NCBI GenBank assembly: GCA_963924555.1
Contig: OZ004595.1
Span: 1,054,001-1,118,000, forward strand
Length of the DNA: 64,000 bases
From: Crambe crambe
Taxonomy: Eukaryota > Porifera > Demospongiae > Poecilosclerida > Crambeidae
Direction: 5' to 3'
In this document: positions 1 through 64,000 of the stretch, one piece after another
Numbering within the stretch: position 1 is the first letter of the stretch
Layout: each line of letters starts with the position of its first letter
The notes under the pieces: generated by a model
Told to the model about the DNA's origin: nothing
The model's database searches: none
Seen by the model: only the letters and a program-made list of their open reading frames with translations
Made by a program: the position numbers and the translations under genes

Positions 1-2838
1 TGCATAGAATTGAGCACAAAGCAAGCCACAGCCACACTCCTGCAGTCCAGACCGAGTCACTCGCTAACAATGGTAGGTACTCTAATTCACTCTAAGAAGA
101 GGGAAGGGAGGAAGCATAGTTGCACTTGCAAGAAAGAGGTAGGTTCAAACAAACTCTAATCCCTTTTTTGTGTATACAGTTATCAATTCCTTTACTTCGG
201 CTGGAACCAGTCATTTTGGTTCTCTTGGAGTCAATTGGAATATTCCTACCACAACAACGACAAATTCAGCCTCTCCCCTTCTCCCCCCTCCTCCCCCTAC
301 TGCTCCCCACGGCAGCACCCTCCCACAGTCCAAGTATCACTACCAACCTCCCACTAATAATCCTTCCAACATCCCAGTCACTTCTTCGCAATATCATACC
401 CCTAACCCCACCCTTCCTGGCTCTTTCACCACCTCGTCCTCGTCACAACCTCAATCCCGCAAACCCAACCTTCCATTTCCTCCTAGTGGCCTCTTCCAAT
501 CAAAACCCTCAGATGATGCAGATGAACTTGGTAAGTAGACACTGAAGAAAGACAGATTTCTAGTTTATATTGTCTTATGACCTTTGACCTGTCATCCCAA
601 GTTCTGACACTGGTAAAAATCACACCTTGATTTTAAAGTAATAATCAGAGCTTGAAAAGAATTTTCAAGATGTTTTATATTTTTCTCCAGGATTTGATCC
701 CTGGGATGTGTCCCATCAGGGGCTTGCCGACCTTCTCGAGACTGAGGCTGAACAAAAGCAGCAGAAGCCACACACCCTAGGAACCACCCTGGGTCACCCC
801 AGCACAGCTAGCAGGAAAGGAACACCAAATGGATTCACCACTCCATTCATGGGACAGGAAAACTATAAGAGTAATTGGCAGGGGCTCACTCCTCCTGTCA
901 CTACCACAGCTGCTGTAGGGAGTGGGAACTTTGACAGTAGTGAGGAAACATTGCAGGATGAATTCAGAGCTCTCTTCCCAAATGTCAATGTCAGTTTCGG
1001 AGGTAAGGAAGACCACCTTTGAAGTACCATAGAGAGAGAAATTTTCGTAGGATAAAATTTTTAGATATTAGTAATACTTATGTAAGTGGCTTAGCAAGTT
1101 TCATCATCATCTAGGTACGAGTTCAAAGTCCAAAGGGGAGAAGCCGTCTCCTTTGGTGCAAGCACTGAATGCCACTTCCTCGTCTTCATCATACCCCACC
1201 CACCTTGCCACCGCCCTCAATTACTCCTATCACGCCCCACGCCCACCTTCCTCTCAAGGACATGCCCATCTTGCAGTGGGAGGAAAAAAACAGGGGCTGT
1301 ACTCGTCCGACATTTCCACAGCACCACTGGGTGGCGTTAATCTGTTCTTGGGTCATTCTCAGCCAGGCTTTCCTTCATCCTGTTTCAAAGTCAAGGCTCA
1401 TAGCGATGAATTAAGAAGTAATGCCCCCACAACAAACTCTGCCACTAGTAGCAGTGCTACATGTACGACCTCAGAAGGGACAACTAGTTATACCAGTTGT
1501 CTTGGGCCCGATTGGCCGGATTTGGGCATAACACTGGGTCAGGGAGCCAAGGCACAGAGTCGTGTGGGTGGAGAAAGAGGTGTGTCTAAGAAGAATGATG
1601 GAGGAGAATTGAACGATGTCAGTACATTGTGGAAAGTACCAGGTGGTGCTAGCAGTACAGGAGAGAGCAGTGCTGTTGTCTCAGGTATGTCAATATGAAA
1701 AAAAGATTGGTATCGCTACATTAATCTATGAATCTTTATGCAGTTACTAGCACTATTACTACTGCTTCATCTGCCCTCCCGTCCCCTCCCCCTGGATTTT
1801 CCAAGAGTGTCACTCCCCTCTCTGGCCCTGCCCACTCAGAGGGGGTCACCTCTTCTGCTGGACCGACTGCCACGGGTGCAGGAACTGGATTTGGGAATCA
1901 GACCACAACAACAACCACCGCCAATCCTGTGCCTCCCTTGTTAATTGCAAACAGCAAAGGTATGTAAAAATATAGTTTGAATTAAACATTTTTCTTTCTT
2001 TCATTTTGTAGAACTATTAAAATTTTCACCTTTTCTTCCTTCAGCACAAGTTCCCAACCAATTTCTGCAATCCTGGAGCAACTTTAGGAACCTGACGCCA
2101 GCGCAACAGCAACAGCATCAACAACAGCTACAACAGCTAGCAAGAACAAACCAACTCACCTATCAGCAGCTGATAACCCAACAGTACCTGTTTCAGCAGG
2201 CCATGTTGAGGAATCCACTCTTGCAAGCCCAGTCCCTACGCATGGCTCACCTCCACCAACAAGCCTTATTGAAACAACAGCAACAGCAGGCTGCTATGAA
2301 AGCAGCTGGTGTTATTCCTACCTCCGTTTCTGGTACTGCTAAAATGAACTCAACAGGTGTAGTGATGACATCGTCGAGTGGTGCTCCCCTATTCGTTTCA
2401 TTGGGGGGAAGTGCCTCTGTTTCAAATATGTCTACAGTAGCGGCATCCGTATCTCAGACTGGTTCCAAAATAACAACTATTGGTAGTTCATCTAGTGTTG
2501 GTTCCAGTATCTCAAGTACTAGCACTTCGTCTAAATCCAGCATGACTAAAACTTCTCAGCAAAATGGAGCCTTGAAAGGGCAAGATGGTCGGAATTCAGG
2601 ATTGAGCAATGCATCCAAGCTATTGCCCTCAGGGCACTCTAAAAACTCTTCTCAGGTCAGCAGCAGTCAAAGTAGTAGCTCCTTTCCCTCTGGTGGTTTG
2701 AACTCTAGAACCAGTGACAGACATCACTATACCTCCATGAGGTCCCAAAGAACTGTATCCAAACCACCAAAAGGTGCAAGTGCTCACAATTCCTCCTCAA
2801 ATGTGGATAAGAAATCTCGTCAAAAGCCACTAAAGTGA
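1..2838 (+). CDS. CNOT4: CNOT4-like CCR4-NOT subunit, 3' part (5' end outside window)
   Basis: The C-terminal low-complexity half of a CCR4-NOT subunit 4 homologue, an E3 ubiquitin ligase and mRNA-decay/translation regulator. The RING and RRM domains expected at the N-terminus would lie before base 1. Exons deduced from splice signals with consistent phase 1: <1-72, 180-530, 691-1002, 1115-1684, 1744-1959, 2045-2838. The anchor is the segment LGFDPWDVSHQGLADLLE across the 530/691 junction, which closely resembles the 'GFDPFDV..ALADLIEKE' stretch of animal CNOT4. The rest is Ser/Thr/Pro/Gln-rich, with a glutamine-rich block at about 2105-2300 and a Ser-rich basic tail ending at TGA 2836-2838. 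The Gln-rich tail is long compared with vertebrate CNOT4. The family call rests on one motif plus composition, so it is good but not certain. Confidence 0.75.
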
Positions 2839-3104
2839 TTTTTAATTTTTGTCGTTGTTGTGTATGTCTGAAGGAATGACCGTACTTGGTGCCTTTTCCT
2901 ACCCTTTATGGCCACTCTCAAAAATTGCTGGCATATCATCCTTTTGAAAGTATGTGATCACCTGAAGTGTGTTCTTATATCATCCATATAATTATACCAC
3001 CTATTTTTGTTCTAACAAACGAGCCCGGTAATTGTTGCGCGCATGATGACTCAGCATGCGCATTAGTTTCTGGGCATAATAGCTGTGGGCGTTCCCCAGT
3101 TAAA

Positions 3105-4283
3105 ATGCCTAAATCCAAGACCAAAACTAAGAAGAAGGAACGTCTTAAAGTTCCCTATGCCAGAGGTTTCAAGCCTCCCACTGTCAAGCAGCGTCTTCAA
3201 GCAGTTAGCTCGAGTCATAGAGATTGTAAAGATGTCTTAAAGGAGTATACCGACACTGCTGAGGGTGACTTCTTCCCTCCCATTCCTGAACCCTCTTCCA
3301 TTGATGACTGGCTCGCTCAGTACAACGAAGAAGGTCAGACGTTTTCACAGTTCCTCAAAGAGTGTCCATGGCTCTCATCAAGAAGGATGAAATACTCAAA
3401 AGCTGCTTTCAATACAGCAGGAACCACTCTGTCTGAAAAATATCCAAAGACCAAAATTTACCTACTTCCCTTGGGGGTATTTAATGGTGATAGTGCTCCA
3501 AATTTCAGTGATCTTGCAGATTATGCTGAGCGGTTCTTTGATCACCCTGTGCAGGTGTTACCTCCAGTGGAACTATGTGTGGATGTTGACAAAAAAGAAG
3601 TGTTATGGTTGGACACTCCAGCTACTCGAGAACTAGGCCAAACCAATGAGGTGTCCAGCATGAGACTTAGAAGGAGAAAGAGTGAGAGAACTAGCCGGTA
3701 TCCACTGGAGGCAAGGTTCCATAGAGCATCCGGTAACTACCAGCTCCATGCGGGTTCTGTTTTGGCCAAAGTAAAACAGATAATCCCAGATGATTCCATC
3801 TGTCTCATGGCACTGACAATGAGCGATATCTATGACACACCTGCAGATCTGTTTGTTGCTGGACTAGCTGCTGGAAATCACTGTGTGGGTGTCTTCAGTC
3901 TGAAACGATACGATCCCTCTCTTTGCTTCTCTATGGAATACTGGCACGAGATCGAAACAAGAGACTTAGAAATGGGAATTGAGCAAAAAGCTGTGACTAT
4001 CCTCCAAAGAAGCTGCAAGTTGCTTGTACATGAGATTGCACATCTTTTAGGTGTTGATCATTGCATCTGGTACTCCTGTTGTATGAATGGATCTGGCCAT
4101 CTCTCGGAGGACTTTCAGCAGTCCATGCATCTTTGTCCTGTAGACTTGAAGAAGCTTCAGCACTTATGTGGGTTTGATGTAGTGCAGAGATATCAGAGGC
4201 TAGGAGAGTACTTTAGGATCCATAGGCTGCTTCCGGAAGAAGAATGGATCAAGAAAAGACTGCAATTCATTAAAATATTTTAA
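3105..4283 (+). CDS. Archaemetzincin-like zinc metalloprotease (AMZ1/AMZ2 family)
   Basis: A single-exon ORF of 392 aa. I chose the Met at 3105, followed by a Lys-rich stretch, over the upstream in-frame Met at 2967, whose extension looks like non-coding sequence. The extended zinc motif HEIAHLLGVDH is at residues about 309-319: H309, H313 and H319 ligate zinc and E310 is the general base. It is followed by the Cys/Met stretch CIWYSCCMNGSGHLSED and LCPVDLKKLQ. This order is diagnostic of archaemetzincins, aminopeptidase-like metzincins of unclear physiological role. One oddity is that the usual second Cys of the CPxC pair is Asp here (CPVD), so the structural zinc site may be incomplete. The gene lies 44 bp upstream of the next gene on the same strand. 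Being intronless among intron-rich neighbours, it may derive from a retrocopy, but it is intact. Confidence 0.88.
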   Translation: MPKSKTKTKKKERLKVPYARGFKPPTVKQRLQAVSSSHRDCKDVLKEYTDTAEGDFFPPIPEPSSIDDWLAQYNEEGQTFSQFLKECPWLSSRRMKYSKAAFNTAGTTLSEKYPKTKIYLLPLGVFNGDSAPNFSDLADYAERFFDHPVQVLPPVELCVDVDKKEVLWLDTPATRELGQTNEVSSMRLRRRKSERTSRYPLEARFHRASGNYQLHAGSVLAKVKQIIPDDSICLMALTMSDIYDTPADLFVAGLAAGNHCVGVFSLKRYDPSLCFSMEYWHEIETRDLEMGIEQKAVTILQRSCKLLVHEIAHLLGVDHCIWYSCCMNGSGHLSEDFQQSMHLCPVDLKKLQHLCGFDVVQRYQRLGEYFRIHRLLPEEEWIKKRLQFIKIF

Positions 4284-4326
4284 CGCATGCGCAATAGAAC
4301 TGTTTTGTTTAGGCCTACGTTACAAG

Positions 4327-4982
4327 ATGGCAGCCAGCGATAGCAGCTGTTCGATCTGTTATTCGGCTAAGGGATTTAAACTTACGGAAGAAACAGAGAA
4401 GAATTTTTTTACCCAAGTTAGAAGCTACTGGGGAGATCATAGTTTTCCTGACTTAGAAGATGAATCGGCCCAATGGGCAGTGAATGTAGCCGTCCCTTCA
4501 GCGAGTTTCAAGCACCATAGCCTCATCTTCCGGAACTTGAAGACAGGCGAGCATTTTAGAGTTGAATTGATAGTCTACAGGAATCAAGTCTATCCAAAAA
4601 CTTCATATTTTAACCCTAAGAGCAAAGATCTTCCTCCCTTGGAATACAAGAACTTCGGTAGCTGTTCGGGATCTGCAAGAAGTCTGTTTCGTTTCTGCCT
4701 TCAAAAGCTGCAGTCACTTGGAGACTATCAAGGAGCGTTCCGAAATTGCCAAGACTACTGCCAAGTAAGTGTAATTACTGCAAGTGGCCTGAGCATCAAG
4801 CTTATGGCTTAGAATATTGTCCAAAAAATACACAGGCAGTGGTCAAGGATTTGACAGATGGCAAACATATCACTGACTGTGAGAAGGCTATTGGTTGGAC
4901 TGTGCTTGGATTACTAGGAGCAGTAGCAGCTGGTGCAGCATACTATATGTTGAAACCGAATGACAAAAATGATAAGAAGTGA
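4327..4982 (+). CDS. Tail-anchored protein with H...NCQ-C motif, possible papain-like (NlpC/P60/LRAT-like) fold
   Basis: Two exons, 4327-4764 and 4836-4982, joined across a 71-bp GTAAGT...ACACAG intron, give 194 aa. Without the splice the frame ends at 4812. The N-terminal 146 residues contain a His pair (H63/H64 in FKHHSLIF) and, near the exon end, FRNCQDYCQ (C141, C145). A His on an early strand followed by an 'NCQ.(F/Y/W)C' helix resembles LRAT, PPPDE and NC-domain proteins; this is pattern recognition, not proof of homology. Exon 2 encodes a single hydrophobic helix (IGWTVLGLLGAVAAGAAYYM) followed by a short Lys/Asp tail, the layout of a C-tail-anchored membrane protein. A similar terminal peptide (NDKNNKK then stop) recurs at 11540-11558. 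I do not recognise the family by name. Confidence 0.65.
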
Positions 4983-4983
4983 T

Positions 4984-5115
4984 TATTTATCATGCATTGT
5001 GTTTATAGATGTGATCAAAAACAGGGTAGTCAGTTGTTTCTCTTTTTACCAGCGTCATTCTTCACACACTCCACACATTACAAACAAAAAACAATATTCC
5101 TTGGCCAATTATTGG
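4984..5115 (-). pseudogene. Fragment duplicating the last exon of farnesyl diphosphate synthase copy A
   Basis: The stretch from 4988 onward (catgcattgtgtttataga) matches 11596-11640 and then scattered pieces of the terminal FPPS exon up to the 'ttacaaacaaaa' at about 11810. The internal part of the exon is deleted. It lies directly after the stop of the tail-anchored gene, just as 11595-11815 lies after a similar terminal peptide. This points to a segmental duplication of a tail-to-tail gene pair, with each side later losing one partner. Confidence 0.6.
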
Positions 5116-5164
5116 CGGCGCGGCTGGGTACCGGGTAGCTATTAATTGATTTTACCATGCATGC

Positions 5165-5276
5165 ATGGTACGGTGCACACAAGCAATTCAAATTAATGGT
5201 TGTCATAGGCGCACGTGAGCCCGTTTCCAATCCGGCCCGTGTCGATGTCATGTCCGGAGCTGGAGGTTATGTAATA
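5165..5276. mobile_element. Solo terminal fragment of the 'atagatac...' TIR element family
   Basis: Matches the inverted left terminus of the element at 36942-39210. Shared words include ggttgtcataggcgcacgtg and agcccgtttccaatcc, followed by a variant of cccgtgtccggaggttat. Only one end is present here. It carries two short inserted words relative to the other copies. Confidence 0.6.
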
Positions 5277-5383
5277 GTTAGAACACGGTAGTCTGGTGAT
5301 AATGGCCAAACCGAATCCGAGGGCGCAGCCCGAGGATAAGGTTGTTTATTTGGCCATAATCACCAGGACTACCGTGTTCTAAC
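5277..5383. repeat. 107-bp foldback (MITE-like palindrome)
   Basis: The left arm gttagaacacggtagtctgg and the right arm ccaggactaccgtgttctaac are reverse complements apart from one base, and they continue inward through gtgataatggcca / tggccataatcac. The loop is about 40 bp. The arm contains TAGTCTGG, the same terminal word as the P-like element at 5640 and the element at 53988. Confidence 0.75.
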
Positions 5384-5466
5384 TGTTATATATCCCCAGG
5401 GCGCACGGTTTCATTGGTCGGTCTGTAGCTACCCCTTAGTTACGAAAGAAAACGAAAACTCCTGCC

Positions 5467-5583
5467 ATGGCTTGTCCCTGTCCTGCGATGTGCCGTTGTT
5501 CAGACGCCAACTCTAGCCTCGTGCTCTCAAGCAAGACTACGAACTACGAGGCTCCTCCCATGCCCACCACACCCAGCTATTAA
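5467..5583 (+). other. Short Cys-rich open reading frame of uncertain status (38 aa)
   Basis: Starts MACPCPAMCRCSDANSS and ends at TAA 5581-5583. It lies between the foldback and the P-like element. No other support was found, and it could be a chance frame. Confidence 0.2.
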
Positions 5584-6386
5584 CGAGTTCCTCCACCCAC
5601 GTTTTGTGTTTGCTATGCGACAGCGAAGCTAGCGGAAGGTAGTCTGGCACAGCACCGCCCACCGACTTTAGTAGGTGCATAGATAATATAGTACTGCCGT
5701 GGATGTGAAACGCATGCGTATACGAATGATATACGGTGATTTATAGAAACCGTCATTGCAACGCTTGACAACGGTCGTGTTGGCTGCATTGCGGATGTGT
5801 TTTGTTGTTTTGACCGTTCCTTTTCCCCACCTTTGCATAATTTATTTAGTGTACGGAAATTAGCAGTGATGTATCGGGTAAGTAATTGCTAGCTATTTTA
5901 TTGGTAAAATTTGTATTAAACGCTTGGAAAAGATGCTATAATTCGTCTACTGTAGTAGAAACAACTTTGTGTGAGATTATTTTCCAGCAGCACAATTCAT
6001 GCACTGAAAAGATTTTCTCTGTACCTTCAAGATACTTTTATATATTGGGAGAATGTGAAAGTAGAACCACATGCATATATATATGTTCATAAATAAATAA
6101 TTTATGCTGTAAAAGGTCTACTTTGTGTGAGATTTTCTCTAACACTGTTTGCAAGAATTGCTAGAACTTATTATGTACATACAGTCTGTGAACTAGTACA
6201 CCGGGAGAATGTGAAAGTTTATTTGAATAAGCTTTGTAGAATAAGTTTTAGAGGTATACACATTTGGTTTAGCTACATAATTCTGGAAATTATTGTGAGT
6301 ATGAGTATATTGCCCCGGGCTAAAGTAGCTATAAAAGGTTGTTAAAACTTTATCACTATAATATATTGTTGTAAACAGTAATAATT

Positions 6387-7130
6387 ATGGAAGCAATACC
6401 ATCACAATATCACAAAAAGCGAAGGAAAGGGGCTCGGTCCAAGATAGACCGAAGGAAAAATTGTGATAGGCTTCGGTCACAAGCTGGCAAAACCAATCCA
6501 CCCACAAATTTCTTACCAACTTCCCTACCTAACCAGTGGCAAGTGCATGCTGATGAGAGCAGCACAGAATATTACAAGATCATGCATGACACAACGATCC
6601 AAGTGGGTCCATCAGTGATCATCAGACAAGATTGTTCTTGGGATGTCTTTCTCTATAAAAGGAAAATAAGTCAAACCAGTCCAGCACTTTCCAGATTTCC
6701 TCCACTTTTGACTTCCTCTGATACAGTTATAGACCTGATCCACTCTGTAGATGAATTAACTATTTGTCCAGGAAATCCTGAGGAAAAATTTATCAATGTA
6801 TGCAAAAAGAAGGGAGGAAGTGTGAAAGGAAAGAGAGGATTTGGTCCAACAGTTGGCTACATTGACAACACTCAAACCTGCACTGTACGCAGTACTAACT
6901 GTGACATTATATCCACAAATACTATGAGATGTAAGTCATGCAGCTCCCTTCGAAGTACGCTGAAATCTTCCATATCTCGTCAAAAAGATGAGAATAATGA
7001 GGATTGCACGGCAGCAGACAGTCACACCACATACTCTAACCTTTCATCCGAACAGAAAGACACGAGACTGAGAAATCTCCATCTTTCTCTCAAATCGGCC
7101 AGACAACAGAACACAGTTTTGAAAGTTTGA
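6387..7130 (+). pseudogene. P-like transposase remnant, N-terminal/central part
   Basis: An open frame of 247 aa inside the P-like element. It is basic at the N-terminus (HKKRRKGARSKIDRRK) and holds a CKSCSSLRSTLKS patch near its end. That patch resembles the Cys-pair linker found between the DNA-binding and catalytic regions of P-like proteins. No catalytic RNase-H core is visible, so about the middle third of a transposase appears deleted between this frame and 7244. Confidence 0.5.
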
Positions 7131-7243
7131 GTAGAGAAACATTGGAAGGAATGAAGATTACCAGTAAGATTATGAGTGTAATCCATGTAGCTATAATAAT
7201 TATATCATCATTATTATAATGTATAGTCAGTTCATTTACTGAA

Positions 7244-7516
7244 TTGGGGCCTCAATTGTTGCAATTGGATGGAGTGAAATACTTGCTGAGTGAAGTTTTT
7301 TCTCAGGATCCACTCGAAAGGTATTTCAGCAGGCAGCGTCATCGAGGTGGAAGCTGTGACAATCCTACTGCTTACCTCATCCCATATAATGCATCAACCC
7401 TAGTGCAGCAGAAATCAATCTACAGTGACCTAAAAACAATGAATGTGCAAAAGGAAGATGAGAAAGATATCCAGTCAGTCTCTGAACCACTTCGAAAAAG
7501 GTCAAGAAAATCCTGA
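7244..7516 (+). pseudogene. P-element-type transposase C-terminal remnant
   Basis: A 90-aa frame with SQDPLERYFSRQRHRGGSCD, a well-conserved terminal block of P-element/THAP9-like transposases, followed by NPT and a basic tail. It lacks a plausible start and is separated from the upstream remnant by about 110 bp with stops. Confidence 0.7.
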
Positions 7517-7885
7517 CAATTCGACCTTTAGCTACTTGGCAAATTATACATCAGCATTTTACAATGATTGGTGCATGGCTGATACATCAGGGGTGGATCC
7601 AGGAATTTGAAAAGGGGGGGGGGGCACGATGCCCATGTGCCCGTAAGACCACTGCCCACTGCCAGGGTTCCATTGAGGAAATTTTAATTTGGGGTTGAAG
7701 GTACAAATGGATGATGCAATTATGATGAAGAACTCAGTGTAGCCAGATCCTTCTAAAGCTGTCTCACTGATAGTTTCCTTTGCAGTTGCTAGGGCCTATG
7801 ATTGTATAGAAGCAAAGTCTTAGCTAACTAGCTATTATGTATGTCTATAATTATCTATACAGACTGACTCGTTAGCTATTTACAG

Positions 7886-8098
7886 TTACAAAACAAGCAT
7901 TCTTACATCATGTCTCTTTGGAACTGTTGAAACTTCCTCACTCTTAGATAAACTTTCATCACTTTCAGATAAGCTTTCATCACTTTCACTGGAACTTTCA
8001 CTTTCACTGGAACTTTCATATACACCCTCACTCTCACTTGCACGGTCTGAAATGCTGCATGTGGTATCTTCCATTGCAGTATCCATGCAGGTAGCCAT
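7886..8098 (-). other. Ser/Glu-rich open frame in the right arm of the P-like element
   Basis: 70 aa, almost entirely Ser, Glu and Asp repeats (SESDESLSESDESLSKSEE). It may be the acidic N-terminus of a second element protein or a simple-sequence by-product. No domain is recognisable. Confidence 0.25.
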
Positions 8099-8249
8099 CC
8101 TGAATTGCTGCAGAAAAATCTGTTTCTAGGGAGCTACCGCGCACGTTCTTATAACGCCCGTATAACAAGCGTTGCACTGATTGCATCGGCGATTTTTTAA
8201 TATACGGAAACGTTTCACATCCACGGCAGTACTATATTATCTATGGTAG

Positions 8250-11015
8250 GTGGTCTGGTGACATACAATACAACGAGTTGTGCTGGTGGATTCTATTGCG
8301 CATGCGCGTTACTAACAGGAAGTGTCGTCGGAAGCGGTATTATAATCAGCCAGTGACATCACAGTTGTCATAGTTATTCTTAATTTAATTGGCGAGCATG
8401 ACAGGTACAATTTTAGCGTGCGTGCGAACTTACAGGAAAAGGCCCCAAGTGTGTGCGTAATTTTACGTCATTAAACGTCATTTGTGTAGCGGACTAGGAA
8501 AAGGGGTCATTTGGGAAAAAATTAAGTTTCGAGATAATTAAGGTCAAAGTTCATGATGTGCGTTATTTGGAAAATTAGCTCGTTAGAGTGCAAAATGGAA
8601 GATCTCGATGCAGACTTCTCTCTATTAGAAGAAGAATACTATGGAGAGAGATTAGAAGAGCAGGATAGTGACAATTCATGTAGTGAAAATGAAAGTTCAG
8701 GTGATGATGGGGCTGTTGGTATGATAGAACCTCGTGATTTAGATGTGAAAGAAGTAGAAACTGTGCAGCAGTTTATGAAGGAAACCTGTGGCTGTTCTAA
8801 AAAGCAAGGTGGGCCATGTAGTACCTATTTTAATGAAACAGAATTAGCTGAAATAAGAATGTCCATGGCAGAGCTTGAAAATGATCAACTGGATTTAGTG
8901 ATACTAAGTCAAATTAATGCCCACCATTATTCTGGAAGGCTTGAAGGGCATCGAACTGCCAGTGAACTATCACAAAAGTCTGAAAGAGAAAGAGATTATA
9001 CTTACTTTTTCTGCAAAGGGCACAATATTTGCTTAAAATCATTTCTCTTTATTCATAATATAGGGAAAAAACGTTTTCGTAATTTGATGAAACACTACCA
9101 GTCAAATGGCATTTGTGTTCGAACACATGGTAATGTTAGAAGACGTCCATGGAATGCATCTTCATTTGCCGATAAGGAAAGAGCTATCAAATTCATTAAT
9201 AATTTTGCGGAGATTAATGCAATTCCTCTACCGGGTAGAATGCCGAAATTCTACGACTACAATGTGATGCTTCTTCCTACCAATGTCTCCAAAGCTTCAG
9301 TGCATAGGGATTATGTGGCTTCTTGTAAAGCACTTGAAGAATTTAGTGAGCAGTCAATACGAATTTTTGGCTATAGAGAATTTTGCAGGCTATGGTCAGA
9401 AGTAGTACCGTATATTCGGGTTATGCCACCTGCTGATGATCTTTGTCATGTCTGCCAGAATAACACCACACTTATAATGAAGTCTGCAAATCTCAGTGAA
9501 GATGAGAAGAAGGAGAGACTACTTGAAGCTCAGCAGCATCTTGATTGTGCCAAAAAACAACGATCCTATTATAGAGAGAAGGTAACCTCAAGTAAATCTG
9601 CTGTGAAAGAGCTTCAGTGTGGCAAGTCAGTGATAGTTTCTCTTAGTTATAGCTTTGACCACGCTCAGCAAATTCATTACCCCAGCCACCCTCAACAACC
9701 AGGGCCTCTGTACTTCAAGACCCCACGTAAGTGTGGCATTTTTGGAGTATGTGATGAAGGCACAAACACACAATTAAATTTTTTGATCGATGAAGCTGAA
9801 TCCATTGGTAAAGGTGCTAATAGCATAGTTAGTATGGTCCATCACTATTTGAAGCATTATTCTCATGGAGAGGATATCATCTGTCTCCACGCAGATAACT
9901 GCGTGGGACAGAATAAGAATAACATTATGACCTCTTACCTTGCTTGGAGAGTTGCAATTGGCCTCAACAAATCTTGTGAATTGAGTTTCATGCTACCAGG
10001 ACATACCCGTTTTAGCCCAGATCGATTTTTTGGCTTGATCAAGAGAAGGTACAGGCGTACTGATGTATCTTCCCTTATTGAAATAGCCCAACTAGTCGAG
10101 GAGTCAACTACAGGTGGGCAGAACAAGGCATTTGTTATAGGGTCAGAGGATCCCTCAAAACCATTTCAGTATTATGATTGGGCTGGGTTTTTATCCACTT
10201 TTTTTACCCACATACCTCACATAACATCTTACCACAACTTCCTTTTTTCAAAAGATCATCCAAGTGAGGTCACTGTGCGTGAGTTTGCTGACACAGAAGA
10301 AAAGAAGATTGTGATTTTAAAAAGTGGTATTACTATTGATAAGACTGCTCTTCCTTCTGTTCTTATACCTTCTGGTTTATCTGAACAAAGAAAGAGGTAT
10401 CTCTTTGATGAAATACGACCTTTCTGTGATGAAAAGTATCAAGACGTAACCTGCCCAGAACCAAGAGTATCTAGAAAAAGATCATTGCAATCAGAAAGAG
10501 ATACTTCTAAAAAACAATCAAAGCGTCTCTGTTCTTATTGCAGAAATCCAGGACACACAAAGACTAAAAAGGGAGAAATTTCTTGCCCAAAATTGCTAAG
10601 CGAACATGAGCAATAACTAATTGAACTTTAATTCAAACATTGTATTCTTGAAAAATGAAAATTTTATTGTATAATCGCCTGGGTGATTGTAAGAAGCCCT
10701 GCAGAAGAAACAAAATGCCAACACATAACCACAGTATGGTTAATAGTTATTATAGTGGCTGGGTCACTATCTAAACTTACTACTACATGACTTAAAATCA
10801 GTAGAACTCATCCTAAGAATGACCTTTTTTAAATCTTCTTTTTGCAAAACATAAGATTAAAGATCAAAAAAGCAGATTCTAAAATAATCTCAATTTTCAT
10901 TTTTCCTCCCATATGACCCCTTTTCCTAGTCCACTACACATTTAATGATATTCATTGATTTAGCAGTTTTCCTGCTAAACGGCACAACTCGTTGTATTAT
11001 ATGTCACCAGACCAC
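8250..11015. mobile_element. Intact-looking TIR transposon nested in the P-like element's right terminal repeat
   Basis: Inverted ends: ggtctggtgacatacaatac at 8252 and gttgtattatatgtcaccag ending near 11013, continuing to acgagttgtgc / gcacaactcgt. A second, subterminal inverted pair is ggactaggaaaaggggtcat (about 8490) and atgaccccttttcctagtcc (about 10914). The element splits the right TIR of the surrounding P-like element between catagataatatagtac-type sequence (8205-8249) and agtcggtgggcggtgct (11020 onward). The exact target duplication is ambiguous by eye (a few bases, TA-containing). It carries one long ORF. Confidence 0.8.
8595..10616 (+). CDS. 673-aa transposase-like protein (DUF7869-like family, RNase-H-type core suspected)
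   Basis: The start is Met 8595 (MEDLDADFSLLEEEYYGERL); an in-frame Met at 8553 is also possible. Regions in order: an acidic N-terminus; a small Cys patch (CGCSKKQGGPCSTYF); a helical DNA-binding-like middle with RLWSEVVPYIRVMPPADDLC; a central block with FGVCDEG and CLHADNCVGQNKNN; then SFMLPGHTRFSPDRFFGLIK; and a C-terminal zinc knuckle CSYCRNPGHTKTKKG..CPK. The ADN-x-GQNKNN and GHTxFSPDxxFGxxK blocks match large families of uncharacterised proteins in invertebrates that I associate with the name DUF7869. Conserved Asp positions fit an RNase-H-like transposase, but that is inference. There is no stop or frameshift in 673 codons, so the insertion is young. Confidence 0.7.
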   Translation: MEDLDADFSLLEEEYYGERLEEQDSDNSCSENESSGDDGAVGMIEPRDLDVKEVETVQQFMKETCGCSKKQGGPCSTYFNETELAEIRMSMAELENDQLDLVILSQINAHHYSGRLEGHRTASELSQKSERERDYTYFFCKGHNICLKSFLFIHNIGKKRFRNLMKHYQSNGICVRTHGNVRRRPWNASSFADKERAIKFINNFAEINAIPLPGRMPKFYDYNVMLLPTNVSKASVHRDYVASCKALEEFSEQSIRIFGYREFCRLWSEVVPYIRVMPPADDLCHVCQNNTTLIMKSANLSEDEKKERLLEAQQHLDCAKKQRSYYREKVTSSKSAVKELQCGKSVIVSLSYSFDHAQQIHYPSHPQQPGPLYFKTPRKCGIFGVCDEGTNTQLNFLIDEAESIGKGANSIVSMVHHYLKHYSHGEDIICLHADNCVGQNKNNIMTSYLAWRVAIGLNKSCELSFMLPGHTRFSPDRFFGLIKRRYRRTDVSSLIEIAQLVEESTTGGQNKAFVIGSEDPSKPFQYYDWAGFLSTFFTHIPHITSYHNFLFSKDHPSEVTVREFADTEEKKIVILKSGITIDKTALPSVLIPSGLSEQRKRYLFDEIRPFCDEKYQDVTCPEPRVSRKRSLQSERDTSKKQSKRLCSYCRNPGHTKTKKGEISCPKLLSEHEQ

Positions 11016-11059
11016 TACTCAAGTCGGTGGGCGGTGCTATGCCAGACTAAGCGGAAGGT

Positions 11060-11560
11060 ATGACGCCAAATACCAATGGGCCTTAGAAATAATTTCTTCT
11101 TGTGGAAAATTGCAAAAAAAAAGAAGAAGTTTCCTTGTGACCCAGCACCAGATGACTTCTTCATTTTCCAACAATCAGCTATAAACTACCCAGAGACAGA
11201 AATAGATTCGACAATGTTATAGACTGATCGTTAACTTCATAATCATCTTCTTCCAACAGTCAGCTATAAACTACGGTAGAGACAGAAATAAACTCTTTAG
11301 TAATAGCTAGGTAATGACAATGTTATCTGATCATTATCTCATAGATTATCTTCATTATCATCTTCTTCCAACAGACTAATAAGGCTTCGCCATCCTCTAT
11401 CCAATACTGAACAGGATGTACCACCTCTATATGAAGAAATTTGTATGCTGCTGGGTAGCTATATTCCTAAAATGTTAAGAAAGAAACTCCAGACCTCCAC
11501 TCATCCACTAAAAGATGACATTCACCAAAATGATAAAAACAATAAGAAGTGATTATGAAT
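11060..11560 (+). pseudogene. 3' exons of a truncated unknown gene
   Basis: Two open stretches end with splice-like context. One begins near 11070 (PMGLRNNFFLWKIAK, then FPCDPAPDDFF). The last follows the AG at 11373 (RLRHPLSNTEQDVPP, then YEEICMLLGSYIPKMLRKK) and ends NDKNNKK-stop at 11558. The 5' part is cut off by the P-like element. The terminal peptide resembles that of the tail-anchored gene ending at 4982. The short words catcttcttccaacag and cagctataaactac recur three times between 11150 and 11385. Confidence 0.35.
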
Positions 11561-11594
11561 ACCTGCATCATGATTCTGAATAAACCTTTATGTA

Positions 11595-13892
11595 TCACGC
11601 ATTGTGTTTATAGATGTGATCAATGAATTCTAAAAACAATTCCTTGGGTAGCCTGGCTTCAGTTGTTTCTCTTTCTACCAGCATCACTAATTTTCTGTAG
11701 CTTGTGTCCTTGTATTCCCTAAACAACTGTTCTAAGCCCAACTCCTTGTACAGGGTCTTCACACACTCTACACTTTCTGGTGATTCTTTGCAGCCATAGT
11801 TCTCCTATTACAAACAAAATCTATATTTGGAAAACTTATTCCCCACAAGAAATCTCCATGGGGTATCTACCCCATGGAAATTTCTGTGAATTCTAACCTG
11901 AAGAAGCTGCCTCTGTTCTGGTGTGACTCGCAACAGTGCCTGAACCACCAACCAGCTACACTTGTTCTCTTCAATATCAGTACCCACCTTCCCTGTCTCA
12001 GCTGGGTCACCATAGCAGTCAAGGAAGTCATCCTAATTTTATCTCAATAAAGTCTGCAAGTTATGGATGAAGTGTTCTGTGCATACTTGAATCTGGAAGA
12101 ATTCCCCCAATTCCAGCAAAATAGCTTTGGCAGAGTCATGTGACTTCTGATCCTTGATGCCAACCTTAAATTATTGTAGAGATGTTTATAACTTGTCTGA
12201 ATTACAACTAGTTACACTCCCTCACCATGTACATGGCCAAAGCTACTGGAAGATAAAAGGAATAGAATGCTGTTTTATACTTGACAATAGCACCATATCT
12301 AAATCGAAATTTAAACGTGATAAATTTATTATGTCTAGTACTGTATAGATACCTCTCGACTGAAAATGTGCTGAGGTCAGCTCTATCGTCGGAAGAGGTC
12401 AAGAGGTCAAGTGTGTGTCCCAACTCAGTTTGATATGTGATCTTTAGACATTGAATAATGGCAGTATTAAAATACAAAACCACACTTTGTAATCACCTCA
12501 TGGAAGAGGTCCAGTATGTCCACATAGTAACTTTCACTTCGGAAGTGTTTTCTTAGTATCTTGTAAATGAAAGAGTCATTGATGACCAGCAATCCAATAC
12601 CTTCCTATGCTTGCAAGAGAACAATAGCACATCATTGAGATGGGAATAGATGTGAGTCCTGTACCTTGAGGTACCAACAAGGTTTGCCTCGAAGTTTTGA
12701 TTGGTCCATAAAGTCATCCACAACGAGAAAAAATGCCTGGAGCTTTTAAGTAATAACAATGTTGATTAGGCTACCAGTCAGTTAAAGGGACTTATATCTG
12801 TAGTGATTAGACTGCCAGTCAGTTAAAGGGACTTATAATTTAGACAACAGCTGTAGTGATTAGACTACCAGTCAATTAAAGGGACTTACCCACTCTACAC
12901 ACCAGCCCAACATGAATGCCTTGGTCTCTTCTTCATATGTCAAACCTCTGCCGGGAATAAGGTGTTTCAATGAATCAATCACCATCAACCCTCGGTTGCA
13001 TTTCCCTGCACGAGAGCAAACATGCTACAAAGTCACTTACTAATGAAGCACCATAATGGCATACCTCCAGGAACTCTGCTAAGAACCTAATTAGGAAAAA
13101 GCGGAAGTAAAAGTTATGAATCCTCATTATCTTTGTGTTCACATTTCACCCTCTGATAGCTAGAACTTAAAACTTAAGGTCAGCAGAGTGTGTGGATGTC
13201 CGAAAACTTGTTAAGTGGGCAGTTATAGCAAATGAGGTGAAAAGTGAACACTGACAGACTTTAACTAAAATCTTTACTTCTTTCAAATGACGCAGACCAG
13301 CTGCTACTTTAGAGTCTTCTGTCTTATCCTCATTCACATCTTTGCCGGGAAAAAATGGTTAATTTGCTTCATCAAAGCAAGAAATGAAAAAAAAAAAAAA
13401 CTAACATTTACCTCCTGGAGCAGTACTGTGAAGCACCTGCTCTCATAAAGATGTTAAATCATCAGCTTTTTAAATTCACATATCAGAGCACTTACCTCCT
13501 TCAAGTCTTGGACTTCATCGGAGATTTCCATGTCCTCCATTTCATCTTCAGTCACCAGTTCTTCCAACAGTTCAGGAAAAATTGTCTTAAAAAGCGCTTT
13601 ACAGTTCCCTCCTGGAACACTGTAGTTCAATACCTAATTATAGTGTGTCAGAAATCATTTCCCCATTTCTCTGAATGATCTGATGAAATTATCCCGAAGT
13701 TGGGTCGAGTGACAGGGGCAGACACAGAAATTTTAAAGGGGGGGAGGGGGGGGTGCTAACTATATTCGTTCAATGAAGTCAGTTATCTTCACAATTAAAC
13801 AGGTTTAATAGCTGACAAAAAAAACAAGTTTCGATACATGTATGAACAATCATTAATTTGGAAGGGGGTCCTAAGCACCCCCTCCTCCTTCC

Positions 13893-13933
<41 letters not shown>

Positions 13934-14208
13934 CTGGTGTTTTACTCCACTAGCTAGCTAGTTCAACACATTCATTACATATGGCTACTTTGCCATACTT
14001 TAACTTTCCAGCTTGCCACACCTACCTCTTGTAAAAGCTCTATAGCATCAGATATTTCTGGGTCTTTCAGGCCATCATCTATGATCTCTTTTATCAGTTT
14101 GGGGAAGACTCTCTTGTAAAGGACTCTGTAGCCGTCCGAGTACGACTGTGAAGCGTTGGAACTCAAAGCACTTGATTCACAGCTCTGTCCAACAATACAA
14201 TCTGACAT
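11595..14208 (-). CDS. FDPS: Farnesyl diphosphate synthase, copy A, with duplicated N-terminal exons
   Basis: Condenses IPP with DMAPP/GPP to farnesyl-PP in the mevalonate pathway. Minus-strand exons (deduced): 14026-14208, 13496-13633, 13412-13436, 13278-13339, 13065-13086, 12890-13005, 12665-12742, then about 12500-12605, 12350-12445, 12230-12300, 12090-12167, 11900-12032 and 11595-11815. The first Asp-rich motif is DDFMD, with [13 protein letters not shown]. The second is [21 protein letters not shown] and [14 protein letters not shown] are also present, and the frame ends HIYKHNA-stop. Relative to copy B, about four residues are missing after INDSF. Unusually, the N-terminal helix module is present three times in tandem and in frame (see findings). 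Copy A lies 366 bp downstream of copy B's stop, in the same orientation. Confidence 0.85.
12765..12885. repeat. Three short tandem repeats in an FPPS copy A intron
   Basis: The phrase cagtcagttaaagggactta and close variants occur three times (about 12775, 12817, 12871), each preceded by gtgattagact. Confidence 0.7.
13727..13934. repeat. G-rich and C-rich tracts, MITE-like, ending in a poly-C run
   Basis: Begins caggggcagacacagaaatt followed by a G tract, and ends cctaagcaccccctcc followed by about 38 cytosines. The layout resembles short elements with 'caggggcgga.ccag' termini, as also seen near 7590 and 55745. The C run is prone to length error. Confidence 0.4.
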
Positions 14209-14573
14209 AGTCTAGCTAATTCACTTATAATAATAATCTACATCTGATTCTTTTGGGACACTTATCCTTTAAGTAGTGATTTGCACTTCCTGAAAACTGT
14301 TGGGGCATCAGTTTATTAAACAATGATGAACTCTGAACTTAGGGAAAGTACCAACCACAGATTCCCGTTATAAGGTTCATAAAGAGCAGGTAATGTACCC
14401 TTACCATTTCTTTCTATTAATACAGCAACCCATAACTCAGTTCAGTACGTGCAGCTGCAGTTAACTAGCCAGCTAATAATGTAATATCGATCATAATCTT
14501 TAGCGACCCCTTACCAGCAGCTTACATATCGCACGCGCGACAGGTTAGTGTATTTTTTTTATTGTGAAGTATT

Positions 14574-16762
14574 TCATGCATTTCTCTTATATATACGATT
14601 GGCAAATTCCAGAAACAGATCTTTCGGTAGTCCAGCCTCCACTGCCTCTTTCTCCACTAATGCAACTAGTTTCTGGTAGCTTGCTTCTTCATACTCTCTA
14701 TACGTTTGCTCCAAGTCCAGTTCTTTATAGAGGGCTTTCACACGCTTGGCACATTCAGGAGGCTCCTTGCGACCATAGTTATCCTAATATTGTAGCACAT
14801 ATCAACTGATATGATTGAAAATTATCAGTTACATACCTGAAGTAGCTGCCTCTGTTCAGGTGAAACTCTTAATAGTGCCTGGACCACCAACCAACTACAC
14901 TTGTTCTCTTCAATGTCAGTACCCACCTTCCCTGTTACTGCTGGATCGCCATAGCAATCAAGAAAGTCGTCCTAAGGGACATCCGGGTATTCTCAGTGAC
15001 ATATTCAAAATTAGTTAGCATACTTACTTGGATTTGGAAGAACTCTCCCATTTCTAACAGTATTGATTTGGCAACATCATGTGACTTCTGGTCACTAATA
15101 CCCACCTACAAATATATGGCAGTTGCATATTAAGATCTTATTCAATAGCAACAAAGAAAAAAAACTAGGAGAGAGGAGAGGAGAGATGGGGAGAGGAGGG
15201 AGAGGAGAGGAGAGATGGGGAGAGGAGGGAGAGGAGAGGAGAGATGGGGAGAGGAGGGAGAGGAGAGGAGAGATGGGGAGAGGAGGGAGAGGAGAGGAGA
15301 GATGGGGAGAGGAGGGAGAGGAGAGGAGAGATGGGGAGAGGAGGGAGAGGAGAGGAGAGATGGGGAGAGGAGAGGAGAGGAGAGATGGGGAGAGGAGGGA
15401 GAGGAGGGGAGAGATGGGGAGAGGAGAGGAGAGGAGAGATGGGGAGGGAGAGGAGGGGAGAGGAGAGGAGAGGAGAGGAGAGATGGGGAGAGGAGGGGAG
15501 GAAGGGAGAGGAGAGGAGAGGGAGTGTAACTCTTTTTCTGACCTTCATAGAGAATGAGAACTACTTAAGTATTAGTTACAGGATGTCTTACCATGTACAT
15601 GGCCAATGCCACTGGGAGATAGAAGGAATAGAATGCTGTTTTATACTTCACAATGGCATTGTATCTGAAATTAAGTGTACATACGATGAATCTAATAGAC
15701 TGAAATTTTATTTGCAGCATCTCACCTCTCAATAGAAAATCGACTGAAGTCAATGCTATCTTCTGGAGAGGTTAAAAGGTCAAGTGTTTGACCCAACTCG
15801 GTTTGATAAGTGACCTACGTATGTATGATTGTAGTGAACACACTACAGAGCACACAAGGGGTGAGACATACTTGATGGAAGAGATCCATTATGTCCACAT
15901 AGTAAGCCTCACTGCGGAAGTGTTTGCGAAGTATCTTGTAAATGGTTCCTTCCAGGCAGAAGGAATCGTTGACAGCAACAAGCCCAATGTCCTCCTACAG
16001 CCAAGAAATCTTATTAATGATTGAAAATTTGTCCAGTAATGGTCAGCTATTCCTTGAAAATGATAACTTATGCTCAGAGTCATTTTTATATTGGAAAGGA
16101 GATCATATGTCAGTCAGTTTGTGGATATGCTGGAGGACATTAGTTACCTTGAGGTACCAACATGGCTGCCCTCTCCTTGTCTTGGACTGGTCCATGATGT
16201 CGTCTGCCACAAGAAAGAAAGCTTGAAGCTGAAACAGTTAGATGATTACATGGCCTTGGGTTATTTAGATTCCCAAAGCAAACACACCACATGGGACTTA
16301 CCCATTCCACGCACCAGCCCAGTATGAGTGCCTTTCTCTCTTCCTCATTGGTCAGTTCCCTGCTGGAGGTCAGATGCTTGAGGGAACCAATCACCATCAA
16401 CCCTCGGTTGCATTTCCCTTAGAGTAAGGAAGGAATGAATGATGATTAAAACAATTGGGGACCCCCCTGCTTTCTAAGATGTTAATTAATTATTGTACAA
16501 TTAATAATTAACTCACCTCCTGGAACGTTGTAATTAAGGACCTAGATTTTAGTGATTAAAATTAAGTTTCCATTACAGCTTTCTTTACACAGACCTCTTC
16601 CAAATGTCGTACACCATCGGATACTTCCGGATCCTTTAGTCCATCCTCGGTTAGTTCTTTAACCAGCTCGGGGAATATCTGCTTAAAGAGAGGCTTGTAG
16701 CTCTCGGAGTAAGACTGGGAAACTCTGGACTTCTTAGCATTTGGTTCTTCACTTTCTTGCAT
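14574..16762 (-). CDS. FDPS: Farnesyl diphosphate synthase, copy B
   Basis: A complete-looking paralogue of copy A with the standard single N-terminal module. Deduced minus exons: 16595-16762 (start [13 protein letters not shown]), 16517-16541 (VLNYNVPGG), 16302-16427, about 16150-16230, about 15868-15995, about 15725-15815, about 15593-15672, about 15010-15112, about 14838-14974 and 14574-14785. The first Asp-rich motif VADDIMD with RRGQPCWY and the second, DDFLDCYGD, are both intact. The C-terminus is RIYKRNA-stop. Residues line up closely with animal FPPS, including the IYKILRKHF helix. Copy B keeps the segment [12 protein letters not shown] that copy A has lost. A minisatellite occupies the intron at about 15165-15530. 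This copy is the likely housekeeping enzyme. Confidence 0.9.
15165..15530. repeat. 29-bp purine minisatellite in an FPPS copy B intron
   Basis: At least seven near-perfect units of gagatggggagaggagggag plus gagga-type filler, followed by shorter variants. All purines lie on the + strand and pyrimidines on the - strand. Long open frames across it are artefacts of repetition. Confidence 0.95.
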
Positions 16763-16926
16763 CTTCTTCTTCGATCGAGTGCTGGAAAACCCCGCCCACT
16801 AGCGATCAAAGGTGATCAAAGGTCAGTCGATTTTATTAAAAATCAGGACATTCTACAATAACTGGATTCATATATATGCATACAGCCGTATCATATGACC
16901 TTCGGATCGAACTAGCAGTGTGTTCA

Positions 16927-16977
16927 TGTCTTCTAAGGTCATTATTGACAAACTAAGACCAGTTTTGGAGCAAATTG
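16927..16977 (+). other. Possible small upstream exon
   Basis: Starts ATGTCTTCTAAGG and reads MSSKVIIDKLRPVLEQI up to a GTAAGT donor at 16978. It sits 80 bp before the zeta-crystallin-like start and could be an alternative first exon or chance. No acceptor partner was identified. Confidence 0.25.
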
Positions 16978-17056
16978 TAAGTGACCAGTGACCACACCCC
17001 ATAAACACCCACCATTATTATTAAGTACTCCTCAGCAATCTAGCATCGTCAAGAAC

Positions 17057-18855
17057 ATGAAAGCTATCAGGGTGCACCAGTTCGGAGGGCCAGAAGTACT
17101 TCAATTTGATTCCAATGTCCCTGTTCCAAAGCTCGATTCCGATAGTGTTCTATTTCGTGTGAAAGCAGTGGGTGTGAATCCTGTAGAGACCTACATTCGT
17201 GCAGGAACGTATGCCCGCAAGCCCAAGCTCCCATTCATCCCTGGTCACGATTGTGCTGGGGTGGTGGAGGAAGTGGGGTCTGATGTCACCTCGTTCAAGA
17301 AAGGGGATCGTGTGTACACAGGTAATTGGGAGCCCCCCTCACAAGATATGATCCCCCCCCCCCCCCCCCTTAGAGCTTAGAGATATGATCCCTCCTCTTC
17401 TTATCAATGCACTGAGCATCCTTGGAAGATTACTACAGGAGAGTGAACTTCCTCTGGATCCCCCCCCCCCCCCCCTCATAAATTGAGTTTCAAACAAGGG
17501 AGAGGATCCAACCTGATCATCACTAAACTTGAAAGATGATCAGACAAGAAGGGTGACCTTATTACCCTTCATTACTCCCAGCATGATACCACATTGAGCA
17601 ATGATAGCTTAAGTGTGTTATTGTACACAAATGCTCCCCCTGAAAGTAAACTTCTTTTCGAGTCAGTTTTCTAGTTAATGCACACAATAAGATCAGCGGT
17701 ACCAGCTGTATCGAATCAGAAGCATCAAGTCCACTCTATTGAGGAATCAAGTCCCAATAGCTGCTGACTCGTCATAATAAGGAATTTCAGTAATAACAGC
17801 ACATGACTCATCACATGACTTTCATAGAGGCCAATAACAGCACATGACTCATCACATGATTTTCATATTGAGGCCAATAACAGCACATAAGCATCCCAAA
17901 TCACAATAGCAGTACATGACTGCTGACTCATCACATGACTTTCATCAAATCTCAATAACAGATCACATGACTTTCATCAAAAACAGTACATGACTCATCA
18001 CATGACTTTCATCAAATCCCTTTCAGAAGCATCCAATAGTGGTACATGACTGCTGACTCATCACATCATAACACTGCACTGGTACACGACTGCTCACACT
18101 GTTGCATTCTTTGATAAGAGCACTCACTGTATTATTGTACTCCTCTAGGTCGAGCTCTGAGTGGTGCTTATGCAGAATATGCCGTGGCCTCTGCCAATAC
18201 AGTTTTGCCTCTCTCCAGCAACCTCACCTTTGGGCAGGGCGCATCTCTCCCTGTTCCCTACTTCACTGCCTACAGAGCGCTCTTCATCAAGGGCCATGCC
18301 AAACCAGGGGACACCGTATTGGTCCATGGGGCGAGTGGGGGAGTGGGTGTCGCTGCTGTCCAGTTAGCCCGGGCAAGTGGAATGAGAGTGCTAGGCACAG
18401 CGGGCACTCAGAGAGGTCTAGACGTGGTGTCCAGAGCTGGAGCTCACTCAGTGTTCAACCATACTGAGACAGACTACATCAATGCCATAAGGACCGAGAC
18501 CGAGGGGAGCGGTGGTATTAATATCATTGTGGAAAATGCCTCCCACATTAACCTTGGTACAGATCTCACTTTATTGGCTACGGGAGGGCGTGTTGCAGTC
18601 GTGGGGAGCAGGGGACCTATAGAGATCAACCCACGGGACACCATGTCACGAGAAGCAAGCATCACAGGAGTTATGTTATTCGGTGCAACAGATGTGGAAG
18701 TGAAAGAAACAAATGCTGCCATTCAAGGAGGGGTGGAAGCAGGCTGGCTTCGTCCCATCGTGGGCAAAGACTTTCCTTTGGAGGAGGCAGCAAAGGCCCA
18801 TGATGAAATTATCAAAGGAAGGGCCTTAGGGAAAATGGTATTAACAGTTCCTTGA
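17057..18855 (+). CDS. CRYZ: Zeta-crystallin-like NADPH:quinone oxidoreductase (MDR family)
   Basis: Reduces quinones with NADPH in the cytosol and belongs to the medium-chain dehydrogenase/reductase superfamily. Exon 1 is 17057-17321 ([17 protein letters not shown], then [15 protein letters not shown] and KKGDRVYT). Exon 2 is 18149-18855, beginning with a phase-1 Gly codon: [12 protein letters not shown], then the Rossmann motif [14 protein letters not shown] and a C-terminus of [13 protein letters not shown]. There are no zinc-binding residues, as expected for this branch. Total is about 324 aa, normal for CRYZ. The Met at 17057 is preferred because MKAIRV is the conserved family start; an in-frame upstream Met at 16988 exists. 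The 827-bp intron is filled with repeats. Confidence 0.92.
17755..18090. repeat. Degenerate tandem repeat in the CRYZ-like intron
   Basis: Repeated words catgactcatcacatgact and ttcat(a/c)aa separated by ataacagcaca-type linkers, at least six irregular copies. Confidence 0.8.
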
Positions 18856-19018
18856 ATAAGTATCATAATCACAGTGTCATAAGTGAAAATTAATAACTGA
18901 TAATAATGCTGTAATAATAATATATACTGTTCAATTTCCTAACACAATTTTTATGGAATATAAGCAACAGAACATACATGAGTTATTGTTATTATGTTGT
19001 CATGTAGTTTGAATATTA

Positions 19019-22766
<3,748 letters not shown>

Positions 22767-23023
22767 TATGAGTGAGTCTTGCAGTGCTGAGTCTTGCAGT
22801 GCTATAGCCTGTGATCTGTGTTCTTATGAATAACTACTAAAAGTGCAACTTGCTGTGTGATGTGGTCCATTTACATGATCTGATGGGGTGATCCACACTC
22901 GTGCTTATACGCAATACAACTGCGCATGTCCAATAATAATTAATTTTTAAAAGTGATCGGTTTGCCAATAATACAATGTAGCTAGCTATGGTTGTCATGT
23001 CACAGGGTCTGTAAATGAAATAA

Positions 23024-25848
23024 CTAAGCAGTTCCATTCTTCATGGCCCGTATGAGAGCATCCACATCATTGTCCCTGATGGCACTCCTACAGGCATTGA
23101 TTACACGAACTTTTGCTTTACCAACTAGACAGTGTAGACAGAAAAAAAATTTAAAAAATTAATTGATATTTTTTCTAATGTATTTAAAATCTTGCCTCTC
23201 AGTTTTCCTGCCTTTTGAATCGCTTGGTTGACAGTTTTAAGACAGTCTAACAACTGCATATGATTATTGCTGCGAATCTTGTACCCAGTCATTATGTCTT
23301 TATTCATATCATAAAGCTGTGCATATGCCTTCCTCATATTACCTCTATCGAGAGACAAATTTTAAAAATTAACTGCTAAAATTAACATAATATACTCTGC
23401 TTACATGTGGTGCATCATTCTGGCATCCTCAGCACGAACTATTAAATTTCCAATCACTCCAGAATTGTCAGCCATTTCTGCAGTCAACTGCTGTCTAACT
23501 TTACGAAGTTCATCCACTTGTTTCAAAATGTTCTTCAGATCCTCCATCTGATGAGGGAAATTTGCCACTACTGCTAGATCCTGTAAAGCATTAGTAACCA
23601 TGATAACTCATCTCTCTCGTAATAATACGTATAACTTAGATAGCTTACTTCAATAGATAAGAATGAAGCTAAAGATTGTATAAGATCACCAGCTAGATCC
23701 ATATCATCTGTCTTGATAACAGTCTTTCAAGGGAATGAACAGAACAAGCATTAAAGTTATTATATGGGCTATCAGTGGGAAATTCGCTATGCCTGTTGTT
23801 TTGTCGAGTGAAAGGAAGTTGTCTACAGAGGAACCGCTCTATAGTGGCCACCATTGGGGAATGAAGTAATGAAGTTATAGAGGAGTGTTCCTATTGTTGT
23901 TATTGTTTTTTTTTGTTTTTTTTTTCAAAGTACTAGACTGAACAGTGATGCAGTCGGGACTGTGACCATAATAGGCAAGGTGGCCATTATGAGGGGTTTC
24001 ATTGTAGCTAGCTAAGGCATCATCAGTGCAAAAAATTTCCCACATCAGTAATGTAGTGTCCTACCATGCCATCCTCGGCAGGCACCATGGAAATAATGAG
24101 AGGAGTGTTGGTTCGCAAGGACATGTAGGCAAGATGAAGCTTGGGAGATGTAGCCGAACCTTCCGCAGGAGTATACAAAAAGCTTTCATTCATCCATGAT
24201 AGAACCTATAAAATTGATAAAGAAAGCCATGCAAAGTGGTGGCTAACCTCGCGAAATAATTATTGAGGTGCTGTAAACAATTATGCGCATGCGTGGAGTG
24301 GAAACGCTATTCTCTCCAGCCCCACCCCAAAGAGTGGGCGTTCATATTAGCGTTGCGCAGTGCCTACGCTGTGGTCGTGTACTGCGCAACTATAAAATGC
24401 ATGAGCTGAAGATGGCAGTGCTTAATTTTCCAACCTTTTGGAAAACAACTGGCCTAGTAACTCACCAGCACCACCACCAGAAGTTCAAGCAACGCAGCCA
24501 GCCTAAAAGTCTGAATGATCCTTCCAAGAAGATAAGTCTATCACCATGGCTATCAATAAAACCACCTACCGGCAAATGGTGCAGACTGCACTGAAAAGTT
24601 CATCAGGAGGAGCCAACGTAAAACAAATCAAGAAATATGTTTTCACTCACTTTCAAGTAAAGAAGGGATTCCAGAGTTGGGTAACTCACGTACTCAAACA
24701 GATGGTGAGGAAAGGAGAGGTTAAGAAGGTCGGTCGCGGCAAGTACTACTTGGATAAGATCCCTTCCGGGAAGCGCAGGGGCCTCAGTCGCGTGAGGAGA
24801 TCTACTTCGAGGAGGAGAAGGAAGGGGAGAAAGGGAAGGAGGAGGAGAAGAAAGGGGAGGAAATCCAGAGGGAAATCGAGGAGCCGTCGTCGTCGAAGCA
24901 GTCGTCGTCGCCGACGCAGGGGCCGAAAAAGTGGCTCAAGCACGGAAGCAGGAGAGGAGACCCCCGTAAAAACCAGAAGAAGACGCCGTTATCGACGATC
25001 GAAATCCGGCACAAGGCGCTCCAGAAGGAGAAGCAGGAAGAGGAGTGCTTCAAGTGCGAGAAGAAAGGGTGCACGTCGTGCCAGAAGACGCCGGAGGAGA
25101 TCTTCAAAACGACAAAGACGCTCTGGGAAAAGGCGAAGGAGATCCAGCAGGAAGCAAAAAAAAACCGGAACGAAAGGTCGAAGAAGGAGGATGAAACTGA
25201 AGGTAGCATGGTAACCAAGAAGAACACCTGAACTTCCCCACTTGTGACTCATGACTATTAAGTGATGACATTTTGTGATTCATTATGATTGATTTTTGAC
25301 GATATTTTGAATGGATCAGTATTCTTAAAGTGTGAATAAATGTAGTGGCTATTTAATAATAATTGCATAAAGCTTACCCTTTCAAGCCGCTCGTGGAGAT
25401 TGAAAACAACAGAGCCCTCTGGTTCTGGAGCAGCGTTCAACCCGCATGGCGTGTAGAGAGAAAAACGAGGGAGAGGTCTTGTCGCTTCGAACACGTGGAA
25501 CTGAGCGCAAGTTGGTTGACCCACATAAGCCTTAATGTTGAGGTCTAGAGGTGCATCTTTTTCATGGTAGAGTGGGACCTTGATTGTGTTGCAAGTCTTG
25601 CTGGCAATAGGATGTCTACAAAAGGAAGGGGATGCAATTTGAACCGACAAAGTGAATATTATGATTTCATTCATTGCTCACACAATATGACTCTCTCCTT
25701 CAAAGAGACTCTCGGCAAATATCACTGCAGCTCTGAGGATTGTGTCTGAATGGGATTATGGGAACTCAATATTACTGAGACATTGCTTAAATCAGACTCT
25801 TACTATTGTTAGTTTCGATGGATAGTTCTATATGAGCCTATGGTGGGA

Positions 25849-25911
<63 letters not shown>

Positions 25912-26210
25912 TTCACCTCGTGCAATTACCTAGCCAGTTTCTACTCAAAAGCATGTGATTACCTATTAGCCAACAATCCATTTAGATAAGCCTAGCTCCA
26001 GTTTCTACTCAAAAGCATGTGATTGCTTATTAGCCAACAATCCATTTAGATAAGCCTAGCTCCTACAACTCAAAAATGTAAATCAAGCTAGCCTACCACC
26101 TTCAGAAACATCGTTACTATGGCTAGTCTACACATGTGCAGATGTAGGAGTGCAATTATAAATACGAGTGCAATTAGGGATTGATTGCATCGGGAAAATG
26201 TATTAGTAAA

Positions 26211-26259
<49 letters not shown>

Positions 26260-28222
26260 CTCATGCAATTATACCCAAATTGCACTCAAAAGCATGTGAT
26301 TACCTATACTGTAATAATAATAATAATAATAATAATAATGGCTCACAAGATTTTTCTGACCACCAGTCTCTTTTGCTGGACATGCAGTGAACTCTGTCTT
26401 GAGGAGTGTACCAGCAGGAATCATACCCATTGTATCCTCTTGCAAATTAGCACCATCCGATACTGTCATCTGAAACAAAAAAGTCACTTTCTACCTTGAT
26501 AGAGGGGTAGTAGTCTCATACTTAGAATTTAACTTACCTGCTCACTAATCTCAAAATTTTTCAACTCCATAGTTAGCTCCTGTATAAATGTATAGCTGTC
26601 AATCATTCTTGAGTGGAATTTTTCCCTTACATGTTTTTTCTTTTGTAGTTCTTCTAGTGCTCTGAATTCATCTAATTGTTGACCTGCAACTGCTGTCAAG
26701 TTTGATTCCATCAATGATGGGGGCAAGTAACCCCTGACCTCCCCATCCACAGAACAGCAAATCATTTCCTCTTTCCCACTTTGCCGGTAATCAGCCTAAA
26801 AGGGATGTGGTTGGAATAAATACACACCACTATGGCAACACGACTTTTTACAGTTGGTAAAGGGTCAGTAAAACAACAAACGAAACCCACCTGCATTAGT
26901 CCAGCAATATGTGAAGTATAGGAATCCTTGTAGATGATATTTCCAGTCTGAATGCTTCGGATGTCCAGCTTCCCACTAGACCAACCAGTGGCCAGATCAG
27001 GAATCCCATCACCAGTCATGTCATAGGCATGCATACACATTGGTTGGCTCTTGGACTAATGGGTAAAGGGTTGACTAGGTTAAAAGAGATCATGCAATCT
27101 TTGTATTCAAACTTTATATTCTTGACCTATTTATTATAAAGATCACTTCAATAAAGGTTATTGAACTAATATACCTTGACTCTAAAAAACCTCTTGTCTC
27201 CTCCATATACACCCACAATCCCATTGATGAGGGCATAAGCAAACTTGTTCTCACAGAGAGAGCACAAGCAAATCACAGGATCAGCCTCAGATAATTCTAC
27301 AATTATTAGAAAGTTGTGAGGAATAGAGAGATCTAGAGAAGGAGAAAGTTAAGTTGACCCACCTGTTAATAACTCATCATGCTGGAAAATTCTTATTTCA
27401 TAGTCTTCGGATCCAACAAGGAGTTCATTCTGTCCATCCATGTTGAAGTCCACAAGTGCAAGTGAGCACACATTGTCACCTGTCACCTATACAAAGTCAG
27501 TACATGCATATGTATTGAAAAAAAAAGCAACTTGGAAATGTGTTGCATGTGACTCACAGTCCAATACTTATCTTCACCCTCATGGTCAAAGCCATGGATA
27601 GCACAGTTTCCTCCCACTATAGCCAAAGGTTCACTTTCATTTGCTACATGCCCTATAAGAACTGCATTGGCTCCATCTGGGAGCTGATGGGCATTAAATA
27701 GAAAAAGAGTATAAAAAAAAAGTGGGCGTTTAAAAGATAAATCACATACGTACATCTTTGTAAAATAGCTCTTTGTTTTTTTCAACATCATAAGCCAACA
27801 AGTTGTTCTGTGAACCTATGACCAGGATGTCATAGCCAAGAGCAGGGTTCAAATTTCCAGCTGTCATTGCAGTGATGTGCTGTCCAAAGCTCAGTAAGGT
27901 TACATCTGATTCAATGGTGACTTTAGAGGAAGCAGTATCACCCATCCGACGGTGAGGACTATGTAAAAAAACCTTCAAGAGATAAGAGTTTAGTTAGAAA
28001 ACAAATAGAGATCACCTTTTAAGCCAATAACTGTGCAACTATATATTTTTATTTTTTGGGGGGGGTTCATAGCAACCAACATAGCAACAACGGATACTAG
28101 TTTACCTTCCCGCCATTTGTGGCTCCAGTCAGACAGGGGTACTTTCCATCATAGCTTCCCACAGTTACTAGCCTGGGAAAGACTTTTTGGTTCAGCTTAA
28201 GAGTGAAAACTGGTACAAGCAT
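23024..28222 (-). CDS. BBS2: Bardet-Biedl syndrome 2 protein homologue (BBSome subunit)
   Basis: A core BBSome subunit (beta-propeller, GAE-like and helical regions) that moves membrane proteins in cilia. Exon 1 is 28106-28222 ([18 protein letters not shown], then [15 protein letters not shown]), exactly 39 codons. Later exons read [100 protein letters not shown], then [17 protein letters not shown] (25378 onward), [14 protein letters not shown] (24205 downward), [30 protein letters not shown] and [14 protein letters not shown]. It ends MKNGTA-stop at 23024-23026. Order and spacing match animal BBS2 along the whole protein. One intron (24206-25377) contains a complete gene on the opposite strand. 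Confidence 0.95.
24388..24398 (+). promoter_or_regulatory. TATA-like box upstream of the H1-like gene
   Basis: The sequence aactataaaatg, after two GCGCA-rich words (gcgttgcgcag, tactgcgcaac), is the only good TATA match close to the H1-like ATG. Prediction by motif and position only. Confidence 0.4.
24546..25214 (+). CDS. Histone H1-like arginine-rich basic protein (protamine-like candidate), nested in a BBS2 intron
   Basis: An intronless 222-aa ORF, starting [20 protein letters not shown]. Residues about 1-75 fit a linker-histone winged helix: an '[18 protein letters not shown]' helix pair, then [17 protein letters not shown] and a VGRGKYYLD wing. From about residue 76 the chain is almost purely Arg with Ser/Gly/Lys (blocks such as [18 protein letters not shown]), interrupted once by an acidic patch, [10 protein letters not shown]. 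Somatic H1 tails are Lys/Ala/Pro-rich, so an Arg/Ser tail on an H1 fold instead resembles protamine-like sperm nuclear proteins. That role is inference. A TATA-like ctataaaat lies at 24390, about 155 bp upstream of the ATG, and aataaa occurs at 25335. The gene lies wholly within the 24206-25377 BBS2 intron, antisense to BBS2. Confidence 0.8.
   Translation: MAINKTTYRQMVQTALKSSSGGANVKQIKKYVFTHFQVKKGFQSWVTHVLKQMVRKGEVKKVGRGKYYLDKIPSGKRRGLSRVRRSTSRRRRKGRKGRRRRRKGRKSRGKSRSRRRRSSRRRRRRGRKSGSSTEAGEETPVKTRRRRRYRRSKSGTRRSRRRSRKRSASSARRKGARRARRRRRRSSKRQRRSGKRRRRSSRKQKKTGTKGRRRRMKLKVAW
25850..26340. repeat. AAT/ATT microsatellites and a short tandem duplication in a BBS2 intron
   Basis: (AAT)n at about 25852-25907, (ATT)n at about 26209-26255 and (AAT)n at about 26312-26339. 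Between them a 76-bp unit containing gcatgtgatt(a/g)c(c/t)tattagcc is present twice (about 25940-26065). Confidence 0.9.
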
Positions 28223-28330
28223 CCTTTCTATAGCTCTCCGTCACGTTTGGTAAGGGGTCGATCATTAACAAAGGTCTTGCTTGGTAAAGGGTAGGAAGCG
28301 TATGCTTTGTGTATACATACATTTAAATGA

Positions 28331-28370
28331 AAAAACAAGGCATAAGCTTCCCGTATATGGCATACGGAAG
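28331..28370. repeat. Interspersed 40-bp repeat, second copy at 59346-59383
   Basis: Shares acaaggcataagcttcccgt and ata(t/c)ggcatacggaa with 59346-59383 in the same orientation. The flanks differ. Confidence 0.8.
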
Positions 28371-28507
28371 GAACGTGAATATCGGATCGCGGATCGCAAT
28401 TAATTTAGCCATAGATACTATACTCCGCCGTAAAAATATCTAATAATTATAACGATTTAGCCCAATGAAAAAGGAGTCTGGCCCACTAGACTAATAGCTA
28501 GCTCTGA

Positions 28508-28654
28508 ATGCCATTCATAATAATTCCCGTAGGCCTTATAGTATTTTGCATCAAGCTTTGCATCCAAGCATACCGTGAAAAGAAAGCGAGAGATAGGGAG
28601 AGAATTAGACTACGGAGAGAAGAGGGGCGGGACTATCACACACTTTCAGCAGAG
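28508..28654 (+). CDS. Small single-pass membrane protein, first exon (partial model)
   Basis: ATG 28508 opens MPFIIIPVGLIVFCIKLCIQ, a strongly hydrophobic helix, followed by a very basic charged stretch (AYREKKARDRERIRLRREEG) and HTLSAE, ending at a GTAAAT donor. The last exon was not identified; read-through would stop at 28745. The start is 286 bp from the BBS2 start in divergent orientation, so the two may share a promoter region. Sequence around 29220-29340 repeats part of it (aagaagagaaga ggggcggg) as a decayed duplicate. Confidence 0.45.
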
Positions 28655-28759
28655 GTAAATAATATCATTATACAGTTTATGGCCTGTGATCCTTTCTCTT
28701 ATGTCGTAGGGCTAGCTCAAGTCAATCATGGAAGAAGACCCAAATGATGTAACTTAACT

Positions 28760-30130
28760 ATGTAGTAATGTATTCCCGCAATTTGTGTACAGATAGATGA
28801 TGTGTGACAGAGCTAACTCTATTTATAGCTATCTTTAGCAATTATTTCTGTTACTAGTGTAGTGTTACATAGATTTACTGAGTGCTATGCATGTGATTCT
28901 GCTTTGTGTTTGTTCGGGTTTGTGTTAAGTTGCTAATTCTCAAGTGTCTCTATAAGATTTATTACTGTGGTATCGTAGCACCAGCGCCAGAATTAGTAAT
29001 AATTCAAGAACACTTTTAGCAAATGGTGACAACTACTGACTGACTGAAAAACCAATGATACAACAAATTAAAAGGTCCCTTTAAGCACGTGCACACAGAA
29101 TGTAACTTACAAAAATTACAAATAACCACAAATACCACAATTACTAAGTCGTCTTGGGGCTCCCTCGGGTTTGGGACGTGATGTGTTTCTGATTCCATGA
29201 TGTTTTCTTACTTCTCCATGATGGGGCGAGAGCTAAAATTAAGAAGAGAAGAGGGGCGGGTCTTAGCTATCATGCACTTGCAGTAGAGTAAGAACGGGGA
29301 AATTACTTTATGTGCCCGTGATAGCTACAATAGAATACCCAAATATGTAACATTTTATTGTGTCAACACGTCTGGTAATGGGGTACAGTAATAGTGTGTG
29401 GTGCATTTTTAGCTAATTGTATTATGAACTCAGTGATGAACACTATTATCTCCCATTTCTCCATCTCCCACTAGCACTAGTAAATGTGGCCACTGGCTAC
29501 AGTATATGTATAGTTATTGTAGTGAGCACAGTATGGAATGAAAGTGGTACAATGCAAGGGGTAGTCTCACTATTAGCAAGTAGCCTCTGATAAGCTATTA
29601 ACAACCCCACATGATTCTTGGGGGTGACAGGACGAAAGCTAGTATTGCAGTGGACCAGACCCTTTCTGTAGAGAAAGGGGTGGGGCTCAGCAAGACTATC
29701 AGGAATGTGTATTCCTTTGCTGTCAGGGAAGGGAACACACATTCCTGAGTGTACCCTTTCCTGACACAGACTTTAAATTAAAAGGGTTAAACAGAGTATA
29801 AGCATCCTTCTTCCATTTTGACTTTTATCTCTTCTCCTTAGGTATCAATTCTCCATTGCTGGATAGCTTGGAATGTTGGACAACAGACTAAGCTCTTTGA
29901 TGTTGTCACTGGAGACTGTTCTCTGTCTTCAATTAGCTATAATGAGATGCTAAATTGCTAATGCTAGGAGCTTAGGGCTGAACTCTGATGGCACAGTCAA
30001 GCAGTAGACCTCTGTACCTTCTCTTCTCATTAATGTCATGTACATGATTTTGAATTTTTTTATGAATCTTTAAATGTGTAATGGTGGTAGAAATAGGAGA
30101 AGTAAAGTGATAGTGTGCAAGTGATAATTG
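28760..30130. other. Intergenic region, no gene recognised
   Basis: AT-rich with many stops. It includes a decayed partial duplicate of 28590-28760 at about 29225-29350. Nothing else could be supported on either strand. Confidence 0.5.
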
Positions 30131-30136
30131 TGATGA

Positions 30137-33100
30137 TCATGAATATCGACCAATTTTATATGTCTTTGGAGAAGTTTGGTGGGACCTTTTACGGCCAACA
30201 TCAGGAGAATTGCTGTCTACCTCATCAGGTAAAGGGTTGACAGAAGGACCTGCATAAGAGTACCATATACCAGTATGATAATACACACACTGAAAAATTG
30301 CTCACCTGCTGGTGTAGGCCTTGGAGGTGAAGGAGTAGTGAGGAGTTTTTCTGCAAAATAAATTTATCAAGTGTTAGTAATTTTGTCTGTGCTCACGTCA
30401 CCTTTCCTGACTTTGGAGGCAATAACCATGTGACCAGTTCTTTCAAGAGCTGTGGCCAGACTAGTCCAGCTGGGAAGACCACATTCGTTGTCTCCCCTCA
30501 ACCATGCAGCTATGACATCTTCAGGAAACATATTCATGCCTTTGAGTTTGGTGAACGACAATCCGAGAGCTATCCCCAGTCTGATCACTTCTTCTCTGTC
30601 CATGTCTTTCAAGTACTCACTAGCTGCAGGAAGAGCAGTCATCCCAAGAGAGCCAGAAGTGGCTATAAGAACATAATTAATATTTGGGCTAGTGGCACAA
30701 TTAGTGATATACCTACCTTTTGATGGTGTAGAGGGTTCTATTCCCAGCCACTGGTAGTGATGTTCTTCCAAAGCTCCACCCTTCCCAGTGTGGACTTCAC
30801 AACATCTGTAATATTTCTTTCCAAATGTTTTCTTCACACTAGCCAAGTGATAGGTAGCATATGAGTCACACGGGCAGAAGAAATTCTCACTGTACGATGC
30901 ACTACAAATGTGGCGTTTCTTCATCGATTGCTTGATGGCCTCTTTGATCCCTTGTCGTACGATTCTGCACACTTCGGGCATCATGGACGGGTCTTCTTGC
31001 ATACCTTCCTGCAGCTCCACATGAACCTCAAAGTGACTGGAGTGGTCAATAAGAGTGACCACCACTGATTCCACATTGAAGCTGATCACATTTCGGAAGA
31101 GTTGGCCTTTTTCAAACAAGAACATCCATGGAGAAGGCCATTGATTATTGCTTGAAGTCAGAAAGGCAATGGAGGAAGAAAAAAGTCCCAAGGGGGCATA
31201 CCCAGAAAATGATATGATCAGGCACGTCTTGGTTGGTCGCTGGATGAGCTTCAGATCTTTAATATCGAGCAGGGCAGGCATGAAAAAGCTATCATCATGC
31301 TCAAAACGAGTGAAAATGAGCAGGTCTTCAAAGATCTTGGCCAAAGTGCAATGATCGTAAAGATTTTGCACGAAGCCTTCGGGAAACTCTTTAAGCATGG
31401 GTAAGGTCACCCTGCCACGCATGTGGAATCTAATCCAGTCCCCTCCCACATCTGCCTCAAGTTTTGTAGGGGTTAAACCTCTCAAGCTGTAGCTTTTCTC
31501 TATCAGCTCGTTCACCTTGTTGAGGAGGATGTTGGGGTCACAGAATATGACCTCTTCGGCACACTCTGGGAAGTGTTGGATGAGGTTGAGGCTATCCAGA
31601 TGATGGATGGCAGTTCTGGCCGCAGTCTCCTTGAATAGCAGGGAAAGCTTGGCAATATCCAAACATTCTTTGAAGCTAATCACACTCTCTTCTTTCTTTT
31701 CGAGTTCCAGTTCGAGTGCGTAATACTGCAGTGGGATGGATTGGGGTTGAGGTGCAAGACGCACTATTTTGTCTCGAATATCACCGATGATCTCCTCGTC
31801 CTGCTCCTCAGGTGATTTAGCATTCAAAGGAAAGATGCACCTATTTCCATAGTAGATCAAATCTTCTGAGATGGCTGAGTCAGGATTTGGTCCTTTATGC
31901 AAGATATCCCTGAGAATCTTCTCTTTTTCATCACGTGTTTCAGAACACTTGTTCTCTTCGTCTTGATGAGTTCCCAAGACGAGAATCTTCGGACGAGTTG
32001 GGGCCTGATCCTTCAGAGGAGAAGTGGAAGGGAGGGAAGAAATGGTCTGGACACAGTGCTGGAAGATCTCCTTGTGGCTCATGGGGAAAGGATAAGGCTC
32101 ACCCAGTGGCTTTCCACCTTTGTAGTATTCAATCTGTGGCTTATCGTCCAGCCGATCTGAGAGCCTGAAGACAAAGATACCTAAAGTGGTGTTTCTGATG
32201 AAAGCTGTAAGGAGCTCGTGGAACTGAGGCTGCCCTCCACTATCTATCAGATAGATCCAAGTCATCTTCAGCAATTTACCTTCCTTGGAACGACCTATCA
32301 ACTGAAGGACGGTAGTTCTAGCTGTAGAGTAGCTTGCATCAGCAGAACTGGTCGAATGAGAACCTGATCCATTATTGGAACGACGAGATGCATGTGGAGG
32401 GGAAACAGAAGCAGTGAACTTCTCAATTCCTGAGGTTATGGCATCGGCAAGAAGTTTCATCAGTTCTTTTGGTCCGACCACTTCCCAAACTATGTTGTTT
32501 TTGAGATCTGTTGTGCCCAACCTCTGACAGTTGACCCTCTGGGCTTTCTCGACCACTCCTGTACTGTTTCGGATGAGAGAAATAGCGACACCAAGGAGAC
32601 GAGACAAAAAAAGGGATTTGCCGACTCCAGCAGCCCCCACGATCAGGACCTTGATGATGATGGTCTCAATATGGCCCCATGTCATGGCCTCGTTGAACTG
32701 AATCAGAGAAACCAGGAGAGCAATCATAGAGTTCACACCCCACATGAATGATATCTGCATACACACACCCCCGCCATTAATTACACTTACCATTTTATCT
32801 CTGGTTGCATCATCTAGACGCAAGTCACTTGATGTCGGTTCTGTAAGGTAAATCATTAGTCTTTGACTAAATGAGTCATTATGCATGTACGTAAGTAATT
32901 GTCCATGCTACTAACTGATTGATTCAAGGCCAGATAACTACGGCCAAGAATCTCAATTAAAGCACACCATTGTATGTGTACATTGCTGTCAATGGGACCA
33001 CTTATTGTGGCTTACAGTACTCACTCTGTGTTTCTTTCTGGAGAGAAGAGTCAGGCTTCTGGGAAGCAGCTGAAGAGGGGAAAAAATTATTCTTTACATA

Positions 33101-34811
33101 ACAGTTTATGATAAGTGTTACAAGACATCACAACAGTCATATTCTGCTGATAAAATGATTATAACATAGTTTAAAAAATGCCAAAATGGATTACCACCTC
33201 CCTAACACTCTCTTAGGTAATGCTAGTAGTGACACAAAGAAAGAGTAGAATTTTCTGAGCAGAATGGTTCTTGTTTCAAGTCTATAGCACTTTCCCTTCA
33301 AAAGTTATGGCCACTCAAACATTTATTAATTTCACCTACTTTTAATTAGTCACTAATAATTAATTCTTACATGTTACTATTAATTACTAATTACACCTCC
33401 CAGCTGAGCGCACACTATTTTATAGCTCTGGGCTATTACTTAACTTGTATAATGTATCATTACATCATCTAATTAGTGCTAAATCTTTATACTTACAAGT
33501 AAGTTGCCCCAGGGCATCTTGAAGCTTCTTTATTTCTTTTTCTCTAACAAGGAGAAGCTTTTTCCATTCCTGGATCCATTCCTCACAATCCTTCACCTTC
33601 TTCTCAAGCTCAGACCTCCTTAGTTCACTTAGGGAAGGCTGACTGAGCTCCTTCTGAGCAGCAGACAATCTCTGCACACATGGAATACACACCAGGTATG
33701 GACTGGGCCACATGCCACGCCCTCATCACACCACTGCTACACTCATCACTCACCTGTTCATAGTGCTCTATCACACTCTGACAGTTTGCCTTCGACTGTG
33801 AGGAGTGAGAGAGAGAAGGTGAGACAACCATACAACCAACACACAAAGACAGCCATCATGCACCACAAAAAAAATCACCACACCCACAGCATGCGAGCTA
33901 TGGCCTCCAAACTTGGAGAACCTGTAGAGCACATCATGCTCTATAAGGTCATGGGGTCCATGAGTCACTAGACCCCGCCCATTTCCCTCGGCACACTTGA
34001 ATGGGTTGGTAACGGCTTGTAAAAAATTGAGTAGGGGTCTAGCATGCAAGGTGTTTGAGCTGTACACTCCAAACGTGGAGAATGTTCATTAAAAAGTGTG
34101 CTCAATATTGTCCTGGGGTCTGTGAGTCACAAGACTCCACCCACTTTCCTCGGCAGAGGTGCACTAGAATTATGCCGAGTCAGCATTTGGCCTATAAAAA
34201 TGGACAGGGGTCTAGTAGGCACACAAGCCGAGGTGTGTTGACAATCTGTATTAAACATTGGGGCCCACATGCTGGAGGTAACTGCTTTAAGGTTGGGTAG
34301 TCCAGCATTCCAATAAGCAACCCATCCCTGCATACAAGCACCCTTCATCTTTGACAGGCCTAAGGTGCTTTGCTGTGACTGACCAGAGGGCACTGGACCA
34401 ACACAACATCACAGCAGCTACTTTCATGACAACTTACCGACAATGCATCCTGAAGCTTTCTCTCGAGTTCCTGTATTGGGAGGAAACATCTAGATAGTCA
34501 AACTATAAACTAGCAGTAACACTATCTACCAGTCAAGTCTAAAAGAACTTGCAGACCTAGCTAACTGCTATCTCTACTAGAAAGATAAATTGGCCAACTG
34601 ATAAATAGCAGGACAGGCTGTACATAACAAACAAACAGCTGCAGTTTTGAGGCGAATTAGCCGACCAATGCAGCTGTCCTCTCCAATATTTTAGGCGCCA
34701 TATAAATGGCATTAGCTATGCGTGTATAGTGAACAAGTTCTTCATCTGGATTTCTAGACCTACTGATGAACATGCATTACAGCTCACCTGTTCGGATCTT
34801 CCCTCTGCCAT
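30137..34811 (-). CDS. Coiled-coil, Roc/COR-like GTPase and Death-domain protein
   Basis: A multi-exon minus gene. The likely start is MAEGRSEQ at 34811, followed by short coiled-coil exons (34438-34470, about 33783-33800, 33490-33680 with EKKVKDCEEWIQEWKKLL and REKEIKKLQDALGQL). A long exon block at 30717-32860 carries a Ras-like GTPase: P-loop VGAAGVGKS, switch DSGGQPQFHELL, G4-like GTHQDE and G5-like LNAKS. A COR-like region follows (ALELELEKKEE, then FCDPNILLNKVNELI). After it come a Cys-rich patch and a Death domain (MDREEVIRLGIALGLSFTKL, WLRGDNECGLPSWTSLATAL). Two in-frame mini-introns of 36 and 54 bp (about 32757-32792 and 30663-30716) have GT-AG ends. Two final small exons end GRYS-stop at 30137. 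It is probably an innate-signalling or apoptosis adaptor (inference). The paralogue identity is not known. Confidence 0.75.
33880..34220. repeat. Two degenerate tandem approx. 165-bp repeats in an intron
   Basis: Shared words: ctccaaac(t/g)tggagaa, tggggtc(c/t)(a/g)tgagtcac, aggggtctag(c/t)a and ttcctcggca, spaced similarly in 33890-34040 and 34065-34215. Confidence 0.7.
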
Positions 34812-34989
34812 GGTACTGATACGTGAGTTAACAGAGGTAAGTACTCGCTCTGAAAAAGGAAACTATCAAATAAGGGCGTGGTAGATCAACCCGTGTTTGT
34901 GTTAAACGTTAGGATTGATCATGATAGAGCGCTATTAAAAATGCCACACCCCCTCACTAGCACACATCCAGATCAGTACCTTGTCTAAG

Positions 34990-35290
34990 CTTTATACCTG
35001 ATTGCACATCCTTCAGCCCTGCTTCTGGTCTTCAGCCACAGAGAACCAAACACTGAAGAATACAACGGTCTTTTACTAAGCAGATTCAAGGCTCCCTGGT
35101 TTAATAGAGACCTGAAGGAATACAGTAAGTTATTCTTGACTAAGTAGAGTCAGTTATTATTTCCTGTAGCCTTCAAGGATGGGAAGAAGTCTGACTTGAG
35201 TTGCATTAGACCTGTGAAAGTTATGGGTGAGTCGAGTAGCTTAATGCTAAAGCTGGAAGGCCTATGGTTACCAGCTGTCATTTTGTCTAC
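34990..35290 (+). pseudogene. TSG101-like UEV-domain pseudogene fragment
   Basis: Parallels 63590-63990: cttcagccctgcttctggtc, actgaagaatacaa, aagcagattcaaggctc, gaaggaatacagtaagttat and tttcctgtagccttcaagg, with the same order of exons and introns. Compared with the copy near the window end it has lost parts of exon 2 (including the DLKPSVK region) and three codons in FKDGKKSDL-(MQL)-SC. No intact frame remains. Confidence 0.75.
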
Positions 35291-35399
35291 AGAGCAGATC
35301 CAATAACATCACACTCATCAAGATAATGACAATGTTGGACATTCAAGTGATGTGTTAGGTAAGGGGTCATCATGACTGCTAGAAAACATTCTGATGTAT

Positions 35400-36420
35400 G
35401 TATCCCCTCTAATCAGGACACTTGATCTCCAAGGGTGGCCAGATCAGAAAAGGTTTACTGTGATCACCTTGTCATCCAGTATTGTTCCCACTCTTCTCCA
35501 GATTGCAGTCAGCTCAGAGAGTGTCTACGACGTGCACTTCACCAACTATGGGTACAACTGACCCCACCCTGGCTGTGAACTCAGCTTCCTCTCCCACAAG
35601 AGGCTGGCGATCCACTCTCCATAATATGCCCAGCAGTGACACAGGTCTGTCCACAAAGTGGTCTCCCTTGGCTAGTTGTGCATGAGGCAGTCCCTTCAAT
35701 CAAGACACTTGATGGGTTAATGTTAAGCATCTTTGACTTAATTTTTTGATCTTTGTTCTCTTCACTCTGTTGCCTTGTTTATAGAGGCGCGTTGACAGCT
35801 GAATGACACAGCACTTTTGTCAAAGTTGCTGTTCTGACAAGATCCGTGAGGTAAGACTTATGCCAATGATACTATAATACACTAGGGCATAGATTTACTG
35901 TATGAAATAAATTTCAGCTCAGATTTTCAAGTTTATTCCTACAAATACTACTGTAGTGGTTAATGGAACTGTAATCCCTCTCACGCTTGATGGAATCAAT
36001 TGCTGTTGCCCATTTTCTGATCAAAAGGCATGTAAACTTTAGCTACATGGAATAGTAATGTTGGTTTTTGTATTAGCTGACATATAATTATTGTCTCTAG
36101 CATTTGCAAGTGGTGTTAAAACTGTAATCCCTCTCCCAAGAAATAGATTAACAATATTGAAACTGTATTAGTTATTTCAGGGAAAGGATAGAACAGTAAA
36201 TGGAATTGGTGCATTCGTTTTCTATACAATAGTCATCCTATGGAGATGGCAAGCTTACTATATTTCCCCCCTAATATCCATAGGGTCCACAGGACAGCTG
36301 GCTGAGCCGAATTCTTGAGGTGGATGGTGTCAAAACCCAACAGCCAAAAGCTGGAAGTATTGCAATAATGTTGATGAGGGAGAACTGAGCAGAAACTGGC
36401 GGATAACTTTGGGGCAAAAT
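35400..36420 (+). other. Exon-like fragments of unrecognised origin
   Basis: Short open stretches with splice-like borders: SSESVYDVHFTNYGYN near 35515-35560, QHFCQSCCSDKIRE near 35808-35850, and SWLSRILEVDGVKTQQPKAG ending at a stop at 36388. They may belong to a decayed gene continuing the TSG101-like fragment. No family recognised. Confidence 0.25.
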
Positions 36421-36735
36421 TATCTAGCTATAATAATAATGAATTTATGTCTAATTTTAATACCAAAAGTCATTCTGGCCTTTCTTTCAAATCAATCACA
36501 TAAAATTAATGTATAATGAGCAATGATAGGTACTCATAGTTATAATTACAAGGAAAAAAGTTATGAATAATTAATAACTTCCTTCCTCAGACTCTCCAAC
36601 TTCAACTCTCTGACTCTTCACTTCTTCAATACCTTCCCCTTAGCTTACTTGTACTATTCTGTGAGCTGTAGGGGCAGAATATCACTTTAACTGCCTTGAA
36701 AGGAGTGAATATTGATCTCTTTTCACAACGATTAA

Positions 36736-36826
36736 TATAATTAATGCTGCATGCGCGTGCGCATCTGTCAACGCGCCACGGTTGTGCAGTTCATTGGGCG
36801 TTTCCAATCCCGTAAAACTTCTTATA
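36736..36826 (+). repeat. 91-bp direct repeat, left copy
   Basis: Nearly identical to 41614-41704: ttaatgctgcatgcgcgtgc, gcatctgtcaacgcgccacg, gttgtgcagttcattgggcg. The pair brackets the mobile block 36942-41575. Confidence 0.9.
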
Positions 36827-36941
36827 CACCTATTTGCACATCCGTTGTCCATACGCTGGGCATATGCGCGTGCGCCACTGGCGCCTACTCGTGCACGTGA
36901 TATGCGCGTGCGCGTGCCATGCCTAGCTAGCTAGCAACAAC

Positions 36942-39210
36942 ATAGATACTATAACCTCCGGACACGGGATTGGAAACGGGCTCACGTGCGCCTATGACAA
37001 CCATTGAATTGCGCTTGCGTGCACTCCGCGTTGTAATTTTTGTTGACCGCACATAAAAAGAGAATAAAGACATCGCTCTGAAACGGATGAATAGAGCGAG
37101 CCAGTAAGAAAACAGCTTTGTCTAATACTTTATACTACTCATTTTGATACTTAAAACAAAATTTTAAACCCTAGTTCATTGATATGGCTAGTTTTTGCCG
37201 TGGTTGGTCAATTCCTGGAGAAGAAAACTGTGTGAAAGGTTTTCTGTGTTGAATTAAGCTATTTTGCATTAAATTTTCCACCAAATGGTATACATAGAGA
37301 TAAAGTTTGTTATAGAATGCTTTTTTTTCTAAGACTTGAATATTACTGGAAAAAAATCTGGGTTTTGTAAGTTCAGGAGGCCATTAATGTGTGTAATTGT
37401 GTGCTCAATTTACCAGTCTGGGAGAAGTTTACTATGAAAAATAACTAGTTGATGTTGTAGCAAAATAAAAGTAGTTTTGCATGTGCATAGTTAGAGTAGT
37501 TGACTTTTAGTGTAGGCCTTAAGTTACACATCATAAATATGCTATAACCATAAACTTTAAAACCCAATTTGGTCAACTCTGAACTGAATGCATGGATAGC
37601 TACTCCTACCTGTGACGATTTTTTTAATATATAGTGGCTAAAAGAAGAGTTTCTTGTCTATTCTTGTCTATTTGGATGGAGCATAAAAGCAAGGAAAGGG
37701 TTTTCCAAAGTTCAGAAAAAGAAAATGCTCCTTAGCCCTGAGACCTTGCTGGGTTTGAAAATGACAGGTAGCTAGAGCTTCTTGTTAGCTTGTGTTATAG
37801 TATTATCATTTATAGAATATTCTGTTTTCCATTGATGGAGTTTAAAAAAAATTGAGTGAGCACCTTCTGAAAAATTTTTTGGGTGCCAGCGACAAAGAGG
37901 TGGAACTCATGATAATCCCAGTGTCGAGGAATTTATCAACAACACTCAAGCACTATGGGTGATTAATACATTTTGCAGAGGTCCAGTTAGAGGCAATTGC
38001 AGGGCTCACAGTTCCAAGCCTGATTTGGAAAAAGAAAATGCAAAGCAGAGAATGATTTCCAAACATGAATGAATCATTATAACAAAAAAAAATGCATGCT
38101 GCATGAATTCTTGATTATTGGTGATGAGGACTTTGCACAGTCCTTTAGAACATTGGAGGGACTTTTTCGACCTCTGCTTAAAGTTTCAACCACGCACCAC
38201 CAAATGAGAACTCACTCCACCCTTCAATGATCATTTTCAGCAACTCCTTCCCAATTTCGACATTCATATCCAGTGCAACTATATATAGACCAATTCATTC
38301 ATCTCTCATTACTTCTTCCATGATTTCATCTTTTTTCCACATGATATTTCTCTAGCCTTAATTGCTCGTACAATAGTATAGCTACCTCATTTTTTAATCA
38401 ATAAAAATGTCAAACGCATCATCTATATATATAGATCTAATACAAAATACAAGCCACTTCTGTTCACATTGAGGATCCAGTTGCTGAAGATTGGACTGCT
38501 GCTTCTTCTATAGCTAGCTCTTCATCCAAAAGTTCCTCTAAACTCGATAACCACTCCATACATATTTTTTCACCAAGGACTCTGTCCTTCACAGTTCTAT
38601 AAATGTATCAAAATGGACATGCTGCTGTAACAGTAGATCCCCCATCATGTTCACCTAAAAAACCTATCAGATGATATTCTGGAAGATGGGAAATCCACCA
38701 TATTTTGGTAATGACACCAAGAATTTCTTCCACATTAAGATGAATTCATCCGATGAATAAATGCTATAATACCTTTGTTTACAGCTGACTTTAAATAGTC
38801 AGAGCTGTTTCAAGTTTGCTATGGATTAAAGCAAAACTTGAAAGCTAACATTCATTCCTGCAGTCCAGGCACCATGCATATAACTCTCTTGCAGCTTGCA
38901 GAGATGCAGAAGCGTTTGATGAAGGAAGTTTAAACCCATTATCTTCTTTTAGAATGAGTATCTCAGAATTGAGAGGGGCCTAAAAAGTGAATTACATAGC
39001 TAAAATAGCTGGATTTAAGGTTACAATCTTTGCTTACTTGTAGTTGAAGACGTTTCTCCTATAGCTTCAGCCATTATCGAAATACTTGCCTTAGCTATAT
39101 ATACTGTTTGGCAACGTCTTTGCTGACTCAGCAAACAACGCGGATTGTATCCTAAAATCTCGCGCGAATCACCCGTTTCCAATCCCGTGTCCGGAGGTTA
39201 TAGTATCTAT
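36942..39210. mobile_element. 2.3-kb non-coding TIR element
   Basis: Left end atagatactataacctccgg, right end ccggaggttatagtatctat, extending inward through acacgggattggaaacggg / cccgtttccaatcccgtgt: about 39 bp of near-perfect inverted repeat. The interior is AT-rich without any long frame, so it is non-autonomous. The target duplication is imperfect: gctagcaa occurs just left (with four extra bases) and just right. Same family as 51642-52765 and the fragment at 5165. Confidence 0.85.
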
Positions 39211-39228
39211 GCTAGCAAGCGCTGGATG

Positions 39229-40272
39229 TTTCGTGTTTGTCAATGTGACTGTGTCGTTGTAATGCAGCCAAAACCAACAGCAAGAGAATGTAACGTGTCA
39301 CTTGTAGGATCTCATCAAGCTAGAATCACTGTGAATAATGGATCTTCTTCTTCTAATACTCCACCAACTCTTACTTCAGGATTGGCATGTGCTAGAGGTG
39401 TGGTTATCACCCCACTGAACCCTCGAACTCAACCTTCTACTATTGTTCCAAAATTGCTAATAAAGGCAGTGTGCAAGTCTAGTTCCAGGAAAGACATAAC
39501 TAAAACGTTCACTCTCCGGAATATCAATTCAGATCTAGTGAAGACACGTGATCAATTGAAGCAGGTAATTAGCACACAGTTGTCTCATGACTTAACTAGT
39601 GATTTTGATGTTGGCTATTATCAAGCTTCTGTGGTAGTAAGCATTAGAAGTCCACATGATGTAATGGAGATTTGGAATGAGGTGAAGAAGGGAGTTAATG
39701 TTATCCTTTGGTGTGATGGACTTAAGGAAAGCTACCCAGCAGTAAAAAAGAGGAAACGGTCCAAGAAAAGCGTTGACTCAAACTCTGATTCTGGTGATGA
39801 TATAGTTGAAGTGTCAGCTTCTAAGAAAAAGAAATCTGACAAGGATGAAAGGCTGGAAAAAATAGTGGGTGAACTGAAGGAGTTACATGGACAACAGTAT
39901 ACTCCAATGCAGTATCGTATTTGGGGAGAAATGCTCATTGGTGGTCTGTATTCAAGCAAAAATAAATCACCAAATACCTCTATGTTTGTTAGAGCAGGTG
40001 GGAACGAACCAAAAAAGAAGTCTGAAAAATCTGATGTTGCTGAAGTGTTAGGTGAAGTTGCTAAGCATGTCTCGGCTGCATTTTCTGGAGTTGCACCCAG
40101 ACATAGCCCTAGCACTACTGCCACCACAAGTCCTGCAAAGTCAATTGATAATCGTGCTAAATGCTATAAACAGCTAGGTGAGCTAAATGATTTGAGAAGT
40201 GCTGGAGTGTTAACGGATGAAGAATATCAAAGTGAGAAAGAGGCTATCATGACAACATTAAAGAAGTTATAA
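39229..40272 (+). CDS. SHOCT-tailed protein encoded next to a transposase
   Basis: The open frame runs from 39145, but its first 28 codons lie largely in the TIR of the upstream element. The Met at 39229 (MFRVCQCDCVVV) or 39262 (MQPKPTARECNV) is a likelier start, giving about 337-347 aa. It has a central region with RKDITKTFTLRNINSD, a Lys/Asp/Ser-rich nuclear-signal-like stretch (VKKRKRSKKSVDSN, then SASKKKKSDKDERLEK), a predicted helical MQYRIWGEMLIGGLYSS, and a C-terminus LGELNDLRSAGVLTDEEYQS. This last part is a good SHOCT-like helical hairpin. The stop lies 6 bp from the stop of the convergent transposase gene, suggesting one two-gene element. The function is unknown. Confidence 0.65.
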   Translation, partial: FRVCQCDCVVVMQPKPTARECNVSLVGSHQARITVNNGSSSSNTPPTLTSGLACARGVVITPLNPRTQPSTIVPKLLIKAVCKSSSRKDITKTFTLRNINSDLVKTRDQLKQVISTQLSHDLTSDFDVGYYQASVVVSIRSPHDVMEIWNEVKKGVNVILWCDGLKESYPAVKKRKRSKKSVDSNSDSGDDIVEVSASKKKKSDKDERLEKIVGELKELHGQQYTPMQYRIWGEMLIGGLYSSKNKSPNTSMFVRAGGNEPKKKSEKSDVAEVLGEVAKHVSAAFSGVAPRHSPSTTATTSPAKSIDNRAKCYKQLGELNDLRSAGVLTDEEYQSEKEAIMTTLKKL

Positions 40273-40278
40273 TTATAG

Positions 40279-41241
40279 TTATAAGTAACCACAGTGCCTT
40301 ATAAAGTTTTGACAGTCATTTTGAGTTACCATAGTAAAAGCCATTGTAATTAAAACTCTTGGAATGTTGCTCGTTTGAAAGATGCAATCATTTTCCTTTA
40401 AGATGGTTTTAACTTTACCAAATACAGGTTCTAGTGGAGCTAGATCTGGAGAATAGGGTGGTAAAAAGAGAACTTTTGCCCCAATACTTTCAATAAGCTG
40501 TACATTGGAATGGACATGGTGAATAGATGCATTATCCATTATCACAACTGAAGCTGAGTTTATCCCATTGAAGGGCATCAGAATTGGTAGTAAATAGTTC
40601 CTGATGAAGAATCCAAACTTGTCTCCATTCACAGTACCTTCTGATAAGAATACATCATGAATACCTTGTACTGACATGACAGGTATAGCTGAGTATCTAG
40701 TGCCTCGTATCAAGATTCTGTGGTCAACAGGATGGATACCACGAACACTATAGGCATATTTCCTGGTGCTGTTTCTTCGGTCACACCCACTCTCGTCAAT
40801 CCAGACAAGCATGGATGGGTCATAAATAGATACTTCAGCCATGAATTTGGCCCGCATAGCATCTGATCGTTGTAGGGCAACATAGCGAATTGTCTGCCTT
40901 GTGCATCCCATGAATTTCAGTGTTCGACATACGGTGGATACATGAACTCTAACATGAAAAGCTTCTTGCAGTTTTCCCTGAAGTTCATGGAGATAAATGC
41001 CTGGATTACGTAGTATGAGCTGCAAAAGATGAAGTTGCTCAAAATTGCCAAGTAGTTTATGTGATCCATTTCTTCTTACTGCAGGCTTCACATCACCTGT
41101 TCTGTGGAATAGTATGAGGTACCTTCGAACTGTACGTTCTGATAAACAGAAGAGGTTACTGATTTCATGCGAGCTAAAACCGTGTACTAGATTGAACCAC
41201 ACTACCCTCCAACGTAAGTCAACGGAGTAAGGAATAGGCAT
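40279..41241 (-). CDS. Tc1/mariner (IS630)-type DD34E transposase
   Basis: 320 aa, no stops. N-terminal paired-type HTH: HGFSSHEISNLFCLSERTVR. Second HTH: GIYLHELQGKLQEAF with VSTVCRTLKFMGCTRQ. DDE_3 catalytic core: LVWIDESGCD (first Asp), VVIMDNASIHH (second Asp) and LPPYSPDLAPLEPVFGKVK (Glu). The spacing between the second Asp and the Glu is 34 residues. All catalytic residues are present and the frame is intact from MPIPYSVDLRWRVVW to the stop at 40279, so it may encode an active or recently active enzyme. Matching TIRs just outside the two-gene block were not found by eye. Confidence 0.9.
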   Translation of the reverse strand: MPIPYSVDLRWRVVWFNLVHGFSSHEISNLFCLSERTVRRYLILFHRTGDVKPAVRRNGSHKLLGNFEQLHLLQLILRNPGIYLHELQGKLQEAFHVRVHVSTVCRTLKFMGCTRQTIRYVALQRSDAMRAKFMAEVSIYDPSMLVWIDESGCDRRNSTRKYAYSVRGIHPVDHRILIRGTRYSAIPVMSVQGIHDVFLSEGTVNGDKFGFFIRNYLLPILMPFNGINSASVVIMDNASIHHVHSNVQLIESIGAKVLFLPPYSPDLAPLEPVFGKVKTILKENDCIFQTSNIPRVLITMAFTMVTQNDCQNFIRHCGYL

Positions 41242-41305
41242 CTTTTGAATTTGAATTTCGAGCCACGATTAGTGCGCATGCGTGTTTGTACTGTAGTCTG
41301 TAGAG

Positions 41306-41575
41306 ATACAGAGGTTTTAGGGAATCTTGCAAAATGCTGAGTGTGCATTCTCGCGCATGCTCAATTTTTGAGCCTCGAAAATCTCACCGGAGATGGTGAA
41401 TAGCATGCTAATAGGTTAGAACTATACTAGAACAGTCACTAGCTAGCTCTTCAAAGCTTACTTCTCTAAAGTCCTGAACAAATCTGAGCACAATTTCAAA
41501 AATTCAAGCAGTGCGCATGCGTAGTAGTCCGAGGCCTGACGACCAATTTTTGCAAGATTCCCTAAAACTTCTGTA
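41306..41575. mobile_element. 270-bp MITE with approx. 29-bp inverted ends
   Basis: Left end atacagaggttttagggaat and right end attccctaaaacttctgtat, continuing inward as cttgcaaaa / ttttgcaag. Both arms also contain gcgcatgc words. No target duplication is evident. Confidence 0.75.
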
Positions 41576-41613
41576 TGGACAAGGCCGCTGCAAAGGGGTG
41601 TATCTATGATAAT

Positions 41614-41704
41614 TATAATTAATGCTGCATGCGCGTGCGCATCTGTCAACGCGCCACGGTTGTGCAGTTCATTGGGCGTTTCCAATCCCGTAAAACCTCT
41701 TATA
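41614..41704 (+). repeat. 91-bp direct repeat, right copy
   Basis: Same unit as 36736-36826. Immediately beyond it (41716-41745) part of the unit, cccaatgaactgcacaacc, recurs in inverted orientation. Confidence 0.9.
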
Positions 41705-41819
41705 TCTATGGCTATAGTACGCCCAATGAACTGCACAACCGTATAATAGAGCTGGCTTAGGTAGATCCTGGAGGCAGCGCTGAAGAAGAAAGGAGACTAG
41801 GAGCCAGTATCGCGGTGAT

Positions 41820-44640
41820 CTAGACCTTGGACGCTAGAAGCTTCGACAACTTCGCTCGAAGGGGTTTGCTGTTCACGCCCATAGCCTTCAGTGTCTCAGA
41901 GAAATCCTCCTCGTCCTTGGCCTCAGAGCGAAGTTTCACGAGTCCAGCATGAGTGAATCCAAGGGCATCTAGCCTCTTTGCCTGAGGAGCAGTGACACTG
42001 GGTTTCCCCAGGGAAGTGATGAGGGAAGTTGTCCGTTGGTGAAGCTTCTTCTGACTGGCCCATAACTTGAGCTGTTTGCTTGGGGAGCGGACCTGAAGAC
42101 TGGCAAGGCAGTTCACGAGAGAAGGGTGAGTGAGCACTGCCTTCATGGCCTCTACATCTGCTAGGGCCCTATGAGCTCCTGTGTTGAAATACAGATAGGT
42201 AGCTAAATGCCAACATAATACTTTTAGATACCTGGTAATTCACACTTGAACATGTGCTTGTAGAGAGCTTCCATCCCCAGCTTTGTCCCCTTGAGCCTTT
42301 CGTCTCCATCTTTCTGCATCTATGATAGAGAAGATAGATAATATTAGTGTGGATGATAATGCACTTTATACCTTCCGCAGAAGGGGCAATGAATCACTGA
42401 AGTGGATGTCGTGCACCTCAAAGGATGATGGATTGAGTTCTGGACAGCGTTCAACTTCTGCTAGGAGAATAGGGAAATCAAAAGAAAACCCGTTGTGGGC
42501 CACCAGAACTGGGTAATGTGCGATATTGGTGGCAGTGTTGATGTCTTGAAGAGTGGTATCAATCCAGTCAACAAAGATGGGAAAGAGCTCTGAAAGGGGC
42601 CTCTCACCACGGATCATGGTAAGTGTGATGTTGGTGATCTTGATGACTAGAATAAAAGATAGAAATATTTTCAACCCCTCTCACTTACAGCTATCTCACC
42701 TGGTGTTGGGATCCGACGAGACGTTTTTACCAGACTGGAGAAGCTAGTGTTGTTGTATGGCACAGGACAGTTTATGAGCACAGCTGCAATCTCAATGATA
42801 TGATCGTTGTAGATGCTCAATCCAGTAGTCTCACAATCATACAAGAACAAGAGAGGGTCTGCGTCATCAATGCTATCTTCATTCTCGTCTTCGAGTTGGA
42901 CATCAACTACCAGATCAGCATCTACAACAACTGCCTGTGCAACATGATCAGATTCTCCTTGCCCGTCACCAACATACTCCCCAACAGCACTCCCAGCACT
43001 TTGTAGTGCCTCCATGTACCCTTTCTCCCACTCATGCCGCTCTTTCTTGGCTCTCCTCTGCAAGTTCCTCTTGTGGAGCTTCTCCTTGGTGGACCTTTTG
43101 ATGCAGTTCTTCTCCCATTCCACTTGAGACTTCAAAATGGAGTCCACACCAGCCACTGGGATGTCCACACCCATGCTTGTAAGAACAAATATCTTCCATG
43201 CGGGACCCAGGTTCTACAAATTGGTATGTTTACTCCCAGAAGTATTATAGTACGAGTACTTACTTTGTGACAGATGGCCATATTTGTTTTACAAATGTAA
43301 TGGATGTGGCCTAAATCTGTCCTCTTTCCTCTGTACATCAGTGCCAGTCCTGAAAACCTTCCACAGTGTTAGTGGTCAAGCATCCGCGGTCTGACACATA
43401 GTCTTGTGGACGGGTTGCCATTTCTTCAAGGAGGGATTTGAAAGCATCTCCCTGGGCCCTGCATGTGAATGAATGCTTGCTCTTGTATTGGTCACCCTAT
43501 AATCCAGCATTGATGGTCATTAATTGGAATAAATATAATTTTTCTTACTTTTTTATGGTTACACCAGGAAGATGAGTGGTCATCTAGAAAGTAATGAGCA
43601 TAAAAGTTGAGAAGCCCTTCAGAAAAGCTTTTGAATGAATCCTTGGATCCCTGGATTCTGTCAGAGGAGATGAGGGTGCTGAGGTATCCAGTACAACTTT
43701 TGATGAATGGATCATTCATTCGCTTGCACTTCTCTTGAAAGACTGCCTGGCACTACAAAGGGAAATAATAAGGTATTCATAGCAAATACTGATAAATCGT
43801 ACCTGACACTTTGACTATTTTATCTTCAGCAAATCTTTGTGCAGGGTCTTGGCACAGTGATTTGCACAGTATGTGATAGTGCCCTCAGGGAAGTACTTGC
43901 AGTATATTGCATTCATTGATGAGTCCTTATCTGTGATAATTTCACGAACAACAAAGCCTGCTTCCTTCACTTTCCTCATTATCTCGTTGAACATGTCCTC
44001 TTCCGCCCCACCAGATGTCCCTTCCCAATTGTGTCCTGATCCCCTCTTTGTCCGATGGGTAAACCAGGCAATCTTGCCAGACTCAAAATCGTGGAGGGTG
44101 GCTGAGGAGTTGTTTGAGTAATGTCCCCGAGTAAGGTAGAAGCCATCGAAGGACGCAATCCATTTCTTGTGATCACCACTAGCTTTGAGGATCTCTCGCA
44201 CATTATTACACGACCACTCTGCTAACCTTGTTACATGTGGCTCCAAATCTTCCACAATTTTCTCCCAGGTAGTGTGTGAGCATGATGGTAGCCCTAGCAT
44301 CCCACTCAACTTCTCATACTCAGAAAATAAATGGCCATTCAAAAGGAAGGAGAGTACACTGTAATACCTATCCCATGAGTGTGTGGAATTGTGGACACAA
44401 AGAGAGGTGGGTTCTGAACAATGCAGGGAGAGAACAGAATCGTGGACCAAGTCGGAGAGTCCTGCACTGTAGTCAGTGGGAATTTGCAGATTTTTGGCAA
44501 CATCCTCCACCTTCTGTAGTGTTGCTTTGAGTGCTGCACTTTCAACAGACGGTGTTTCCACTGGAATCTGAACATGGATCATAGCATCTTCTGATGGAAC
44601 CTGGTCCTGGATCCCCCTAGCCTCTATTTATGCATAGTTG
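41820..44640 (-). pseudogene. Transposase-like protein joined to a DEDDh 3'-5' exonuclease (degenerate, 5'-truncated)
   Basis: Minus-strand exons: about 43822-44640 (transposase-like core: IASFDGFYLTRGHYSN, TLHDFESGKIAWF, VREIITDKDSSMNAIY, YCANHCAKTLHKDLL); 43548-43755 (CQAVFQEKCKRMNDPF, then SCTGYLSTLISSDR); about 43345-43495; about 43270-43330 (LMYRGKRTDLGHIHY); 42700-43215 (basic linker RSTKEKLHKRNLQRRAKKER, then exonuclease ExoI LFLYDCETTGLSIYNDHIIE); 42380-42640 (ExoII YPVLVAHNGFSFDFPILL); and 41820-42180 (ExoIII HRALADVEAMKAVLTHPSL). The D-E-D-D-H residues are all visible. Breaks: an in-frame TAG after LLKIK at the first exon's end and a one-base frameshift near 43360. The gene stops abruptly where the UQCRC2-like region begins. 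Fusion is inferred from collinear splice-compatible frames. Confidence 0.6.
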
Positions 44641-45518
44641 ATTATTGTATGATACTATTGTATGCAAGTTCTTTGAGAAGGAAATGGATGAAAGTAGTAG
44701 TCCTAGCAGTGTCAGCGACGAAGGAGAAAAGAAGAAATCCCAGACCCTCTTCAGGAGCTCCTGCTCAGTGATATAGAAGTAACAGGACGTGAATTAGGAA
44801 TAGGTTCCTACTCCTCGGTTCTTGAGTTGGGTTTAAAATGCGCAGGGAAGAAACTTCACCGCACCCTTTACGACCAAGGCTATACCCAACAGGGACTTGC
44901 CCACCTCCTTAGAAAGTGCGCTTTCTTGGTGAGTAGGACAAGTTGAATATTTGTGGTGCTTAGGTGATTATTTCTATACTTGTCAGGAACGATGACCGTT
45001 CGGCACTCAGAATTTCCAGGGAAACTGACCTGATAAGAGGATCTCTTGAGTTAGAGCTGGGAAGTAGAATCTTAACTAGTCATCATTGGTTTCATTTGTA
45101 CTTATAGTGTTGCGTCCACACGAGAACATCTGATCTACTCCTCCAGCTTCCTCCGTGGCAATCTGTTAGTTTAAAATCACTTTGCTCTATTCTGTTATGT
45201 TTTTGTATGTGATTTTTCTGTTGCAGAGTTCAAATTATGGACACACTTGGCTCTGTGATCTCTTACCAGAAGTTTAAGTCTTGGGAAGTGCATGACACAC
45301 TCAAGTACCTTCCTTTAGATGTGGCGCAGGCTGAGAGTTGCCCTACTTCTGTTGTACTGGAGGCTGTGTACCAGGTAGTTGGTTATTTGGTACCTTACCA
45401 TAGCTGGAAAGAGGACCGGTGACGGGTTGTATGCTTAGACATTCTAAATTCAGTGTGGAAAATAAATAGTGACAGTAATAATTTCTGCACATCAGTTGCC
45501 AACCTCTAGAAAACTGGA

Positions 45519-45600
45519 TGTACAGTGGAACCCCTAAATATAGACTCCCTGAAATTCAAAACCTCTATTTGGGACAGTTTTTGGGACCCCTCTGCAAATT
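45519..45600. repeat. Interspersed 'acagtggaacccc' repeat, related copy at about 47030-47180
   Basis: Begins tgtacagtggaacccctaaa and contains gggacagtttttgggacccc. The stretch 47030-47180 contains ggacaaaatggctggtccca and ends tcggaggctccactgtg in inverted sense. It looks like a common dispersed element in introns of the UQCRC2-like gene. Confidence 0.5.
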
Positions 45601-45748
45601 TAATTTAATACACCTCAAACACTTATTACTATATTCCTAAAAGTAAAGGTTCTTTATTTTATCACTTTTAGGAATGGCTTGTGTAACCCTTTGTTCTGCC
45701 CACCACGAAACTTCTCAAAGTTCACAAGTGATGATGTACGTAAGCTTT

Positions 45749-45782
45749 GTTTGTTTGTTTGTTTGTTTGTTTGTTTGTTTGT
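45749..45782. repeat. (TTTG)n microsatellite
   Basis: About eight TTTG units just after an exon donor in the UQCRC2-like gene. Confidence 0.95.
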
Positions 45783-47429
45783 TCTCCATTGTGTTTGGTT
45801 CACACACTTAACATTTCCTCCATGCACAGCTCCAATCGTATGTGAAGGATTACTTCCATCCGGAGGCAACTATTATAGTTGGAGTGGGTACGTCCCAAGT
45901 TGTACTATAACTTATGACTTCTTATGGGTCATGAAGAACTCACTAGATGTGTCAAGAATTCCTTTAGCTCAGATAATGCTAGTGCCGACACTCCTACCAC
46001 TCAGGCTGAGTATGTTGGAGGTAAGAGCCCACCATGACTTGCCATTAGCCACCTGGTTGACTGAAGTCCTGTCTACCTTTAATTTCATCCCATAGGGTCT
46101 GAGCTTCGTATTCCTTCAAAGTCAGATCTGACTTATGCTGTAATTATTTGCAAGGGAGCTAGGTGAGAGGGAGTCTTTATAGATTGTAGCAGTGTAGAAC
46201 ATGGTAATAATAAGGCACTTACAATGAAGCCATGATTTTTTTTCCCCTAGCCGAAAGGGTGCTCAGACTGACTTATTGGCAGCTGGTATCCTCCAGCACA
46301 TACTAGGGGCTGAACCTCAAGGCTACATCAAGTGGGGCTCAAACACCTCTGCAAGGTAAGAAACAGGGGTGTTCATATTAAATCATAATTATAGTGAAAA
46401 ATTGATACACTGTTGCTTTCTGAGCAGGCTTAGCAAGGCAGGTGGTTTGGTAATAGACAACCCATTCTCTGTAAGTTATTCTCCAATAATACCTACATGC
46501 TCCTTACTATTATGTGTAACTGTATCAGGTGTCGGCTCTAAATATTAACTATTCAGACAGTGGGTTATTCGGTATTTATATCATTTCTCAACCCAAAGAT
46601 GCAGAGAAAGTAAGTCATGTCTGCAGCATCAGTTATTGTCATCAATGTTCATTCTTAGCTGCTGAAGGCAACTATGAAGGACTTTAGTGACATAGCAAGG
46701 GGGAATATTTCTGAAGCAGATATCGCCAGGGCAAAGTAAGATTAATGGAGAAGGAAGTTTCGGGGAATGACTTTTGATTCTCTCTGTTCATAGGAATCAA
46801 CTGAAGACGAGATGTGTAATGAGTACTGAGGCACAGGCCACTCTAACTGGAAATCAGGTATGTATTGTGAGTGTGTGTGCATGTGTGTTGTGTTATCTCA
46901 ATGTATACTTCTCTCCTGGACTTTACTGTAGGTTAATATTAAAGGGGCTTACTCACCTATTGACAAGACACTTGCACTGATAGATTCAGTCACTAAGGAT
47001 GATATAATCAGGGTGAGTAGTATGGTACAAAAAAGGACCCTCCGAGAAAGGGACAGCCTCTCTACAAGGGACGCCTTTCGTGTCCCCAAAAGTTAACTTT
47101 AAACCTCCAAGAGAAGACAACCTCCCTACAAAGGACAAAATGGCTGGTCCCAAAGTGTCCTTTATTCGGAGGCTCCACTGTGTGATGTTGTGTTTGGAGG
47201 TCATTGTATAGTGCTCTCTCTTTTATAGTTTTCTCGAGCTGGGTTTGCCTCATACGTCACACATGGAGACCTCTCCAGTACTCCACGTTTAGATCATCTC
47301 TTGACTGAAGTCTCTCTCAGATAGCTAGTTTATAACTGTGAAACTCTATGTAGTGCTCAATATTAATGGTATCATTATAGTGGTATCATTATAGTGGTAT
47401 AAAATGGAAAATACGTATCATAATTATAG

Positions 47430-47892
47430 TTATAAATAACAGTCTTGATTCTCAAGAGTCTGTTTGATATCTTTGGCCAGCTCGTTTAAATTAATCTCTT
47501 TCAACACTCTGATGATCGTCGTCCAGCTCTTTGGAGTCCTACCTTCACCTTGTAACCATTTCTCCAGAATCTTAATTATCATCCTTTCAACATCTCCCAT
47601 AGCTGCAACCTGGTAGGATGGTAGTATTCTCATACAGTAATGAATTATATCAGAAAAAATAATTTACCTCTACAGTTCTGACTTTGTTTCCAACTTCATC
47701 CTCCAATAACATAATACCAAATTTATAGTAATTGGCTCCGATTTTTTCAGGCAAGTTCAAGTTTAGCACGCAAGGAAGAGTCGGAGAACAACCGTATCCG
47801 TGATCCACTATAACTAATAGAGAAAGAAATACCATATTACTCGTATAGAATCTGATATTCATTTTTGATACTGCTACAATACAATAGAACAT
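47430..47892 (-). CDS. Small stand-alone Death-domain protein
   Basis: Two minus exons, about 47668-47892 (start MFYCIVAVSKMNIRFY or the internal MNIRFY) and 47430-47611. Together they encode roughly 130 aa: LPCVLNLNLPEKIGANYYKF, LLEDEVGNKVRTVE, then ERMIIKILEKWLQGEGRTPK and SWTTIIRVLKEINLNELAKD. This six-helix pattern with a conserved Trp in the W-L-x-G-x-G-x-x-x-x-W context fits the Death domains common in sponge genomes. There is no other domain. The N-terminal hydrophobic stretch FLSLLVIVDHG could be a signal or just helix 1. It is the second Death-domain gene in the window and a probable adaptor. The start is not secure. Confidence 0.55.
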
Positions 47893-47949
47893 TTAATGAC
47901 TAAACGGTCGTAGACTTGCCGTATATGGGAAGCGCATGCGTGAATACAT

Positions 47950-48410
47950 TTAAAGTCTATTCGCGTTCACCCAGTCCGATCCGCAGGCCAGCGTCCCCGC
48001 CCACTCAAATTTACTTGCATCCGTAGAATGACGTCATAGCCGTGTCAGGTGAGCTTCCTGTTTGTAAAGCGTGCTGATCTTTTTGGACCGCTGCCTGTTC
48101 CAGAAGATTCTGCTGGGATGATCTTCGCGCTGATTCTAGCTAACGATAGTCTTACTACCTACTGATGGAGTGGTTAGAGGTAAAAGTAAGACTAGAAATC
48201 AGGAAAAGTGCGTAGAAGGTGCTTTTGAAGGATTAATGGCGCCCTAACCCCGGGTTCTCTACTGCGATCTTCTCCATGATGATTGACCGGACACAGTTAA
48301 GTTTGTGGTAGAATGTATATTACTATAATTCATTCATGTTAGTGGTAGTATTTTAACTGTAGTTCTTGCAAAAAAAAATGGCCCCATCGCAAAGTCTACT
48401 AGGTAGCTGT
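47950..48410. other. Intergenic region, nothing recognised
   Basis: No supported frame on either strand. It contains the word tgcaaaaaaaaatggcccca (48367), repeated in the same direction at 50128 on the far side of the CXC element. Confidence 0.5.
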
Positions 48411-48416
48411 TAATAG

Positions 48417-49845
48417 CTAGTCCTCTGCTTCTGAGTCACTACCAAATACTGATTGGATTATTTGTTCTGTTTCAGAGTCCACGTCTATCTCACTCAAGTC
48501 ATCGCTATCTTCAACAAGTTCATTTTCATTGTCTGTCATCGTCATCTCGGCTTCTAATGCTCTCAGCTCTTATGGCAATTCAGGTACCTTCACTCGATTC
48601 ACATTAGTGCATAAGAGGCATCTGCATCCTGGTCCACACTTTTTCCCTTCTTTGATGCATTTGCATCTTCTTGTTCCACACCCCTTTTTACACTTGCAGC
48701 CAGAGAATGTATATTGGATTCTTTGTTTGACCTTTGCTATGTTTTCTGGCACTTCCCAGATCACTTCAAGCTTGCCATCACTCCTTTTCCAGCCAAATTT
48801 TTCAAGACCTGTACATGCAATTATACCTGTCAATGTAGGTACCAATACTGAAATTATTAATCCAACTTACTCGGTAAATCCAATACATTCTGTAATGACT
48901 GGTGCCACATTTCAATTACCCATAGACATCTTGTCCAATGTAATATCAATGCCTCTGTAGAAGGTAACATTTTGTTTTCACTCTCAGCACGTTCCCATAC
49001 AACCTGTCTTATTTCAGCTAGCCATTTTGAGTGTTGGTCTAGTGGTGTGATAGCTCCTTGAATGGAATAAAACATAGCTTCAGGTGTATGATGCCTAAAG
49101 CCGGAGACATTGGCTTTGAAATATGCACATCCAACAAGGCGAAGGAACGAGTATAACTCTGGGTTGGAAGCCCATTTGAATCTGTAAATGCTCTTGGGAT
49201 CGCTGATATTGGTCCACAGAGTAATTCTGGGTCTATCTGTTCCTGTCCTGGGTTGTTAACAAGCCTTGAAAGGTGACATTTCAGGAAACGCTGAGTGAGT
49301 TTCCTCTCCCTGTCAATCTGTTTCACCCTCTGTTTCTCCTTTTTTGAAACAGTGAATGTACACAACTTTTTTTTCCTTAAAGGAGCCTTTGTGCTGACTT
49401 GCTTGAGGATCTTGCCAGAAACGTGTCTCAAACCCTACCTGGCCAATTTCTCTGTAGTTTAGCATGTCATGTGACTGCTCTGCTGTAGCTTTATAATCAG
49501 TGAAAATATTCCAAAGCCCTTGGTTTTCATCACACTCATGAAACATCCCATGCTGAAGTATTCCGTCCAGCATAGCTTTGATGTTAGTGTCCTCTGTTTT
49601 CTCTTTTCCAGTTATGAAATTCAGTTTTGTGGGTGTTACGCTCCGATTGTTTCGCACATTTATAACATACGAAGTCATTGCCCCTGTATGCTGTCCCCTC
49701 AGGTGAATGTTGAAAAATCAATGTTTGTGCATTTTGGCTTAGATTTCTGAAATATTTGTATTTCATGGAAGGCATTTCCACACAGAATACATGGTCCCTT
49801 TGAACTAGTCCCCACCTTCACCTCTGACTCACTTGAACTTGTCAT
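48417..49845 (-). pseudogene. CXC-tailed mobile-element protein, copy 1 (frameshifted)
   Basis: Minus frames in order: start at 49845 with MTSSSESEVKVG and a zinc-ribbon-like CILCGNAFHEIQIF; about 49480-49680 (YVINVRNNRSVTPTKLNF); 49313-49440 (GFETRFWQDP); 49145-49250; 48857-49075 (ALILHWTRCLWVIEMWHQSL); 48570-48830 (GLEKFGWKRSDGKLEVIWEV, then the Cys-rich CKCKKGCGTRRCKCIKEG with CGPGCRCLLC); and an acidic end stopping at 48417. The HWxRCxxVxxMWxQ...FGW...CXC arrangement matches uncharacterised multi-copy proteins of cnidarians and sponges that behave as transposon products. At least two frameshifts are present. The CXC block resembles tesmin/TSO1 zinc-binding repeats. Confidence 0.65.
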
Positions 49846-49869
49846 CCTGTGAATATTATTGCAGTAGTA

Positions 49870-50800
49870 ATATTAATTTTTTGTTGTGTTCTTTTTGACA
49901 GGATTATGAAGTGTCTACTTGGAAAGTCTACACTATAGATTGATTGTACACACAGCTGCAATGTTACCATTCGATTAGCTGATCAATGCACATGCACTAG
50001 TGATGTATTTTAAACAATTGTGTGCTTTCATTATAAAAGAAGTGGGTGGACACAATTTTTGTGCTGTTCTATATGTTAATTATTGGTACAATCATTCATA
50101 TTTACCTTCAAATTTCCAGTGTACTGTGCAAAAAAAAAACGGCCCCACTGAAAAGAACTCGGAGTAGAAAAACAGTAAATGCACTATAAAACAAACGGTT
50201 ATTGTCTGCAGGGTTCAATTTATCGCAGAAATGAATGTCAATGCACTCTTAACCCGTAGTTGCTACGGCTGAGTCAACTCCGCCCATCTGTATCGAAATA
50301 ATGAACTGGAAAGAGGAAGTATCCAAGCAACAATGTGGGGTCAAAGGTCGAATAGTGACGAATCCCGTGCAAGTAAAATTGTATTAGGTAATAGCACTTC
50401 CGGTACGCTGGCCTGCGGACTGCACCTCGACCTTTTTATATCCGTGATAACTTGCTCAATTCTTGACCAATTTCAAAATTTCAAACACCAGCAGCTAGCT
50501 AATTATCCGAGATTTATGATGATACTTTTTATAAAGACTCAATCCTTACCAGTAAGAAGTTAGCTGTATGTCCCATAAGCAAAGTATGGAGCTGCCATTC
50601 ACCACAAGGAATGTAGTGCGCGCGATAGAGCAACAACAATGGCTGCCAGGTGCTACTGAATCTCGAGTAAGTTAGCCAGCTTACGCAAGTAACTGCTGGT
50701 TAAAACTAAGAAATATGAATTATAGAATAGTTCAGCTAACTAGAAAACTGAATCACAGAATCTTTTAGCTAACTAGATCGATAGAATCAATGAGAAGTCA
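49870..50800. other. Intergenic region, nothing recognised
   Basis: No frame with recognisable content on either strand. It contains the 50128 direct-repeat word that mirrors 48367. Confidence 0.45.
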
Positions 50801-50815
50801 CATTTTCAAGTTTAA

Positions 50816-51230
50816 GGATCAAGAATAAAGAACGGCACCACTAGCTGATTAATTAATGCGCACTTTATTTTCGCGACCTTTGACAAAGTGACTTATACAG
50901 CACAGACCTTTGACCTCAAACTCTTTGGTTGCCTTAGGGAGCCCTTTGGGCCCGCACTGCAAGCTGGGCGAGTGTTGCCTAGCCTTGGAGTCACAACAGT
51001 GCATGAGTAGTACGTCCCATACACCTAACGCTCGCTCCCTTGCAGGAGCCCTAGCCTTGGAGTCACAACAGTGTGTGAGTAGTACGTCCCATACACCTAA
51101 CGCTCGCTCCCTTGCAGGAGCCTAGCCTCGTGGTGCTGTATAAGTCAATTGATCCTCAATGTCAAAGGTCGCGAAAATAAAAGTGCGCATTAATTAATCA
51201 GCTAGTGGTGCCGTTCTTTATTCTTGATCC
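50816..51230. mobile_element. 415-bp foldback element with approx. 75-bp inverted arms and 8-bp TSD
   Basis: Left arm ggatcaagaataaagaacgg, right arm ccgttctttattcttgatcc, continuing through ctagctgattaattaatgcg and ttttcgcgacctttgaca. The target duplication AAGTTTAA is exact (50808-50815 and 51231-51238). The core holds a tandem duplication of a 70-bp unit (ccttggagtcacaacagtg, acgtcccatacacctaacgc). The same unit occurs once inside the element at 53988-54562. Confidence 0.92.
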
Positions 51231-51641
51231 AAGTTTAACTACAATATTCGAATCACTGCTAATCTTCCCGGCAGTTTAGCTTATACAGAACATTCATTGC
51301 TAAACCCTCCAGGAGTTGCTGGGATCAGGAAAGGAAGGAGCAGGCTTGAGATGTCAGCTGAACCACCCTACCTCTCTGGGGATTGTCCAGTAGAAGAACA
51401 AGGCAGAAGTCCAGGGAGAGTCATGGCAGGCATGAGAGAAAGTCACGCAAAAACGAGAAAAGAAACGAGAAAATAACTTGATCTAAACTGATAACACGTG
51501 GCTTGGCTCCAATTACCCGCGCATACTTATAGCCATAACTATGTGGCTAATTGGATTAATACGCGTTCTTACGTAAGCTTACTACACCACAGCTACTTCC
51601 GGGGTCGAGGTGAACGCGAATAGACTTTAGTCGTTTTAAGC

Positions 51642-52765
51642 ATAGATATACTAGACTACGTACACAGGATTGGAAACAGGTCACGTGCGCCCATAACGAC
51701 AATACTGACGATCCGTGTAGGCAGCTGTTCGTGCTAAATTGCCCCAAACAAACAGGGGAGGAGAAGTAGTGTGCCAAATTTCTGCTAAACTATAGCCAAT
51801 TGGTAAGTTCAAAGAATGCAAAGAGTGGGCTAGTATAGTGCTAAACAAGCATAGTTCTTAAAAAGGCTGGTTTCTCAAGTGTTAGAGGGTATAATTGCGA
51901 GTAACAATGGTAGTTCGACTTTGTGGACCTCTGGAGCTTGGATGTTAAAAGTATAGTCTCTTTTTCCCCACTAGTCTGTTAGGTAGTGATCATTTATATG
52001 TACATATGTACTTTTTAAAGGTGCCTGTAAAAAAATCATGTCGATGTTACTGTTTCTTCAGATTACCCATGGCTGGCTGTCAAGAAAAGCTATAGTAAAG
52101 AAGGATACTATAATGTAACAACTAATACTGTCACTTTACACATATTTCCTTTCATATTATAATAAAAAAATGATAATAACAAGTACTGATAGTGCACTGC
52201 TGAACATCCAATTCATCGAGAGATTTGTTGTGATATACTTGTTTTGAGGGATCAAGATGAAGAGTAAAGCTGCCCCAGTGTATCCTTTCCTGCCCCTGAT
52301 ACAAGAAGGTATCTCATCTCCTCATATAAGAACAACAACATAGTGAAATGGCTTCTTAAACCATCAATGGCAAATGGCATGTCATCTCCAGCCCTGCACA
52401 AAATTAAAACTACTTGAGTACATATGGTCAACTAGTATCTTTCATTTTATACCAAAAGTAAGGCAGCTAGACTTCTATTTTAGTAGTAGGAGTGCCACAA
52501 AACTTTTCAGTCACCTGTTTCCACGTTTTTCTTCCATAGCAACAGTAAATAGACTAAACTGACATGATAAACTACTACAGCTATAGGTCATTGAGCCTTT
52601 TCACTTATAATCATAATTATTGCTGCGCTAAATACCTTGCCTTTCATCCTCTTTCTTATTTTGTGTAAGATTTCTCTGTTCGCCAGGTACCTACACGGAT
52701 GGTCTATAAATTCTACGCGCGCATGCCCTGTTTCCAATCCTGTGTACGTAGTCTAGTATATCTAT
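51642..52765. mobile_element. 1.1-kb TIR element, same family as 36942-39210, 9-bp TSD
   Basis: Left end atagatatactagactacgt, right end acgtagtctagtatatctat, extending to acacaggattggaaacagg / cctgtttccaatcctgtgt. The duplication GTTTTAAGC is exact at 51633-51641 and 52766-52774. There is no coding capacity. Confidence 0.93.
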
Positions 52766-53139
52766 GTTTTAAGCAACCTTAAATTTTAATTTTTTATGAC
52801 GTCATGTTTGACTTGCCACGTGGGCAATTTTTTGTTGAAGAAGTGGTAGGTAGTTCTAGCCTCTCTACACTCCTTTAGAGCAGTTTTCAGTGGCCACGCT
52901 TGAAGTACCTATGCAGGAAAGCTGTAAAAACGAGCTATGTGTTTATGGAGTGTAGATAGCTGGGCACTCTGTTTTTAACGGGGAACTTCTGTTAGATGGA
53001 TTAAAGAGCTGTACTTGGGTCTCGTTGGAAAGCGCGCTCTAGGACAACATTGGAAAGCGTGCACAATTCAATAACCAGGTATGTTAAAGATAGTTATTTT
53101 AGCAGTAGATATGTCATTTTAAAGTAGATGTATAGGTGT

Positions 53140-54812
53140 CGAAAAATATAATCCACGAGATTACAGAATGATAATAATAATAGAGCTACAATAAATCCAT
53201 CTATCATCCTCACTTTCAATTTCAAAGTCAATTTCATCTTAAAAAACGAAGTCCATAATATCATCAACATCATGATCTCTCTCTGTGGTGTTGCAGCAGT
53301 TTCTGCATTCATATCCAGCTGAGCAAGAGTTTGCCTTCTTTCTACAATTGGTTTGCACACCTGTAACCTCTTATCAAACTCTCAAGTCTATTCCTGATGG
53401 TCTTGATGTTTTCATTAGTGTCTCACACTACAGCGAATGAGTTATTCTTTATGGACCATCTGTAATAATTATGATAGTGACTGAAGTATTGTCCCCACAG
53501 GTGCAGAACCCAGCAGGATCTCTTCCAGTGCTTCATTGGAGGCCGTCATCCCATTTTCAAATTTTGTTCTGAACCACGGATGTCATCAAGCCATTTATGA
53601 TGCTATTCTTCCACTGACAATCCCAGGTTATTGAACATAGAGTAGTGGGTGGCCGGACATTGTGTAATAAAACCTTTTGAAGTACACCGTACCCACTAAT
53701 TGTAGGAATTCCAAATAGCCTGACTTCCAGTTTAAGGGTAACCCTTAGGCAGCTTTAGTATTAGTCAGTGGCTAGTTGGTTCGCCTTGTGCCCATTTTGG
53801 ACACTAAAGTTATAAAATAAAATAAAGGTTCCTGAAGCAGTACTTCTAGTAATAAGGAAGCAGAAAAGTGGCTTTACCTATCCCACTGAAAAAGGACACA
53901 TAATCACAGCCAGTACATACCAACAGTGTCTGAAGAACATGGGGTAACTCTGATGGTGTGAGCTTGCCTAGCTCAGCTCTGGATCAGTAGTCTGACGTAG
54001 CCGACCCTTTACCTTCCTTTTCTTGGGGGCGGGGGAAGGAGAAAGGGTCTGGTGACTCTAGCATCAGCGACTTGTGTCACGCATGAAAAACAACACTTGG
54101 ATTCATCATGTGATATAGCCATAAACTTTTGTTTCTACCACTTTTCGGAGCCTGCCCCTTGCTTTTCTATGGGATCAAGATCGACTCGATAAGCCCTTGA
54201 TGGGATCGATCGTGGCTGTAGCTAGCTGTTTCAAGTGAGATGAGAAGTTATCAGCAGGTGGATCAATTGACTTATACGGCATTACGAGGCTAGGGGAGCG
54301 AGCATTAGGTGTATGGGACGTACTATTCAAACACTGTTGTGACTCCAAGGCTCTTGTCACTTGATCCCCACTTCTTAGACTCTCCAAGAATTCTCCTTTC
54401 TCTAACTACTGCTTTTCACGCAAATTACTTGCGCACGGTTTATGATTGCCATGATGTAATGTTCAAAAATGACACAAGTTGTATATGCTAGAGTCACCAG
54501 ACCCTTTCTCCTTCCCCCCACCCCCAAGAAAAGGAAGGTAAAGGGTCGGCTACACCAGACTACTGGATCAGCTTCTAATTATGTCCTTGTTTTTGGAAAA
54601 GTAACCAGCCACCTAGGTGTATGGCTAGGATCTGCAAGTACCCTTGTTATATCCCTTCTGCAGGTTTGACAGATTACTCCATCTTCAGGGACATCAAGGC
54701 TTGATATGTACCTGTAACCCTCTACATTTTTCCACTTGGATGGCGTATTCAGATGGACTTTTCCATGGCAGAGGTAGCAAGCTTCTGTGAGGCTGGTGGT
54801 CTGCTCTGTCAT
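53140..54812 (-). pseudogene. CXC-tailed mobile-element protein, copy 2 (heavily decayed, interrupted)
   Basis: The N-terminal frame 54579-54812 has EACYLCHGKVHL..W, then CQTCRRDITRV. A middle piece at 53880-53965 reads KLTPSELPHVLQTLLVCTGC, then DYVSFFSGIGK. The C-terminal piece at 53150-53360 has RKKANSCSAGYECRNCC and an acidic tail. Order and motifs match copy 1 and its relatives. The element at 53988-54562 is inserted between the N-terminal and middle parts. Confidence 0.55.
53988..54562. mobile_element. 575-bp TIR element with 9-bp TSD inside the CXC relic
   Basis: Left end TAGTCTGACGTAGCCGACCC, right end GGGTCGGCTACACCAGACTA. The arms match for about 85 bp (accttccttttcttgggggc / cccccaagaaaaggaaggt, gtctggtgactctagcat). 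CTGGATCAG is duplicated exactly at 53979-53987 and 54563-54571. The TAGTCTG terminus and 9-bp duplication match the P-like element at 5640. Confidence 0.93.
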
Positions 54813-54829
54813 TGCACTATAACTATATG

Positions 54830-55510
54830 TATTAGTGTACTGATAACCTTTTTTAATGATAAAATATTACCATGTATATTCGTTTGTTCCTTCTCTCCCT
54901 CAGAATACACTCAGCAGCAGTTGAAATACTAATAGGATTGTTTACCTATTTATCAACCTACATACAATTATAAACCACAAGTACACTTACCTTAACCACT
55001 TTCAGCTGCACAGTGAATGCAGCTGGACTTTGCACGCGCTAAGTACATGCTGCCGATCGTGCACAAGTCCATACTTGGATGATTGTAAGCTAAGGATGTC
55101 TGAATAGTGTTGGAGAAAGTAAAGCTTTAGATCTGTGTCGGAAAATATTATACCACGCTAGTTAGTACATCCTTTCAAAACGGGTATGTTGCGTGTTTGG
55201 TGCCCGTGCAAGTGGATTTTGGCAGTTGTAAGCGATTAAGTGCGTTAATAGTGTACTAGGAAGGTTGTGTGTCCTCGCTAACAAATTTCAAGTCCAAGAA
55301 TGCACAGGTAACGGAATAAGAAAACGTTTTCTAGAGGTGCTGTTTTGATTCACCGTGCACCTACGGCAAGAATTGACATTTCCGGTAAAATTAAATTTCA
55401 ATGGGGCTAGCTCAATTGACTTCCGGTTTGGTTGCGTAACGACTGATAAGGAGTGGCCGGGCAGTTTATATTCACAAATTCATGGCAACTTGGATTGGAT
55501 CGAATATAGA
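54830..55510. other. Region upstream of retrotransposon copy 1, no separate gene
   Basis: Probably the 5' untranslated/promoter part of the non-LTR element in its 3' half. No other frame is convincing. Confidence 0.35.
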
Positions 55511-55515
55511 GCTTC

Positions 55516-58500
55516 ATGGCGTGCTGTAAGTGCAACAGGTCCGGCTCGTGTAAAGGCTGTGCCTGCGTAAAGGCTAGGAAGTCGTGTAAGAATTGCCTAC
55601 CAAGCAAGCTAGGAACCTGTAAGAACACTTCGGCCGCCTCCGAAGCCTCTACAGACAGCTGTTCCAGCCAGTCATTGCCAGCAATCACCACAATTCCATC
55701 ATTAGTTACTTTGGACCCCTACACTGGGTCCTCTGGGTCCTCTACAGTGGCGTATCTAGAATTTAAGCTAGGGGGGTGCTGAGATAATATGAATACAGCG
55801 CGCGTGAAATTTTCTCGAACCACGCCCACTTTTGATTAACCACACCCTCTTTATTATGCCCAGATGATGGCCTAAGTACTAGCTACCCCACTTTACCAGC
55901 GTACAGGATCAGAAGTGAGAAGGCATTCAGTTTGAGACACTGGTGCAGACTGAATAAAGAAGCACAGATTTTAGATCGAGATGTGCATTATTTAGAGTAA
56001 AAACGTGCCGGGGCGCATGCGCCTCGCCGATGCGATTATTGAACTCTGACCCAATGCTGCACTCGGGAAGTGTAATAACTGCTTGCTAGACGATCAGCTT
56101 AATTGGATAGATAACTATAGAAGCGAGCCTACTGAAAAAGCTAGCTAGCAGCTGAGGGGGGTGCTCGAGCACCCTGAGCACCTCGCTAGATACGCCACTG
56201 CTCTACCAACCAGTTGGCCACCAACACTGTTACTGTGAGTGAAGCCCTAACCAGCTCTGCAACTTCTCCTAATTCATGCCCACCTGCTACCAATGATATG
56301 GTTTCCCTGCCTGAGTTCACTCCTATGGCTGCTCCAAACTTCACCTGGGGTGAAAGGGATGCTGAGAGCTTCAGTAAAGAACTACAGACCACGTATGACG
56401 AGGTAGTCCACTGGAGGAAGAACTGTTTCAGGATCCCCTCAGGCAATGCCGGCAGGTCACTGGTTGATGAACTTTGTAGACTTTTTTCAGCTTTTGCAGA
56501 TGTGTCTGCTCTGGAGTGTGTTGCCCTGAGGGCTACCATCGTCTTACCACTTCTAGTTTTACAGCAACCCCATTGTAGATCCAAACCGAAGGAGCTAATT
56601 GCTTGCCTGGAGAGACGCCTTAAGACATGGAAGGAAGGAGACCTGGAATCACTTGTTGAGGAGGGGAGAGCCATCCAACAACGGTTACCTAAGCCGCAGC
56701 TAAGGAAATCTGAATCCAACCTGGCATGCAGATTTGCCAACCTCATGTTCAATGGGAAATCACACGCAGCACTCGATCTACTTTCCAACAACGGGAAAGG
56801 GGATTTGCTCCACCTTGACCACATAATAGAGTCAGGGGCCGATGCAGGCTCGTCTGTAAAAGATATCCTCAAGACTAAACACCCTTTGGGCCAGAGCGCC
56901 TCACCAGCTGACATACCACCTCGGACTCCACCACAGCCTCACCCAGTTGTTTTCGACAGATTGGATGCCAGCCTGATTCGCTCCACCGCCTTACGAACTA
57001 CTGGTGCCGCAGGGCCTTCAGGCCTAGATGCACATGCATGGAGAAGACTGTGCACCGCTTTTAAGGCCTCCTCTTCATCACTCTGCTGTGCCCTCGCTAA
57101 TGCAGCCAAGCGCCTATGTACCACCTATGTTGATCCTAAGGCCATATCCCCCATACTGGCAAATCGACTGATTGCTCTTGACAAATGCCCGGGTGTGAGG
57201 CCAATTGGCATTGGAGACACCGCTCGAAGGATAATTGCTAAGGCTACACTAACAGTAGTCAAGGATGATATCATGGATGCTGCTGGTGGTCTTCAGATGT
57301 GCGCTGGTCAGATAGCAGGCTGTGAGGCAGCGGCACACTCAGTACGTGAGCATTTCCAGAAATCAGATTCGGAGGCCACTCTGCTGGTAGATGCCAGCAA
57401 TGCATTCAATTCCATCAATAGGATGACGCCCCTTCACAATGTGAGACATCTCTGTCCTTCCTTCTCCACGATTTTGATTAACACCTACAGAGACAACAGT
57501 GAATTGTACATTGATGGTGAGGTGCTCTACTCACAAGAGGGTACCACACAAGGTGATCCACTAGCAATGCCATTCTACGCAATCGCCACAGTACCTTTGA
57601 TATCCAAGCTTTCAGATTCAGTCAATCAAACATGGTATGCCGACGATGGAGCGGCTACAGGGAAGTTATCTTGCCTTCGATCCTGGTGGGATGATATTGA
57701 GAAGCATGGCCCATCGTTTGGTTACTATGCAAATGCCTCCAAGACATGGCTGGTGACCAAGTCTGACTATTTTAATGAAGCTAAGTCAGTTTTTGGAGAT
57801 ACCAAGATTAAGATCACCTGCGATGGCCGGCCTTACCTCGGGACAGCCCTTGGCAGCCACAGTTACACCAGTGAGTTTATCAAGGGCAAGGTGAACCTAT
57901 GGATAAAAGAACTGAAAGTCCTCTCCAACATCGCCGCTTCCCAGCCCCATGCTGCCTATGCTGCATACTCCCATGGCATGATGAGCAAGTGGTCATACAT
58001 CTCCCGAACTATCCCCAATATCAGCAATCATCTACAGAGCCTAGAAGACACCATCCGCTTTGACTTTATACCATCCATCACGGGACGCCCACCACCAAAT
58101 GACTCGGTTCGGAACCTGCTGGGATTACCAGCAAGGCTTGGGGGCATGAGAATTATAGATCCTTCACTTCGCTCAGATGATGAATTTAAAGCCTCCTCCA
58201 AGGTCACTGCTCCACTGGTACATCTAATGGAGCAGAGGTGTGGTGAACTAACCTACCAAGTCTCTGCTGACCAGATAACAGCCAAAAGTGACATCCAGCG
58301 TGAGAGAAGTGAGAATCTGACCCAAGCTGCTTCTTCCTTACAAGAAGAAGTACCCCCTGCTCTATCCAAGGCCATGGACCTTGCAAGCCAACCAGGGGCC
58401 TCGAGCTGGTTGACTTCATTGCCAATCAAGGAGCACGGCTTCTGTCTCCACAAGGGAGCCTTTTTTGACGCTTTGGCTCTACGGTATGGCTGGGCACCTA

Positions 58501-59201
58501 GCAAGACCCCCACACACTGTGCCTGTGGTGCGACATTCACTGTGGACCACTTACTCTCCTGCTCTCGTGGAGGTTTTCCCTCCCTACGACATAATGAAGT
58601 CAGAGACCTAACAGCAAGACTCCTCACTGAAGTGTGCAATGATGTGCAAATAGAGCCAGAGCTTCAGGAGATTACCACGGAGGTCTTACCTGAGCGAAGT
58701 GCAAATACCAACAATGGTGCAAGGCTGGATATCGCTGCCAGTGGTCTATGGGGAGGCAGGCGCGAGAGGTCAATGGTGGATGTCAGGGTTTTCAACCCCT
58801 TCGCTCCTTCAAACAGCAGCTCCACCCTTGACAACTGCTACACCAAACATGAGCGTGAGAAAATACGTGCTTATGGACGTCGGGTAAGAGAAGTTGAACA
58901 TGCTACTTTCGTCCCTCTAGTGATGTCTGCAACTGGTGGTCTCGCCAAACAAGTGACCAATTTCTACAAGCGACTGGCATCCCTCCTCGCAGACAAGTGG
59001 ATGCAACCCTACAGCACCACTTTGTACTGGCTGTGCTGTTCACTATCCTTTAGCCTACTCCGTTCAGCAATCCAGTGCATACGAGGTGCACGATCTTCAA
59101 GAGGTCATGCTGTGAAACTTTCACCAGTTGATCTGGTGACTGCAGAGGCCCTTCGACCCGATCCATTCCATCATCCAGTGCATGCACGCAGTGAGGACTG
59201 A
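55516..59201 (+). pseudogene. RLE-type non-LTR retrotransposon copy 1: reverse transcriptase ORF interrupted by a MITE
   Basis: The ORF starts at 55516 with a Cys cluster (MACCKCNRSGSCKGCACVKA, then CKNCLPSKLGTCKN), is cut at 55744 by a 456-bp MITE, and resumes at 56201 through 59201. The resumed frame gives 995 aa from 56214. RT blocks: RPIGIGDTARRIIAKA, LLVDASNAFNSIN, TTQGDPLAMPFYA and WYADDG (YADD at residues 475-478 of the 56214 frame). The C-terminal region has CACGATFTVDHLLSC, SLRHNEVRDL, ARLDIAASGLWGG and VDVRVFNPF. This zinc-knuckle plus PD-(D/E)xK layout is typical of the restriction-like endonuclease in R2-like elements. Stops are absent in the body, so the MITE insertion is the main lesion. 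The clade is unresolved. Confidence 0.85.
55745..56200. mobile_element. 456-bp MITE inserted in retrotransposon copy 1, 5-bp TSD
   Basis: Ends cagtggcgtatctaga and ctagatacgccactg, with ggggggtgct internal to both arms. CTCTA is duplicated at 55740-55744 and 56201-56205. Removing it restores the reading frame at the protein level (GSSGSS then TNQLATN). Confidence 0.92.
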
Positions 59202-59345
59202 ACTTTTCTGTGTTTTTTTTTGCTTTTTTCTCTTGCTTTAATAATCAATATTTTTCTTCCTATTCTCCTCTTTCCTCTTTCTCTCCCTCATTTCAAAATT
59301 AAAATTACTAATTCATTCGAAAAAAAACAAAAAACAAAAAAAAAA

Positions 59346-59383
59346 AAAAACAAGGCATAAGCTTCCCGTATACGGCATACGGA
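59346..59383. repeat. Interspersed repeat, second copy of 28331-28370
   Basis: Same orientation, acaaggcataagcttcccgt followed by atacggcatacggaa. Confidence 0.8.
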
Positions 59384-59570
59384 ATATTCGAACGGACCGT
59401 AAATCCACTGTACACGTCTTTTTTTCATTAGTTTTGCGCGCGAGACTAGCGTAGTAAGGTAAAGGGTCCCTACCTTAATTAATTGGACAGTTGTACTTTG
59501 TGACGTAAAAATTTGCTGAGCAATCATGCTGCCCTAATGAAGCCCAGTCGGGAGTTATGGCTGTCAGAAG

Positions 59571-59597
59571 ATTATTATTATTATTATTATTATTATA
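59571..59597. repeat. (ATT)n microsatellite
   Basis: About nine ATT units just upstream of retrotransposon copy 2. Confidence 0.95.
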
Positions 59598-59728
59598 GGT
59601 AAACATATTATTATGATAGGTAAACTACATCACCTCGTGCCAACTTGCAAACAAGTATGGTATGCAGACGATTCCACTGCAGCTGGCTCCATAGGAGATC
59701 TCAGGAAGTGGTGGGATGAGATCTCCAT

Positions 59729-61368
59729 GCGATTTTACAATTTGGGCCCAGTTGGTGGGATCAAAGGTCAGCATTTAACCCTTTCAACCAGATGGCTTTC
59801 CCACGACTTTGGCGGGAATTTCAGCTATGCTATTGAACCAAGAGGCCCATGCTGTAGCCAGGATTTTATGGCTCAGGAGGACCTCAAAGATTAATTATAA
59901 TGTTACTAAGCTATAATACGAACTATATCAATTCAGTGCAAGTGACTAAGCTAGGGTAGGTGTGGGTATTATGAGTCAGTCCCTATTATGGGTTCACCAC
60001 TTGATAAGAATCTACAAGAGTTGATACTTTAGATATGAAAACTTAATCATTTTTTTGGTCTTTTGATCAAATAAAATCATCCAGAAAATGCCTTATTCAT
60101 GCATAAACATAATCTTAAATGAGAAGTTTAAAAATGGGTACAATCGTAACCAATCTGAATTAAAAAAGCGCAGGGAAGCAATGATGCCACAAGATGGAGT
60201 AAAAAATGAATTTTAAAGTAATCTAAGGTTATTATTTTTATTTTGTAGAAATCTTAGCTACATTATCAATTTTTAGAGACAAAATCAAGCCAGCGACTCA
60301 TAATTCATACCTATGACTCATAATACCTTCCTGAGTATGTTATGTAAGATCATAACTCCTATCTACAAGATGCAATATTTTTATTACTTTCTCCACACAT
60401 TAGTTCTACATAATCTATTTTATATCTGGAGCAATTTTCAGGATTCTAAGATAGTCCATTTCCAAGAAAAGAGCAACAATACTTAGCTGACTCATAATAC
60501 CCACACCTACCCTATATTATTTCCATCAAAGGGGGGAGGGGCTCAAGCCTATTGAGTCACCTGCTGGCTACAGGCCTGTCTATCCCTCCCACAAAACACC
60601 AGAAGGGATCAGAGGAGGTTGATTTGGACATTGCAAATTATCCACCAGGTGTAACGCGCCAGACTGGCCCTCTGCTTCTCTTTGCAGTAATTATAATGGA
60701 GTGATGACTGACTGACAAGTGATGATTGCACAAAACAACTGAACTCACAGGCTGACAAGTGCACACTGTTATACGTTAATATAGCTACTAGTGGCCGGCC
60801 CAATGGTTGGGGCCCGCGCTCCTAATGACATACTTAATATGACATGCATACATAGTAGCTAACTATAAAGTCAATTATTACACAGGATTGACAAATTCTT
60901 CCAACTGCTTTACACCCTTGTTCAGCGCCTGTTGCACAACCCTCACTTCAGAGATGCAATGAATAAAATATACATTTCTCATCCTGACAGCCTTTGCACC
61001 AAAACATGTCGTTAGATATGCACATAGTGAGCTAGCTATCATGTTCATCACAAAGTTACACCTTTCATTTGTCACAAGATCAGATATCCGAGGGATGTAC
61101 ACTTATGAGACTACTAGTGAAGGCCTGGGTAGTTACACAGGAAATCCTCTTCTCTCTTTTCAATCAGCAAGAAGAGTAGCTATCTCCATCACTTCAAAGA
61201 GAAACTAATCTTCACCATGCTAGAAAATACTTGCAACTTACTCCTCGCTCCTCAAAGAAGACTCAGGATTAGGATGTAGGTTAGAGCACCTAGTAGAGTT
61301 AAATATCATGACCTTTAACCTCAGTGTGACCTTTGACCCCACCAACTGGGCCCAAATTGTAAAATCGC
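59729..61368. mobile_element. 1.64-kb TIR element inserted in retrotransposon copy 2, 9-bp TSD
   Basis: Left end gcgattttacaatttgggcc, right end ggcccaaattgtaaaatcgc, continuing through cagttggtggg / cccaccaactg and tcaaaggtca / tgacctttga. GATCTCCAT is duplicated exactly at 59720-59728 and 61369-61377. There is no transposase frame. Confidence 0.93.
59954..60512. mobile_element. 559-bp MITE nested inside the 59729 element, TA target duplication
   Basis: Left end gggtaggtgtgggtattatg, right end cataatacccacacctaccc, continuing to agtcag / ctgact. TA is duplicated on each side (59952-59953, 60513-60514), as for Tc1/mariner-mobilised elements. The interior repeats 'ctcataata' words. Confidence 0.88.
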
Positions 61369-61389
61369 GATCTCCATAGTAGGCCCAGG

Positions 61390-61630
61390 ATATGGGTATT
61401 TTCCAAATGGCATTAAAACCCATCTCATTGTGAAAGCAGAATATGCGGAACAAGCCCATTCTCTCTTCTCTGGATCAGGTATTGAAGTGACAACAAGAGG
61501 CCACAGACATCAAGAGTGGGTATTTTCCAAATGGTATTAAAACCCATCTCATTGTGAAAGCAGAATATGCGGAACAAGCCCATTCTCTCTTCTCTGGATC
61601 AGGCATTGAAGTGACAACAAGAGGCCACAG
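61390..61630 (+). repeat. Tandem duplication of approx. 121 bp within retrotransposon copy 2
   Basis: gggtattttccaaatggcat ... gaggccacagacatc is followed immediately by a second copy starting gggtattttccaaatggtat. The two differ at very few bases. Confidence 0.95.
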
Positions 61631-62979
61631 ACATCTTGGAGCAGTAGTGGGATCAGCAGCCTTCAGGGAAGAGTATGTAAGGAAGCGTGTTGATGAGTGG
61701 GTCAGTGAAATTCGATGCTTATCAAAAATCAGCCAAACACAGCCTCATGCAGCTTATTCAGCTTTTGTACATGGTCTAACGGGTCACTGGTCTCACATAA
61801 TGCGTACAATTCCTGACATCAGCCACTTACTAACCCCCCCTAGAGAATGTCATCCATCAAGAATTTATACCCTCACTGTCTGGCAGACCAGCCAGCTCTA
61901 GCTTGGAGAGGAAGATTTTTGCACTGCCAGCAAGATTGGGGGGATTAGGTCTCATGAATCCTGCTACTTGTTCAGACCGCACTTATCAGTTTTCAATTAA
62001 ACTAACAACCCCATTGGTGGACTTAATAGTTTCTCAACAATTATCTGGTGAGGTAGATCTGGAGAATACACTATCAGCCAAGAAAGAAATCAAAGAGCTG
62101 ACTAGACTATCTGCCATTCAACAGGCAAGTGATGTTGATGAGATTTTGGATCAGCACCAAAAAAGACTTGTGACCTTGTGCAGGGATAAAGGGTCGTCCA
62201 TCTGGCTCACCTCCTTACCCATTGAGGAACATGGTTTCCACCTACATAAAGGGGAATTTAGGGATGCACTTTGTTTGCGATATGGATGGACCATCCCCAA
62301 CACTCCTCAATTCTGTATCTGCGGAAACAAATTTGAAATTGACCATGCTCTAAGCTGCAAGAGAGGTGGCTTCATGATCCAGAGGCACAATGAACTTCGT
62401 GACTTTACAGCTACCCTCCTAACTGAAGTGTGTCATAATGTATCCACAGAACCCCCACTCCAACCATTGCAAGGAGAAATTTTCAATTATCGAACTGCTA
62501 ACACCGACTCTGAAGTGAGGCTTGATATTAAAGCTAGAGGATTCTGGAACCGAGGCCAGGATGCATACTTTGACGTTAGGGTTTTCAACCCAAATGCTCC
62601 TAGCTATCGCTCCCAGGATCTGACACATTTATATCGAAGAAATGAACAAGAAAAGAAGAGAGAGTACAACCAGAGAGTCCAGGAAGTAGTGGCCGGTGTG
62701 TTCACCCCCCTCGTTTTCTCAACCTCAGGTGGCATGGGGAAAGAGAGTAGTGTGTTCTACAAGAGATTAGCTAATTTTTTATCTACGAAAAGAGACATGC
62801 CATACTCAAGGACAATGGGATGGCTTCGATGCCGCCTCAATTTTGCCCTACTACGCTCTGCCATTTTATGCATAAGGGGTTCTAGATCAACAAGAAAAAA
62901 TCCACTTCTCGAGACTGACATTAATCTTGCCTCAGCGGAGAGCAGACTATCACCAGACCCTGATTGACTATTGTGTTTT

Positions 62980-63570
62980 GTTTTTATAACCTTACATTCT
63001 CATCATCCTTATATTCCCTTTGCCATCAAAAAATTGACTGTACTGTTGTTTTCAAAAAAAAATAAAAATATTATTATTAATGGGCGTGAGTGTTTTGCGT
63101 GTCAAGCCTACATAGAGAGTGCTACAGCACTTGATAGCTACTTAACTCAACAAGATTGCACTTATTCAGAACTCAATCAAGGGGGCCAACATTCATGAAC
63201 ATGACCACAGGTTGCACACGCATCATGTCACAATCAACAAACTCAATTCTCTCAGAATGACATCAGACCACGATGAGTGTATAGCTACCCAGGCCTTTTT
63301 GAAAATGGCTTTTTGTATGAATAATTGCTGTGGGAATGATGTTTACTAAACTGCTCTAGAATGATGGCTATACCCTCATGTTGATTTCAACTGATAGCTA
63401 GCAACTGACCATTTTTCCCAAATTTACAACTCGGGAATACTTTCACTGAAATTGCAGACCCCCCATACTAATACTTCTCTCCAGTAGCTAAGCTGCAGTC
63501 TCGTGGACCAGCCCCTTCTCTAAGCTATAGAGCTGCATGAAGTCCCCTAGCTAGCTAGCAACTGTATGAA
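62980..63570. other. Intergenic region, nothing recognised
   Basis: AT-rich downstream flank of the retrotransposon. No supported gene, repeat pair or signal. Confidence 0.45.
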
Positions 63571-63578
63571 GACAAGTG

Positions 63579-64000
63579 ATGGCACGGTCTCTCAACCCTG
63601 CTTCTGGCCCTCAGCCCACAGAGAAGCAGTTGAAACAAACACTGAAGAATACAAGAGTAAATTTTAAAGCTAGCTAGTCACGTTGAAGGTGTGTTGTCAG
63701 CCACTTTGGTTAATTGTGTCCACAGTACTTGCATCCTTCAGCAGCTGCTAAGCAGATTCAAGGCTCTCTGGATACCCTTAGAGACCTGAAACCCTCTGTG
63801 AAGGAATACAGTAAGTTATTCTCAACTAAATAGTATCATTAAGAGTCAGTTATTATTTCCTGTAGCCTTCAAGGATGGGAAGAAGTCTGACTTGATGCAG
63901 TTGAGTTGCATCATACCTGTGAAAGCTATGGGTGAATCGAGTAAGTTAATGCTATAGATATAGCAGAGCTGGAAGGCCTATATATATGGTTACCAGCTGT
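63579..64000 (+). CDS. TSG101: TSG101-like ESCRT-I subunit, first three exons (3' end outside window)
   Basis: Exon 1, 63579-63656: MARSLNPASGPQPTEKQLKQ then TLKNTR. Exon 2, 63726-63810: LHPSAAAKQIQGSLDTLRDL then KPSVKEY. Exon 3, 63866-63931: TFKDGKKSDLMQLSCIIPVK then AMG. The pattern 'L..L.DLKP....Y.F.DG...(D/E)LM.L..(T/C)IPV' is the start of the UEV domain of TSG101, which binds ubiquitin and PTAP motifs. The predicted phases match across both introns. A decayed copy of these exons lies at 34990-35290. The catalytically inert UEV core and later regions are beyond the window. Confidence 0.7.

Follow-up and report, generated by a model that had tools for sequence, protein, structure and literature searches.

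Protamines are thought to derive from linker histones. If one early-branching genome carried both a protamine-like (PL) gene and an ordinary H1, it would become possible to test how old the H1-to-protamine route is and how often it was taken. A locus of the demosponge Crambe crambe raises the question whether such a gene is at hand: on the strand opposite to BBS2, inside one of its introns, lies a gene whose product joins a linker-histone-like winged helix to a long arginine-rich tail. We analysed the 64,000 nucleotides of contig OZ004595.1 that contain it (positions 1,054,001 to 1,118,000; hereafter the window, in which positions are counted). The nested gene is real, intact and well defined, and it is ordinary in kind (PL-type, H1-derived); we argue below that it probably encodes a PL-type (PL-I-like) sperm nuclear basic protein that arose from a replication-independent linker histone. 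Its interest lies in its place in the genome, and perhaps also in the animal tree.

The host intron and the nested reading frame

The host gene can be followed along the minus strand by its protein families. Ten stop-to-stop pieces of that strand were scanned, eight of them from the BBS2 region, and six of these eight match BBS2 families; the pieces 27483-27815 and 26529-26795 match no family, and of the remaining two, one belongs to a myo-inositol phosphate synthase and one to a Roc/COR-like ORF. Joined at 25378 / 24205, the two exons that bound the intron form one open frame, which matches BBS2_GAE (58.6 bits) and brings BBS2_pf to 43.5 bits, where the second exon piece by itself reaches 21.0, under the cut-off of 27.

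27742-27993 (-): BBS2_N, family match
26762-27055 (-): BBS2_Mid, just at the cut-off
25258-25677 (-): BBS2_GAE piece, family match
25378-25615 (-): upstream BBS2 exon, GAE domain; 5' end set by eye, approximate
24206-25377 (-): BBS2 host intron, 1172 bp, phase 0, GT-AG (GTAAGC...TTATAG)
24065-24205 (-): downstream BBS2 exon, platform domain; 3' end set by eye, approximate
24023-24205 (-): BBS2_pf piece, below the cut-off alone
23401-23607 and 23125-23361 (-): BBS2_hp, family matches

Most of this intron is occupied, on the opposite strand, by the nested unit, if the first TGCGCA word (24284) and the last base of AATAAA (25340) are taken as its limits.

24284-24388 (+): three TGCGCA words (24284, 24354, 24383), putative upstream promoter
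24391-24397 (+): TATAAAA, putative TATA box, 155 bases 5' of the ATG
24546-25214 (+): complete CDS of the nested gene, 222 aa, 26.8 kDa, computed pI 12.0
24561-24740 (+): linker-histone (H1/H5) winged helix, residues 6-65 (PF00538, PDB sequence, AlphaFold2, VIA-align, alignment with the genome's own H1)
24777-24929 (+): first Arg block (A, 6.5 kDa), spanning residues 78-128, with 54.9% Arg, 11.8% Lys, 0 acidic
24930-24974 (+): acidic island, residues 129-143, to which the three acidic residues of the tail are confined
24975-25211 (+): second Arg block (B, 10.0 kDa), spanning residues 144-222, with 45.6% Arg, 13.9% Lys, 0 acidic
25335-25340 (+): AATAAA, polyadenylation-type signal, 121 bases past the stop

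A preliminary description of this DNA had placed an intronless gene with its own TATA-like box antisense in a BBS2 intron, and all three points hold: BBS2 exons lie on the minus strand on both sides of the plus-strand frame, the latter runs stop-free over 222 codons in a single exon, and TATAAAA is present at 24391. A further TATAAA word lies at 24207, though, and both strands of the window together contain TATAAAA 26 times and AATAAA 67 times, so that these common words are weak proof on their own, and what counts is just their order around one open frame. The start codon stands in accATGG, which we take to be a good Kozak context, and the encoded protein is devoid of cysteine. The histone stem-loop (Rfam Histone3) has no match in 25150-25450 at E up to 10, and at gathering scores Rfam has no match within the window.

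Two regulatory motifs, both in forms that we assume, were considered for the upstream region. The TGCGCA word at 24284 sits within an NRF1-like site with one mismatch (24284-24295). Nine distinct NRF1-like sites, or 17 strand-counted matches, occur in the window with at most one mismatch, against 0.08 expected from dinucleotide shuffles; they lie at 8297-8308, 24284-24295, 36752-36914 and 41273-41641, and we rejected them as a clean promoter mark because the other clusters fall within, or close to, repeats and ORFs of transposon-like character. Between 36682 and 41796, two same-strand repeat copies (near 36.7 and 41.5 kb), both encoding TGLETPNELHNRGALTDAHAHAALII, flank a 329-codon frame that in our judgement looks like an IS630/Tc1-type transposase, plus a 381-codon frame, and NRF1-like sites fall in or near these repeats. 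The RFX X-box as we presume it was likewise discarded as a sign of ciliary control of the nested gene, since 24206-24545 contains no X-box-like match with at most one mismatch. In the window as a whole there are 21 such matches where 12.5 are expected, a count attained by 1 of 100 shuffles, and the sole exact one, GTAACCATGATAAC (23594-23607), lies not at the nested promoter but at the upstream border of an open stretch that contains a BBS2 exon. The ciliary co-expression put forward in the preliminary description thus finds no support in this DNA.

Elsewhere in the window, an unbroken frame of 846 codons (30367-32907, minus strand), whose matches to Roc and COR-A are weak and stay below threshold, resembles a ROCO-like GTPase. 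A purine minisatellite with a 29-bp unit in 12.5 copies (15171-15521) has several open frames. Similar peptides encoded on the minus strand at 13975-14211 and 16562-16798 (SYS..Y..L.K..FP.L.KE...DGLKDPE.SD) suggest a duplicated gene, perhaps for a prenyl-diphosphate synthase.

The winged-helix domain

An H1/H5-type winged helix had been proposed for the N-terminus, and the HMM search bears this out for isolated N-terminal pieces, not for the full protein. With the tail removed, residues 6-65 match Pfam Linker_histone (PF00538) above its curated cut-off of 22.4 bits: pieces of 67, 77 and 90 amino acids give 28.9, 28.6 and 28.3 bits (E 1.3e-6, 1.7e-6 and 2.2e-6), and none of ten shuffled domain sequences matches. 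The full 222-aa query finds no Linker_histone in Pfam, and two sub-threshold families only (Forkhead and WIV_dom_3), an omission that probably stems from the composition filter of HMMER. It is very unlikely that the protein belongs to another winged-helix family (Forkhead-like or SAMD1-like) and regulates genes by binding DNA, with a basic tail attached: when the domain is scanned by itself, Linker_histone leads by about 10 bits and clears its cut-off, whereas Forkhead stays at least 8 bits below its own.

The closest PDB sequences and folds to the domain are those of H5/H1.0 (folds by VIA-align). An AlphaFold2 model (mean pLDDT 75.4) predicts helices at residues 5-18, 25-36 and 42-56, and strands at 59-61 and 66-69 that form a short wing hairpin. 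Aligned with the ordinary H1 of the same genome (locus L001), the nested domain shows 28% identity. Two residues are missing from the connection of its first two helices, and its wing is four residues shorter, the KGSGASGSF of L001 standing opposite a gap and GRGKY. The letters GASGS are absent from the nested wing in this alignment, yet a short hairpin is modelled; the wing is shortened, and complete loss is not implied, two short strands being predicted.

Compared with H5, 14 of 58 aligned residues are identical. Taking the DNA contacts of H5 to be K40, R42, K52, K69 and R73, two of the five mapped positions are still basic (K52 as K30, R73 as K51), while K40 is deleted, R42 has become S20 and K69 has become T47; two more positions that we assume to be contacts fall beyond the alignment. 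As read from the alignment, these losses would speak against a faithful two-site H1 domain. The intact H1 fold of the preliminary description is therefore upheld as regards the winged helix, but has to be qualified for the shorter wing and for the contact residues.

The arginine-rich tail

The tail of 145 residues comprises 64 Arg (44%), 18 Lys (12%) and 23 Ser (16%), so that 82 of its residues are Arg or Lys; nine runs of 3-6 Arg occur in it, and SPKK-like motifs are absent from it. Its three acidic residues are all located at 134-138 and split it into blocks of 51 and 79 residues, and the acidic island may possibly be a hinge or a processing site. The richness in arginine reported earlier exceeds chance, as 2000 dinucleotide shuffles of the tail DNA yield a mean of 27.2 Arg and a maximum of 44; an in-frame stop appears in 1878 of these shuffles. 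All six Arg codons are in use, and on this ground, together with the shuffles, we rejected a purine microsatellite read as protein.

A decayed or chance frame in a purine-rich stretch, and hence no working gene, might be invoked because a second frame of the tail DNA is likewise stop-free and because no paralogue or relative was found. Searches of the genome itself with the nested domain, the tail or the L001 domain each recovered just the query's own locus; within these searches, which yield minimum counts, we also rejected an origin by recent duplication from that H1 and a family of such genes. In a viral contig collection 16 pattern matches gave 0 confirmed relatives, and in a collection of prokaryotic genome contigs 121 gave 0, collections that say nothing about animal orthologues; NCBIfam returned 0 families for 3 of 3 proteins scanned. 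Against a non-functional frame stand the domain match, the single frame across 222 codons, the mixed Arg codons, an Arg count above that of every shuffle, and the start context with TATA and AATAAA words in order, all of which make such an explanation extremely improbable.

Since 16% of the tail is Ser and 44% Arg, it could alternatively act as an RS domain in a nuclear RNA-processing protein, and winged helices occur in RNA-binding proteins as well. The arrangement of these residues points elsewhere: the 19 RS/SR dipeptides are no more than chance would give (the shuffles average 20.3, and 1405 of 2000 reach 19), SRSR occurs only once beside the nine Arg runs, and neither RRM nor any other RNA-binding family is matched in Pfam, even with E values up to 10 allowed. 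On the RS counts and the missing RRM match we rejected an SR splicing factor, and an RS-type winged-helix protein in the broader sense is highly improbable.

The ordinary H1 of the genome and known sperm proteins

L001 encodes an H1 of 212 aa in a single open frame, with its domain at C1:478340-478555 and a Linker_histone score of 103.9 bits. Like the nested gene, it combines a winged helix with a single frame and a TATA-like word upstream. It differs in its C-tail, which is 39% Lys, 20% Ala and 15% Pro with 0 Arg among 112 residues, whereas the nested tail is Arg-dominant, and in carrying a histone stem-loop (2090-2135; 29.9 bits, E 8e-6, below the gathering score of 34), where the nested gene has AATAAA. 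The nested gene thus lacks two traits of a replication-dependent H1, the 3' stem-loop and the Lys/Ala/Pro-rich tail, and one genome holds both an S-phase-type H1 and an Arg-rich H1 relative with AATAAA. A search of the genome with PF00538 returned L001 only and did not recover the nested gene, so that divergent members escape it and its counts are minimum values. With PF00538 and with the L001 domain as queries, at least one ordinary H1 gene (L001 1420-2058) was found in the 143-Mb genome; a single one per genome would be unusual, if true, the searches giving lower bounds.

A somatic, replication-independent variant of the H1.0/H5 kind, with an Arg-enriched tail compacting the chromatin of differentiated or resting cells and no specificity for sperm, would share several of these features, because the nearest solved relatives of the domain are H5 and H1.0, and AATAAA without a stem-loop match suits any replacement H1. 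Such a variant is rather unlikely in view of the nested wing, which has no GASGS loop, and of a tail with 64 Arg in 145 residues compared with 0 in 112 in L001; H5 is not known to contain as much arginine. Raised arginine is nevertheless a trait of H5 too, according to excerpts of PMC4584325.

The origin that we prefer, a PL-type sperm protein from a replication-independent linker histone, also fits the missing GASGS loop and the AATAAA without histone stem-loop. A role in sperm would follow by analogy. The gene would be transcribed in spermatids once replication has stopped, and its mRNA would be polyadenylated and storable, as suits non-dividing cells. The winged helix and the Arg runs would bind DNA with hardly any need for the nucleosome dyad, the tail would neutralise charge and condense DNA, and phosphorylation of Ser among the Arg runs could act as a switch. 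Cleavage at the acidic island may release an Arg-rich peptide, which is reported for PL precursors of some molluscs and tunicates. For expression, polyadenylation, cleavage, phosphorylation and histone replacement the presumed model is that of PL proteins elsewhere, as excerpts of PMC13148410 describe them. At 26.8 kDa the protein is outside the 3-10 kDa class of P-type protamines (range from an excerpt of PMC11607694), although a cleavage product could still fit that size.

Proteins with an H1 winged helix and an Arg/Lys sperm tail are known from clams, wasps, a spider relative and mullet (excerpts of PMC4584325, PMC11607694 and PMC13148410); since they are already documented, the nested gene is one more example and no missing link. 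In the portions of text concerned, PL proteins are reported for molluscs, tunicates and wasps (PMC11607694, PMC13148410) and mentioned for anthozoans, Aurelia and Chironex (PMC5011920). An excerpt of PMC10858212 cites sponges as histone-type (H type) in sperm and refers, within a reference range, to sponge work for sperm-specific H1, so protein work may already have come across such an H1 in sponge sperm. Neither a sponge PL gene nor one nested in BBS2 appears in the titles and abstract beginnings of the matches listed, most subscription papers lying outside their scope. A bolder reading is quite unlikely as a whole. It takes the nested gene to encode a true H1-derived PL sperm protein in an early-branching animal of a phylum cited as histone-type, so that the H1-to-protamine route, with loss of the wing loop, a change of the tail from Lys to Arg and loss of the stem-loop, would have been open at or near the base of the animals; the nesting in a BBSome gene would be conserved and would link the chromatin of sperm with the building of the flagellum.

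Among known systems, PL-I (Spisula, Mullus) and the wasp protein Nv-PL1 are likened to the nested protein from descriptions rather than from sequence comparison. PL-I likewise joins an H1/H5 winged helix to an Arg/Lys-rich tail, and in excerpts of the review PMC4584325 Mullus PL-I is described without the GASGS loop, a hairpin that seems dispensable there when nucleosomes are absent, and is listed as polyA+; PL precursors without this hairpin also figure in the spider paper (PMC11607694, in part). The nested gene differs from PL-I in its Arg-dominant tail on the C side only, with almost no N tail, in fewer mapped basic DNA-contact residues, in its position within BBS2 and in a sperm role that is inferred. 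Nasonia Nv-PL1 and honeybee Am-PL1 share the N-terminal winged helix and the basic C-terminal half, Nv-PL1 being of 216 aa against 222 here, and the Nasonia peptide has several Cys where the nested protein has none (excerpts of PMC13148410). H5/H1.0, finally, is closest in solved sequence and fold, while the nested protein departs from it in identity (14 of 58 positions with H5), in the missing GASGS loop and in its Arg-dominant tail.
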